A stretch of DNA of 53,111 nt from Pyramidobacter piscolens W5455 (lineage in GTDB: Bacteria > Synergistota > Synergistia > Synergistales > Dethiosulfovibrionaceae): positions 1 to 53,111 of the forward strand of contig NZ_ADFP01000097.1 in the NCBI RefSeq assembly GCF_000177335.1, given 5' to 3'. Below the pieces are notes generated by a model. It made no database searches and had not been told where the DNA came from. It was given only the letters and a program-made list of their open reading frames with translations. Positions 1 to 53,111 of the stretch are shown one piece after another. Made by a program: the position numbers and the translations under genes. Positions within the stretch are counted from its first letter, which is position 1. Every line of letters starts with the position of its first letter.

Positions 1-2313
<2,313 letters not shown>

Positions 2314-2317
<4 letters not shown>

Positions 2318-3078
2318 GATAAAACCTCCAGCCGGGCAAGCGCTCGTTCTTCCCAGCGATGCATGAAAGCCGTTTGTTCCGGCGTATGGAACCAATGTTC
2401 TCCTGTTTCCATCACCGTCACGCGGCCGCCCGAAGCCGTCGCGAACTTTTCCACGGCGCCGCGGTCCGTCAATTCGTCACGGCCCGCCAAGAGAATTTCG
2501 CACGGTTGACGCCAGACGCGTGCCGGATGTTGCCGCGCGTATTCGTAATACAGCCATGAAAGCTCCTCCCCCGTCGCCGTGCGGATGATTTTTTCGCGGC
2601 GCAGACGCTCCTCGCTCACTCCGGCACGTTGCATCATCCTGCGGATCAAGCCGGCCATATCGAGCAGCGGCGAAACGAAAAGGGCGCCGGACAGTTTTTC
2701 GTCGGCGCAAGCCAACATGGCAAACCACGCGCCGATGCTGACCGCGCGCACAGCGACCGATGCCCACCGGCAGCGCGCCCAGCGCGTCACTCTCTCAAGT
2801 TCCGGCACAGCCTTCCAGGGGACAAGGCCGTCCCGTTCTCCACGCCGCTCGCCGTGCCCCGGCAGATCGAGCGCCGCCGTCTGCCAGCCCCGGCTCGCCG
2901 CCAGTTCCGAAAAATCGCGGCACTCTTCTTTGCAGCCGCCCCGGCCGTGGATCATCACAAACGCCTTTTCAGCCGTCTCTCCGCGGATCAAAACGGGAAT
3001 GCCGTCGATCTCGAGCCGTTCTTCTTTCATACTCGCATCCATCGTTCCGTCCATTTCCTTTCGCAAGAAGCGCGACAT
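2314..3078 (-). CDS. Alpha/beta hydrolase of unknown substrate
   Basis: Alpha/beta-hydrolase fold protein (about 240-270 residues, cytoplasmic, no signal peptide). The oxyanion-type motif MIHGRGG follows strand 3, LDLPGHGERRGERD is the strand-4 loop, and the likely triad is Ser in AVSIGAW, Asp in LLAGRDELTD and His in TGEHWFHT. The nucleophile elbow is A-x-S-x-G rather than G-x-S-x-G. The start is uncertain: 3078 is chosen because an AAAAGG lies 11 bases upstream, but 3129, 3042 and 3030 are possible and the frame stays open to 3570. The stop overlaps tatD (ATGA). The gene is divergent from a second, unrelated hydrolase, and 3079-3403 holds only promoter-like sequence. Substrate cannot be predicted. 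Confidence 0.75.
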
Positions 3079-3280
3079 TTTCAACAATGCCTTTTCATTG
3101 GAAATGAGTATCAAATGCCTGTCGTTCATTGTACCCCAAACGCCGTCAAACCGAAAGCGGAACGAACGACTTTCGTCCGCTTGGGGCGAAAACTCCGGCA
3201 ACGTTTTTTTCTCGCGGAGAAAGCCGGCTTTATTCACATGCCATGCCTCAAATGAATCGTTTTTCATCAAATGCAGGTAT

Positions 3281-3309
3281 TTGCTATATATCTGTCGCGT
3301 CCTTATAAT
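3281..3309 (+). promoter_or_regulatory. Sigma-70-type promoter for the plus-strand hydrolase
   Basis: TTGCTA at 3281-3286 and a perfect TATAAT at 3304-3309 are separated by 17 bases, about 95 bases upstream of the hydrolase start. This is the only clear promoter on the plus strand in the 325-base divergent gap; otherwise I see no gene in that gap. Confidence 0.6.
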
Positions 3310-3403
3310 GTGACCATACGCTCGAAGACGACGCGCATCGCGCGGTCCGGCGACGTACGATGCGTCCGGCGCAGGGCGCCGGCATACGAAAGGAGAAAAC
3401 GTC

Positions 3404-4453
3404 ATGAAAATCGGTAAAAAATTCTCATTGGGGGCGCCCTTCGGCGCCATGTCGCTGGCGGGGGCCGCCTTCGCGGCGGAAACGACGGCCGCCGCGCCGC
3501 AGCTTGAACAGGAATGGGACAAGGTCTTCCCCAAAAGCGAGAAGGTGGAGCATAAAAAAGTGCTCTTCAAAAACCGCTACGGAATCACTCTCGCCGCCGA
3601 CATGTACATTCCCAAGGACAGCGGCGGCACAAAACTTCCCGCCCTCGCCGTCTGCGGCCCCTTCGGCGCCGTCAAGGAGCAGTCCAGCGGGCTGTACGCC
3701 CAGATCATGGCCGAACGCGGATTTCTGACCATCGCCTTCGATCCGTCCTTCACCGGCGAAAGCGGCGGCGAACCCCGCTATGTGGCTTCGCCCGACATCA
3801 ACACCGAGGATTTCTCCGCAGCCGTCGATTTTCTGTCCGTTCAGGACAGCGTCGATCCGGAACGGATCGGCGTCATCGGCATCTGCGGCTGGGGCGGCAT
3901 GGCGCTGAACGCGGCGGCCATGGACACCCGCATCAAGGCCACCGTGGCCTCCACCATGTACGACATGAGCCGCGTCATCGCCAACGGCTACTTCGACCAG
4001 ATGGATGCGGACGGCCGCGCCGAGCTGCGTCGGCAGCTGAACGCCCAGCGCACCGAAGATTACCGGAACGGAAGCTGCGCCCTGGCCGGCGGCCTGCCCG
4101 ACGTCCGCCCCGCGGAGCCGCAGTTCCTCGTCGATTATTACGATTATTACAAGACGCCGCGCGGCTATCACAAACGCTCCCTCAACAGCAACGGCGGCTG
4201 GAACGTCACGTCCGCGCTCTCCTTTCTCAACATGCCGCTCCTCGCCTACGCTTCCGAGATCCGTTCCGCCGTGCTGATCGTCCACGGCGAAAAGGCGCAC
4301 TCCCGCTACTTCAGCGAGGACGCCTTCAAGAAGCTCACCGGCAGCAACAAAGAGCTCATGATCATCCCCGGCGCCAATCACACCGATCTGTACGACCGCC
4401 TCGACAAGATCCCCTTCGACGCCATCGAGGCGTTCTTCAAAAAGAATCTGTAG
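3404..4453 (+). CDS. Secreted alpha/beta hydrolase, dienelactone-hydrolase/YcjY-like
   Basis: A 349-residue alpha/beta hydrolase with an N-terminal signal peptide (about residues 1-25, ending in the Ala-rich AAFAAE), so probably periplasmic. The fold is shown by LAVCGPFGA (about 81-89), AFDPSFTGESGG (111-122) and the nucleophile elbow IGICGWGG around Cys161. In the related YcjY-type proteins this reads CASGG; here no serine is present in the elbow, so Cys161 may be the nucleophile as in dienelactone hydrolase. The acid is probably Glu296 (VHGEKAHS) and the base His326 (IPGANHTD). AAAGGAG at 3389-3395 fixes the start. Single-gene unit with its own promoter and a shared bidirectional terminator. 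Confidence 0.85.
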   Translation: MKIGKKFSLGAPFGAMSLAGAAFAAETTAAAPQLEQEWDKVFPKSEKVEHKKVLFKNRYGITLAADMYIPKDSGGTKLPALAVCGPFGAVKEQSSGLYAQIMAERGFLTIAFDPSFTGESGGEPRYVASPDINTEDFSAAVDFLSVQDSVDPERIGVIGICGWGGMALNAAAMDTRIKATVASTMYDMSRVIANGYFDQMDADGRAELRRQLNAQRTEDYRNGSCALAGGLPDVRPAEPQFLVDYYDYYKTPRGYHKRSLNSNGGWNVTSALSFLNMPLLAYASEIRSAVLIVHGEKAHSRYFSEDAFKKLTGSNKELMIIPGANHTDLYDRLDKIPFDAIEAFFKKNL

Positions 4454-4458
4454 AAAAC

Positions 4459-4520
4459 GCGACGCAAAAACGCCGCCCGCTCCGAAGCGCGCTTCGGAAC
4501 GGGCGGCGTTTTTGCGTCGC
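4459..4520. terminator. Bidirectional terminator between convergent hydrolase and pdxY
   Basis: A 62-base, almost perfect inverted repeat with A5 on one side and T5 on the other side of its outer stem (arms about 4459-4488 and 4491-4520, a single mismatch). It lies directly between two convergent stops and can serve both strands. Confidence 0.85.
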
Positions 4521-4554
4521 GAGGCCAACAAAACTTCGCCGGAACGTTCCGGCG

Positions 4555-5385
4555 CTACTTGCACTGTTCGGTCAGCTCGCGCAGGAGCGGCTCGAACTTG
4601 ACGCCGTACCAGTGCGAAGGATCCTGCGCGGTGAACCGAATGCAGTGCAGCGTGAAGTCGGCGGCGGCGACGGCCGCGTCGTAGGCGGATCTTCCGCCCG
4701 TCAGCATGCCGGCGAACACGGAGGCGAAAACGTCGCCGGTGCCGTGGCAGCCCTTCGGCAGCTTTTCGTGGCGGTAATAGCGTTTCTGCGCGCCGTCGTC
4801 CACCACGACGCCCGTCGTCGCGTCGTCGTAACTGACGCCCGTCAGCACCACGGTTTTGGCGCCGGCTTTGCGCAGCGCGGCGAGCAGGGCGTCGACGTAG
4901 CTTTCGTCGTACCGCTCGCGGTATTCCACGCCGGTGAGCAGCGCCGCCTCGGTGATGTTCGGCAGGATCAGATCGGCGGCGAAGACGAAGCGGCGCATGG
5001 CCTCCACGTACGCCGCGTCGAATCCCGGATAGAGCCGCCCGTTGTCGGCCATGGCCGGGTCGGCGATGCGCAGCCCGCCGGGCTGAAGCAGCGTGCCGTA
5101 AATTTCCTTGAGGTATTCGGTCTGCGAGGCGTTGCCCAGATAGCCGCTGTACACCGCGTCGAAACGGATTTGTTCGCGTTCCCAGTGCTCGATGATGCGC
5201 GGCATTTCCGCCGTCAGGTCGTGGAACGTGTAGCCCGTAAAGCCGCCGGTGTGCGTGGAAAGCACGGCCGACGGCAAGATCGCCGTCTCCAGCCCGCAGG
5301 CGGACAAAATCGGCAGCGCCACCGTCAGCGAGCACTGCCCGACGCAGGAAATGTCCTGCACCGTCAAAATCCTTTTGTACGACAT
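4555..5385 (-). CDS. pdxY: Pyridoxal/pyridoxamine kinase (PdxY/PdxK family)
   Basis: Ribokinase-fold B6-vitamer kinase of 276 residues that phosphorylates pyridoxal or pyridoxamine in the PLP salvage pathway. The N-terminus (ILTVQDISCVGQCSL) is typical of PdxY/PdxK, TGGFTGYTFHDL (46-57) builds the substrate pocket, and the anion hole plus catalytic base are in CHGTGDVF with Asp218. The start at 5385 is chosen for its AAGGAG and because it begins at the conserved N-terminus, although the frame is open back to 5559. PdxY and PdxK cannot be separated from sequence alone. It is a single-gene unit, and its own promoter carries an inverted repeat over the -35 box. Confidence 0.9.
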   Translation of the reverse strand: MSYKRILTVQDISCVGQCSLTVALPILSACGLETAILPSAVLSTHTGGFTGYTFHDLTAEMPRIIEHWEREQIRFDAVYSGYLGNASQTEYLKEIYGTLLQPGGLRIADPAMADNGRLYPGFDAAYVEAMRRFVFAADLILPNITEAALLTGVEYRERYDESYVDALLAALRKAGAKTVVLTGVSYDDATTGVVVDDGAQKRYYRHEKLPKGCHGTGDVFASVFAGMLTGGRSAYDAAVAAADFTLHCIRFTAQDPSHWYGVKFEPLLRELTEQCK

Positions 5386-5482
5386 GTTCCGTTCTCCTTT
5401 TTCCATTTTATTTCCTTCCGCCGGGAACGCAAAAAAGCACCCGGAGCTTTCCGGCGCGAAACGATCCCGAGATGCGGTTCCT

Positions 5483-5511
5483 ATTATAGAACATGAAAAA
5501 TCGCCACGCAA
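5483..5511 (-). promoter_or_regulatory. Promoter of pdxY
   Basis: On the minus strand TTGCGT (5511-5506) and TATAAT (5488-5483) are separated by 17 bases and lie about 100 bases upstream of the pdxY start. Confidence 0.5.
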
Positions 5512-5530
5512 TAATAAAATTGCATGGCGA
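5501..5530. promoter_or_regulatory. Inverted repeat over the pdxY -35 region, candidate operator
   Basis: Arms TCGCCACGCAAT (5501-5512) and ATTGCATGGCGA (5519-5530) match at 11 of 12 positions around a six-base AT spacer. The left arm covers the -35 hexamer, a usual place for a repressor. No T-run follows, so it is unlikely to be the metG terminator, which is separate at 5562-5618. Confidence 0.45.
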
Positions 5531-5561
5531 ACGCTTTTGTTTCCGCCGCGCGGCGTCAATG

Positions 5562-5618
5562 AATGAAAAAAGCGTCCCGAAAATCCCGCGCGGGATTTTC
5601 GGGACGCTTTTTTTCATT
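5562..5618. terminator. Rho-independent terminator of metG
   Basis: A perfect 57-base hairpin with outer A7/T7 tracts and a stem AGCGTCCCGAAAATCCCGCG paired to its complement, 15 bases after the metG stop. It is symmetrical and could work in both directions. Confidence 0.88.
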
Positions 5619-5632
5619 GAGATCGCTCAGAT

Positions 5633-7588
5633 TCAGTGCACGCGGCTGCCCAGCGGGATGTCTTCCGCGGGGGCGAGCAGCGAGAGTTTTTCCTCGGGCG
5701 TGTGGGGCGCGCCGGAACCGGCGGCGAGGAGCATGCCGTTGCTCACGACGCCGCACATCTTGGCGGGTTTGAGGTTGGCGACGACGACGATGCGGCGGCC
5801 TTCCAGCTCTTCGGGCTTGTAAAAATCCTTGATGCTCGACACGATCACGCGCTTCTCGTAGCCGAGGTCGAGATCGAGCCTGTAGAGCGAGCGCGACTTG
5901 GGGACGGCCTCCACGTGGACGATCTGCGCGACGCGCAGCTCGATCTTGGCGAAGTCGTCGATGGAGATTTCCGGCTCGTGCTCGCCGGGGTCGGCGGCGA
6001 GGCCTTTTTTGGCGTTCGCGCGCGCTTCGGCCTGCTTCTTCCACTCGTCGAGATCGATGCGGGGATAGAGCACGCCTTCGCCGCGGCGGACGGTCGGGCG
6101 CTCTTCGCCCATGCCGCCCCAGCGATAGTCGCCGAAGCGCTGGTCTTTCACGTCGCCGGGCAGGCCGAGCTGCGCCCAGATTTTGACGGCGGTCTTGGGC
6201 ATGACGGGGGCCAGCATCAGGGCGGCCAGCTTGAGCTCCTCGGCCAGCGTGGCCAGCACGGTGTCGAGACGGGCGGCCAGCGACTCGTCCTTGCCGAGCT
6301 TCCACGGCATGGTCTCGTCGATGTACTTATTGGCGCGGCCGATCATGCTCCACAGGGCCTTGAGGGCGTCGTCGAACTGATAGTTGTCCATGAAGGCGCG
6401 GTACTCGGCGAAGGCGTTCAAAGCCTGTTCCTTCACTTCCACATCGAGGGATTCGAGCGCGGCGGGCGCGGGCACGGCGCCGCCGCGGTACTTTTCGATC
6501 ATGGTGACGGTGCGGCTGAGCAGATTGCCGAGGTCGTTGGCGAGGTCGGAGTTGACGCGCTGCACGAGGGCGAGTTCGGAGAAGTCGCCGTCGAAGCCGA
6601 AGGTGACCTGGCGCAGCAGAAAATAGCGGAACACGTCGGAACCGTAAAGGCCGACCATCTCGTGCGGATCGACGACGTTGCCCTTGGACTTGGACATCTT
6701 TTCGCCGTCGCGGGTCCACCAGCCGTGCGAGTATACGCACGCGGGCGGCGTCAGGCCGAGAGCGAGCAGCATGATCGGCCAGACGATGCAGTGGAAGCGG
6801 ATGATGTCCTTGCCGACGAGGTGGTTGACGACGGGCCAGAACTTTTTCATCTTCGCCTCGTCGCTGCCGTAGCCGCAGGCGGTGAGATAGTTGATGAGAG
6901 CGTCGAACCAAACGTAGACGGTGTGCTTCTCGTCGCCGGGCACGGGGATGCCCCACGGCACGCTGGTGCGCGAGATGGACTGGTCTTTCATGCCCATGCG
7001 CAGGAAGCTGACCACCTCGTTGTAGCGGACTTTCGGCTTGATGGCGTCGGGGTGCGCCTCGTAGAATTCGAGCAGCCGGTCGGCGTAGGCAGAAGTGCGC
7101 AGGAAATAACTTTCCTCCTCCATCTCCTTGAGCGGGCGATGACAGTCGGGGCAGGTGTGGTTCTCGCCCTGGCTGGCCTCGGGCACGTAGGTCTCGCAGG
7201 GCACGCAGTACCAGCCCTTGTACGTCCCCTTGTAGATGTCGCCCTGATCGAGCAGTTTTTTGAAGATCTGCTGCACGACTTTGACGTGGCGCGCTTCGGT
7301 GGTGCGGATGAAGTCGTCGTTGCTGGCGTCGATGAGCGGCAGCAGGTCGCGGAAATTCTGCGCCAGCTCGTCGGTGAGCTGCTGCGGCGTCATGCCCTTC
7401 TTGGCGGCGCTTTCGCTGACTTTCTGGCCGTGTTCGTCGGTGCCGGTCAGAAAGAACACGTCGCAGCCGTCCATGCGTTTGTAGCGCGCCATGGCGTCGG
7501 CGGCGATGGTCGTATAGGCGTGCCCGATGTGGGGCACGTCGTTGACGTAATAAATCGGCGTGGTGATGTAGAAACTTTTTTCAGCCAT
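5633..7588 (-). CDS. metG: Methionyl-tRNA synthetase with C-terminal tRNA-binding domain
   Basis: Class I synthetase that charges elongator and initiator tRNAMet. HIGH is at residues 20-23 (VPHIGHAYT), a CxxC zinc knuckle follows (CVPCETY and CPDCHRP around residues 127-150), KMSKSKGN is near residue 298, then an alpha-helical anticodon domain. The last about 110 residues are an EMAP-II/Trbp111-type OB domain (FAKIELRVAQI, VANLKPAKMCG) that raises tRNA affinity and usually dimerises the protein. At 651 residues it matches the fused form of the enzyme. GGAGG lies 10 bases before the ATG. It is followed by a strong terminator. Confidence 0.97.
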   Translation of the reverse strand: MAEKSFYITTPIYYVNDVPHIGHAYTTIAADAMARYKRMDGCDVFFLTGTDEHGQKVSESAAKKGMTPQQLTDELAQNFRDLLPLIDASNDDFIRTTEARHVKVVQQIFKKLLDQGDIYKGTYKGWYCVPCETYVPEASQGENHTCPDCHRPLKEMEEESYFLRTSAYADRLLEFYEAHPDAIKPKVRYNEVVSFLRMGMKDQSISRTSVPWGIPVPGDEKHTVYVWFDALINYLTACGYGSDEAKMKKFWPVVNHLVGKDIIRFHCIVWPIMLLALGLTPPACVYSHGWWTRDGEKMSKSKGNVVDPHEMVGLYGSDVFRYFLLRQVTFGFDGDFSELALVQRVNSDLANDLGNLLSRTVTMIEKYRGGAVPAPAALESLDVEVKEQALNAFAEYRAFMDNYQFDDALKALWSMIGRANKYIDETMPWKLGKDESLAARLDTVLATLAEELKLAALMLAPVMPKTAVKIWAQLGLPGDVKDQRFGDYRWGGMGEERPTVRRGEGVLYPRIDLDEWKKQAEARANAKKGLAADPGEHEPEISIDDFAKIELRVAQIVHVEAVPKSRSLYRLDLDLGYEKRVIVSSIKDFYKPEELEGRRIVVVANLKPAKMCGVVSNGMLLAAGSGAPHTPEEKLSLLAPAEDIPLGSRVH

Positions 7589-7646
7589 TGCTCATGCCTC
7601 CATTGCCTGTAAAAAATGCGGCCGCCGGGGCCGCTTCGTCCCGCGA

Positions 7647-7683
7647 CAAAAAAATTCCGCCGCGATTCCGTACGCGGCGGAAT
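7647..7683 (-). terminator. Rho-independent terminator of rsmI
   Basis: On the minus strand the stem ATTCCGCCGCG / CGCGGCGGAAT encloses a short loop and is followed by seven T. It lies 22 bases after the rsmI stop and ends the long transcription unit before metG. Confidence 0.85.
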
Positions 7684-7705
7684 ATTTTGTTATTGTAACA
7701 GATTT

Positions 7706-8521
7706 TCAGCGCTTCTGCTCAAGCAACCACGATTTGATTTTGTTCTTCGGCGCGCCGAAACGCTCCGCGAGCTCTTCGGCGATCCGCTTCACGGGAATCC
7801 CTTCGGCGCGCCGGCGCAGCGCCTCTTCCCGCCAGGCGCCGTCGGACGGCGCTTCGGCGACGCCGCCTTCGACGACGAGGACCAGCTCGCCTTTCACGCC
7901 CTCGGCCACCGAAGCAAGAATCTCGGACAGCGAGCCGCGGCGCGCTTCCTGATAGACTTTGCTGATCTCGCGCACGAGCGCGGCGCGGCGGTCGCCGAGC
8001 ACGGCGAGGAAGTCTTCGAGCTGCTTCGCGGCCTTGTGCGGCGAGAGGTAAAAAACCATCGTGTAGGGATGGCCTTTCAGTTTTTCCAGCGCGGCGACGC
8101 GCTCGCCCTTCTGATCGGAGAGAAAGCCGACGAACGAGAACGGATGCGGCTCCAGCCCCGACAGCAGCACGGCGGGCACGAAGGCCGTCGCGCCGGGCAG
8201 AACATCGACGGGCAGCCCGGCTTCGACGGCGGCTTTCAAAATAACGTAGCCGGGGTCGGACATACCGGGCGTGCCGGCGTCGCTGATCACGGCGATTTTT
8301 TCGCCCTTGGCGAGGCGCGCCAGCAGTTCATCGACGCGGGCCTGCTCGTTGAACTTCTGGTAGCTCATCAGCGGCCGCTTGACGCCGTAACGGCTCAGCA
8401 GCAGGCCGCTATGGCGCGTGTCCTCGCAGGCGATCAGGTCGGCGGACTTGAGCTCTTCCAGCGCGCGCAGCGTGATGTCGCCCATGTTGCCGATGGGCGT
8501 CGGGATCAGGATCAGCGGCAT
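7706..8521 (-). CDS. rsmI: 16S rRNA (cytidine-1402-2'-O)-methyltransferase
   Basis: SAM-dependent tetrapyrrole-methylase-fold enzyme (271 residues) that 2'-O-methylates C1402 in the decoding centre of 16S rRNA, together with RsmH. The sequence starts with the family hallmark LILIPTPIGNMGDITLRALE, then CEDTRHSG, the SAM loop VISDAGTPGMSDPG (about 96-109) and LPGATAFVPAVLLSGL. The C-terminal KRIAEELAERFGAPKNKI segment is the usual helix-turn-helix-like tail. An AGAAAGGA precedes the ATG. It is the last gene of the long minus-strand run and ends in a terminator. Confidence 0.96.
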   Translation of the reverse strand: MPLILIPTPIGNMGDITLRALEELKSADLIACEDTRHSGLLLSRYGVKRPLMSYQKFNEQARVDELLARLAKGEKIAVISDAGTPGMSDPGYVILKAAVEAGLPVDVLPGATAFVPAVLLSGLEPHPFSFVGFLSDQKGERVAALEKLKGHPYTMVFYLSPHKAAKQLEDFLAVLGDRRAALVREISKVYQEARRGSLSEILASVAEGVKGELVLVVEGGVAEAPSDGAWREEALRRRAEGIPVKRIAEELAERFGAPKNKIKSWLLEQKR

Positions 8522-8557
8522 CGTTCCAGCGTCCTTTCTTTGTCATAAAACAAAAGC

Positions 8558-8638
8558 AACCACGGAGACACGGAGAAAACAAAAACAATCAAACTGGCGG
8601 CGGATTTTCGGCGGGAAATTCTCCGTGTCTTCGTGGCT
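8558..8638. repeat. REP-like inverted repeat between trmN6 and rsmI
   Basis: Twenty-base arms AACCACGGAGACACGGAGAA (8558-8577) and its near-complement at 8619-8638 (18 of 20 positions pair) flank a 41-base spacer. The arm itself contains the internal repeat CACGGAGACACGGAG. No open frame explains it. It resembles dispersed palindromic elements; only one copy is in the window, so its repeat nature is inferred. Confidence 0.55.
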
Positions 8639-8685
8639 TGGAGAGCGTCTTCGCTTCTCGCCGCTTCGCCGCGGCAGGTTCCGTT

Positions 8686-9453
8686 TCACGGCAGCGGCGG
8701 GGCGGGGGCGTAGAAGCGCCGCAGCTCGGGCGTGTATTCGCCTGCCGCGTTGTAAATGAACAGCGGCGGCGGCACGGTCATGGCCGCTCCGCCGCTGCGA
8801 CGCGCTTCGACGAGGAACACGGAAGCGTTTTTGCCCGGCGCGGGATGGACCATCAGCAGCTCGCGCGGCTCGAGCCTGTGCGCCCGCAGCAGCCCGAGCG
8901 TTTCGGCCAGACGCAGCGCGCGCATGACCATGTACAGGCGGCCGCCGTTTTTCAGCAGGAAGCGCGACGCCTCGCACACATCGGCGAGCGGGCACATCTC
9001 GCCCTGGCGGGCCAGACGGTTCGTTTCCGCCTCGGCGCGGCGGCCGAAGCCGGGATCTTCGTAGGGCGGGTTGACGACGACCGCGTCGAAGCTCTGGTGT
9101 TCGTACAGCCGTCGGTGTTCGCGCAGGTCGCCCGTTTCGAAGCGCGCGTTGGCGGTCAGGCCGTTGCGCGCGGCGTTTTCCCGCGCCAGCTCGATCAGCC
9201 GCGGCTGAATATCCAGCCCTTCGAAACGGCTGTGCGGGAAGCGCTTGGCCAGGATCAGCGACACGCCGCCGTGGGCGCAGCCCAGCTCGATCACGCGCTC
9301 GCCCGGGCGCGGCCGGGCGAAGCCGGCCAGCAGCACCGTGTCCATGTTGACGCGCGGCCCCACGTCGGGCTGGTGCAGGCGCAGAAATCCGTACAGGATC
9401 GCCTCGCCGTCCGCGGGCGGGGCGATTTCTTTTTTTTCGCGGTCTAATCCCAT
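8686..9453 (-). CDS. tRNA1(Val) (adenine-37-N6)-methyltransferase-like protein (TrmN6/YfiC family)
   Basis: Rossmann-fold SAM methyltransferase of 255 residues. Motif I is VIELGCAHGGVSLILA (about 54-69), the acidic loop is FEGLDIQPRLIELA, and the N6-adenine catalytic motif is VVNPPYEDP, all in the order found in TrmN6. The preceding NMDTVLLAGFA segment is also typical. TrmN6 methylates A37 of tRNAVal in enterobacteria; the exact target here is inferred. The ATG lies inside the last codons of smc, so the gene is translationally coupled to it. The Pro/Ala-rich C-terminal tail (APAPPLP) is poorly conserved. Related methyltransferases acting on rRNA cannot be excluded. Confidence 0.82.
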   Translation of the reverse strand: MGLDREKKEIAPPADGEAILYGFLRLHQPDVGPRVNMDTVLLAGFARPRPGERVIELGCAHGGVSLILAKRFPHSRFEGLDIQPRLIELARENAARNGLTANARFETGDLREHRRLYEHQSFDAVVVNPPYEDPGFGRRAEAETNRLARQGEMCPLADVCEASRFLLKNGGRLYMVMRALRLAETLGLLRAHRLEPRELLMVHPAPGKNASVFLVEARRSGGAAMTVPPPLFIYNAAGEYTPELRRFYAPAPPLP

Positions 9454-12400
9454 TGGTCCACCTTGACGGAAACGATCTGCGACAAACCGGGTTCGGACAT
9501 GGTGACGCCGTACATCACTTCGGCGTGTTCCATGGTCTGGCGGCGGTGAGTCATGGCGATCACCTGCAGGTTCTTCGAATAATCGGCCACCATCTGCGCG
9601 AAGCGCGTCAGGTTGGCCTCGTCGAGCGCCGCGTCCACCTCATCGAGCACGGCCAGCGGCACCTTGGCCACTTCCATGGAGGCGAACAGCAGCGACAGCG
9701 CCGTCAGCGACTGCTCGCCGCCGGAAAGCTGGGCGAGGAACAGCGGCTTCTTCCCGGGCGGACGGGCGACGATCTCCACGCCGGCTTCCCAGAGGTCCAT
9801 GTCTTCCTGCGCTTTCAGGTGGGCTTCGCCGCCGCCGAAAAGGCGCTGGAACAGTTCGTCGAAGCGGCGGTCGATCTTCACGAGCGCGCCGTTGAACATC
9901 GTCCCCGCCTGCCTGTCGGTATTGGCGATCAGGGCGCGCAGCTCGTCCATGCCCTGCTGCACGTCCTTGAGCTGGCCGCCGAGGAATTCGAGGCGTTCGG
10001 CCAGCGACTGATCTTCCGACAGCGCTCCCATGTTCACGTCGCCGAGTTCCTTGAGCGAGCGTTCGAGATAGCGGCAGCTGCTTTCGAGTTTGTCGGCGCT
10101 CTCGTCGCCGGGGACGAAATCCGTCGGATAGGGATACTTCTCCTCGTTGTCGGCAATCAGGCTGTCGAGGCGTTCACGAACCTTTTCGATCTCGTTGCGG
10201 GCCATCAGCTCGTCGCGGGTGAGCGAATCGAACGCGGTCTGGGCGCGCTGGCTGCGCAGCAGCTGGCGCTCCATGCGCCGCGCCGCGTCGGCGTTGTGCT
10301 TGTCCAGCTCGGCAATCTGCTCCTGCACGGCTCGTTTCTCGGCCTCGCGCCCCCCTTTTCCTTCAGCACCGATTCCTGCCGCTCGGCCAGCTCGGCCAGT
10401 TTCTGAACGATGCGGCGCGATTCCTCGTTGTTGTCGCTGAGCGCGCGGCGCAGGTCGCTCACGGCGCGCACGCTCTTTTCCAGTTCGCCCCTTTTGGCCG
10501 TCAGGCGCTCGCCGACCAGCAGTCCCTGCGTGCGCAGCTCGGCGAGGCGGGCGCTTTCGGCGTCGTCGCCGTCGGACAGCGGCAGGGCGTCGACCTCGGC
10601 GCGCGCCTGGGCGGCGCTCTCGCGCATTTTCTTCGCTTCGGCGCGGCAATGGCCGATGCGTTCCGCCGAATTGCTGTCTTCCTGGAGCAGCGCGTTCAGT
10701 TCTTCGGTCTGTTCGCGCAAGACGCGGCGCAGCGCCTCGGTCCGCGACTTCTGTTCGGCGGCGGCGGCGCGCTGTTTTTCCAGCGCTTCGCCGGCTTTCG
10801 CTTCGGCGCGCTCGGCTGCTTCGAGAGATTTGGCGATCTCCGCCTGCGCTTTTTTGTCGGCGGCGATCTGTTTTTCCGTCTCGTCGATCATGTTGCGCAA
10901 CGTGATCGCGCCTGCGGAACGGGCGTTTTTGCCGCCGCTGACGGTGCCGGAAGGCGAAAAGACTTCGCCGTCGATCGTGACGATCGGGTAACGGGCCGTC
11001 GCCGCCAAGCGCGCGCCGGTATCGTAATCTTTGACGACCAGCAGGTCGCCGAGCAAATGCTCCATGGCGGGCAGCCAACGCGGATCGGGCGCGACCAGAT
11101 CGATGGCCCAGCCCAGCACGCCATTTCCCGCGGGAGCTTTGCCGGCGCGGGAACTGCGGCAGCGTTCCAGCGGCAAAAACGTCGCGCGCCCGCCGCTGCG
11201 TTCTTTCAGCAGGTCGATGCCGACGCGGGCCTGCGCCATCGTGTCGACGAGCAGCCAATACTGGCGGCCCCCCAGATAGGCTTCGAGGCAGGGGGCCAGC
11301 GCGCCGTCGCAGGAAAAGCCTTCGACGGCGGGGATCGTCTCGATCTTCAGGCGCCCGAGCTTGACGGCCGAGAGCACCATCTGCACGGGGCGCGGATAAA
11401 GCCCCGCCTCGGCGCGTTGCAGCAGCGTATCGAGTTCGGCATCGGCCTTGGCGACGGAACGGCGCACGCTCTGGGCGCGGATCGCCATCTCCTGACTCTG
11501 CGCCGCCGCCTCGCCGCGCTTTTTCTCCAGCTGTTCCAGTTTGTCCTCGAGCGCTTCCAGCGCTTCGTCGGATTCGGTCATCTTCGAGACCAGGCTGTCG
11601 CGTTTGGCGCGCAGGTCTTCGAGCACGGCGGAGCGCTCGCGGCTCTGCAGCCCCAGAGTCTCGGCGCGGGTTTCCATCTGACGGGCCTCTTCGAGCAGTC
11701 CGGCTTCGCGTTCCAGAAGTTCGCGGCGTCTGCGACGCGACGCTTCGAGCGCCGCGTCGCGGGAGGCGAGACGGTCTTCCAGATCGTGGATCTGCACGTC
11801 GAGCGACGACGACTCCTGCGTCAGCCGTCCGACCTGAACGGCCAGCCCGCTGCGCTGCGCTTCTTCCTGTTTCAGTTGTTCGTCGAGACGGTCGCGCTCT
11901 TCGCTGGCGCGGCGCGCGGCGAATTCGCTCTCGCTTTTTTCCGCGTTGAGCGCCATCTCGCGGCGCAGCGCGTCGTCAAGTCGCGGCGTCAGCTCTTCCA
12001 GCCGGTCGTTCAGTTCGCCGCGGCGCCGCGCGTACTCGCTGCCCCGGGCGCGGAGGCGTTCGAGGGCGTTCTTCCACAGCGACGCCCAGCGCCCCGCCGA
12101 ATCGAGCTGCGAGCCGGCCTCTTCGTGCTTTCGCTCGAGCGTTTTCAGCCGCGCCTCTTCGTTGCAGCGCCGGTAATGATACAGAACACGGCGCAGGTCT
12201 TCGAGACGTTCCTGATAGTCTTTGGCTTTGCGCGCGTTCTGGAGATCCGGCGCGATTTCCTCGCGGCGGACCCGCAGCTCGCCCATCAGCGTGTGCAGGC
12301 GCAACAGCTCGTCGCCGGATTGTTTGAGCTCGTCGAGGGCGCCGTCGCGTTTTTTGCGGTACAGGTCGATGCCGAAAAGTTCTTCCAGCTGCAGGCGGCG

Positions 12401-12844
12401 CTGAAACGGCTTCTGCAGAACGGCCGCGCCCACTTCGCCCTGACCGATGAAGGCCGAGCGGTCGCCTTCGAGCCGCCACTGCTGTTTGAACTGCGTCAGG
12501 TCCTGGATGCGCATGCGGACGCCGTTGACGTAAAGCGCGCCGCCCGAGGCGTCAAGATGGCGGCGGAGGCTGCCGCGGCCGCCTCCGTCGTTCAGATCGA
12601 GCGCCACGTCGGTCTCCGCCGCCTCGGAAAGGCCGGCCGACCCCTGAAAGATCAGGTCGCTCTGGCGGGTAATGCGCAGACGGGCCGCGCCACTCTCGCC
12701 GAGGACCCAGCGCAGCCCGTCAAGGATGTTACTTTTGCCGCTGCCGTTCGGCCCCACGATGGCCGTGAAGCCCGGCGCGAAAGGAAGCTCGTGCGTGCCG
12801 CCAAAGCTCTTGAAGTTTTTAAGGGTCAGTCGTTCGATAAACAA
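9444..12844 (-). CDS. smc: Chromosome segregation protein SMC, reading frame broken by a -1 shift near 10351
   Basis: SMC ATPase that with ScpA/ScpB condenses and segregates chromosomes. The N-terminal part (12844 to about 10350) has Walker A GPNGSGKSN at residues 31-39, a coiled coil and the hinge. The C-terminal part, in the -1 frame, has a coiled coil, signature LSGGEQ and Walker B LAVLDEVDAALDEAN and ends at 9444. At A4G6 (minus strand) the first frame continues only into a non-SMC tail; slipping back one base at G-GGG-GGC joins EKGG to REAEKRAVQEQ and gives about 1133 residues, a normal SMC length. A sequencing indel, a true mutation or programmed/transcriptional slippage would look the same. 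The start is TTG with GAGGAG upstream and overlaps rng by 26 bases. Confidence 0.9.
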
Positions 12845-14321
12845 CGCTGGTATCTCCTCTGCTGCGCGTCAGTTCGACGCGCGATTCTACGCTGCTCAGC
12901 GAGCCCTGCAGGTCGAGACGGAACTTTTCCAGCGGCATGTCCAGCCGCCCGCGCAAAAAAATTTTCCGACCGAACGTCTCTTCCCACGAACTCAGATAAA
13001 CCTGAGCCGCATAAGCCGCCACCGATTCGTTGACGTCCACGAGCACGGCCTCGGCGCGTCCGGAAAGGAAGACCTTGCGGATGAAGCGCTTCAGCATCAG
13101 CGCCAGCGAATCTTCTTTCAGCACCCGCGAACCGGAACCGCAGAGCGGGCAGGGACGCGTCAGCACCGACCTCAGGTCGGCCCGCGCGCGCTTGCGCGTC
13201 ATTTCCACCAGGCCGAGCGGCGAGATCCCATAGACCCTCACACGGCAGCGGTCCGCCGCGAAGACCTCGTCCAGTTTCGCCAGCAGCGCCTTTTTGTCCT
13301 CTTCAGGTTCCATGTCGATGAAATCGACGACGACGATGCCGCCGATGGAGCGCAGCTTCAGCTGCCAGGCGATCTCTTCGGCCGCCTCGAGATTGGTGGC
13401 CAGCACCGTCTCGCGCAGATTGCGCCCGCCGGTGTACTTGCCCGTGTTCACGTCGATCACCGTCAGCGCTTCCGTCTGATCGACGACGAGATAGGCGCCG
13501 GACTTGAGCCAGACTTTATTGTCCAGCAGCGCGTCGATCTCCTTTTCGACGTCGTAGTATTCGAACAGCGGGATGTTGCTGCGGTGAAAGCTCAGCGTCG
13601 GCGTTTTTTCCGCGGCGCGGTAGCGTTCCAGATAATCGGCGACGCGGTCGTATTCCTCCTGATTGTCGACGACGATCTGCGACACTTCCGAGCTCAGCTC
13701 GTCGCGCAGCACGCGGCCGACCAGCCCCATGTCCTTGTAGAGCAGGCAGGGCGCCGTCTGCTTGGCGGCGCTGTCCTCGATGTCGCGCCAGAGCTTTTTC
13801 AGCCGCTTCAAATCGTCGGCCAGCGCGTCGGCGTCGACGCCCTCCGACGCCGTGCGCAAAATCACGCCGTAACCGACCGTATCCAGACTGCGGATCGTTT
13901 CCTTGAGACGCATCCGCTCTTCTTCCTTGACGATGCGCTTGGACACGCCCACGTCGCGGCCGCCGGGCACGAGCACGAGATAGCGCCCGGGCAGCGAAAT
14001 GCGCGCGGTCACGCGCGCCCCTTTGTTCTTGCGCGCCGTTTTGACGACCTGCACTAGCACTTCGCCGTTCTGCTGCACTTTCACGCCGCGCGCGTCGTTC
14101 AGATAGAGGAAACCGTTCCGCCCGTCGCCGAGTCCGACGAACGCGGCGTTCATTCCCGGCAGAACGCTTTCCACGCGCGCTTTGTATATTTCCCCGCTCT
14201 TCTGGCATTCCCACATCCGTTCGATGAAGAGCTCGCTCAAACGGCCGTTTTCCACGATCGCCACACGGGCTTCTTCAGGGTCGATGGTGTTCGCCAGGAT
14301 GAGTATATCCGGCTGGTTCAT
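12819..14321 (-). CDS. rng: Ribonuclease E/G family endoribonuclease
   Basis: RNase G-type enzyme of 500 residues that cleaves single-stranded AU-rich RNA in mRNA decay and rRNA/tRNA maturation. An S1 domain is near residues 38-125 (GEIYKARVESVLPGMNAAFVG), the 5'-sensor/RNase H-like part follows, and the DNase I-like catalytic Asp residues lie in LTVIDVNTGKYTGG and VVVDFIDME. The zinc-link CPLCGSG motif follows, in C-x-x-C form. There is no long RNase E scaffold tail. The start at 14321 has GGAGG ten bases upstream. The frame is open back to 14462, but that extension reads through the parS palindrome and is not credible. Downstream of the radical SAM pair, as in many Firmicutes and Synergistota. 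Confidence 0.93.
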   Translation of the reverse strand: MNQPDILILANTIDPEEARVAIVENGRLSELFIERMWECQKSGEIYKARVESVLPGMNAAFVGLGDGRNGFLYLNDARGVKVQQNGEVLVQVVKTARKNKGARVTARISLPGRYLVLVPGGRDVGVSKRIVKEEERMRLKETIRSLDTVGYGVILRTASEGVDADALADDLKRLKKLWRDIEDSAAKQTAPCLLYKDMGLVGRVLRDELSSEVSQIVVDNQEEYDRVADYLERYRAAEKTPTLSFHRSNIPLFEYYDVEKEIDALLDNKVWLKSGAYLVVDQTEALTVIDVNTGKYTGGRNLRETVLATNLEAAEEIAWQLKLRSIGGIVVVDFIDMEPEEDKKALLAKLDEVFAADRCRVRVYGISPLGLVEMTRKRARADLRSVLTRPCPLCGSGSRVLKEDSLALMLKRFIRKVFLSGRAEAVLVDVNESVAAYAAQVYLSSWEETFGRKIFLRGRLDMPLEKFRLDLQGSLSSVESRVELTRSRGDTSVVYRTTDP

Positions 14322-14445
14322 TTCCACGCCTCCGAAAACACATGATTTTATCGACAAAACGCCTGGAACAAAAAGCCGCCGCCCGAACGCGAAGAAAACG
14401 GATGAAAAATTTGCGGGCGCGCCCCGCCGGATTTTTCGTCCGCAA

Positions 14446-14461
14446 TGTTCCACGTGGAACA
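14446..14461. other. parS: parS-like ParB-binding site, inside a 40-bp palindrome
   Basis: TGTTCCACGTGGAACA is a perfect 16-bp palindrome identical in its core to parS sites (consensus TGTTNCACGTGNAACA; the Pseudomonas sites share GTTCCACGTGGAAC). It lies in the 208-base gap before rng. The dyad extends to 14434-14473 with a single mismatched pair, because TTTCGTCCGC and GCGGACGAAA flank the core. A second identical 16-mer is at 49476-49491. No parB is in the window. Confidence 0.82.
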
Positions 14462-14529
14462 TCGCGGACGAAAGCGAGGCGCCGCGAAACGTTCCCTTCC
14501 AGGAAGCGGCGGCTTTCGTTCCCAGCGAT

Positions 14530-15141
14530 TCACAGCAGCGGCGCGATCCCGCCCGCGTCGGCGCGCCAGCGTCCCAGGCAGAGTCGGGCGATACAGACTT
14601 CCGGCCAGCCGGAGATCGCTTCGCGGGCGACCAGCGCCTTGACGAGCGCGCCGGGGCCGGTCTGCGACGGATCGTGCATGACCAGCTCGAGCCCGTCGCC
14701 GCATTCGCGCAGCGCCAGCAGAATTTCCGCGCCGAACTCTTCCGACAGGATCCGCTTCACCGCCGCCAGCTTGTCCGGATCGCGCGGGCAGAGCCAGTAA
14801 GACGCCGCGTCGAAGCACTTGTTCAGCGACATGGCGTCGGGCGCGATGTGGGCGGCGCGGAGAAATCGGAACCCCGTCGGCGCCTGGGCGTTCATCTTTT
14901 CCAGAGCTTCCTCGGGCGGGACGTTCTCTTCGAACCAGATCTCCGCCGCCTCGCAGAGCGAGATCACGCCCACGGGCAGCGCCGGTCCCATGACGATGTG
15001 CGGATGGGGCGACATGCCCTGCGTCAGGGCGACTTTCAGCCCGGCGCGGCGGGCGATGCGGCCGAAAAGCTGCGGCAGTTCCACGTGGCGCACGAAGCAG
15101 GCGAAGCCCCGCTTCTCGAAAACAACGCGGAGGCGGCTCAT
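14530..15141 (-). CDS. Radical SAM-linked DUF2344 protein (TIGR03936 family)
   Basis: A 203-residue protein of the DUF2344/TIGR03936 family, which is found next to, or fused with, the B12-binding radical SAM protein encoded just upstream. The family N-terminus is visible as LRVVFEKRGFACFVRHVELPQ, followed by RAGLKVALTQGMSPHPHI and the GPALPVGVIS segment. The reaction is unknown. It starts with an ATGA overlap on the stop of the radical SAM gene, so it is strictly coupled and probably acts as its partner. The frame is open further upstream, but that would lie inside the neighbour. Confidence 0.85.
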   Translation of the reverse strand: MSRLRVVFEKRGFACFVRHVELPQLFGRIARRAGLKVALTQGMSPHPHIVMGPALPVGVISLCEAAEIWFEENVPPEEALEKMNAQAPTGFRFLRAAHIAPDAMSLNKCFDAASYWLCPRDPDKLAAVKRILSEEFGAEILLALRECGDGLELVMHDPSQTGPGALVKALVAREAISGWPEVCIARLCLGRWRADAGGIAPLL

Positions 15142-16961
15142 GCGTTCGCCGCGCTCCACTCGCAGCCGCGCCGCTCCCAGCCGCAGGCGTTGCAGCCGAA
15201 AGAACGGCAGTCGCGCGTGACTTTCGCTGCCTGCGCGCGGCGATATTCGCGCAGCAAAAACGATTTGGACACGCCCGTATCGATATGGTCCCACGGGAAC
15301 GCCTCGTCCTCGGCGCGCTCCCGCTGAGCGTACCACGCCGGATCGACGCCGGCGCGGGCGAACGCTTCCATCCAGCGCTCGAGACTGAACGTCTCGCTCC
15401 AGCTGTCGAAGCGTTCGCCCAGCCGCCACGCTTCGAGGATCGCGCGGCCGACGCGACGGTCGCCGCGGGCCAGCACGCCTTCGATGAAGGACTGCTCCGA
15501 TTCGTGATATTTAAAGCTGATCGCGCGCGAACGGATCTGCTTTTTCATAAAAGCGCCCTTGCGCGCCAGTTCTTCGCGCGTATTCTGCGCCGCCCACTGG
15601 AACGGAGTGTGCCCCTTCGGCACAAAGCCGGCCACGGATACGTTGATCGCCGCGCGTTTAGTGTGGCGGCGGCCGATCGAAGCGGCGCGCTCTGCCAGCT
15701 CGACGATGCCCTGCAGATCGTCGTCGGTCTCCGTCGGCAGCCCCATCATGAAGTAGAGCTTGACTTTCTGCCAGCCATGTTCGAACGCCGCGTTCAGCGC
15801 CGCGTCGAGATCGGCCTCGGTCACGCCCTTGTTGATCACGTCGCGCATACGCTGCGACCCGGCCTCGGGCGCCAGCGTCAGCCCGCCCTTTTTCATCACT
15901 TCCAGCCCGGCCGCCAAGCCGACGGAAAAATTATCCACGCGCAGGCTCGGCAGGCTGACCTTGATGCCGTCGTCATGAAGATCCGCCAGCGACTGGAGCA
16001 AGGGGCCGATCTGCGGATAATCGCAGCTGGCCAGCGAAACCAGACTGCACTCTTCCCAGCCCGTCTGACGGATCAGCGCGCGGATGCACGCGTCGATAAC
16101 CTCCGGACTGCGCTCGCGGATGGGCCGGTAGATCATGCCCGCCTGACAGAAACGGCAGCCGCGCGAACAGCCGCGGAACAGCTCCACCGCCACGCGGTCG
16201 TGGATGATGCCCGAAGCGGGCACGATCATGCTCTCGGGAACGATCGCGTCCATGTCGCGGCAGATCAGGCGCTGCCGCGGCAGCGGAAATTCCGAGGCAA
16301 AATGCGTCCCCGCCTCGTCGTAAGTACACGACGTCAGCGCCGGAACGTATGTGCCGTCGAGTTCGGCCGCGGCGCGCAGCCGTTCGGCGCGCGGCCGTCC
16401 TTTCGTCTTTTTCAGCAGATCGAACAGCGGCGGATTGACGACTTCGCCGTCGCCGAGGCAGAAAATGTCGATAAAATCCGCTACAGGCTCCGGCACCAGC
16501 GCCGCCGGCCCGCCGGCCATGACGATCGGGTCGCCGTCCGCCCGGCGTGCGGCCAGCAGCGGCACGCCGCCCAGATCGAGCATGGTGAGGATGTTCGTAA
16601 AGCTCATCTCGTGCTGAAGCGTAAAGCCCAACCCGTCGAAATCTTTCAGCGCCCGCCCCGATTCGATCGACCCCAGAGGCAGCCGCGCTTTCCGCAGCGA
16701 CTGTTCCATGTCGATCCACGGACAGTAGGCGCGCTCCGCGTCGACGCCGTCCATGTTTTTCGTACGGGGATAGAGCAGCTGAAAGCCAAGATAGCTCATG
16801 CCCACCTCGTACACGTCGGGAAAACAGAAGCACACGCGAAAATCGGCGTTTTCCTTCGGCTTGGTGTTCCCCCATTCGGAGCAGGCGTACCGCGACGGCC
16901 ATTTCGCTCCGGCGATCAAAGGCCAGCGCGGATCGTCAAATTCTTCAAATCGCAAAATCAA
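15138..16961 (-). CDS. B12-binding-domain radical SAM protein (TIGR03960 family)
   Basis: A 607-residue protein with an N-terminal B12-binding-like domain (CFPDVYEVGMSYLGFQLLY) and a radical SAM core whose [4Fe-4S] cluster is held by CSRGCRFC (around residues 263-270), followed by GGLTLAPEAGSQRMRDVINKG. A C-terminal Cys-containing segment (FGCNACGWERRGC) may hold a further metal site. The family is unassigned functionally; its constant company is DUF2344 and RNase G, suggesting an RNA-related modification, which is inference. The start is TTG at 16961 with GAGGA close upstream and an in-frame stop just before it, so no longer start exists. Confidence 0.87.
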   Translation of the reverse strand: MILRFEEFDDPRWPLIAGAKWPSRYACSEWGNTKPKENADFRVCFCFPDVYEVGMSYLGFQLLYPRTKNMDGVDAERAYCPWIDMEQSLRKARLPLGSIESGRALKDFDGLGFTLQHEMSFTNILTMLDLGGVPLLAARRADGDPIVMAGGPAALVPEPVADFIDIFCLGDGEVVNPPLFDLLKKTKGRPRAERLRAAAELDGTYVPALTSCTYDEAGTHFASEFPLPRQRLICRDMDAIVPESMIVPASGIIHDRVAVELFRGCSRGCRFCQAGMIYRPIRERSPEVIDACIRALIRQTGWEECSLVSLASCDYPQIGPLLQSLADLHDDGIKVSLPSLRVDNFSVGLAAGLEVMKKGGLTLAPEAGSQRMRDVINKGVTEADLDAALNAAFEHGWQKVKLYFMMGLPTETDDDLQGIVELAERAASIGRRHTKRAAINVSVAGFVPKGHTPFQWAAQNTREELARKGAFMKKQIRSRAISFKYHESEQSFIEGVLARGDRRVGRAILEAWRLGERFDSWSETFSLERWMEAFARAGVDPAWYAQRERAEDEAFPWDHIDTGVSKSFLLREYRRAQAAKVTRDCRSFGCNACGWERRGCEWSAANA

Positions 16962-16989
16962 TCATCCTCAATCGAGTAAAGAAGCTCGC

Positions 16990-17014
16990 GGCGCGGCGAA
17001 GAAATCGCCGCGCC
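16990..17014. other. Hairpin between rodA and the radical SAM gene
   Basis: A perfect ten-base-pair GC stem (16990-16999 with 17005-17014) with a five-base loop stands in the 77-base gap. No run of T follows on the minus strand, so it looks like a processing or stabilising hairpin rather than a full terminator. Confidence 0.45.
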
Positions 17015-17038
17015 TGAATTCGCAGGTTCAGAAGCGCA

Positions 17039-18193
17039 TCAGGAACGGCGGACGGAATACGGCGTCCGCGAATCCGGCACCGAATTTTCGCGGCGGCTGA
17101 TCTCGTTCTGGGCGCCAAGCTTTACCGTTACGCCGATCGCCAGCACCGTCGCCAGCAGCGAACTGCCGCCGTAGCTCATCAGCGGCAGGGGCAGCCCCGT
17201 CACGGGCAGCAGCCCCATGCTCATGCCGACGGATTCAAAGCTGTGAAACCACAGCGACGCCGACAGCGACGCCACAAGAATCTTGACCGTCACGCTGCGC
17301 GCCCTCAGGGCGACGCGGATCATGCGCCAGAGAATGAACGACAGCAGCGCCAGCACAAAAAGCCCGCCCACCAGGCCAAACTCCTCGGCGAAAACGCTGA
17401 AGATGAAATCGGTATGCGGCTCCGGCAAAAAGCGCAGCTTGCTCTGCGCCCCCTGCATGAATCCCTTCCCGAAAAAACGCCCCGAGCCCACGGCGATGCG
17501 CGACTGGATCACGTTATATCCGGCGCCGAGAGGATCCAGCTCCGGGTTGATGAACACGAGAATGCGCTTCTTCTGATACTCCTTCAGAAACATCCAGCCC
17601 AGCGGCAGCAGCGCCGCCGCGCCGCCCATCAGCGAGAGCAGATAGCGTTTCGGAGCGCCCGCCACCAGCAGCGCCACAAAGATCATGACGCCATAGACCA
17701 GCGTGCTGCCGAGATCGGGCTGCACGAGCACCAGCAGCGCAGAGACGCCGCCAAGCGCCAGCGCTCCGGCAAAATTTTTCAGATTGTACGGCGGAAACAG
17801 AGTCAGATGATGCGCCATCACAAAGGCCAATCCCAATTTGACAAATTCCGCCGGCTGAATCTTGAAGAATCCCAAGTTGATCCATGACTGGGCGCCCTTG
17901 GCCCGATGCCCCATCGCAAACAACAGCAACAACAGCAAACAGCAGCCGCCGTAGAGCCAATAGGAAGCGTCGAGGAAAAACTCGTAATCCAACCGCAGCA
18001 CGACGGCCAGCATCACGATCGCCGCGAGGCCCCAGATCAGCTGACGCCCGGCATAAAATTTTCCCAGCCCCGCGGGGCCGCCGCCGGCGCTGTAGATCGT
18101 CGCCACGCCCGTCAGGTACATCAACAAGACGGCGATCAGCAGCGGATAATCCAGCGCATGCAACGTGTTCCGCAAGGAACCATGGTTGTTCAT
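17039..18193 (-). CDS. rodA: Rod-shape-determining peptidoglycan glycosyltransferase RodA (SEDS)
   Basis: SEDS-family polytopic membrane enzyme (384 residues, about ten transmembrane segments) that polymerises lipid II glycan strands in the elongasome with PBP2. Family hallmarks are QLIWGLAAI, the GAQSWINLGFFKIQPAEFVKLG loop in the middle, GYNVIQSRIAVGSGRFFGKG, LPEPHTDFIFSVFAEEFGL and the C-terminal LPLPLMSYGGSSLL. The ATG at 18193 overlaps the minE stop (TGATG), and a TTG one codon earlier is an alternative. It is the last gene of the mre-mrd-min block, and its cognate PBP2 (mrdA) is four genes upstream, so RodA rather than FtsW is likely. Confidence 0.94.
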   Translation of the reverse strand: MNNHGSLRNTLHALDYPLLIAVLLMYLTGVATIYSAGGGPAGLGKFYAGRQLIWGLAAIVMLAVVLRLDYEFFLDASYWLYGGCCLLLLLLFAMGHRAKGAQSWINLGFFKIQPAEFVKLGLAFVMAHHLTLFPPYNLKNFAGALALGGVSALLVLVQPDLGSTLVYGVMIFVALLVAGAPKRYLLSLMGGAAALLPLGWMFLKEYQKKRILVFINPELDPLGAGYNVIQSRIAVGSGRFFGKGFMQGAQSKLRFLPEPHTDFIFSVFAEEFGLVGGLFVLALLSFILWRMIRVALRARSVTVKILVASLSASLWFHSFESVGMSMGLLPVTGLPLPLMSYGGSSLLATVLAIGVTVKLGAQNEISRRENSVPDSRTPYSVRRS

Positions 18194-18498
18194 CAAGCGT
18201 TGTTTTTCTTGGCCACCCTGCCTATGGCCGTAGAGGCCCGCTTCATGCCTTTCACAGGCACGGAAACTTCGAGCGCCACCATGTTCTCGTCGTCGTTCAG
18301 ATCGATATCGATTCCTGTGTTATCAACGTCCATGTACTTGCTGATGACTTTAAGAATGTCCTCGCGGATCGCCGCCATAACCTCGGGAGAAATATCCTTG
18401 CGGTCGTGCATGAGCACGATCTGCAGACGTTTTTTGGCGTTGTCCTTGGACTTCGTCCTTTTGAAGATCCGGTTCAGAAAATCAGTCATAGATGCCAT
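18193..18498 (-). CDS. minE: Cell division topological specificity factor MinE
   Basis: MinE stimulates the MinD ATPase and drives Min oscillation so that MinC/MinD stay off midcell. About 101 residues: an N-terminal amphipathic membrane helix (MTDFLNRIFKR), the contact helix/strand AKKRLQIVLMHDR, then ISPEVMAAIREDILKVISKYM and the dimerising strand IDIDLNDDENMVALEVSVPV. The start at 18498 has AGG eight bases upstream; 18507 (GTG) and 18489 are alternatives. It directly follows minD, only about nine bases apart, and its stop overlaps rodA. Presence of MinE rather than DivIVA means the Min system probably oscillates. Confidence 0.93.
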   Translation of the reverse strand: MASMTDFLNRIFKRTKSKDNAKKRLQIVLMHDRKDISPEVMAAIREDILKVISKYMDVDNTGIDIDLNDDENMVALEVSVPVKGMKRASTAIGRVAKKNNA

Positions 18499-18507
18499 CA
18501 CGATCAC

Positions 18508-19308
18508 CTACTTACGGCCAAAAAAATGGCGAAGACTGGCAAGGAAACCTTTGTCCATGCTCTCCACGTCGAGGAAGGGGACTTCCTCGCCCAGCAGCCG
18601 GCGCGCGATGTTGGTAAAAGCCGTCGCCGCCGGAGAGTTGGGCGAAAGCGTCAGAGGTTCGCCGTTGTTGGACGAACGCAACACCAGATCGTCCTCGGGC
18701 ACCACGCCGATCAGGGGCACGGAAAGAATGTCGAGCACATCGCCGACGCCGAGCATGTCGCCTTTGCGCATCATCTTCGGCACCAGACGGTTGATGATCA
18801 GATGGATCTGCTCTTTGCCCTGGGCCTCGAGCATGCCGATGATGCGGTCGGCGTCGCGCACGGGGGCTACGTCGGGCGTGGTCACCACGAGGGCTTCGGA
18901 GGCGCCGGCGGAGGCGTTTTTGAATCCCGACTCGATGCCGGCGGGGCAGTCGAAGAGGACGAATTCAAAGTCCTTCTTCAGCTCGTCGCTGAGGTTCTTC
19001 ATCTGCTCTTCGCTGACGCAGTCCTTCTGACGGGTCTGAGCCGTAGGCAACAGATAGAGTCCATCGACGCGCTTGTCGCGGATCAAAGCTTTCTTCAGCT
19101 CGCAGTTGCCTTCGACGACGTCGACCAGCGTATAGACAATGCGGTTTTCCAATCCGAGGATGATGTCGAGGTTACGAAGTCCCGTATCGCCGTCGACGAC
19201 CACGACTTTTTTGCCCAGCTTCGCCAAAGCCATGGAGATGTTAGCCGTCGTCGTCGTCTTGCCGACGCCGCCCTTTCCCGAAGTCACTACGATCACGCGT
19301 CCCGCCAT
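18508..19308 (-). CDS. minD: Septum site-determining ATPase MinD (core form)
   Basis: ParA/MinD ATPase of 266 residues that recruits MinC to the membrane and is cycled by MinE. The deviant Walker A box GKGGVGKTT is at residues 11-19, VVVVDGDTGLRNLDIILGLE follows (switch I/A'), Walker B is FVLFDCPAGIESGF, and the C-terminal membrane-targeting amphipathic helix is FLASLRHFFGRK. A strong AAAGGAGGAG lies before the ATG at 19308, which is the normal MinD N-terminus. The frame is open without a stop to 19650, see the next entry; a 380-residue form is possible. Confidence 0.95.
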   Translation of the reverse strand: MAGRVIVVTSGKGGVGKTTTTANISMALAKLGKKVVVVDGDTGLRNLDIILGLENRIVYTLVDVVEGNCELKKALIRDKRVDGLYLLPTAQTRQKDCVSEEQMKNLSDELKKDFEFVLFDCPAGIESGFKNASAGASEALVVTTPDVAPVRDADRIIGMLEAQGKEQIHLIINRLVPKMMRKGDMLGVGDVLDILSVPLIGVVPEDDLVLRSSNNGEPLTLSPNSPAATAFTNIARRLLGEEVPFLDVESMDKGFLASLRHFFGRK

Positions 19309-19650
19309 GGGGGATCTCCTCCTTTGAGTTCTTTCCGTCAATGCCGTTTTCTCCCCTGTCTCCGGTGCAGATTGCGACGTTCCGGAAACGTCGGGCCGTT
19401 TCGCTTTCTTTTCAGCCGGCGCCGCTTGGGGGACGTCAGGCTGATGTGCCGCCGTTACATTTTCCTCAGCGACGGAAACAATCGACTGTCCCGACTCGTT
19501 TGCGAGCCGTGTTGTTTCGGAAAGTTCCGGCTGCTTTTCGTTCTCCGCAGACCGCGCCACGGCTTGGGCCTGGCTTTTTCTTGCGGCGGCGATCAAAGCC
19601 TGCCTCTTTTCCAACTTGTTCTGCTTCTTCTGTCTGTCTTTTCTGCTCAT
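19309..19650 (-). other. In-frame upstream extension of minD (114 codons)
   Basis: This stretch continues the minD frame upstream with no stop. It starts at an ATG with AAAGG placed nine bases before it, 13 bases after the minC stop. The encoded segment begins with a very basic helix-like part (MSRKDRQKKQNKLEKRQ) followed by a Ser/Thr/Ala/Pro/Glu-rich low-complexity stretch up to QRRRSP before the MinD core. It may be a true N-terminal tail of a long MinD, or a small separate leader. All other gaps in this operon are short, so an untranslated 355-base gap would be unusual here. No domain recognised. Confidence 0.5.
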
Positions 19651-19663
19651 CAGGACTGCCTTT

Positions 19664-20332
19664 CTATTTTTCCCACGAGATATCGCTGGCTACAAAGACA
19701 CCGCCCTCCACGACAATCCGTACGGGCCTGCCCCACCAGGGCGAAGCCCCGGGCTCCATGGCGTTGCTGATCATGGAACCGATACGCAGCTGATTGGTCC
19801 GGTAGCTCAGCGTGATCACCGAAGCGCTGTTATCGCCGTTACATCCGGCGTGCACTTGCCCCTGAATGGCGCCAAGGACGATAATCGAGCCGGTGGCATT
19901 GATCTCGGCGCCGTGATGCAGGTCGCCCAGCATCAGCACATCTCCGTCATGCTGCAGCGCCTGTCCGCCGCGCAGAGGAATCGAGACGATCTTGAGAGTT
20001 CCCTGCGTCACCATGGGACGTTCCGAACCATCGACTTTAAATCCCAGCGACGCCAGATTTTCTTTCGTCGACGGCTCTTCAGCGCTCCACAGCGAGACGG
20101 AAAGGTTCATCGGGAAAATCACGTCGCGCAGCAGATCAAGCAGCCAGTTTCTCGGCACCTGAAGTTTCTTGAAATCAAAGACGATCTGATGGCCGGTCAC
20201 CATGCCCCCGGCATCGCGCAGCTCTCGCAGCACGTCCGGGATGCCCGGCAGGATCGCGCCTTCGAAGGCCACGCACACCGACGTGCCGCGTCCTTTGAAG
20301 CTGATTTCCTTCTTCTGTGAGGCAAGTTCCAT
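19664..20332 (-). CDS. minC: Septum site-determining protein MinC
   Basis: FtsZ-polymer inhibitor that is placed at the poles by MinD. 222 residues: an N-terminal FtsZ-antagonist domain (ISFKGRGTSVCVAFEG to about residue 90) and the C-terminal beta-helix that binds MinD, with SIPLRGGQALQHDGDVLMLG, LHHGAEINATGSIIVLGAIQGQVHAGCNGD and the RIGSMISN end. AAAGGA stands upstream of the ATG. It lies between mrdA (33-base gap) and the minD extension, making a minC-minD-minE order. Confidence 0.94.
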   Translation of the reverse strand: MELASQKKEISFKGRGTSVCVAFEGAILPGIPDVLRELRDAGGMVTGHQIVFDFKKLQVPRNWLLDLLRDVIFPMNLSVSLWSAEEPSTKENLASLGFKVDGSERPMVTQGTLKIVSIPLRGGQALQHDGDVLMLGDLHHGAEINATGSIIVLGAIQGQVHAGCNGDNSASVITLSYRTNQLRIGSMISNAMEPGASPWWGRPVRIVVEGGVFVASDISWEK

Positions 20333-20365
20333 CTATTTTTCCATTCCTTTCACTGAAATGCGGAT

Positions 20366-22144
20366 TTATCTTTCTTTCGTGCCACCATTTTCGTTCAGCA
20401 GAAAGCTCAGCAGCTGTCCAACCAGGGGGCCGGCCACCCGCCCGCCGCTCTCGCCGCCTTCGATGAAGCAGACGACGGCATAACGCGGCTTTGACGCCGG
20501 CGCATAACCGGCAAACACAGCATGATCCTTGCCGTGATCGTGCTGAACCGTACCGGTTTTGCCCGCGATTTCCACTCCGGACATTGCGGCGCGATGACCG
20601 GTGCCGCCTTTGGCAACCACCGCTCGCAATCCGGCCTTGACCAGTTTCAGATATTCCTGGCGAAGCCCGGTAGGTTGCCCTTCCACTTTGGCTGTTTTCA
20701 ACACGTGCGGACGATAGAAAATGCCGCCGTTGGCAATAGTCGCGTAGACGCTGGCCATCTGCAGCGGCGTAAGCAGTACAAAACCCTGCCCGATCGACAT
20801 GTTGACCGAGTCGCCCCGAAACCAGCCCTGATGCATCGCGTTCCTTTTCCAATCGGGACTGGGCAGAAGGCCTGCCGCCTCACCGGGAAGATCGATGCCC
20901 AGCGGACGACCGAGACTGAAGCGCTCTCCCACTTCATCATACCTTTTTACGCCGACCATTTGGCTGGTTTCGTAGAAATAAACATCGCACGAATCGCGCA
21001 ACGCATGCACGAAACTCTCGCGCCCATGCCCACCGCGTCGCCAGCAACGATACACGTTACTGCCAAGGCGGAAGACTCCGGAACAGTGAATCGCCGTGTT
21101 TTTGTCGACCACGCCGGACTCAAGCGCCGCATAGCCGGTTACCGCTTTAAATATGGAGCCGGGCGAGTACTGCCCGCTGATAGCCCGATTCAACAAGGGG
21201 CGAGAGGCGTCGAAGTTCAGGCCGGCCCATTCAGTCCCGGATACTCCCCACGCCAACGGATTCGGATCATAAGAAGGATTCGACCACATGACGACCACTT
21301 CGCCGTTGTTTACGTCGAGAGCCACCATTACGCCATTGTAATCCTTCATGAGATCCGAGGCATAACTTTGCGCGCTCAGATCGAGCGTCAGCGTCAGATC
21401 CTGTCCGATGCCCGGCATCGTTTCATTCAGCGTGCGGCGTTGGCGGCCGCGGGCGTCCACTTCTACCGCCCATTCGCCAATGGAGCCGCGCAAAACGTCT
21501 TCATAATATTTTTCTACGCCGGACTTACCGATCACGTCGCCGCCGATGTAGCTTTTGTTTTCATCAGTTTCGACGCTGCGCAGCTCCTGTTCGGAAATTT
21601 CGCCCACGTATCCCACCACGTGAGATGCCAGGGGACCGGCAGGATAGGTGCGGCGCCACACCGGCAACGGAAACAGCACTTCGGGAAATTCCGGATCTTC
21701 CATCAGGCTGGTCATTTGCAACAGCGTCAGATTCGAGACCAGCGAAATAGCCCGATACGGAGCCCAGTAAAGGTTTTTGATGCGCCGTTCGAGTTTCTCC
21801 GGATCATGAGGCAAACGGGCGCGCTGCAGGGCGCCAAGCAGCTTTTGTTTGACCTCGTCGCGCTGCAGGTCCAGCGGATAGCCCATGATATCGAACGTCA
21901 TCACGTTCAGAGCCAGCGGCAGTCCCTTGCGGTCATAGATCTGTCCGCGAGCCGGCGGCATGCGGATCAGCCGAAGGCGGTTTTTCAGTGCCAGCCCTAC
22001 GTAGCGGTCGGACCAGAGCACCTGAAAAAGCGCCAGCGCGGCAGCTAAAACCACAAAGGATCCGGTCGCGACGGCACGCCAGAAATTCAAGCGCGTGTCG
22101 GACAGCAGGCGCTGAGTCGGCTGTTCAGAAAGATTGGTCGTCAT
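20366..22144 (-). CDS. mrdA: Penicillin-binding protein 2 (elongasome transpeptidase)
   Basis: Class B PBP of 592 residues that crosslinks side-wall peptidoglycan and activates RodA. One transmembrane helix near 24-46 anchors it to the inner membrane, then the PBP dimerisation/allosteric domain (MPPARGQIYDRKG at 62-74), and the transpeptidase domain. The three active-site motifs are intact: Ser330-I-F-Lys333, Ser385-Cys-Asp387 (SxD in place of SxN, as in PBP2) and Lys529-Thr-Gly531. The ATG lies 20 bases inside mreD with GAGG upstream. The enzyme sits between mreD and minC in the shape cluster. Confidence 0.95.
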   Translation of the reverse strand: MTTNLSEQPTQRLLSDTRLNFWRAVATGSFVVLAAALALFQVLWSDRYVGLALKNRLRLIRMPPARGQIYDRKGLPLALNVMTFDIMGYPLDLQRDEVKQKLLGALQRARLPHDPEKLERRIKNLYWAPYRAISLVSNLTLLQMTSLMEDPEFPEVLFPLPVWRRTYPAGPLASHVVGYVGEISEQELRSVETDENKSYIGGDVIGKSGVEKYYEDVLRGSIGEWAVEVDARGRQRRTLNETMPGIGQDLTLTLDLSAQSYASDLMKDYNGVMVALDVNNGEVVVMWSNPSYDPNPLAWGVSGTEWAGLNFDASRPLLNRAISGQYSPGSIFKAVTGYAALESGVVDKNTAIHCSGVFRLGSNVYRCWRRGGHGRESFVHALRDSCDVYFYETSQMVGVKRYDEVGERFSLGRPLGIDLPGEAAGLLPSPDWKRNAMHQGWFRGDSVNMSIGQGFVLLTPLQMASVYATIANGGIFYRPHVLKTAKVEGQPTGLRQEYLKLVKAGLRAVVAKGGTGHRAAMSGVEIAGKTGTVQHDHGKDHAVFAGYAPASKPRYAVVCFIEGGESGGRVAGPLVGQLLSFLLNENGGTKER

Positions 22145-22607
22145 GAAGGTGAAACCTCAAAAGTGCCGAAAATGTCAGCACCACGGCGTTCGCGATCCAT
22201 TGCACGCCGATGACGAGCCCCATTCGACCGGCTAAGACGCCGGTATCCCAAAAGAGCAGTCGCGACAACGTCATCACGGCGCAGAGCGACGTCGTAATGA
22301 CCACATAGGGCAACGTCCGACGGTTGGCCGCGGGAATCTGGAACCACGCCCAATGCGCAACCAAAACCGCCGCCGTATAAAGAGCTCCATATAATCCCGG
22401 CACTCCGATCCAGCGCAGGTCCATCAGCAAACCGCCGCACAGCGCCGCGGCGAACCACCGCCACGGCACGCTCAGCTGCTTCTCCTGAGTCACGCACCAG
22501 ATCAACATCATCAAATAGATTTCCGGCGCCAGAAAGGTCTGAGTCATCATGATCTGCACAATGTCCTGAGCGTACCAGCCGAAAATCAGCGCCAGAAAAT
22601 TTTTCAT
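22125..22607 (-). CDS. mreD: Rod shape-determining protein MreD
   Basis: Small hydrophobic protein of 160 residues with about five transmembrane segments, encoded between mreC and mrdA, the usual position of MreD. Recognisable features are the PEIYLMMLIWCVT segment and the GLLMDLRWIGVPGLYGA segment, equivalent to the typical G-x-x-x-D loop of MreD. It links MreC to PBP2/RodA in the membrane. The start overlaps the mreC stop (ATGA), and its end overlaps mrdA. Assignment relies on context as much as on sequence, since MreD is poorly conserved. Confidence 0.88.
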   Translation of the reverse strand: MKNFLALIFGWYAQDIVQIMMTQTFLAPEIYLMMLIWCVTQEKQLSVPWRWFAAALCGGLLMDLRWIGVPGLYGALYTAAVLVAHWAWFQIPAANRRTLPYVVITTSLCAVMTLSRLLFWDTGVLAGRMGLVIGVQWIANAVVLTFSALLRFHLHDDQSF

Positions 22608-23380
22608 GGCTGCAAACCTCCCAGCACAGACACATATTGAAGTCTGAACAGATCGGCGCCCGTTTTGACGCGAAATTCATCGACGCCCGCCGTCACCGTC
22701 CGGCGTTCGGAAGTCAGTTCGCCCACCGGCAAGCCGACCGGCAAACGACTGCCCAGTACCGTGAGAATCTTCATCCCCGGCTTGTAATCTCCGTCGGAAG
22801 GCAGATACCTGACCCACACGCCGCCTTCGTTATCCCCCGTAACAACGCCGATTTCACGCGTCTCTTCCACGACCACGGGAACATAAAAGCCCGCGCTGGT
22901 AATCAAACGCACCCAGGAGCTGCCGCCGCTCTGCGAAGTGATCACGCCGACCAGATCGGAACCGTCGAGCACGGCGCAGCCGGGATCGTATTTCTCGGCG
23001 CCGGTGCCGATGCGAAGTTCTTCCCACCACATGCCGGGGTCGCGAAAAATGATCGGGAAACGATTGCCGGGGCGGGCGCGCCGTTTGAACTCCGCCGAGA
23101 TTTTTTCTCCCGATTGCAGACGCAGCGCGCGATTCTCTTCGCGCAACTCCTCCAGCTCCATCAGCAGATCCCGGCGTTCCGAGGTCCAACGACGAAACCG
23201 CTCGACGCGATCGATCACAAAGACTGCCGGTTTCTCAAGCGGTGCCAGCACCGATGCGGTTATATCCATGGCATGGCGCGTCCGCTCGCCTCCAGTCGCT
23301 CCCAGGGCGAGAAGCACGCAGGCGACGACGCAGATCAGGCCGATAACCAACTCCCGCTCAAAGTTCCAACGCTCTGCCAT
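22604..23380 (-). CDS. mreC: Rod shape-determining protein MreC
   Basis: Bitopic periplasmic elongasome scaffold of 258 residues: a short cytoplasmic start, one transmembrane helix (about 11-27), a coiled coil (MELEELREENRALRLQ) and two beta domains with the MreC-typical AVLDGSDLVGVITSQSGGSSWVRLITS and FYVPVVVEE stretches, ending in the KTGADLFRLQYVSV strand. It follows mreB by 12 bases and overlaps mreD. The ribosome-binding site is weak, as expected for coupled translation. Confidence 0.93.
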   Translation of the reverse strand: MAERWNFERELVIGLICVVACVLLALGATGGERTRHAMDITASVLAPLEKPAVFVIDRVERFRRWTSERRDLLMELEELREENRALRLQSGEKISAEFKRRARPGNRFPIIFRDPGMWWEELRIGTGAEKYDPGCAVLDGSDLVGVITSQSGGSSWVRLITSAGFYVPVVVEETREIGVVTGDNEGGVWVRYLPSDGDYKPGMKILTVLGSRLPVGLPVGELTSERRTVTAGVDEFRVKTGADLFRLQYVSVLGGLQP

Positions 23381-23392
23381 GATCGGGACTCG

Positions 23393-24439
23393 TTAGAGCT
23401 GACTCTTGTGGACGGTCGTAAGGATCCTTTTCATTTCTCCTAAATTCTGCAGCGTCAGGCCCACGCCGTTGGCGACCGCGTGGATGGGATCTTCGGAAAG
23501 GATCACGGGGGCGTTCAGCACTCGCGTCAGTTTTTCCGGCAGGCCGCGCAGCTGCGAAGCGCCGCCGGTCAGCACGATGCCGTTGTCCACGATGTCGCGG
23601 GAAAGTTCCGGGGGCGTCTGTTCGAGGGCCACTTTCACCATGTCCTCGATGCGGGACACGATCGGCAACAGCACTTCGCGGACTTCCACCGAACTGACGC
23701 GGCTCACCTTGGGCAAGCCGTCGGCCAGGTCGCGCCCCTTCACTTCCATCTCCAGTTCTTCCTTGAGCGGCAGCACCGAACCGATCTCGTTCTTCGTGTT
23801 TTCGGCCGTGCTCTCGCCGATCAGCAGCGCGTGCTTCTGCCGGAACAGGCCGATGATCGCCTCGTCCATGCTGTCGCCGGCGATGCGCAGCGAATTGCTC
23901 ACCACCAGGCCGCCGAGAGAGATGACAGCCACTTCGCTGGTTCCGGAACCGATGTCGAGCACCATGCTGCCCTCCGGCGCGTTGATCGGCAGTCCGGCGC
24001 CAAGCGCCGCCGCCAGCGGCTCGTCGAGAATGTACGCTTCGCGGGCGCCGGCGCCCAGAGCAGCGTCGACGACGGCGCGGCGCTCGACCTCGGTCACCCG
24101 GGCGGGCACCGAGACGACGACCTGCGGATTGGAAAAATGTCCGACCGTGCAGGCTTTGGAGATAAAATGGCGCAGCACGGCTTCGGTCATGTCGAAATTG
24201 GCGATGACACCGTCGCGCAACGGTCGGATCACCGAAACGCCCATCGGCGTTTTGCCGATCATCGCCTTCGCCTCGTGACCGTAAGCGATTACCTCCACGC
24301 CGCCGCGCGGCAGCTTGCGCACCGCCACACAGGAAGGCTCGTCGAAGACGATTCCCCGATCGCTCTGAAAAACAACGACATTGGCAGTGCCAAGATCGAT
24401 GCCCACGCCAACGCCGCCGGATCTTCCGAAAAGAGCCAC
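23393..24439 (-). CDS. mreB: Rod shape-determining actin-like protein MreB
   Basis: Bacterial actin that orients the cell-elongation machinery on the membrane. 348 residues with phosphate-1 loop GVGIDLGTANVVVF, connect-1 and phosphate-2 DIGSGTSEVAVISLGG and the adenosine motif IVLTGGASQLRGL in the right order. The N-terminal ALFGRSGG may be the membrane-binding tip. The start codon is GTG (24439), preceded by AGGAGG. It heads the mreBCD-mrdA-minCDE-rodA block, 47 bases after radC. Confidence 0.97.
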   Translation of the reverse strand: MALFGRSGGVGVGIDLGTANVVVFQSDRGIVFDEPSCVAVRKLPRGGVEVIAYGHEAKAMIGKTPMGVSVIRPLRDGVIANFDMTEAVLRHFISKACTVGHFSNPQVVVSVPARVTEVERRAVVDAALGAGAREAYILDEPLAAALGAGLPINAPEGSMVLDIGSGTSEVAVISLGGLVVSNSLRIAGDSMDEAIIGLFRQKHALLIGESTAENTKNEIGSVLPLKEELEMEVKGRDLADGLPKVSRVSSVEVREVLLPIVSRIEDMVKVALEQTPPELSRDIVDNGIVLTGGASQLRGLPEKLTRVLNAPVILSEDPIHAVANGVGLTLQNLGEMKRILTTVHKSQL

Positions 24440-24486
24440 GATTGTTCCTCCTCAACAGTTCTTTTTCCGCGCGGAAAAGAACGATT

Positions 24487-25206
24487 TCACGGTTTTACCG
24501 CGGCAGCATTCAACACAACATCTTTGCCCGTGCTGCCGTCGCCAGGAATGCGCCGGATTCTGCCGCCACCGGCAATGTAATGTCCGTAATAACCGATTTG
24601 AAGCACCTGAAGCATTCTTGCCACCGAGCGTGACAGAAAAAGATCGTCGTCGCTCGGCGTCAGGTCGCCGTCGGGATGGTTGTGCACAAGCGCCAGCGCC
24701 GCGCAGTTCAGCCGCACGGCGCGGCGCATCAGATAGGGAGCGTCCAGCATGGCGCCGTCGACGCCGCCGTACGAGAGGCGTTCGTCCGCAATCGGAACGT
24801 CTTTGCGATCCAGATAGATAGCGATGATGAACTCGCGTTCGTCCGCCGACAGCTGCATGGTCCAAAAATCAAGACGGCTTTTCAGGCTGTCGCGGCGTTC
24901 TTCTTCGCCGGTCGCCCGCCGCCCCAGCTCGAGCGCCGCCAGCAGCGTCACTGCCTTGGCGAGGCCAATTCCTTTGACGCCGTCGTAAGGGCGGTTTCGC
25001 CCCGCCAGCTCCAAGGCGTGAGCGCGAGACAGATTTTTCAGAGAGCCGTATTTGTTCAACAGCTCCCGCGACATTTCGATCACGTTGCAGCCCTCGCGCC
25101 CCGTACCGAAAAGAATCGCCAGCAGTTCCTCCGTCTTCAGCGCCTCGGGGCCGCGGGTCACAAGCCGTTCGCGCGGGCGTTCGCTGGCGTTCATCTCGAG
25201 CGCCAT
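24487..25206 (-). CDS. radC: RadC family JAB-domain protein
   Basis: A 239-residue protein with a helix-hairpin-helix-like N-terminal part (GVKGIGLAKAVTLLAALELGRR) and a C-terminal JAB/MPN metal-binding domain with the motif HNHPDGDLTPSDDD (H-x-H-x10-D), typical of RadC/YeeS. Despite the name a role in recombinational repair is not established. RadC next to mreB is a frequent arrangement in bacteria. AAGGG precedes the ATG at 25206; ATG 25194 is possible. Only four bases separate it from the upstream hydrolase, and 47 from mreB. Confidence 0.94.
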   Translation of the reverse strand: MALEMNASERPRERLVTRGPEALKTEELLAILFGTGREGCNVIEMSRELLNKYGSLKNLSRAHALELAGRNRPYDGVKGIGLAKAVTLLAALELGRRATGEEERRDSLKSRLDFWTMQLSADEREFIIAIYLDRKDVPIADERLSYGGVDGAMLDAPYLMRRAVRLNCAALALVHNHPDGDLTPSDDDLFLSRSVARMLQVLQIGYYGHYIAGGGRIRRIPGDGSTGKDVVLNAAAVKP

Positions 25207-25210
25207 CGGT

Positions 25211-25840
25211 TCAGCCCTTCAAAAAAGGATTCCATTCGCGCTCTTTTTGGAGCGTCGTCTCGGGACCATGACCGGGAAGCACAGGCATGTCGCCTGCAAT
25301 GGCGTTGAGACGGGCCAGCGAACGGGACATGGCCTCGCGGTCGCCGCCGGTCAGATCGGTGCGGCCAATGCTGCGGGCAAAAAGCGTGTCGCCGGAGACG
25401 AGCAGTTTTTCCCCGTCCTGTTCGGCGACGTAACAGGTGCTGCCCGGCGTGTGCCCCGGCGTGTGCAGAGCCGTCAGCGAGATGCCGCCGACGGAAAAAA
25501 CGTCTCCGTCGCGCACAAGGCGGTCGGGCTGCACCGCCTCGATCTCGTAGCCGAACTCGCCGGCCAGGTTCCTGTTGGGATCCGCGAGCAACGGTTCGTC
25601 GTCCGCCGGCGCGTACAGCACGGCGCCGGTCGCTTTTTTCAGCGCTGCGCAGCCAAGGATGTGATCCATATGGCAGTGGGTCAGAACGATCGCCGCCAAC
25701 TTCAGCCGTTCGTTGCGCAGGTAAGCAAGCACGTCGGCTGGATCGCCCCCGGCGTCGATGCAGAAGGCCGTGCCGCGGTCGTCGTCGATCACGTAGGAAT
25801 TGGTCCACAGCGGGCCAAGAGGAATACGTTTGTAATTCAT
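25211..25840 (-). CDS. Metallo-beta-lactamase-fold hydrolase (glyoxalase II-like)
   Basis: Compact MBL-fold hydrolase of 209 residues. Both metal sites are complete: THCHMDH with His55, His57, Asp59 and His60, then His130 (TPGHTPGS), Asp151 (SGDTLF) and His191 (LPGHGPET). It belongs to the short hydroxyacylglutathione-hydrolase-like group that lacks the glutathione-binding C-terminal domain, so the substrate is unknown; a thioester or related small molecule is likely. The start overlaps the dtd stop (ATGA) and it is followed by radC four bases later. Confidence 0.88.
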
Positions 25841-26295
25841 GACTCTTTCTCTCTCTCCGGAGTATCGATAATCAACGTGACAGGTCCGTCATTGACGATA
25901 TTCACCGTCATCATGGTCTGAAACACGCCCGTTTCGGCGGGAATGCCCCGCGCGCGGACGCATGCGACGAACTTTTCGTAAAGCGCGTTCGCCTGTTCGG
26001 GGCGCGCCGCCTCCGAAAAGGACGGGCGGCGGCCGCGGCGGCAGTCGCCGTACAGCGTAAACTGGGAAACGATCAGCATCGCTCCGCCCACGTCGGCCAG
26101 CGAACGATTCAATTTGCCGTTTTCGTCTTCGAACACGCGCAGTTCCGCGATTTTATCGGCCAGCCAACGGGCGTCGGCTTCGGTATCGCCGTGCGTCACG
26201 CCCAGCAGCACGCAGAAGCCCCTGCCGATGGCGCCGACGCGAGCGCCTTCGGAATCGACGGAGGACGAGGTCACCCTCTGCACCACAGCTCTCAT
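25837..26295 (-). CDS. dtd: D-aminoacyl-tRNA deacylase
   Basis: Homodimeric proofreading enzyme (152 residues) that removes D-amino acids and glycine from mischarged tRNA. The family N-terminus [13 protein letters not shown], the active-site strand [19 protein letters not shown] and the cross-subunit Gly-cisPro motif in [10 protein letters not shown] are all present. It lies three bases after rel, and its end overlaps the metallo-hydrolase. Adjacent rel and dtd genes are widespread in bacteria. Confidence 0.97.
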
Positions 26296-26298
26296 GCT

Positions 26299-28749
26299 CT
26301 ACCCCCTGTATACGTTGATCACGTCGCGGATGCCGTTCACGCGGGCGATGATGGAATACAGCTGCTCCAGATCCTGCACGGCGATATCCATTTTCATGCG
26401 CGAATTGCCGCTGCCCATCTGACTGGCCATCACCGACGTGATGTTGATGCCGCCATTGCCGCAGACCTGGGCGATGTCGCCGAAAAGGCCGGGGCGGTCG
26501 AGCGCGTCGATGACGATGCGCGCGTCGTACTTCTTTTTGTCCGTGTTGCCCCACGACACGGGAATCAGGCGGTCTGGCGCGGCCTTTTCGATGCGCGGGC
26601 AGTTTTCGCGGTGAACCATGATGCCGCGCACCTTCGTGGAAAATCCCACGATGGCGTCGCCGGGCACGGGCTGGCAACAGTGAGCCAATGTCACGACGAT
26701 GCCGGATGCGCCCTCGACGATCACGTCGGCCCCTTTTTGAGCAAAGCCATGTGGCTTCTGCCCCGTCGCTTCCGGAACCTGCGGTACCGCGTCGGCGACG
26801 GGTGTGTTCAGCGCCGCGCAGACTTTCCGGGCAATGCCTGCCGGTCCAATCGCGCCGGAACCGATCGCCGCCAGCACGTCTTCGGCGTTATTACAGTTCA
26901 CGTCGTGAGCGATGCGGCTGATGCAGGGCATGACTTCGTCCACGGGCTTGAAATTCTCGCCGAGGCGCGTCTTCAGCTCGCGCTCCAACAGCTCACGGCC
27001 GCGCTGGATGTTCTCGTTTTTTTCCTGCGAATCGAGGCGTTTGAAATAGCTGCGGATGCGGCTTTTCGCCTTGCTGCTCTTGACGAAATTGGCCCAGTCT
27101 CGCGAGGGTTTTCCCTGCGGCGAGGTCATGATCTTGACGATGTCGCCGTTGTGCAGCACGTAATCGGCGGCGACGATGCGGTTGTTGACCATGGCGCCGA
27201 CGTACTGCTCGCCGATGCGGCTGTGCACGGCATAAGCGAAATCCACGGGGCAGCTGCCGCGGGGCAGGCTCTTGACGTCGCCTTCGGGCGTGAAGACGAA
27301 TACGTCCGAGGTCAGCACGTCGTCGCGCAGGCGCTCCATAAACTCCTGACTGTTGGTCTCCGGCCCGTTCTCGAGCGTCTTGCGGATCCATTCGAGCTTC
27401 TGGTCCAGCTCGTCGATATGTCCCTGTCCTTCCTTGTACCGCCAGTGAGCGGCGACGCCGTACTCGGCCAGCCAGTGCATCTCCCAGGTACGGATCTGCA
27501 CTTCCAGCGGTTCGCCCTGCGGCCCCATGACCGTCGTATGAAGGGAGCGGTACATGTTGTTCTTGGGGTTGGCGATGTAATCGTCGAACTGCCCGGGGAT
27601 GGGCTTCCACAGCGTGTGGACGATGCCGAGGACGGTGTAGCAGGTCGTCACGTCATTCACGATCACGCGCAGGGCCAGGAGGTCGTAAAGTTGTTCCACC
27701 GACAATTTCTTGCGGTTCATCTTCTCGAAGATGCTGTAAAAATGTTTGGCCCGACCCTTGATGTGAGCTTCGATGCCTATGGACCTGAGCCGTTCGCCCA
27801 AAACTTCCATGGCCTGGTTGACGATGGCCTCGCGCTCCGGCAGGCGCTTTTTCACGCGCCGCTTGATGTCGTAATACATGGTCGGATCATAATACTTGAA
27901 GGCAAGATCCTCGAGCGTGCGCTTGACCTGATAGATGCCAAGCCGGTGCGCCAGCGGCGCATAGATCTCCAGCGTTTCCTTGGCGATGCGCTGCTGCTTG
28001 TCGCGGCGTAGGGCGCCGAGGCTGCGCATGTTGTGCGTGCGGTCAGCCAGCTTGATGAGGACGACGCGGATGTCCTTGGCCATGACAAGAAACATCTTGC
28101 GCAGGTTTTCCGCCTGATAATCCTCGAACGTCTTGAACGGCAGCTTGCCCAGTTTGGTGACGCCGTCCACGAGCATTTCCACGGTCGCTCCAAAACGGTT
28201 TTTCATCTCGTCGGCGGTCACGGGCGTGTCTTCAAGCACGTCGTGCAGCAGGCCGGCCTGCAGCGTTGGCAGATCCATGCGCATGTCGGCGAGGATGGAC
28301 GTGACGTAAACGGGATGAATGACGTAAGGCTCGCCGGAGGCGCGCATCTGATCGCCGTGTGCCTGCGCGGCAAACACCAGCGCCTCGCCAAGCTGTTTGA
28401 GGTCGTCATGCGACAGGTAGCGCGACGCCTTGCCCCATAGCTCCTTCCAGGCGAAGCTGACGGTCACCGAGCGCTGCGGTGCCGGCAGGCGCCCCATGTA
28501 GCTGTCGCGCAGCATATTCAACTCTTTTTTGAGCGCCGCCCCGGCGTCATCCCGCGCCGGGACGACGCCGGCGCCTTCTCCGTCGGGGATCGAGGGGTTG
28601 ACGCGGGAAACGGCGAACTTGAAAGTTTCCGTCTCGGGATGGCGCGGCGTTTCCGCGGTTCCCTGCGCGACGGGCGCGCCGAGCTCTTCCGTATTCTTTT
28701 TCCGGTCACGTGCGGCCGCGGCGGCAACCGTATCTTCCGTCAATGCCAT
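26299..28749 (-). CDS. relA: Bifunctional (p)ppGpp synthetase/hydrolase
   Basis: Long RSH protein (about 816 residues) that makes and degrades the stringent-response alarmone. The HD hydrolase is intact (GEPYVIHPVYV and LLHDVLEDT, His169-Asp170), the synthetase has GRAKHFYSIFEKMNRK, YDLLALRVIV and EVQIRT, followed by TGS (VFVFTPEGDVKSLPRG), a conserved Cys pair (LAHCCQPVPGD) and a C-terminal ACT domain (IVIDALDRPGLF). The ATG at 28749 has GGGGAG eight bases before it; a GTG lies three codons upstream. About 85 low-complexity residues precede the HD domain, longer than usual. Head of the dtd-radC-mre run after recJ. Confidence 0.96.
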   Translation of the reverse strand: MALTEDTVAAAAARDRKKNTEELGAPVAQGTAETPRHPETETFKFAVSRVNPSIPDGEGAGVVPARDDAGAALKKELNMLRDSYMGRLPAPQRSVTVSFAWKELWGKASRYLSHDDLKQLGEALVFAAQAHGDQMRASGEPYVIHPVYVTSILADMRMDLPTLQAGLLHDVLEDTPVTADEMKNRFGATVEMLVDGVTKLGKLPFKTFEDYQAENLRKMFLVMAKDIRVVLIKLADRTHNMRSLGALRRDKQQRIAKETLEIYAPLAHRLGIYQVKRTLEDLAFKYYDPTMYYDIKRRVKKRLPEREAIVNQAMEVLGERLRSIGIEAHIKGRAKHFYSIFEKMNRKKLSVEQLYDLLALRVIVNDVTTCYTVLGIVHTLWKPIPGQFDDYIANPKNNMYRSLHTTVMGPQGEPLEVQIRTWEMHWLAEYGVAAHWRYKEGQGHIDELDQKLEWIRKTLENGPETNSQEFMERLRDDVLTSDVFVFTPEGDVKSLPRGSCPVDFAYAVHSRIGEQYVGAMVNNRIVAADYVLHNGDIVKIMTSPQGKPSRDWANFVKSSKAKSRIRSYFKRLDSQEKNENIQRGRELLERELKTRLGENFKPVDEVMPCISRIAHDVNCNNAEDVLAAIGSGAIGPAGIARKVCAALNTPVADAVPQVPEATGQKPHGFAQKGADVIVEGASGIVVTLAHCCQPVPGDAIVGFSTKVRGIMVHRENCPRIEKAAPDRLIPVSWGNTDKKKYDARIVIDALDRPGLFGDIAQVCGNGGINITSVMASQMGSGNSRMKMDIAVQDLEQLYSIIARVNGIRDVINVYRG

Positions 28750-28822
28750 GATCCTCACTCCCCCGCGCTTTTATTTTTTCCCGCGAAACGCCGGCGGGCG
28801 CTTCCGCTGTTTTCTCACGAAA

Positions 28823-30490
28823 TCAAGCCACGACGATGCCTTCAACGATGTACTGCAGGCTGACGCGCCCCTGCCAGAGATTCGGACGGGGGCGGTAAAT
28901 CCAGCCGCGGATGCCTTCGGTGCGCCCGATCTGCTCGGCGCCGTTGAAGGCGATCAGAGCGTTGCCGCCGAAGAGCACGCGGGTATGCAGGCCGCGCTTG
29001 CCCAGCGGCGCGTACGTCGTGCGGGAATCCAGCGGCACGAAAAAGGCCGGCAAAGGGTTGCCGTTGCCGAACGGCCCGATGCGCAGCACTTCGTCCCAGG
29101 CCGCGCCGGTGATCCGATCGGGTTCGAATTCGATCACCTCTTCGGGCGTTTTTTCGACTTTGATATTTTGGAGCAGACTGTTCAGCTCCCGCTCCAGGCG
29201 GGGCCACTTGAGCTGATCGACGGAGAAGCCCGCGGCGCTTTTGTGCCCGCCCCAGGCGTCGAGCAGATCGTCGAGGCTTTTCAGCAGCTCCACCGCATTG
29301 GCGCCGCCGGGCACGCGCAGGGTGCCGCGGATCCCGCCACCCGACGGCGCGGCCAGCGCGAAAGCCTTGTTGTGTTCATTGCACAGACGGCTGGCGATCG
29401 CGCTCAAGATCCCCACCGGCCAGCTGCCGTTGAACAGGACTTGCGACCGGTCGCCCTGCTCCAAACCGGCGTTGATGCTCGCGCAGATCGACGCGGAAAT
29501 GTCGCGGCGGCGGCGGTTGAGATCCAGCAGCTGATCGACGCTGCGCTGCAGTTCCAGAGGCGATCCCAGCCCGGAGAGCACGTTGACCGCCACGTCGGCC
29601 ACCTGCACGCGCCCGGCGGCGTTGAGACAGGGGATCACCCTCATGGACAGACGATTTTCGTCGATCATCGAGTCGGGTTCGTTCGGGCACAGGGAGCGAA
29701 GCAGCTCGCGCAACCCGCGGCGAGGCGCGCGGCGCATCATCTTGATGCCTTCGCGCGTGAGCGAGCGGTTCAGCGGCCCCAGCGGCATGCAATCCGACAC
29801 CGTGGCCAGCGCGGCCAGCTGAAGCATGCCGGCCAGGCGATTTTCGGGCAGAATGTGCGACTGCCAGGCCCAGCACCATAAAACGGCCGTCGCGCAGAGC
29901 CGTTTGGCTTCGGCGTCACCGTCCATCTGAGGATTGACCAATGACTCGAGCCGAACGATGTCGCCCTCCGCGGCGTGATGGTCAAAGATCAGGACGTTCA
30001 TCCCGGCGGCGCGCGCCAGATCCACGGCTTCAACGTCCTTCGAACCGCAGTCGGTCACGATCAGCGTGTCGAAACCGTCGGCGATGATGCGCCGCATGTT
30101 CGCAGGATGCAGGCCATAGCCTTCGGAACGGCGGTCGGGAATGTAATAGACCGCTTCGGCCGCGCCGCTCTGCTGCGCCAATTCAAGCGCGATCACCGTG
30201 GACGAGACGCCGTCCACATCGTAATCTCCGTAGACGAAAACCCTTTTCCCGGGCACCGCTTTCAGCCACAGTTCCCGCGCCGCCGAGGCCGCGCGCCCCA
30301 GAAAAAGCTCGTCCAACTGCCGGCGAAGATCAGGGACGTTCAGCAGCTGCCGGAACTGTTCCTCGTCCGCCGCGCGGCTGTCCAGCACCGCGGCGGCCAG
30401 CTCCGAACATTCCAGCCGGCGGGCGAGGTCGCGGGTCTTCTCGCCGGGCTGGTAAATATCCAAATCATTGAACGAACACACAGGGATCAA
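28823..30490 (-). CDS. recJ: Single-stranded-DNA-specific 5'-3' exonuclease RecJ
   Basis: DHH-superfamily exonuclease (555 residues) used in recombinational, base-excision and mismatch repair. The DHH core contains RVFVYGDYDVDGVSST, TDCGSKDVEA and IFDHHAAEGD, then LAALATVSDCMPL. The DHHA1 domain has RGTLRVPGGANAVELL and AWGGHKSAAGFS, and a C-terminal OB-like domain follows (GPFGNGNPLPAFF). Start is TTG at 30490 with GAGGAAGGA upstream. Downstream rel follows after 73 bases, upstream is lapA. Length and all motifs are normal. Confidence 0.95.
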   Translation of the reverse strand: MIPVCSFNDLDIYQPGEKTRDLARRLECSELAAAVLDSRAADEEQFRQLLNVPDLRRQLDELFLGRAASAARELWLKAVPGKRVFVYGDYDVDGVSSTVIALELAQQSGAAEAVYYIPDRRSEGYGLHPANMRRIIADGFDTLIVTDCGSKDVEAVDLARAAGMNVLIFDHHAAEGDIVRLESLVNPQMDGDAEAKRLCATAVLWCWAWQSHILPENRLAGMLQLAALATVSDCMPLGPLNRSLTREGIKMMRRAPRRGLRELLRSLCPNEPDSMIDENRLSMRVIPCLNAAGRVQVADVAVNVLSGLGSPLELQRSVDQLLDLNRRRRDISASICASINAGLEQGDRSQVLFNGSWPVGILSAIASRLCNEHNKAFALAAPSGGGIRGTLRVPGGANAVELLKSLDDLLDAWGGHKSAAGFSVDQLKWPRLERELNSLLQNIKVEKTPEEVIEFEPDRITGAAWDEVLRIGPFGNGNPLPAFFVPLDSRTTYAPLGKRGLHTRVLFGGNALIAFNGAEQIGRTEGIRGWIYRPRPNLWQGRVSLQYIVEGIVVA

Positions 30491-30549
30491 CGCAAACAGT
30501 CCTTCCTCAACAAAGCCGCCGGCGAACCCAGCGGCGGCGTTTTTTTGAT

Positions 30550-30891
30550 TTACAGCGACGTACCGTTTTCGATAAAAGTGATCTCTTCCTGAGACGCGCC
30601 GGCAGCCTTCATCGCCGCCAGCAACGCGCCGCGCTCCTTCTCCAGCGCGGCGATGCGGCGGCGGGCGCGCTCGATCTCACGACGGCTGCGGAACCGGCCT
30701 TCCCATGAAGCGGCCAGCGAAATCAGCCACATCACGACGATACCGAAGAAAAACAAAAAAATCTCCCAGAGTCCCTGAGACAGCGCAAAATCCCAGGCCA
30801 AAAAGCGCACCGCCAGAATATCCTGATTCTGCACCGCGTAAGTCGCCGCCCAGATGGCGACAAAGCCAAGCCCCAGCCCGTAACTTCTCAT
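30550..30891 (-). CDS. LapA/DUF1049-domain membrane protein
   Basis: A 113-residue inner-membrane protein with two transmembrane helices (about 3-22 and 40-62) and a cytoplasmic coiled-coil-like C-terminus (RREIERARRRIAALEKE). The VQNQDILAVRFLAWDF loop is the mark of the LapA/DUF1049 domain, which in proteobacteria takes part in envelope or LPS assembly; the function here is not proven. AAGGAGGAG before the ATG fixes the start. First gene of the long run, after the secF terminator, with recJ 59 bases downstream. Confidence 0.8.
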   Translation of the reverse strand: MRSYGLGLGFVAIWAATYAVQNQDILAVRFLAWDFALSQGLWEIFLFFFGIVVMWLISLAASWEGRFRSRREIERARRRIAALEKERGALLAAMKAAGASQEEITFIENGTSL

Positions 30892-31131
30892 CAGGCACTC
30901 CTCCTTCGCCGCGCCTTTTCACGCGCGTTGAAATTTTGCGCCGGACAAAAACGGCGACCGACAATACCAAAGACATTTTACCAGATTTGCGCTCACAAAA
31001 CCGCAGTAACATCAAGTTTTCTTCGCGGCGAAACAACTTTTCCCGCCCGCGCGGGAATTTTCTTCCGTATGACGTTTTCCGCCCCGCTGAAAAGCGCCGA
31101 ACGAAATCCGCTGTCTCAAAAACTTCAAACG

Positions 31132-31163
31132 AAAAAACCCGTCCGGATATTTCCGAACGGGTT
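31132..31163 (-). terminator. Rho-independent terminator of secF
   Basis: On the minus strand an 11-base stem (AACCCGTTCGG with CCGGACGGGTT) is followed by TTTTTT, 12 bases after the secF stop. It separates the sec genes from the lapA unit. Confidence 0.85.
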
Positions 31164-31175
31164 CCATGGTTCACG

Positions 31176-32054
31176 TTATTTTTCGGGAGAGATCTCATGC
31201 CACAGGCACAGGATCGACGTCGTCACGCAGACGGAACTGAAACCGCCGACGATGATGCCCGCCATGATGGCCAGCGAAAAGCCGGCCAGGACCGGGCCGC
31301 CCCAAATGTAAAAAGCCAACACCGGGAAGAACGTGGTCAGCGACGTGTTGATCGTGCGGGCCAGCGTCTGGTTGATGGAATTGTCCAGCAGCTGCGGCAT
31401 TCCGACCTTGGGCAGGGTGCGCCAGTTCTCGCGCACGCGGTCCAGAATGACGATGGTGTTGTTCAGCGAATAGCCGATCGTCGTCAGAATGGCGGCGATG
31501 AACGTCATGCCCAGCTCCACGTGCAGCAAGCTGAAAAGACCGAGCGTCAGCACTGTGTCGTGAACCAGCGCCAGCACGCTGACCAGCGCGAAGCGGAAGC
31601 GGAAGCGGATCGTGATGTACAGCAAAATGCCCGCCAGCGCGATCGCCGAGGCAAAAATAGCCTGATTGCGCAGCTCGGAGCCGACCGTGGGGCCGACCAT
31701 TTCGAAGTTGACCAGCTTGACGCTGCCCGTATGGAGCGCGTCCACCGCCTTGATGATCTTGTCGCGCAATTCTGCCGGCGTCAGCTCGCTGCTGCCCTGC
31801 AAACGGATCATCACGCCCTTGTCGCTGTACGACTGGATCACGGCGCTGCCGTAGCCGACTTTCGCCATGGCTTCACGCACCTGCCCGACCTCGACCGCTT
31901 CGGGGAATTCGATCTGGAGCAGATTGCCGCCCGTGAAGTCGATGCCGAGGTTGAAGCCGCGAGCCGCAACCAGCCCCAAGCTGCCGAGCACGAAGAACGC
32001 CGCGATCGCCAGCCAGACCTTACGATAACGCATAAAAGGGATATTCAGTCTCAT
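31176..32054 (-). CDS. secF: Protein translocase subunit SecF
   Basis: RND-family partner of SecD (292 residues, six transmembrane helices) that uses ion-motive force to pull substrates out of SecYEG. Typical features: NLGIDFTGGNLLQIEF at the first periplasmic strand, GPTVGSELRNQAIFASAIAL before TM2, and the TM4-TM5 stretch IAAILTTIGYSLNNTIVILDRVREN followed by SINQTLARTINTSLTTF. AAGGAG before the ATG; 14 bases after secD. The window also encodes a sodium pump, so a Na+-driven SecDF is conceivable but not shown. Confidence 0.97.
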   Translation of the reverse strand: MRLNIPFMRYRKVWLAIAAFFVLGSLGLVAARGFNLGIDFTGGNLLQIEFPEAVEVGQVREAMAKVGYGSAVIQSYSDKGVMIRLQGSSELTPAELRDKIIKAVDALHTGSVKLVNFEMVGPTVGSELRNQAIFASAIALAGILLYITIRFRFRFALVSVLALVHDTVLTLGLFSLLHVELGMTFIAAILTTIGYSLNNTIVILDRVRENWRTLPKVGMPQLLDNSINQTLARTINTSLTTFFPVLAFYIWGGPVLAGFSLAIMAGIIVGGFSSVCVTTSILCLWHEISPEK

Positions 32055-32068
32055 TTTTGCTCCGCTCC

Positions 32069-33472
32069 TTACTTGCGCGCCTGAAAGGTCTTGCTTCCGT
32101 AGTTCACCATGAGCTGCAGCAGCACGCGATTGACCACCAGCGCGCTGAAAAGGCTGGCGATGATGCCGAGCGTCAGCGTCATGGCGAAGCCGCGCAGAGG
32201 GCCGCTGCCGTAATAATACAGAACGGCGGCGGCGATGACCGTGGTGATGTTGGAGTCAAGGATAGTCGTCAGAGCGTTGCTGAACCCCGAAGTCAGCGCC
32301 GCATTGGGCGTTTTGCCCGCGCGAGTTTCTTCCCTGATGCGCTCGAAGATCAGGATGTTGCTGTCTACGGCCATGCCGATGGTGAGGATGATGCCGGCGA
32401 TGCCGGGCAGCGTCAGCGTCGCCTTGAACGCCATCAGCAGCGCGAAAAGCACCAGCAGCGTGGTGCACAGCGACAGATCGGCCGTGACGCCCCACAGGCG
32501 ATAATAGAGCAGCATGAAAAGGAACACGGCCGCCAGACCGATCATTCCTGCGTAAGCGCCGGCGTTGATCGAGTCCGACCCCAGCGACGGGCCGACGGAA
32601 CGGTTCTCGAGAATGGACACGTTCACAGGCAACGCGCCGGCGCGGAGCATGACTGCCAGCCCTTTGGCCTCTTCCACGGAGAAGTGTCCCGTGATCTGCG
32701 CTTTGCCGCCGGAAATCCGTTCGTTGACTCGGGGAGCCGAGATGACCGAACCGTCGAGCACCATAGCCAGCTGACGGCCGACGGTCGCTTCCGTCGCCTT
32801 CTCAAAGAGCTCCGAACCCTTGCTGTTGAACTCAAGAGAGACATCGGGACGCCCCAGCTGGTCAAAGCCGGAGGTGGCGTTGCTCAGTTCGTTGCCCGTC
32901 AGCATCGGCCTGCCGAGCAGATAAATGGAACCGCCGTCGTCGCCGGCGACGATCTGCCCTTCTTCGCCCTTGAAATCCTTAGCCTGTTCCATGGCCTTGG
33001 CCTGGCTCTCTTCGAGCTGAGTCCTGTAATCGTTCCAGCGCTTGACAGCAGCGTTGAATTCCTCGTCGCTGTCGTAATTCTTGCGCTCCGCCTGAGGCGG
33101 CAGAGGCGCGGCGCTGTAAAGCGTCTGTATCACTTCGCGGAACTCCAGCAGAGCGGTACTGCCGATCAGCCTCAGGGCCGCCTGAGGATCTTCCACGCCG
33201 GGAAGATCGACGATCATGCGATCGACACCCTGCTTCTGCAGCGTCGGCTCGGTCAGCCCGTACTGATTCACTCGCTTCTCGAGCACCGTACGAAGACGGT
33301 CAAGACTGTCGGGCGTCAGCGGCACGTCCTTGGTGCCGCTGGCCTGAAGCACGATATGAGCGCCGCCGCGAAGGTCCAGCCCCAAATTCACTTTGCCGCG
33401 CAGAACCACGATGGCCGAAACTGCGATGACGGCCGCCATGAAAATCAGCCGCCAACGATCCTTTCTCAACAT
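32069..33472 (-). CDS. secD: Protein translocase subunit SecD
   Basis: SecD (467 residues) forms the P1 head and half of the SecDF motor. LGLDLRGGAHIVLQ (about 32-45) starts the P1 domain; the repeated MIVDLPGVEDPQAALRLIGSTALLEFR segment and GPSLGSDSINAGAYAGMIGLAAVF precede the six-helix RND domain with LPGIAGIILTIGMAVDSNILIFERIREE. The GGGAGG eight bases before the ATG is ideal. It is separated from yajC by a terminator-like hairpin, so its level may be lower than that of YajC. Confidence 0.97.
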   Translation of the reverse strand: MLRKDRWRLIFMAAVIAVSAIVVLRGKVNLGLDLRGGAHIVLQASGTKDVPLTPDSLDRLRTVLEKRVNQYGLTEPTLQKQGVDRMIVDLPGVEDPQAALRLIGSTALLEFREVIQTLYSAAPLPPQAERKNYDSDEEFNAAVKRWNDYRTQLEESQAKAMEQAKDFKGEEGQIVAGDDGGSIYLLGRPMLTGNELSNATSGFDQLGRPDVSLEFNSKGSELFEKATEATVGRQLAMVLDGSVISAPRVNERISGGKAQITGHFSVEEAKGLAVMLRAGALPVNVSILENRSVGPSLGSDSINAGAYAGMIGLAAVFLFMLLYYRLWGVTADLSLCTTLLVLFALLMAFKATLTLPGIAGIILTIGMAVDSNILIFERIREETRAGKTPNAALTSGFSNALTTILDSNITTVIAAAVLYYYGSGPLRGFAMTLTLGIIASLFSALVVNRVLLQLMVNYGSKTFQARK

Positions 33473-33511
33473 TTTTCATACCTCCCAGAAGAAGTCATTC
33501 CTGCAATAAGC

Positions 33512-33546
33512 AAAAAAGAGGCGGACGGGGTAATCCATCCGCCCCT
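33512..33546 (-). terminator. Terminator or attenuator hairpin between yajC and secD
   Basis: On the minus strand a nine-pair stem GGCGGATGG / CCGTCCGCC is followed by CTCTTTTTT, 14 bases after the yajC stop and only about 40 bases before the secD start. There is too little room for a normal promoter downstream, so partial read-through is expected. Confidence 0.65.
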
Positions 33547-33559
33547 CAGCAAAAATGCC

Positions 33560-34018
33560 TTATTGTTTGTCCTCGGCCGCAGGCGCTTCTTCGGGCGTGA
33601 CAGGTTCTTCGGGCTTCGCAGCCTCTTCGGCCTTGGGGGCCGCCTTGGGGGCTTCGGGGGTGATCTTCGTGGAGATGGAGCTCTTCAGCACACGCGCGAC
33701 CAGACCTTCGGCGATTTCGATGATAACGCTGTCATCCTTCACTTCGCGGACGATGCCGAAGAAGCCCCCGGCGGTGATGACACGGTCGCCGCGCTGCAAG
33801 CTGTTGACGAGACTGTCGTGGGTCCTCTGGCGTTTCTTCTGAGGGCGAAGAATGAAGAAATAGAAGATCACCACGAAAATAATCAGCGGGAAAAACGCCT
33901 GCAACGCGCTGCCGCCCTGAGCAGCTGGAGCAGCCGCAGGAGCGTCGGCCGCACCGGCCGCACCGGCCGCACCGGCCAGGAGAAGAGTGAAAAACGAAGC
34001 GAACAGAGTCTTTTTCAT
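33560..34018 (-). CDS. yajC: Preprotein translocase accessory subunit YajC, extended form
   Basis: YajC of 152 residues, longer than the usual 100-115. The core is AFFPLIIFVVIFYFFILRPQ (transmembrane helix about 43-61), then KKRQRTHDSLVNSLQRGDRVIT and GGFFGIVREVKDDSVIIEIAEG. In front of it is a signal-peptide-like hydrophobic segment (about 4-24) with an Ala/Gly repeat, and behind it a Pro/Ala/Glu-rich tail of about 33 residues. Both additions are unusual. The N-terminal repeat comes from three exact 9-base units (33947-33973). TAGGAGG lies before the ATG. Confidence 0.93.
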   Translation of the reverse strand: MKKTLFASFFTLLLAGAAGAAGAADAPAAAPAAQGGSALQAFFPLIIFVVIFYFFILRPQKKRQRTHDSLVNSLQRGDRVITAGGFFGIVREVKDDSVIIEIAEGLVARVLKSSISTKITPEAPKAAPKAEEAAKPEEPVTPEEAPAAEDKQ

Positions 34019-34069
34019 GTACTGAAACCTCCTAAAAATTTTTTCTCTCAACTAAAGAACACGGGGCAT

Positions 34070-34099
34070 ATTTTAACATGTGAAGACATGTTTTTACAA
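34070..34099 (-). promoter_or_regulatory. Promoter of yajC with a palindrome in the spacer
   Basis: On the minus strand TTGTAA (34099-34094) and TAAAAT (34075-34070) are 18 bases apart. The spacer is almost entirely the inverted repeat AACATGT-4-ACATGTT (34075-34092), a plausible operator. It lies about 55 bases upstream of the yajC start. Confidence 0.4.
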
Positions 34100-34118
34100 A
34101 TTAGCGGAGGACGGGAGA

Positions 34119-34790
34119 TCAAAAGTTCTGTTTCTTCTTCTGCTCAGAGGCTTTCAGCTTGAAAAGCAACTTCTCCAGCTCGATGAAAATATCCACGTCC
34201 TTGATCTGAACGCCGGGGGGCGCCTGCAGAACCGCAGCTGAAAAGTTCAGCACGCCTTCGATTCTCCCGGTCTTGACCGCCATGTCGAGCACCGTCTGCG
34301 CCGCCTGCTGCGGGACGGTCAGAATCAGCACGGTGATGTTCTTTTCCGCGATGATCCGCGGCAGATCGTCGATATGGTAGCAGGGCTTTCCCGCATAGCT
34401 GCGCCCGATCTTGTCGGGGTTGGAGTCGAAAACAGCCGTCACTTCGTAATTTTCGCTGAGGAACGAGCGGTGGTTCAGCAGAGCTTCGCCCAGACGGCCG
34501 ATGCCCACCAGACCGATGCGCCACATTTCAAACGGCGCCAAGATGCCGGCCAGATCTTCCAGAAGACGGCCGACATCGTATCCGACGCCGCGCTTGCCGA
34601 ATTCGCCCAGATAAGACAGATCCTTGCGGACCTGGCTGGACTTCAGGCGCAGCATTTCGCCGATCTCCTTGGAAGAGACCACCGGCACGCCGTCGTCCAC
34701 AAGACGCATCAGCAGACGCCGGTAGGCGACGAGACGTCCTACGGTCGGGTCGGTGATCCGTTCCTTCTTCGACGGGATCAGGAATCCCAT
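34119..34790 (-). CDS. rex: Redox-sensing transcriptional repressor Rex
   Basis: Homodimeric repressor that senses the NADH/NAD+ ratio and controls fermentation and electron-transfer genes. A winged-helix DNA-binding domain (VSSKEIGEMLRLKSSQVRKDLSYLG, then GKRGVGYDV) precedes a Rossmann domain with GLVGIGRLGEALL and AVFDSNPDKIGR, and the C-terminal domain-swapped helix IELEKLLFKLK. About 223 residues. ATG 34790 has GGA ten bases upstream; GTG 34799 is an alternative. It is 16 bases downstream of eno, so probably co-transcribed. I found no full Rex operator in the window. Confidence 0.95.
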   Translation of the reverse strand: MGFLIPSKKERITDPTVGRLVAYRRLLMRLVDDGVPVVSSKEIGEMLRLKSSQVRKDLSYLGEFGKRGVGYDVGRLLEDLAGILAPFEMWRIGLVGIGRLGEALLNHRSFLSENYEVTAVFDSNPDKIGRSYAGKPCYHIDDLPRIIAEKNITVLILTVPQQAAQTVLDMAVKTGRIEGVLNFSAAVLQAPPGVQIKDVDIFIELEKLLFKLKASEQKKKQNF

Positions 34791-34806
34791 TTCGTTCACG
34801 TCCGTT

Positions 34807-36150
<1,344 letters not shown>

Positions 36151-36441
36151 CTATTCACTCCAAGGATCTTCGGCGGGATCGACCCTCCGTTCGCCGCGCA
36201 TCTCGCAAGCAACCGTACCGCGGCGGCGAAGCGCCGCTTCGTCGTCAACGAGAACGGCGGCGGCAATCACGCGCCGGGGGAAAGCCACCTCGATCAGGTC
36301 GCCCGCTTTGACGTCGCTGGCCGGTTTGACCTTCCGGCCGTTGACGCGCACCGCGCCGACCTCGATCATTTCCTGCGCCGCGGCGCGGCGCTTCACCAGC
36401 TGCGAAAGCTTCAAAAATTTGTCCAGCCGAATCACGCGCAT
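36151..36441 (-). CDS. rqcP: S4-domain RNA-binding protein (RqcP/Hsp15-like)
   Basis: A 96-residue protein with a single S4 domain: RLDKFLKLSQLVKRRAAAQEMIEVGAV followed by VNGRKVKPASDVKAGDLIEV. RqcP stabilises the peptidyl-tRNA in the 60S-like 50S subunit during ribosome-associated quality control; Hsp15 has a similar fold, and the exact role here is uncertain. No rqcH is in the window. The C-terminal 20 residues are acidic and not conserved. GAGGAAACGAGG precedes the ATG. First gene of the rqcP-eno-rex run, with a TATAAT at 36475-36480. Confidence 0.85.
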   Translation of the reverse strand: MRVIRLDKFLKLSQLVKRRAAAQEMIEVGAVRVNGRKVKPASDVKAGDLIEVAFPRRVIAAAVLVDDEAALRRRGTVACEMRGERRVDPAEDPWSE

Positions 36442-36744
36442 CGCCTCGTTTCCTCAAATTTACAACGACGTTTTATTATAGCAGTTTTTTCACAAAGCGT
36501 TCATCTTTTAACAAAGCCCTTTCAGGCGATCGCGCTTACGAAACAACGCCAACCGGCGTCAATCCTAGAGGCTGAAGAACGGAGAGGATGTCAGGTCTGC
36601 GAAGCTCGCGCTTGCATCCCGCATTTACTTACATTGTTTTTTCAACATTTTCAATACCGGCTTCTGCCGGATATTCACAATTTCGGCCGCATTCTTCTAA
36701 TCATAGAGACTCCGCTTCATCCGCGGCGACAATTTTCCCGGCGC
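36442..36744. other. Gene-free stretch upstream of rqcP
   Basis: No convincing gene is present in this stretch. It holds a perfect TATAAT on the minus strand (36480-36475) for rqcP, without a clear -35, and a small hairpin (CCGGC-TTCT-GCCGG, 36657-36670). Several short open frames occur but lack ribosome-binding sites and composition of genes. Together with the terminator at 36745 it forms the right boundary between the conserved rqcP unit and the AT-rich peptide operon. Confidence 0.5.
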
Positions 36745-36784
36745 AAAAAAGAGGCCGTCTCAGGTATGACTGAGGCGGCCTTTT
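36745..36784 (-). terminator. Terminator of the peptide-transport operon
   Basis: A hairpin with stem AGGCCG(T/C)CTCAG and its complement around a six-base loop, flanked by T6 on the minus strand and T4 on the plus strand, about 80 bases after the amidohydrolase stop. Confidence 0.8.
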
Positions 36785-36863
36785 CACGGTTCTTTCATGA
36801 GATCTTCAGAGGTAAATGCTCACATAAACGAAAAGACGCCTTCCAATCGGCGCTATGTCGTTT

Positions 36864-38042
36864 TTAATCTAATCCAGCCGCAAGGTTATCGTACACTTCT
36901 CCGTCAATGATGGTCTTTTCGCACAGCGTCAGATTGCTGAACGGATTCCCGCTCCATATGGCAAGATCGGCATCCTTGCCGACTTCGATACTGCCTATAC
37001 GATCAGCAAGACCAAGCAATCTGGCCGGGCGGATCGTAACGGCTTCAAACGCCGTCTTCTCGCTTAAACCACGGGCAATGCACATACCAACATAGACAGG
37101 CAAATACTTCGTTCCTGAAGAAGTATCCTGAGTCAGACAGAAATTGATCCCCGCAGCTTCAAATTGGGCGGGAGTCGTAAGACGCCGTCCCCAAATTTCC
37201 ATTTTCGACGGCCCCATAGTCAGCGGGCCAACGACGCAGTCGACACGATGTTCCTTAAGAAAGTCAAGGATCTTGTAACCCTCGGTACAGTGCTCGATAG
37301 AAAAATCAAGATGGAATTCTTCGGCGATGCGTACGGCGGTAACAATATCGTCGGCGCGATGAGCATGGATACGGCATTTACGAGTTCCACGCACGACCGG
37401 GACCAATTCGTCGAGCAAAAAATTGCGCTTGGGCTTTTTCGCAAGATCTTTTTCGCCAAGACGAAGTTCATCCGAATAGTCAAGAGCTTCGTACAAAACT
37501 TTACGCATCACCGCGGCCAGCCCCATCCGGGTCATGGGCATCTTGTGCTGCTCCAGACCGTACACGCGCTTGGGATTTTCACCCATGGCGAACTTCATGT
37601 GCTCTGTGCCGGGAAGCGCGATATCATACACTGTAGAACCTTGCTTCGTCTTGAAGCCGACGCCGATCCCGCCGCACACGTTTGCGGAACCAGGCCCAGT
37701 GTAACAGGTAGAAAATCCGGCACGTCGGGAAGCTTCTATGGCCATGTCGAACGGATTCAAGGCGTCGATGCCGCGAACCTGAGCCGTAACGGGGTCGGTC
37801 TTCTCATTCCCATCGACAATCGACGGCAGCGTCGTAGGTTCGTTGAACGTGGAAATATGCGTATGGGCGTCGATAAACCCCGGAGTGACCCATTTTCCCG
37901 TCAGATCCATGACCTCGCATCCCTGGGGGATCCTCACGTTTTTTCCCACGGCTCTTATCTTGCCCGCATCAACGAGGATCGTTCCTTTTTCGTACGTTGT
38001 TCCAGCGACAGTGATAACCTTTGCGTTTTTCAGCGCCAACAT
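36864..38042 (-). CDS. Amidohydrolase-superfamily enzyme linked to a peptide transporter
   Basis: TIM-barrel metal-dependent amidohydrolase of 392 residues, related to imidazolonepropionase and similar enzymes that hydrolyse cyclic amides or amide bonds. Metal and catalytic ligands: His60 and His62 in GFIDAHTHIS, a His in RIHAHRADD (226/228), His251 in SIEHCTEGY and Asp306 in LTQDTSSGT; the C-terminal AFEAVTIRPARLLGLADRIGSIEVGKDADL is the family's usual end. No signal peptide, so cytoplasmic. AGGAGG 11 bases before the ATG sets the start. As the last gene of the dpp operon it likely processes the imported substrate, which is inference. Confidence 0.85.
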   Translation of the reverse strand: MLALKNAKVITVAGTTYEKGTILVDAGKIRAVGKNVRIPQGCEVMDLTGKWVTPGFIDAHTHISTFNEPTTLPSIVDGNEKTDPVTAQVRGIDALNPFDMAIEASRRAGFSTCYTGPGSANVCGGIGVGFKTKQGSTVYDIALPGTEHMKFAMGENPKRVYGLEQHKMPMTRMGLAAVMRKVLYEALDYSDELRLGEKDLAKKPKRNFLLDELVPVVRGTRKCRIHAHRADDIVTAVRIAEEFHLDFSIEHCTEGYKILDFLKEHRVDCVVGPLTMGPSKMEIWGRRLTTPAQFEAAGINFCLTQDTSSGTKYLPVYVGMCIARGLSEKTAFEAVTIRPARLLGLADRIGSIEVGKDADLAIWSGNPFSNLTLCEKTIIDGEVYDNLAAGLD

Positions 38043-38095
38043 AAGCAAAAATTCCCTCCTAATAAAATAACGATCTAGCTGCTGAATTCTTTTCG

Positions 38096-39073
38096 TCAAT
38101 CCCTGTGGCATGCCACGAAATGGTTCGGCGCGCATTCCCTGAAGAGAGGCTCCTCTTCCAGACAACGTTTTTCCGCATAAGGACAGCGCGTATGGAAACG
38201 GCAGCCGATGGGCACGCAAGCCGCGCTGGGAACTTCGCCCCTCAGCAAGATACGTTCGCGATTTTTGCGTCCCGATAAAATCGGTATAGCCGATAATAAC
38301 GCTTGAGTATAAGGATGCAGCGCATGATCGAAGAGCTCTTCCGTTGGGGCGAACTCGCAGATTTTTCCCAAATACATAACGGCGACCCGATCCGAAATAT
38401 GTTCCACCACGTTCAGGGCATGAGAAATAAAGAGATATGTTATGTTGCCAATCTGTTCTTTGAGATCGATGAGAAGATTGATAATCTGAGACTGTATGGA
38501 AACGTCCAATGCTGACACAGCTTCGTCGCAAACGAGGAATTCCGGCTGCAGGGCGATCGCTTTGGCAATCGCGACCCTTTGACGCTGACCGCCGGAAAAT
38601 TCGTGTGGATATCGAAGCGCATAGACCGGCGCAAGACCTACCTGCCGAAGAAGTTCGGCCGTCTTTTCCGCCGCCTCTTTCGCCGCATAGCCCATCTGCA
38701 CCGTCAGCACTTCAGAAATGAGTCGGCGTACTGTTTGCGAAGGATTCAAAGAAGAATAAGGATCCTGAAAGATGATCTGCACCTTTTTGCGCAGTCGTCG
38801 AAGCGCGTCGCCATGCATTTTCAAGATATCATCTTTGCCATCCAGAATAATTCTGCCCGACATCGGCTCGTTCAGACGAACAATAGCGCGGCCTATGGTC
38901 GTTTTCCCGCATCCTGATTCACCGACCAGCCCAACCGTTTCGCCCCGGTATATATCCATAGATACCCCGTCGACAGCCCGAATGTACCCGACCGTACGCT
39001 GCATAAGGCCGCGTTTTATCGGGAAATGCACCTTAAGGTCCTCGATCTTGAGAATAGTTTCTTTATTATCCAT
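38096..39073 (-). CDS. dppF: Oligo/dipeptide ABC transporter ATP-binding protein (DppF/OppF type)
   Basis: Second ATPase of the transporter (325 residues). Walker A GESGCGKTT, Q-loop IIFQDPYSSLNP, signature FSGGQRQRVAIA and Walker B LVCDEAVSALD are all present, followed by the family C-terminal oligopeptide-binding-type extension with GCRFHTRCPYAEKRC, whose Cys residues are thought to bind a cluster or metal. The ATG overlaps the dppD stop (TGATG). The Dpp/Opp substrate class cannot be told from the ATPase. Confidence 0.9.
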   Translation of the reverse strand: MDNKETILKIEDLKVHFPIKRGLMQRTVGYIRAVDGVSMDIYRGETVGLVGESGCGKTTIGRAIVRLNEPMSGRIILDGKDDILKMHGDALRRLRKKVQIIFQDPYSSLNPSQTVRRLISEVLTVQMGYAAKEAAEKTAELLRQVGLAPVYALRYPHEFSGGQRQRVAIAKAIALQPEFLVCDEAVSALDVSIQSQIINLLIDLKEQIGNITYLFISHALNVVEHISDRVAVMYLGKICEFAPTEELFDHALHPYTQALLSAIPILSGRKNRERILLRGEVPSAACVPIGCRFHTRCPYAEKRCLEEEPLFRECAPNHFVACHRD

Positions 39074-40062
39074 CAGACGCTCCCCCGCTTCAAATGACAG
39101 CGCACGCGGCGTTCGCCGCATACATATTCGGGAGGTTCATCCTCAAAACAGATATCCAAAGCTTCAGGACAGCGCGGCGCAAAACGGCAGCCCTTCGGCC
39201 AGTTCAGAGGATTTGGCACCGTCCCCGCAATAGATTCCAACCGTCCGCCCCGAGTCACCTTGATCCCTGGAATGGACATGATCAGCAGCTTGGTGTAAAC
39301 ATGCCAAGGATCCTGAAAAATATCTTCAAGTCTCCCGCTCTCCACAATTTTACCAGCATACATCACCGCCACTCGATCGGCAATCTGAGAAACAACGCCG
39401 AAGTCGTGAGTGATCAGTAGAATCGCCATGTTCATGTCCTTTTGCAGACTCTTAAGCAGATCGATAATTTGAGCCTGGATAGTGACGTCAAGAGCCGTCG
39501 TCGGCTCATCGGCTATGAGCATGCGCGGAGCAGACGCCAGAGAGATCGCGATCATCACTCGTTGACGAAGCCCTCCGGAAAGCTGATGAGGATAGACTCT
39601 CAATCGTTCTTCAGGCTTGGGGACGCCAACCCTTTTCAAAATGGCAACGGAACGTTCATAGATTTCGCGTTTGGAGATCTTCGGGTCATGCAGGCGGAAC
39701 ACCTCGCCTAGCTGTTTCTCAATACGATAAACCGGATTCAACGAAGTCATCGGTTCCTGAAAGATCATGGAGATCTGTTTACCGCGAATTTTTCGCGCCT
39801 CTTCTTTAGAGAGACCTTTAATCGTACGCCTGTCAATCGTCATTTTGTCGGCAAAGACTTCCGCCGAATCCGCTAAGAGACGAATTAGAGAAAGCGACGT
39901 CACGGTTTTGCCGCAACCGGATTCGCCGACCAGCGCGAGCGTTTCTCCCGCATCGATATGAAACGAAACGCCATCCACCGATTTTACAACACCTTCGGGT
40001 GTATGGAAGTAAGTGTGCAGATTCTCCACGCGCAGATATTCATCGTTCATTTTTTCCGCCAT
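39073..40062 (-). CDS. dppD: Oligo/dipeptide ABC transporter ATP-binding protein (DppD/OppD type)
   Basis: First ATPase (329 residues): Walker A GESGCGKTVTS, Q-loop MIFQEPMTSLNPVYRIEKQL, signature LSGGLRQRVMIA and Walker B LIADEPTTALD, plus the C-terminal GCRFAPRCPEALDIC extension. It pairs with DppF as a heterodimer on the cytoplasmic side of the two permeases. Start ATG 40062 with AGGTTGGA upstream; ATG 40050 is an alternative. Eight bases after dppC. Confidence 0.9.
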   Translation of the reverse strand: MAEKMNDEYLRVENLHTYFHTPEGVVKSVDGVSFHIDAGETLALVGESGCGKTVTSLSLIRLLADSAEVFADKMTIDRRTIKGLSKEEARKIRGKQISMIFQEPMTSLNPVYRIEKQLGEVFRLHDPKISKREIYERSVAILKRVGVPKPEERLRVYPHQLSGGLRQRVMIAISLASAPRMLIADEPTTALDVTIQAQIIDLLKSLQKDMNMAILLITHDFGVVSQIADRVAVMYAGKIVESGRLEDIFQDPWHVYTKLLIMSIPGIKVTRGGRLESIAGTVPNPLNWPKGCRFAPRCPEALDICFEDEPPEYVCGERRVRCHLKRGSV

Positions 40063-40070
40063 GATCCAAC

Positions 40071-40994
40071 CTACTTCCTCATCTTAGGATCAAACGCGTC
40101 TCGAAGTCCATCGCCGATCCAATTCATAGAAAGAACCGTAAGCGAGATCGCGATGCCTGGGATCGTCGTTAGATACGACGCCTGCTGCAGGTAATTACGT
40201 CCCTGGTTCAGCATGACGCCCCAGTCAGGCGCAGCCGCATCGCATCCCAAACCAAGGTACGAAAGCCCCGACGCCGAAAGAATCGCGCTTCCTGTTGACA
40301 GCGTAGCCTGGATAATCAGCGGGCCGATACAATTAGGGAAAATATGGTTGAATATAATGCGTGTATTTTTAAAACCAGCGACGCGCGCAGACTCAACGTA
40401 TTCCGTATTTTTAATCGCCAGTACCTGCCCGCGAGTAAGACGGGCAAACTTTGGCCATCCGACGATTGCCAACGCCAAAATCACGTTACCCTGGCTCGAT
40501 CCTAGAGCCGCCATGATAGCAATGGCGATGATAAGAAACGGAAAAGACAACATGATATCTGTAAAGCGCATAAGTAATGCGTCAACCCAACTGCCATAAT
40601 AGCCGCTGGCTAAACCGATCACAATGCCAAAAGCTGCGGAGAGCAACGTGACCGACATCCCCGTCATTGCCGACATACGTCCTCCATACAACAGACGCGA
40701 CCAAATATCGCGCCCCAAGTCGTCAGTGCCGAAAATATGCTCCTGGGAAAATGGCCGGACCAAGGTGTTCATCAGATCCATGTCCATCATAGGATCATAT
40801 CGTGTAAAACACGGAGCGCCGACGCAAAGGACAATGATAATCAGAAGGATCGCCAGGCCAACGACCGCGATTTTATTTTTCAAGAAACGGCGTCTTACGT
40901 CCTTCCAATACGTGGTCAAAGGCAACGACTCGTTTCCAATTTGATTCTGCGCTACAACGCTCCTGCTCCGCGCATTTTTTGAATTATCATTCAT
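40071..40994 (-). CDS. dppC: Peptide ABC transporter permease DppC-like
   Basis: Inner-membrane permease (307 residues) with an N-terminal cytoplasmic segment, about six transmembrane helices and the EAA coupling loop (YVESARVAGFKNTRIIFNHIFPNCIGPLI) typical of DppC/OppC. FGTDDLGRDIWSRLLYGGR is the other C-subunit mark. AGGAGA before the ATG. Codon choice is more A/T-rich than in the neighbouring core genes. Confidence 0.9.
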   Translation of the reverse strand: MNDNSKNARSRSVVAQNQIGNESLPLTTYWKDVRRRFLKNKIAVVGLAILLIIIVLCVGAPCFTRYDPMMDMDLMNTLVRPFSQEHIFGTDDLGRDIWSRLLYGGRMSAMTGMSVTLLSAAFGIVIGLASGYYGSWVDALLMRFTDIMLSFPFLIIAIAIMAALGSSQGNVILALAIVGWPKFARLTRGQVLAIKNTEYVESARVAGFKNTRIIFNHIFPNCIGPLIIQATLSTGSAILSASGLSYLGLGCDAAAPDWGVMLNQGRNYLQQASYLTTIPGIAISLTVLSMNWIGDGLRDAFDPKMRK

Positions 40995-41006
40995 AGCACG
41001 AGTCTC

Positions 41007-41969
41007 CTATTTCGAGTCGAGGCGAATGCGGGGATTGAACCACGCGTATAAAATATCGACAACCAGATTTACGAGCATGTAACTTATACAAAGCATGAGA
41101 GTCGCGCCCTGGATCATTGGATAATCCCTCCGCGCAATGGAACTAATCGTCAAACGGCCGACGCCGGGCCAAGAGAAAATAGACTCCGTAATGACCGCTC
41201 CGCCCAGCAAACTGCCGATTTCTCCGCCTATAACGGTGACAACGGGAATCATGGCATTTTTTAGCGCATGCCCCCAAATAACGGCATGCTCCTTCAATCC
41301 CTTGCTACGCGCGTACCGCACATAATCCTGATTCAGAACGTCCAGCATGCTGGACCGGATCATCCGCGTTTGGGTAGCCGCCATGCTTAACGCCAAAGAT
41401 GAGGCCGGCAGTATGATCGAGCGCAGAAAAGGCACAACGCCGTCCGCGATGTTCGTAGTTTCCGGCATAGTCGGCAACCAGCCTAAATGCAGAGCAAAGA
41501 ATATAATCAGAACCAAACCGAACCAGAATCTTGGCAGCGATACGCCAATCGTCGCCAGAGCTGTTGCTACAGAATCCAAGATGCCGTTGTGTTTCAGAGC
41601 CGCCAATATCCCCAAAGGCAACGAAACGACGAGAGCAATCACCATAGCGCTCCCAGCCAGCTTGAGGGTGTTCGGCATACGTTTTGCCACGCTGGAGAAC
41701 ACGTCTTCCCCCGTAGCGTATGACGTGCCAAGATCGCCTACAAATGCGCCTTTTATAAAACGTATGTAACGGACAAGGAATGGTTTGTCCAGCCCCCACT
41801 GCTCTTCAACGAGTTTACGCTGTTCTTCCGACACGTTCGCATCTTCCGTTCCAAGGATCAGTTCAACAGGATCGCCTGGGGTCACGTACAGCAGCGAAAA
41901 TATGAGCAGAGAGCTGATCAGCAGCGTCGGGACAGTCTGAAAAATACGTCTTATTATATAAGCCCACAT
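41007..41969 (-). CDS. dppB: Peptide ABC transporter permease DppB-like
   Basis: The other permease (320 residues), with the DppB/OppB N-terminus IIRRIFQTVPTLLISSLLIF, the TPGDP motif (LLYVTPGDPVELILG), six transmembrane helices and the EAA loop YVRYARSKGLKEHAVIWGHALKNAMIPVV. GAGGG precedes the ATG. It follows the binding-protein gene after 81 bases, a common place for an mRNA-stabilising gap that allows more binding protein than permease. Confidence 0.92.
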   Translation of the reverse strand: MWAYIIRRIFQTVPTLLISSLLIFSLLYVTPGDPVELILGTEDANVSEEQRKLVEEQWGLDKPFLVRYIRFIKGAFVGDLGTSYATGEDVFSSVAKRMPNTLKLAGSAMVIALVVSLPLGILAALKHNGILDSVATALATIGVSLPRFWFGLVLIIFFALHLGWLPTMPETTNIADGVVPFLRSIILPASSLALSMAATQTRMIRSSMLDVLNQDYVRYARSKGLKEHAVIWGHALKNAMIPVVTVIGGEIGSLLGGAVITESIFSWPGVGRLTISSIARRDYPMIQGATLMLCISYMLVNLVVDILYAWFNPRIRLDSK

Positions 41970-42050
41970 GATTTTACCCTCGTCTTTTAAATAAAGGGCT
42001 TATGGAGAAACGCCCCATAAGCCCGCGTAAATAAATCGTTCCGGTACGAA

Positions 42051-43640
42051 TTACTCGGCGACCCCCACATTGCGCACAGGCGAACAGAGCGCCTGATAGA
42101 CTGTGGCGTATCCAAAATCCGTGACGCGCTTGTTGTATCCGACTTGCGAATATTCAAAATATGCGCCGAGATGAGGACATTCAGACGAGAAAATATTATC
42201 GGCTTTGCGAAGAAGAGCGCAACGTTTGTCATAATTCATCGTGCGGAACGCTTCTTGAATCAGCTTATCAACATCTTCATTAGAATAACCGCAGTTAGGA
42301 CTGAAGCGTTTGGTGTTTGTTTCCATCAAACGTTTACCGCCGTCCAGATTGCTGTAACCTCCCATGATATACATTTCCACAGTGCCTTTCGCGATGTCGG
42401 AGGTATGCGTGGCCCATTCTGCGGTTCTGGCCGTACAATCTACGCCGATAGCCTTCAGCTGAGTGGCCACGATAACTGACAGTTTTTCCCGGTTCGCGTC
42501 GTTGTTCCCCACTTGCAGAACAAAACTCATTTTCTGTCCGTCCTTGCTCCGCACTCCGCCAGGCCCCGTCTTCCAACCCAACTTATCAAGAAGTTTTACG
42601 GCTTCTTTCGGATTATACCGGGGAGTTACGGCCTTGTTAGACTCAAGGTCCCCGCCCGGCCGTTCGTAGGGAATGCATCCATACCCCCGCACAGCCAGCT
42701 TTGCGCCCGCTTTGTTTGAAAAAATAGCTTTTATCGCGCCGTCCATGTCCACGGCCATGGCCAATGCGCGGCGAACTTCTGAATCGGAAAAGATCTTTTT
42801 CTTGCAATTGAACCCGATCCAGCGCAGAGATCCGATCGCCGAAGGCGCTACGGTCAAATAATCCTTGCCGGCGATGTTTTCGATTTCAGTGGGCAAAATC
42901 GCAAGGGCGATGTCAATCTCCTTATTTTGCAGCGCCATCGACGATACGGATTTATCAGTAATGAACTTATAGACCACTTTGTCAAGAGCCGGTTCGCGCC
43001 AGAAATCTTCGTTCCTGATCAACGTCAATGACGTGTCAGTTACATAGTCCTGAAACTTATACGCTCCCGATCCAACGGGGTAGCTTGCAAGATCCCATTT
43101 CTTTTCAATCGCGCGCCGAGGGATAACATAATTCTGATACATAGAGTATTCCCACAAAACGTCTATATCTTTTGTTACAAACTGAACCGTATGATCATCG
43201 ATCACTCTGATTTCTTTCAGCGTTTTGCTTAAAGCGTCATAGCGCACGGAACCATTTGCAGGATCAAGATAGTAATCGTACGAAAATTTGACGTCTTCAG
43301 CCGTCACCTTGACTTTTTCATCGCCGAAGAGACCGTTGCCCCTTTGCCAATATACGTCGTCGCGAAGATGAACGGTCCACGTCACTCCGTCGTCAGCGCA
43401 TTCCCAGCTGGTCGCCAGTCCGGGAGTAAACTTGGAATTTTCATCCATTTCAACAAGGGTGTGATAAATCTGGCGAATAATGTACCCGTCGCCGTCGGAC
43501 GTCGTCCTCCACGGCCACAACGTTGTGATCGTCATATAGGTGCCGATTTTAAGCGTTTTTTCAGCAGCCAGCGCCGGGACAACCGAAAATAAATTCAAAA
43601 CCACTGCCAACAAGATAAATATCCCCAACTTCTTTTTCAT
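42051..43640 (-). CDS. dppA: Periplasmic peptide-binding protein of the ABC transporter (DppA/OppA family 5)
   Basis: Family 5 solute-binding protein of 529 residues with a signal peptide (KKKLGIFILLAVVLNLFS, cleavage near ALAAE at 26) and no lipobox. Domain marks include WTVHLRDDVYWQRGNGLFGDEKVTAEDV-type region (here KVKVTAEDVKFSYDYYLDP), SDSEVRRALAMAVDMDGAI and TARTAEWATHTSDIAKG. The start at 43640 is preferred because GGGGGGCGAAGG lies before it; 43661 is possible. Likely periplasmic and the substrate-selecting part of the transporter; ligand unknown. Confidence 0.9.
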   Translation of the reverse strand: MKKKLGIFILLAVVLNLFSVVPALAAEKTLKIGTYMTITTLWPWRTTSDGDGYIIRQIYHTLVEMDENSKFTPGLATSWECADDGVTWTVHLRDDVYWQRGNGLFGDEKVKVTAEDVKFSYDYYLDPANGSVRYDALSKTLKEIRVIDDHTVQFVTKDIDVLWEYSMYQNYVIPRRAIEKKWDLASYPVGSGAYKFQDYVTDTSLTLIRNEDFWREPALDKVVYKFITDKSVSSMALQNKEIDIALAILPTEIENIAGKDYLTVAPSAIGSLRWIGFNCKKKIFSDSEVRRALAMAVDMDGAIKAIFSNKAGAKLAVRGYGCIPYERPGGDLESNKAVTPRYNPKEAVKLLDKLGWKTGPGGVRSKDGQKMSFVLQVGNNDANREKLSVIVATQLKAIGVDCTARTAEWATHTSDIAKGTVEMYIMGGYSNLDGGKRLMETNTKRFSPNCGYSNEDVDKLIQEAFRTMNYDKRCALLRKADNIFSSECPHLGAYFEYSQVGYNKRVTDFGYATVYQALCSPVRNVGVAE

Positions 43641-43676
43641 TACCTTCGCCCCCCGTTTCATTTTCTAGAGAAATAC

Positions 43677-43697
43677 GTAATAAAATATATTTATTAC
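43677..43697. promoter_or_regulatory. Palindrome at the start of the peptide operon transcript
   Basis: GTAATAAA (43677-43684) and TTTATTAC (43690-43697) are perfect inverted arms around ATATA. The predicted start of transcription is near 43698, so the palindrome lies at about +1 to +21, a typical operator position. The arms are too AT-rich for a stable hairpin. Confidence 0.5.
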
Positions 43698-43704
43698 TCT
43701 ATTA

Positions 43705-43733
43705 ATTATACAGCAATCATGAAAATAAGTAAA
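43705..43733 (-). promoter_or_regulatory. Promoter of the peptide-transport operon
   Basis: On the minus strand TTTACT (43733-43728) and a perfect TATAAT (43710-43705) are 17 bases apart in a very AT-rich gap, 65 bases upstream of the binding-protein start. Confidence 0.65.
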
Positions 43734-43776
43734 CGCTAAACGTTCATTATTTTATATTAATCTGTTATTTATAAAA

Positions 43777-43827
43777 TTTTCAGAGTAACTGCTCTTCCTC
43801 AGCAAGGAATCGCAATTACTCTGAAAA
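43777..43827 (-). terminator. Terminator after dnaG
   Basis: Twelve-base arms TTTTCAGAGTAA (43777-43788) and TTACTCTGAAAA (43816-43827) enclose a partly paired loop, 29 bases after the dnaG stop. It separates dnaG from the peptide operon. Confidence 0.7.
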
Positions 43828-43855
43828 AGTATTGCTCAAGAATGAATTCCAAGGC

Positions 43856-45598
43856 TCAATAACGTTTCAGTTCCGCGGCCAGCGCCGAGTACTCGGTCAG
43901 ATCTTCCGGCGAGGCTTCGCCGCGGAACATCATGGCTTTCAGTTGAATGTAGCGAGCCTGTTTGACACGGCGTCCCTGATCGGCGCTCAGTTTCTGCCAT
44001 TTCTCCATGTCGGTGCCGGACAGCGTGTCGCAGAAGGACGCGCCGCCGGAGAGCGCCGACATGGGAAAATGATCTCCCATTTCCAGCCAGCGGTGCTCAA
44101 GGCTCTCCGGCTGTTCGCCCGTCAGCAGCGCGCCGGCGATGTCTTTGAGGCGGGGATCCTGGAACATGCGGACCACTTCCGCCACAGACGCCGACATGCG
44201 CAACTCGCGGCTGATCCAAAGCAGGTAAAGCAGCCCTGTCTCCGCCGGATCGCAGTTTGGCGGCGTTTCCGAATCGGCCGTTTCGAGCTCGAGAGGCTGC
44301 ACGTCGCCGGCCAGACTTTCCTCCGCGCGGGGGCTGAGGCGGCGGCCGCGGCGCAGACGGTTCAGTTCCGACGCCAGCTGATAATCGGGCAGCCCCACGG
44401 CGTGGGCGATCTCCTGCATATAAGGGGCAAGTTCCACGGCCGTCAGCTGCGCCATGCCTTCCAGCAATTCTTCGGCGGCTTTGGCCTGACCGTCCTTCTC
44501 GGCCGCCGCCTTGAAAAGGCCGATGTGATGGAGCACCAGCGGCCGGGCGTTCTCCACCGCTTCGTTGAAGAGCTGCTCGCCGCCCTCGCTCTGCAGCATC
44601 TCGTCGGGATCCTTGCCGCCGGGGAACAGCACCACAAATACCTGAAGCCCGGCGCGTTGCAAAATATACATGCCGCGCAGGGTCGCGTTCTGCCCGGCCG
44701 TATCGGAGTCGTAGCAGATATAGCATTTGTCGGAGAATCGCTTCAGCAGCAGCGCCTGCTCTTCCGTCAGCGACGTGCCCAGCGAGGCGACCGTTTCCCT
44801 GTGCCCGTGCATGTGCAGACGGATGGCGTCCATATAGCCTTCGACGAGGATCGAGCGTCCTTTCTCGCGGATCGCGTTTTTGGCCTTGTCCAGCAGGTAA
44901 AGGTTTTCCTTCTTGTTGTAGAGCGGCCCTTCCGGACTGTTCAAGTATTTGGCGCCTTCGCCGTCAACAATGCGGCCGCCCAGAGCGATGGCGCGCCCGG
45001 AGACGTTGCGGATGGGAAAGATTACGCGCCCGCGGAAACGGTCGTAACAGCCTTTTTCGCCTTGGATCACCAGTCCGCATTTAAGCAGCTGCTCCTGCGT
45101 GACGCCCTCGCGGCGCAGCGCGTCGTTCAGAGCCCGCCACGCCGACGGGGACCACCCCAGTTCAAAGGCGTCGGCATCCTGCACGGACATGCTGCGGCGG
45201 CTCAGATAGCCTTTGCCGACGGCGCCGGCCGCGCCTTTCAGTTCGGCGCGGTAAAAGTCGACGGCCATTTCCATGACCGAATAAAGATCCGTCGTCTGCC
45301 CGCGGTTTTTCCGCCGCGGGATCTCGATGCCGGCGCGCCGTCCCAGATACTCGAGCGCTTCGGGAAAGCTCAGCCCTTCCTTCTCCATGACGAAACTGAA
45401 AACGTCGCCGCCCTTGCCGCAGCCGAAACAGTGCCAGGTGCCGCGGTCGGGCGAAACGATGAACGACGGCGTCTTTTCGTCGTGAAAAGGACAGAGGCCG
45501 CTGTAATTGCGTCCTTTTTTCACGAGCCGCACCGAATCGCCGACCAGTTCCACGATGTCGACGGCGTCCTTTATTTTCGCGACGATTTCGTCGGCCAT
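43856..45598 (-). CDS. dnaG: DNA primase
   Basis: Replicative primase (580 residues) that makes RNA primers for lagging-strand synthesis. The zinc-binding CHC2 domain has Cys36, His39, Cys57 and Cys60 (CPFHDEKTPSF and WHCFGCGKGGD), the TOPRIM core has ILVEGYMDAI and CYDSDTAGQNA with FPGGKDPDEML, and the C-terminal helicase-binding part is shorter and less conserved. Unlike the classical rpsU-dnaG-rpoD layout, no rpoD or rpsU is adjacent; hppA lies upstream and a terminator downstream. The upstream gap contains the hppA terminator, so dnaG probably has its own weak promoter. Confidence 0.96.
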   Translation of the reverse strand: MADEIVAKIKDAVDIVELVGDSVRLVKKGRNYSGLCPFHDEKTPSFIVSPDRGTWHCFGCGKGGDVFSFVMEKEGLSFPEALEYLGRRAGIEIPRRKNRGQTTDLYSVMEMAVDFYRAELKGAAGAVGKGYLSRRSMSVQDADAFELGWSPSAWRALNDALRREGVTQEQLLKCGLVIQGEKGCYDRFRGRVIFPIRNVSGRAIALGGRIVDGEGAKYLNSPEGPLYNKKENLYLLDKAKNAIREKGRSILVEGYMDAIRLHMHGHRETVASLGTSLTEEQALLLKRFSDKCYICYDSDTAGQNATLRGMYILQRAGLQVFVVLFPGGKDPDEMLQSEGGEQLFNEAVENARPLVLHHIGLFKAAAEKDGQAKAAEELLEGMAQLTAVELAPYMQEIAHAVGLPDYQLASELNRLRRGRRLSPRAEESLAGDVQPLELETADSETPPNCDPAETGLLYLLWISRELRMSASVAEVVRMFQDPRLKDIAGALLTGEQPESLEHRWLEMGDHFPMSALSGGASFCDTLSGTDMEKWQKLSADQGRRVKQARYIQLKAMMFRGEASPEDLTEYSALAAELKRY

Positions 45599-45633
45599 GA
45601 GCGTTCACCTCTTCAAATTTTGAAATCCGACAG

Positions 45634-45671
45634 AAAAAGCGGAGAGAGCTTTTGCGCCCTCCCCGCTTTTT
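45634..45671 (-). terminator. Terminator of hppA
   Basis: The stem AAAAGCGG(GGAGG) pairs imperfectly with (CTCTC)CCGCTTTT and is followed by T5 on the minus strand, about 40 bases after the hppA stop and just upstream of dnaG. Confidence 0.7.
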
Positions 45672-45710
45672 ATTTTAGCTTTTTCTTTTCGTCCTGTCGA
45701 GAACGCGCCC

Positions 45711-47789
45711 TTACTTCATGATCAGAGGAGCGATGACGAGAGCGACGACGGTCATCAGCTTGATGAGAATGTTCAGGCTGGGACCGGCGGTGTCCTTGAA
45801 AGGATCGCCCACGGTGTCGCCGACGACGGCCGCCTTGTGGTTGGCGGACCCCTTGCCGCCGTGCACGCCGGATTCGATGTACTTCTTGGCGTTGTCCCAA
45901 GCGCCGCCGGCGTTGGACATGTAAACGGCCAGCATCACGCCGGTGACGATGGCGCCGCCGAGCAGACCGCCCAGAGCTTCGGCGTCAAGCACAAAACCGA
46001 CGACGACAGGAGCGACGATGGCCAGCAGGCCGGGCACGATCATCTTGTGCAGCGAAGCCTCGGTGGAAATGGCGACGCACTTCTTGTAATCGGGCTTCTC
46101 GCTGTAATCCATGATGCCGGGGTGTTCCTTGAACTGACGGCGCACTTCTTCGACCATCTTGCCGGCCGCTTCCTGCACAGCGGCGATAGTCTGAGCGCTG
46201 AACAGGAAGGGCAGCATGCCGCCGAGGAACAGTCCGACCATGACGTGGGGATTGTTCAGATCGATCGACTTGAGTCCGGCCGCCTGAGCGTAAGCGGAGA
46301 ACAGAGACAGCGCGGTCAGGGCGGCGGAACCGATGGCCAGCCCCTTGCCCATGGCGGCGGTCGTGTTGCCCACGGCGTCAAGCTTGTCGGTGATGTTGCG
46401 GACGCCCTCGGGCAGTTCGGACATTTCGGCGATGCCGCCGGCGTTGTCGGAGATGGGGCCGTAAGCGTCGACGCTGAGACTCATGCCGGTGATGGAAAGC
46501 ATGCCCACGGCAGAGCAGGCCACGCCGTACAGACCGCTGAAGAAATAGCTGATCAGCGTCGCGGCGCAGATCAGAAGCACGGGAACGACCGTGGAAGTCA
46601 TGCCCAGCGAGATGCCGCCGAGGATGACGGTAGCGGCACCGGTCTCGGTCGTGTCGGCGAGCTTCCGCACCGGTTTGTAGTCGGCAGAGGTATAGTACTC
46701 GGTGACGACGCCGATGGCCACGCCCGCCACAACGCCGGAAACGACGGCGAAGAAGATGCGAATGTCCTGAAGCAGGACCAGCGAGAGGATCAACGCGCCG
46801 ACGATCTCGATGATGCCGGTGATGTAGGTGCCCAGGCTCAGGGCCTTGGCAGGATCGGTACCGTGCTCGGACTGCATGAACTTGAACAGGTATTTGCTGG
46901 CGAACTGTCCCATTTTGCTGTCGTTCTCCTCGGTCAGGCTGCCGGTGACGCAGGCCGAACCGAAGATCGCCGCGGCAATGCCCAGGGCGGACAGCGCCAA
47001 AGGATAGAGCACCCCCATGAGGCCGAGCGGCGCGCCGTCGCCGGACAGCGTGGTCGCGAAACCGACGGCCATGGCGGCAATGATGGAGTTGACGTAAGAT
47101 TCAAACAGATCGGCCCCCATGCCGGCGATGTCGCCGACATTGTCGCCGACGTTGTCGGCGATGGTGGCGGGGTTGCGGGGATCGTCCTCGGGGATACCGG
47201 CTTCGACCTTGCCCACAAGGTCGGCGCCGACATCGGCGGCCTTGGTGTAAATGCCGCCGCCGACACGGGCGAACAGGGCGATGGACGAAGCGCCAAGGCC
47301 AAAGCTGGTGATGACGTTCGCATCGCGGAACAGCACATAGGAAAGCACCACGCCGGCCAAACCGACGCCGACCACGGTCATGCCCATCACGGAGCCGCCG
47401 CGGAACGCAACGCCCAGAGCGTCGTTCATGCTCTTGGTGGCCATGAAGGTCGTACGGCCGTTGGAGCGGGTGGCGACGATCATGCCGCAGTAGCCGGTCA
47501 GGGCGCTGCACAGCGCGCCGAAGACGAAGCACACGCCCGAAGGAACGCTCAGGAAGGTGCACAGCAGGGCGCCGACAATGACGACAAACGGCGCGAGCCA
47601 TTTGTATTCGCTGTTGAGGAACGCCATCGCGCCCTCGTGAATGATGTCGGAGAGCTCAGTCACCTTTTTGTGCTCTTCGTCGATGACGATGTTCTTGACG
47701 AAGCCGTAGGTAATGAAAGCGTACCCCAGAGCGAGCACAGCGCTGCCAAGAACTACCAGCAGCAGCACCCAAAACAGAAACGATACCAT
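45711..47789 (-). CDS. hppA: Membrane-bound, K+-dependent (probably Na+-pumping) pyrophosphatase
   Basis: Integral-membrane pyrophosphatase of 692 residues with about 16 transmembrane helices that hydrolyses PPi and pumps Na+ and/or H+ outward. The substrate site has [35 protein letters not shown] and a DNAGGIAEM loop. The diagnostic stretch reads [10 protein letters not shown], with Ala and Gly at the two positions that distinguish K+-dependent from K+-independent enzymes (the latter have Lys/Thr). The Na+ role is known for many K+-dependent members and is inferred here. Start 47789 has AGGAGG eight bases upstream; the longer frame to 47819 is unlikely. Own promoter and terminator. Confidence 0.96.
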
Positions 47790-47859
47790 TACGCAAACCT
47801 CCTTAGAAATTAAGAACAACTCTTTTTAGGGCCGTTGTATCCTCTATAAAAGCTTGATT

Positions 47860-47888
47860 ATTATATGCGCAGCGCTGACGAAATACAA
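47860..47888 (-). promoter_or_regulatory. Promoter of hppA
   Basis: On the minus strand TTGTAT (47888-47883) and a perfect TATAAT (47865-47860) are spaced by 17 bases, leaving a leader of about 64 bases before the hppA start. No riboswitch fold was recognised in that leader. Confidence 0.6.
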
Positions 47889-47960
47889 GCGATAAAAAAC
47901 TTTTTCCGCGCGCAGAGAGCGAAACGATTTTATTCTCGCATCCCCGGCGCGGCGTCGGCG

Positions 47961-49037
47961 TCATTCGATGATCTGAAGCTCCTTGGGAACCCGATTGAGG
48001 ATCTGTACGCCCGTCTCGGTGATCAGGCACAGATCTTCGATGCGCACGCCCGTCTCGCCGGGAAGGTAGATGCCCGGCTCGCAGGAAAAAACGTTCCCCG
48101 GCCTGACCCGTTCCGTATTGGCGCTGCTCACGTCGCCCCACTCGTGCCCCTGCTGGCCGATGGAATGTCCGAGACGGTGCGTGAAATACGGTCCGTATCC
48201 GGCGTCGGCGATCACTTTGCGGGCGATGCCGTCCAGATCGCAGTAACGCACGCCGGGCTTCATCGCCGCTTCCGCGGACTCGTTGGCGCGGCGCGTGATC
48301 TCGTAAATTTCGAGGTCTTTGGCGCCGACCGTTTTGAAGTAATAGGTGCGCGTCATGTCGGAACAGTAGCCGTCTTTGACGCAGCCGATGTCGAAGAGCA
48401 CGCACTGCCCCGGCTTCAGCACGGTGCCGTCGGGCGAGTGGTGCGGATCGGCAGCGTTGGCGCCGAAGCTGACGATCGACGGGAACGAGAGGCCGTCGGC
48501 GCCCAGCTCGCGGTAGATGCCGGCCAGTTCGTCGGCCAGCCCGATCTCCGTCACGCCTTCGCGGACTCGCTCACGGAGTGCCAGCATGGCCTGATCGTTC
48601 ATCTGCGAGGCGCGCACCATCAGGGCGATCTCCTCGGCATCCTTGCAGGCGCGCACATGATCCACGCAGGGAGAAGCGTTCACATAGCCGGAAGCGGCGT
48701 TTCGCTGCTGAAGTTCGAGCAGGAACTCGGCAGGCATTTTCTTGTCGACGCCCAGCGGCCGGGAACGGTCGATCAGGGGCAGCGCCTTGAGCGCGCCGCG
48801 CTCTGTGTCGTCGTAGGGGACGATGTTCCCCGGCGCCACATGGGGAGCGAAGAACAGCCGGTTCAAAAACAGTGCCGGCTTCTGCCCCTCGCGCAGCAGA
48901 AGCGCCAGAAAACGTTCGCCGGGACGGAAGTTGTCGCCGGTCACGTAGGTCAGCGAGAAAGGATCGCTCAGCAGGGCCTGCGTAAGCCCCGCTTCCTTCA
49001 GACTGTCCATGATTTTGTCGATTCGCCGCTGATTCAT
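47961..49037 (-). CDS. M24-family metallopeptidase (Xaa-Pro aminopeptidase-like)
   Basis: Pita-bread-fold peptidase of 358 residues that removes N-terminal residues before proline or cleaves Xaa-Pro dipeptides. The five metal ligands are complete: Asp216 (FDIGCV), Asp227 (CSDMTR), His291 (HRLGHSIG), Glu320 (SCEPGIYL) and Glu334 (RIEDLCL); the N-terminal creatinase-like domain occupies about residues 1-130. AGGAGG lies before the ATG at 49037. It is the second gene after the small GNAT gene and is followed by the hppA promoter. Cytoplasmic; substrate inferred from family. Confidence 0.93.
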   Translation of the reverse strand: MNQRRIDKIMDSLKEAGLTQALLSDPFSLTYVTGDNFRPGERFLALLLREGQKPALFLNRLFFAPHVAPGNIVPYDDTERGALKALPLIDRSRPLGVDKKMPAEFLLELQQRNAASGYVNASPCVDHVRACKDAEEIALMVRASQMNDQAMLALRERVREGVTEIGLADELAGIYRELGADGLSFPSIVSFGANAADPHHSPDGTVLKPGQCVLFDIGCVKDGYCSDMTRTYYFKTVGAKDLEIYEITRRANESAEAAMKPGVRYCDLDGIARKVIADAGYGPYFTHRLGHSIGQQGHEWGDVSSANTERVRPGNVFSCEPGIYLPGETGVRIEDLCLITETGVQILNRVPKELQIIE

Positions 49038-49125
49038 GATTCTCTCTTTCCTCCTCGGGCTCTCCAGTCCAGAAAATCTTCTCCACACACCTGCCCGCCG
49101 CCAAGGCGTCGTCCGTAAGTCGCTC

Positions 49126-49401
49126 TCAGCTCTGAGCGGAGCGGCACTCCGCCTTCTTCTCAAACCGACGGAGCACATAGGAGCACGTCGGCACAATTCT
49201 GACGCCGCGCTCGCGGGCCGCCCGAACCAGTTCGTCCACCAGGCGCGCGGCGATGCCCCGCCCGCCGTAGGCGGGATCGACTTCGGTGTGATACGCGGTC
49301 CAGACTGCGCCGTCTTCGGCATAGGCGCACAGTCCCACGCGCCTTTCGCCGTCGTAGGCGGCCGTGCGTTTCTCCGTTTCCTCAAAGACGATTTCGATCA
49401 C
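49126..49401 (-). CDS. Small GNAT-fold N-acetyltransferase-like protein (YjdJ/NATD1 type)
   Basis: A 91-residue protein of the short GNAT group (COG2388 type). The strand-4/P-loop signature is WTAYHTEVDPAYGGRGIAARLVDELVRAARERG, with Gly-Gly-Arg-Gly-Ile-Ala binding acetyl-CoA, followed by VRIVPTCSYVLRRFEK. The substrate is not known for this group. Start codon is GTG at 49401 with GGGAG upstream. Its end is followed by a gap of 88 bases before the peptidase, so co-transcription is likely. Confidence 0.8.
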   Translation of the reverse strand: MIEIVFEETEKRTAAYDGERRVGLCAYAEDGAVWTAYHTEVDPAYGGRGIAARLVDELVRAARERGVRIVPTCSYVLRRFEKKAECRSAQS

Positions 49402-49475
49402 GGCAACGCTCCCTTTCCATCGTTTATGACGTTATTGTATCATGAAGTTTTTTTTGCGGGAAAGACATCTGGCAA

Positions 49476-49491
49476 TGTTCCACGTGGAACA
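49476..49491. other. parS: Second parS-like site
   Basis: Perfect 16-bp palindrome TGTTCCACGTGGAACA, identical to the copy at 14446-14461. It lies between the GNAT gene start and the bioY terminator, in a space with no coding sequence. Unlike the first copy, the flanks do not continue the symmetry. Confidence 0.82.
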
Positions 49492-49501
49492 CCGTTTACG
49501 A

Positions 49502-49537
49502 AAAACGCCTGACGGCTCAGCAGCCGTCAGGCGTTTT
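49502..49537 (-). terminator. Terminator of bioY
   Basis: A 16-base stem (AAAACGCCTGACGGCT and its complement) around a short loop, ending in T5 on the minus strand and T4 on the plus, 16 bases after the bioY stop. Confidence 0.88.
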
Positions 49538-49552
49538 ATGACGTTCCAAATT

Positions 49553-50110
49553 TTAACGTTCCGGGGGCTCGCCCTGTGTCCCGGCGGCGCGCAGGCGGCG
49601 GCGCAGCACGCGGCCGAGCAGGATCGCCAACACGATCTTCAGTGCGTCGACGGGGATGAACGGGTAAACCGCCGCGGCCATGCTCGTGTCAAAGCTCAGA
49701 TTCGCGACTTTCGCCAACCACGCGGCGCCGAACAGATAAAGCGTGGCCAGCCCCAGCAGCATCCCGGCGAACTGCACGACGACGTTGCTTTCCCAGCGGT
49801 CGATGAACCAGCCGCTGACCGCCGCCAGTGGAACAAAGCCGACGAGGAAGCCGCCCGTCGGCCCGAACAGTTTGCCCGGACCGCCGGCAAATCCCGAAAA
49901 CACCGGCAGCCCGACACAGCCGATCAGCAGATAGAGGACGACGGCTAACGCGCCGCGCCGGGCGCCGAGAGCATACACCGAAAGGTAGACGACGAATACC
50001 TGAAGGGAAAAAGGGACCGGCCCGACGGGCACCGACAGCGGCCCCAGCACGCACATCAGCGCCGTCATCACTGCGACCGCCGCCATATTCCTGACACGAT
50101 TCTTCTCCAT
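49553..50110 (-). CDS. bioY: Biotin transporter substrate-binding subunit BioY
   Basis: S-component of an energy-coupling-factor-type biotin importer (185 residues, six membrane segments). The family marks are MTALMCVLGPLSVPVGPVPFSLQVFVVYLS and the glycine-rich IGCVGLPVFSGFAGGPGKLFGPTGGFLVGF, which forms the biotin-binding part; VYPFIPVDALKIVLAILLG is near the end. No EcfA/EcfT genes are adjacent, so it may work alone or with a shared ECF module. ATG 50110 has GGAG eight bases before it; GTG 50119 is less likely. Its promoter overlaps a BirA-like operator. Confidence 0.95.
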   Translation of the reverse strand: MEKNRVRNMAAVAVMTALMCVLGPLSVPVGPVPFSLQVFVVYLSVYALGARRGALAVVLYLLIGCVGLPVFSGFAGGPGKLFGPTGGFLVGFVPLAAVSGWFIDRWESNVVVQFAGMLLGLATLYLFGAAWLAKVANLSFDTSMAAAVYPFIPVDALKIVLAILLGRVLRRRLRAAGTQGEPPER

Positions 50111-50150
50111 CGCTTTCACTCCGTCTTCGCAAAATTTTTACCGCGCCACG

Positions 50151-50179
50151 ATCATACGTCTCCGCCGATATATTGTCAA
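50151..50179 (-). promoter_or_regulatory. Promoter of bioY
   Basis: On the minus strand a perfect TTGACA (50179-50174) and TATGAT (50156-50151) are separated by 17 bases. The -35 box coincides with one half-site of the BirA-like operator. Confidence 0.72.
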
Positions 50180-50203
50180 CTCATTAAATCTTATTGGTGA
50201 CAA
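50173..50203. promoter_or_regulatory. BirA-type biotin operator upstream of bioY
   Basis: TTGTCAAC (50173-50180), 15 bases, then GGTGACAA (50196-50203); the outer dyad extends to 50171-50205. Half-sites of the TTGT(A)AAC type separated by 14-16 bases are characteristic of bifunctional BirA repressors. Overlap with the bioY -35 box supports repression by biotinyl-AMP-bound BirA. birA itself is not in the window. Confidence 0.72.
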
Positions 50204-50214
50204 TAAACGAAAAA

Positions 50215-50240
50215 GCGGCGCAAAAAAAATTTCGCGCCGC
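50215..50240. other. Hairpin between the divergent bioY and alaX promoters
   Basis: GCGGCGC (50215-50221) and GCGCCGC (50234-50240) pair around a 12-base A/T loop. It lies between the two divergent promoters; possible insulator-like or shared regulator site. Confidence 0.4.
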
Positions 50241-50249
50241 CAATCCCGC

Positions 50250-50278
50250 TTGAGCAAGCGCGTAAGACGTGGCATAAT
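50250..50278 (+). promoter_or_regulatory. Promoter of the alanyl-tRNA editing gene
   Basis: TTGAGC (50250-50255) and CATAAT (50273-50278) are spaced by 17 bases, placing the transcript start near 50285 and so excluding the longer start codons of the downstream gene. Confidence 0.55.
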
Positions 50279-50330
50279 CATTTTCATGAAACGCACGGTT
50301 TTACACTCCCGACGCAAAGAGGACATTTTC

Positions 50331-51506
50331 ATGGACGAGATGAACGAACTGTACTACCGGCTTCCTTATGTAAAAGAATTCGACGCCGTCGTCACCGGCT
50401 GTGCGCCCGGCAAAAACGGCTTCGAGGTGACGCTTTCGCAGACCGCTTTCTATCCCGAAGGCGGCGGCCAGCTCGCCGACAGCGGCGTTATCGGCGATGC
50501 GGCCGTCAGCGACACGCGCCGCAAAGACGGCGCCATTGTCCATTACGCCGACAAGCCGCTCCCGGTCGGCAGCGTCCAGCATGGCGCGATCGACTGGCAG
50601 AAACGATTCGACCACATGCAGGCCCATTCCGGCGAGCACATCGTCTCCGGTCTGGTCCACAGGCGCTGGGGCTACGACAACGTCGGCTTCCACATGGCTG
50701 CCGACAAAGTCACCGTCGATTTCAACGGCCCCATCGGCGAGGAACAGCTCGCCGAACTGGAACGCGATGCCAACGCCGCGATCTACGCCAACCTTCCCGT
50801 GCGCGTCGCGTTCCCTTCGCCGGAAGAGCTGGCGGCGCTCGATTACCGCAGCAAGAAGGAACTGAGCGGCGCCGTGCGCCTCGTCGAATTTCCCGGCGTC
50901 GATCTCTGCGCGTGCTGCGGCACTCACGTGGAGCGCAGCGGCGAAATCGGCCTGATCAAGTTCATCGCCATGGCCCGCTACAAGGGCGGCGTCAGGATCG
51001 AGATGCTCTGCGGCCGTCTCGCCATGCAGGATTACGCGCGCAAAAACGAGCAGGAGCGCGAGATCGGGCGCATCTTTTCCGCCAAGCCCTACGAGACCGT
51101 CGAAGCCGTGCGCCAGCACGTCGCCGCCGCCGAAGCGGCGGAAGCCCGCGCCTCCGAGCTGGCGCGCCGCTACTTCGAACTGCGCACCGCGCAGTTCCCC
51201 GCCGGCGACGGTCTGCTGATCGATTTCGAAGAAGGCTTCAAGCCCGCGGAGCTGCGCAAGTTCTGCGACGCCCTCGTCTCCGGCGGCAAGGCGAAGACGG
51301 CCGCCGTTCTCTCCCCCGCCGAAAGCAACGGCAGAAAAGGCTGGAACTACGTGATCTGCGCCCGCGAACCCGTGCTGCGCGAGGCCGTCAAAACGCTCAA
51401 CAAAGAGCTCGGCGGCCGCGGCGGCGGCGACCCGACGCTCGTACAGGGAACGTTCTTCGCCGGGCGCGCCGACATCGAGCGCGCGCTCGAAGCGATCTGC
51501 CGATGA
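50331..51506 (+). CDS. Alanyl-tRNA editing protein (AlaX-L type, with DHHA1)
   Basis: Free-standing relative of the AlaRS editing domain (391 residues) that deacylates mischarged tRNAAla (Ser/Gly). The N-terminal beta-barrel has QTAFYPEGGGQLADSG; the zinc site is His99 and His103 (AHSGEHIVSG) with Cys195 and His199 (CCGTH); the C-terminal DHHA1-like domain includes FCDALVSGGKAKTAAVL and GGRGGGDPTLVQG. It lacks the aminoacylation domain. The start at 50331 has GAGG nine bases upstream; earlier ATGs fall at or before the transcript start. One of two plus-strand genes, with its own promoter. Confidence 0.93.
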   Translation: MDEMNELYYRLPYVKEFDAVVTGCAPGKNGFEVTLSQTAFYPEGGGQLADSGVIGDAAVSDTRRKDGAIVHYADKPLPVGSVQHGAIDWQKRFDHMQAHSGEHIVSGLVHRRWGYDNVGFHMAADKVTVDFNGPIGEEQLAELERDANAAIYANLPVRVAFPSPEELAALDYRSKKELSGAVRLVEFPGVDLCACCGTHVERSGEIGLIKFIAMARYKGGVRIEMLCGRLAMQDYARKNEQEREIGRIFSAKPYETVEAVRQHVAAAEAAEARASELARRYFELRTAQFPAGDGLLIDFEEGFKPAELRKFCDALVSGGKAKTAAVLSPAESNGRKGWNYVICAREPVLREAVKTLNKELGGRGGGDPTLVQGTFFAGRADIERALEAICR

Positions 51507-51563
51507 CGATTTGCAAAAAACGTTCCCCGCGGGACACTCCGAAAAAAAATCAGCGCGTGAAAA

Positions 51564-51610
51564 CGAACAGGGAGCGCCTCCGACCAAAAAACGGAAACGC
51601 TCCCTGTTCG
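51564..51610. terminator. Hairpin between convergent alaX and the ArsD-like gene
   Basis: Thirteen-base arms CGAACAGGGAGCG (51564-51576) and its complement (51598-51610) around a 21-base loop with a small inner stem. It lies between two convergent stops, but the T-runs are short, so terminator strength is uncertain. Confidence 0.6.
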
Positions 51611-51660
51611 TCGCGAAAGATCTCCGCCGCCCCCCCAAAGAAACGGGGCAGCAGCTTTTT

Positions 51661-52116
51661 CTAATGATGTCCGTGATGGCCGCAGCCGCAATGATGCCCG
51701 TGGCCGTGCTCGCGCCCTTCGGCGTCGTCCGAGCAGCCGTCTTCGGCGTAGCGCTCACGGCCGCAGCCGCACTCGCCGTCGCGCCCCTCTTCAACGTCAT
51801 CCTCGTCCACCCAATCGTAGCCCAGGACTTCCGGCGGCAGTTCGAGCCAGTCGATCAGATCGACGTCGTCGGGATAGCGTCCGGCGATGACGATAACGCC
51901 GTCCACCAGCATTACGGGCAGGCGCTCCGCGCCGAAAACTTTCAGGTACTGCGCGGCGGCGGGATTCGCCTCGAACGCCGCCGGCTCTTTGGCCAAGTCG
52001 TGGCGCTCCCATTCGACGCCCTGATGCGTCAGCACGTCCAGCGACTGGGCCAGATCGGCCAGCTCCTGCTCGTCGTCCCATTCGGCCGCAGCTTCGTAAA
52101 TTGCCAGTTTGCGCAT
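51661..52116 (-). CDS. ArsD-like protein with a His/Cys-rich metal-binding tail
   Basis: A 151-residue protein. Residues 1-95 resemble the ArsD arsenical metallochaperone fold (KLAIYEAA, VEWERHDLAKEPAAFEANP, LPVMLVDGVIVIAGRYP), a thioredoxin-like domain. The N-terminal Cys-Cys and following Cys of ArsD that carry the metalloid are absent (the region reads EAAAEWDD). Instead, an acidic linker (about 101-115) leads to a tail with Cys116, 118, 128, 143 and 145 and eight His (137, 139, 141, 142, 147, 148, 150, 151). No arsA, arsB or arsR is nearby. Binding of zinc, nickel or copper is suggested, not shown. AAGGAGG precedes the ATG. Confidence 0.75.
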   Translation of the reverse strand: MRKLAIYEAAAEWDDEQELADLAQSLDVLTHQGVEWERHDLAKEPAAFEANPAAAQYLKVFGAERLPVMLVDGVIVIAGRYPDDVDLIDWLELPPEVLGYDWVDEDDVEEGRDGECGCGRERYAEDGCSDDAEGREHGHGHHCGCGHHGHH

Positions 52117-52220
52117 GATCGGTTCCTCCTTGAAATAAACAACGGTATCATCCGGGAAAAGTTCGACGCCGAACAGCCGTATCTTACCATAAAGCGGCGT
52201 TCCTCACGAGCCGCAGGGGA

Positions 52221-52946
52221 TCACTCGGACGTTTCCCGTTTTAGAATCTCGATCGCCTCGCCATAGTCGCGGAGGCGGTAATCGGCGAGCGCGTCGATGC
52301 GGGCGCGGTCGGCGTCGGCGTAGCGGTCGTAGACGGCGGCGGCTTCGATGCCGGCGTTGCGGGCCGATTCCACGCCGACCAGCGAGTCCTCGAAGATCAG
52401 ACATTCGGCGGGCGCCGCGCCGAGGTCGCCGAGGATACGGAAATACACTTCCGGGTCGGGCTTCATCGCGCGCACGTCCTCGCGCGCGTAGACGGGGGCG
52501 AAGTACTCGTCGAGCGGAGCTTTGGCGAGGATGTTGCGGTTGACGGTACGGTAAATATCGACGGTGCCGCGGCGCGTCGCGGTGGCAATGGCGAGGCGGA
52601 AGCCGCGCGCTTTCAGCGCCTTGACGAACTCGTCGGCGCGCGGTTTGTAATCGACGACGTTCTCGAGGAAGTCGCGGGCGATGCGGTAGCGCAGCCTGTG
52701 AATCTCGTCGGCCGTCAGCGGCGAAGCGTAGTTTTCCTTTAAATAGGCGCAGTAGTCGCCGTACGGGTCGGGACTGGCGGCGCGCTCGCGCAGCAGGGCG
52801 TCGCGCTGCCTCTGCAGATCGCCGCCGTCCCGTTCGCCGCCGCCGATCCGCTTCACCAGCTCCACGTCCACGGCGTTCCACACGCCCACCGAGTCGATCA
52901 GCGTGCCGTCCATGTCGAAGATAACCGTTTTTTTCCCGCCGAACAT
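52221..52946 (-). CDS. HAD-superfamily phosphatase (beta-phosphoglucomutase/phosphatase-like)
   Basis: Cytoplasmic HAD hydrolase of 241 residues. Motif I is VIFDMDGTLIDS (nucleophile Asp11, acid Asp13), the helical cap covers about residues 20-95, motif II is IATATRRGT, motif III is the Lys in REDVRAMKPDPEVYF, and motif IV is LIFEDSLVGVESARNAG. This is the subclass IA phosphatase/phosphomutase type; the substrate is unknown. GGGAGG before the ATG at 52946 sets the start. It is preceded by a strong bidirectional terminator, so it has its own promoter. Confidence 0.88.
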   Translation of the reverse strand: MFGGKKTVIFDMDGTLIDSVGVWNAVDVELVKRIGGGERDGGDLQRQRDALLRERAASPDPYGDYCAYLKENYASPLTADEIHRLRYRIARDFLENVVDYKPRADEFVKALKARGFRLAIATATRRGTVDIYRTVNRNILAKAPLDEYFAPVYAREDVRAMKPDPEVYFRILGDLGAAPAECLIFEDSLVGVESARNAGIEAAAVYDRYADADRARIDALADYRLRDYGEAIEILKRETSE

Positions 52947-53044
52947 CTCCGCCGCCTCCCTGAGGTTCTTCCGAAGCCTCCTCGATTGTACCAGAAAAAC
53001 CGTCCGCGTTCCCCCGCGTCTTCGCGCTTCGGCCACGAAGGCGT

Positions 53045-53096
53045 AAAAAAACGGAGAGCCGCGGAGCGAAAACGCTCCGCGGCTCTCCGTTTTTTT
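53045..53096. terminator. Strong bidirectional terminator at the window end
   Basis: A perfect 18-base stem (ACGGAGAGCCGCGGAGCG and complement), loop GAAAAC-like, with A6 before and T7 after. It ends a gene lying beyond the window or insulates the HAD gene. Confidence 0.87.
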
Positions 53097-53111
53097 ACCC
53101 GTTTCCCGTTC

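Follow-up and report, generated by a model that had tools for sequence, protein, structure and literature searches.

ArsD is, to our knowledge, known only as a chaperone for arsenite and antimonite and as a weak repressor. The window analysed here, by which the whole stretch of 53,111 nucleotides is meant, is contig C97 of an assembly of 2.56 Mb (98.8% complete) from Pyramidobacter, a bacterium of the gut and mouth, and close to its end lies a gene for an ArsD-like protein in which the arsenic cysteines are gone and the C-terminus is rich in histidine and cysteine. The parts of the gene are the following.

51661..52116, minus strand: ArsD-like gene, 151 aa (open reading frame; PF06953 at 68.3 bits; orthologues in 6/6 Pyramidobacter genomes; core dN/dS ~0.07)
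52123..52129, minus strand: Shine-Dalgarno-like GGAGGAA, 5' of the ATG of the ArsD-like gene (sequence)
51817..52116, minus strand: putative ArsD-fold core, residues 1-100 (phmmer to 3KGK, 3MWH and 3KTB; core alignment; top seven Foldseek matches ArsD)
52066..52092, minus strand: residues 9-17 (AAAEWDDEQ), standing in place of the As(III) loop CCxxGxCG (comparison with P0008)
51772..51816, minus strand: acidic linker, residues 101-115, DWVDEDDVEEGRDGE (translation; poorly conserved between orthologues)
51664..51771, minus strand: His/Cys tail, residues 116-151, with 8 His and 5 Cys (translation; enrichment; homologous tails in G001, G004 and G005)

The list of open reading frames and the translation agree with the initial annotation on the coordinates 51661-52116 and put the gene on the minus strand. 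The reading frame is real, since orthologues differ mainly at third positions of codons read in the minus frame and the dN/dS of the core is ~0.07. Between the more distant pairs of tailed Pyramidobacter, dN is ~0.02-0.03 as against a dS of ~0.28-0.38, and the ArsD-type core is under strong purifying selection. A long, GC3-biased open reading frame on the plus strand (51511-52266, 251 aa) was rejected as an antisense artefact of the composition of the coding strand. No sigma-70 promoter was detected by a simple scan.

The globular part belongs to the ArsD family, as had been proposed from the sequence pattern. PF06953, the Pfam model of ArsD, matches the window protein with an E-value of 9.6e-19 and 68.3 bits (gathering score 27), and all six Pyramidobacter orthologues are above this score. 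The NCBIfam equivalog model NF033727, on the other hand, gives 57.7 bits, which is under its cut-off of 90; judged by these two models, the window protein is an ArsD homologue and not a called ArsD equivalog. In a sequence search of solved structures, phmmer matched it to R773 ArsD (PDB 3KGK, E 3e-14, with residues 13-99 aligned without a gap, and 3MWH, E 1e-13) and also to the Bacteroides ArsD structure 3KTB. The cores are 61-96% identical within Pyramidobacter. The structure model of the window protein is weak, with a mean pLDDT of 52.5 from an alignment of only four rows. When this model was given to Foldseek, the top seven PDB matches were all ArsD with a probability of 1.00 and were the sole significant ones, so that the shallow model does not contradict the ArsD fold put forward in the initial annotation; these matches are supportive and not independent, because Foldseek scores residues as well as shape. 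In the Pfam search PF06953 alone was significant for the window protein, without any GroES or FKBP core, and no DNA-binding domain was found.

The loss of the arsenic site is borne out, although it goes further than the replacement of N-terminal cysteines that was first described, being substitution together with partial deletion. The As(III)-loop segment reads MRKLAIYEAAAEWDDEQEL in the window protein as against MKTLKIYDPALCCSSGVCGPSVDPEL in a canonical Synergistota ArsD, so that the loop has been substituted and has also shrunk by seven residues; the former arsenic-site segment reads EAAAEWDDEQEL. The motif CCxxGxCG is absent from 6/6 Pyramidobacter proteins and is kept in all 28 ArsD homologues from other genomes, which were drawn from two samples of ~390 genomes each and one small phylum. 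One extracted row that lacked the motif was a spurious match and not a true ArsD. Cys12, Cys13 and Cys18 of ArsD are reported as essential for chaperone activity (PMC4562236, citing Lin 2007).

In the tree all Pyramidobacter proteins fall in a single clade (support 100/99), which groups with the lone ArsD of a different Synergistota family (83/82) and with an ArsD from a gut ars operon together with that of Bacteroides (95/89). Since 28/28 of the other homologues keep CCxxGxCG and the Pyramidobacter proteins make a single clade, the As(III) site would most simply have been lost once, on the Pyramidobacter stem, from an ordinary ArsD. Across 188 Synergistota genomes, PF06953 was found in the six Pyramidobacter and in three others. 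The lone ArsD gene (L012:1492-1851) carries CCITGICG and adjoins a Ppx/GppA-like gene, with no arsA in the stretch read.

The 151-residue product ends in ...ECGCGRERYAEDGCSDDAEGREHGHGHHCGCGHHGHH, and translation verifies that eight His and five Cys lie within its final 36 residues, after the acidic linker. At the 2.9% background of the genes of the window, 13 His or Cys in 36 residues has a p of ~1.3e-11, and p is still ~1e-5 once the ~850,000 windows of a proteome are allowed for; the tail is therefore not due to chance. The runner-up gene of the window has 6/36. The cysteines of the tail are arranged as CxC and not as vicinal CC pairs; C-terminal vicinal pairs are also missing from some accepted ArsD proteins (PMC4562236).

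Across the genus the tail takes two forms, with the core more conserved than the tail. In clade A (G000, G001, G004 and G005) a His/Cys tail is present in 4/4 species with 11-19 His plus Cys, and its length and composition vary between close species through in-frame insertions and deletions; in one orthologue the tail has only three Cys. In clade B (G002 and G003) the acidic linker is followed by a short tail, DVPCPCGCGKPKSKHGFFWM, with three Cys and one His. Both forms have CGCG and a later His in common. The clade-B tail CPCGCGKPKSKHGFFWM is the same at 20/20 positions in the two genomes, while their cores agree at 62/90 (69%) and their linkers at 6/15. Such identity above cores that are only 69% identical indicates, on comparison of the sequences, that the tail is constrained and not merely drifting, at least in clade B. 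The short Cys/His motif of the clade-B genes (L006:686-1099 and L005:1474-1851) is strongly constrained. A likeness of this short tail to SEC-C was considered, but Pfam gave no such match. The search for the domain with its tail in Synergistota, which the initial annotation had suggested, returned tailed orthologues; the gain of a 13-ligand tail holds for the four species of clade A and not for the genus, because two of the six species end in the different short tail. No tailed relatives outside Pyramidobacter turned up when genome contigs and viral contigs were scanned, and no tailed, Cys-less ArsD was seen outside the genus in the collections searched, the plasmid and phage matches having been inspected in part. 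The plasmid and phage searches returned only ArsD below 60% identity, and the rows inspected were ordinary.

The neighbourhood of the gene contains the following features.

52221..52946, minus strand: HAD-superfamily hydrolase, upstream of the ArsD-like gene (PF00702/PF13419; synteny in L020, L022, L029, L030 and L033)
53052..53096, no strand assigned: 17-bp perfect hairpin with a T run after it; the HAD gene is on one side and an arsR that lies off the contig on the other (sequence; L029, L030)
51565..51609, no strand assigned: inverted repeat with 12-bp arms at 51565-51576 and 51598-51609 (sequence; between two convergent genes)
50286..51506, plus strand: convergent neighbour gene (open reading frame; conserved by synteny)

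The HAD gene adjoins the ArsD-like gene in every Pyramidobacter species, and the pair is conserved throughout the genus. The convergent neighbour, whose product we take to be an alanyl-tRNA-editing-like protein, is unlikely to belong to the ArsD-like system. The inverted repeat, which a terminator scan with a loop limit of 8 missed, is possibly a terminator shared by the two convergent genes. That no ars operon lies around the gene is true of the window, but the contig stops at 53111 and whatever is further upstream is out of sight. The hairpin is also present in L029 and L030, where it is followed by arsR, and the window's assembly breaks just past it. In three relatives (L020, from Pyramidobacter sp. 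C12-8; L029, from G001; and L030, from G005), what lies past this point is a metal island: an ArsR/SmtB regulator, an HMA protein, a P-type ATPase of the Zn/Cd type and, after it, a Ni/Co ECF importer resembling NikKLMQO. Contig C124 of the window's own genome has arsR within its first 450 bases, an HMA protein at 636-851, the ATPase at ~1001-2881 and NikM at 4666-5271, and its first bases match the sequence 3' of the hairpin in the relatives. From this synteny we infer that the window contig and C124 are adjacent.

The ATPase of this metal island passes the cut-off of TIGR01512 (ATPase-IB2_Cd), a model of the cadmium family, the regulator passes that of HTH_metalloreg, and of the importer parts CbiM is above its cut-off, NikL and CbiQ match more weakly and the NikK-like part is matched by DUF4198. 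The ArsR repressor (L042:1-450) begins with a cluster of His, MPPVRLPHRHG, at its N-terminus and has CPCA at its C-terminus, presumably a metal site unlike the classical ELCVCDL. The ArsD-like gene is probably outside the metal operon, because a strong terminator hairpin stands between arsR and the HAD gene. In clade B the ATPase is on other contigs than the ArsD-like gene, with ArsR beside the ATPase in G003. NikM is present in 4/4 His-tailed genomes and in 0/2 clade-B genomes, the latter being 82-83% complete and the whole amounting to a single evolutionary contrast.

Evidence for arsenic handling in the genus is sparse. No Acr3 was found in Pyramidobacter, matches to the ArsB family are only weak (in four of six genomes), and there is no ars operon or arsA in the 20 kb around the orthologue in L020. 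A Get3/ArsA-family ATPase (NCBIfam TIGR00345) is encoded in 6/6 Pyramidobacter genomes, but not near the ArsD-like gene. Two observations were made on ordinary arsD genes elsewhere. The scan of viral contigs for canonical ArsD gave one interrupted gene (L080:1206-2004, IMG/VR), in which the arsD after arsR stops about 38 residues in and is followed by an integrase-like open reading frame on the opposite strand, as if an insertion sequence had interrupted it. A scaffold obtained from human faeces and labelled, without verification, 'Bacteriophage sp.' (L085:1042-4621) has an ordinary arsR-arsD-arsA, and its ArsD has a WLxLPxxVLG stretch in common with the Pyramidobacter protein.

By a narrow balance of probability we hold that the protein is a former ArsD arsenic metallochaperone which has turned into a cytosolic buffer or chaperone for a divalent metal, most likely Ni(II) and otherwise Zn(II). 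The initial suggestion of a metallochaperone or buffer with changed specificity keeps its footing, since the protein is an ArsD homologue, its arsenic cysteines have been lost and its tail is rich in ligands; what falls away is a tail gain common to all six species. Metal binding, the identity of the metal and the client of the ArsD-like protein are what we infer here from sequence. A divalent metal as the new target would agree with the genes close by, which encode a Ni/Co importer and an exporter of the Zn/Cd type. Nickel is favoured because of the pattern of NikM and the likeness to the tails of HspA and SlyD, while from the type of the exporter zinc or cadmium is a possible metal. More tentatively, and as a possibility that we would not back as the likelier outcome, the ArsD fold may have been re-specified from arsenite to Ni(II) in this one genus, by losing the As(III) loop and growing a His/Cys tail, and may now be buffering or handing on nickel from the adjacent NikKLMQO-type importer. 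On the broader reading of a divalent-metal buffer or chaperone, the flexible tail would capture incoming Ni(II) (or Zn(II)) through its His and CxC ligands and hold the free metal ion low, and it could hand the metal to clients or retain it until the exporter is induced. The core would provide dimerisation and docking, and the HAD hydrolase, being the most constant gene partner, might be a metal-dependent client.

Two points speak against this reading. The tail of H. pylori SlyD binds nickel yet is dispensable for the nickel phenotypes tested (PMC7840056), so a tail that binds metal does not have to be what makes a protein work; and the two clade-B species have the core but no tail rich in His. 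As an alternative, the core could have kept the docking role of ArsD with the single-domain Get3/ArsA-like ATPase, any metal binding by the tail being incidental or regulatory. ArsD docks on ArsA (PMC2963123), the ATPase is present in all six genomes, and the core is better conserved than the tail. Against this, the gene for the ATPase is not near that for the ArsD-like protein, and the two show no pattern of co-occurrence, because the ATPase is found in 14/14 genomes of the family, eight of which have no ArsD at all; a link to it was not supported by this comparison, and we regard the docking reading as unlikely. The in-frame indels that alter the length and composition of the tail between close species are what would be cited if it were functionless, slippage-prone, low-complexity sequence on an ordinary ArsD relic. 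Such a relic is at odds with the strong purifying selection on the core, with the retention of a ligand-rich tail in all clade-A species and with the invariant clade-B tail above its diverged core, and it is considered quite unlikely.

Arsenite or antimonite could still be handled by the tail cysteines (CGCG ... CGCG) in place of the N-terminal loop, as the C-terminal Cys pairs of canonical ArsD also bind metalloid (PMC6683785) and the tail may descend from them. This we judge very unlikely: the lost N-terminal triad is the site required for chaperone activity (PMC4562236), the eight His of the tail are not ligands for As(III), one clade-A orthologue has only three Cys, and there is neither an Acr3 in the genus nor any ars gene nearby, ArsB-family matches being weak. 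Least probable of all is a metal-responsive DNA-binding or co-repressor protein, as R773 ArsD weakly is. R773 ArsD acts as a repressor, and its C-terminal Cys pairs have been linked to regulation, but a Bacillus ArsD without these pairs fails to bind its own promoter (PMC4562236). In favour of this reading, clade A has a gene for an ArsR/SmtB repressor nearby; against it, such a dedicated regulator already stands beside the ATPase, and the ArsD-like protein has no recognisable DNA-binding domain. The reading as a divalent-metal buffer or chaperone is the one we prefer.

If true, it would offer a clear-cut example of a metallochaperone switching its metal, and the His-tailed and the other Pyramidobacter species would make a natural pair for comparison. 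It also calls for caution in annotation, as Pfam says ArsD and yet the gene should not be taken for arsenic resistance. The literature search, which was partial and so gives a weak absence, found nothing on an ArsD with a histidine-rich tail or on a zinc-linked ArsD-like protein.

Among known systems, R773 ArsD (3KGK/3MWH) resembles the Pyramidobacter protein in the ungapped core of residues 13-99, in the fold suggested by the weak structure model, in being a small cytosolic protein and in having a Cys-containing C-terminus. The Pyramidobacter protein differs in lacking the CCxxGxCG loop and in scoring below the NCBIfam equivalog cut-off; its gene has no arsA, arsB or acr3 nearby, and it carries a His/Cys tail where R773 ArsD has vicinal Cys pairs. 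The lone Synergistota ArsD (G152, G153) is its nearest group in the tree and likewise has no arsA in the stretch read, but retains CCITGICG and has no His-rich tail. In other proteins a His/Cys-rich C-terminal extension is found on an unrelated folded core, and the present tail, with 13 ligands in 36 residues and found in four species, is of this HspA/SlyD type. The tails of HspA and SlyD bind nickel (PMC7840056). HspA of H. pylori likewise joins a conserved fold to a genus-specific His/Cys-rich C-terminal extension (PMC7840056), but its core is GroES and not ArsD. SlyD has a flexible tail of variable length, rich in His, Cys and acidic residues, with 13 His and 6 Cys in E. coli and 5 and 5 in H. 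pylori (PMC7840056); its core is a PPIase/chaperone, whereas that of the present protein is a predicted thioredoxin-like ArsD core. Hpn and Hpn-2 are rich in histidine too and buffer nickel in the cytoplasm (PMC7840056), but these small His-rich proteins have no ArsD domain. Taken with these systems, the Pyramidobacter protein is an ArsD by descent and, in its likely function, closer to the metal buffers with His/Cys tails.
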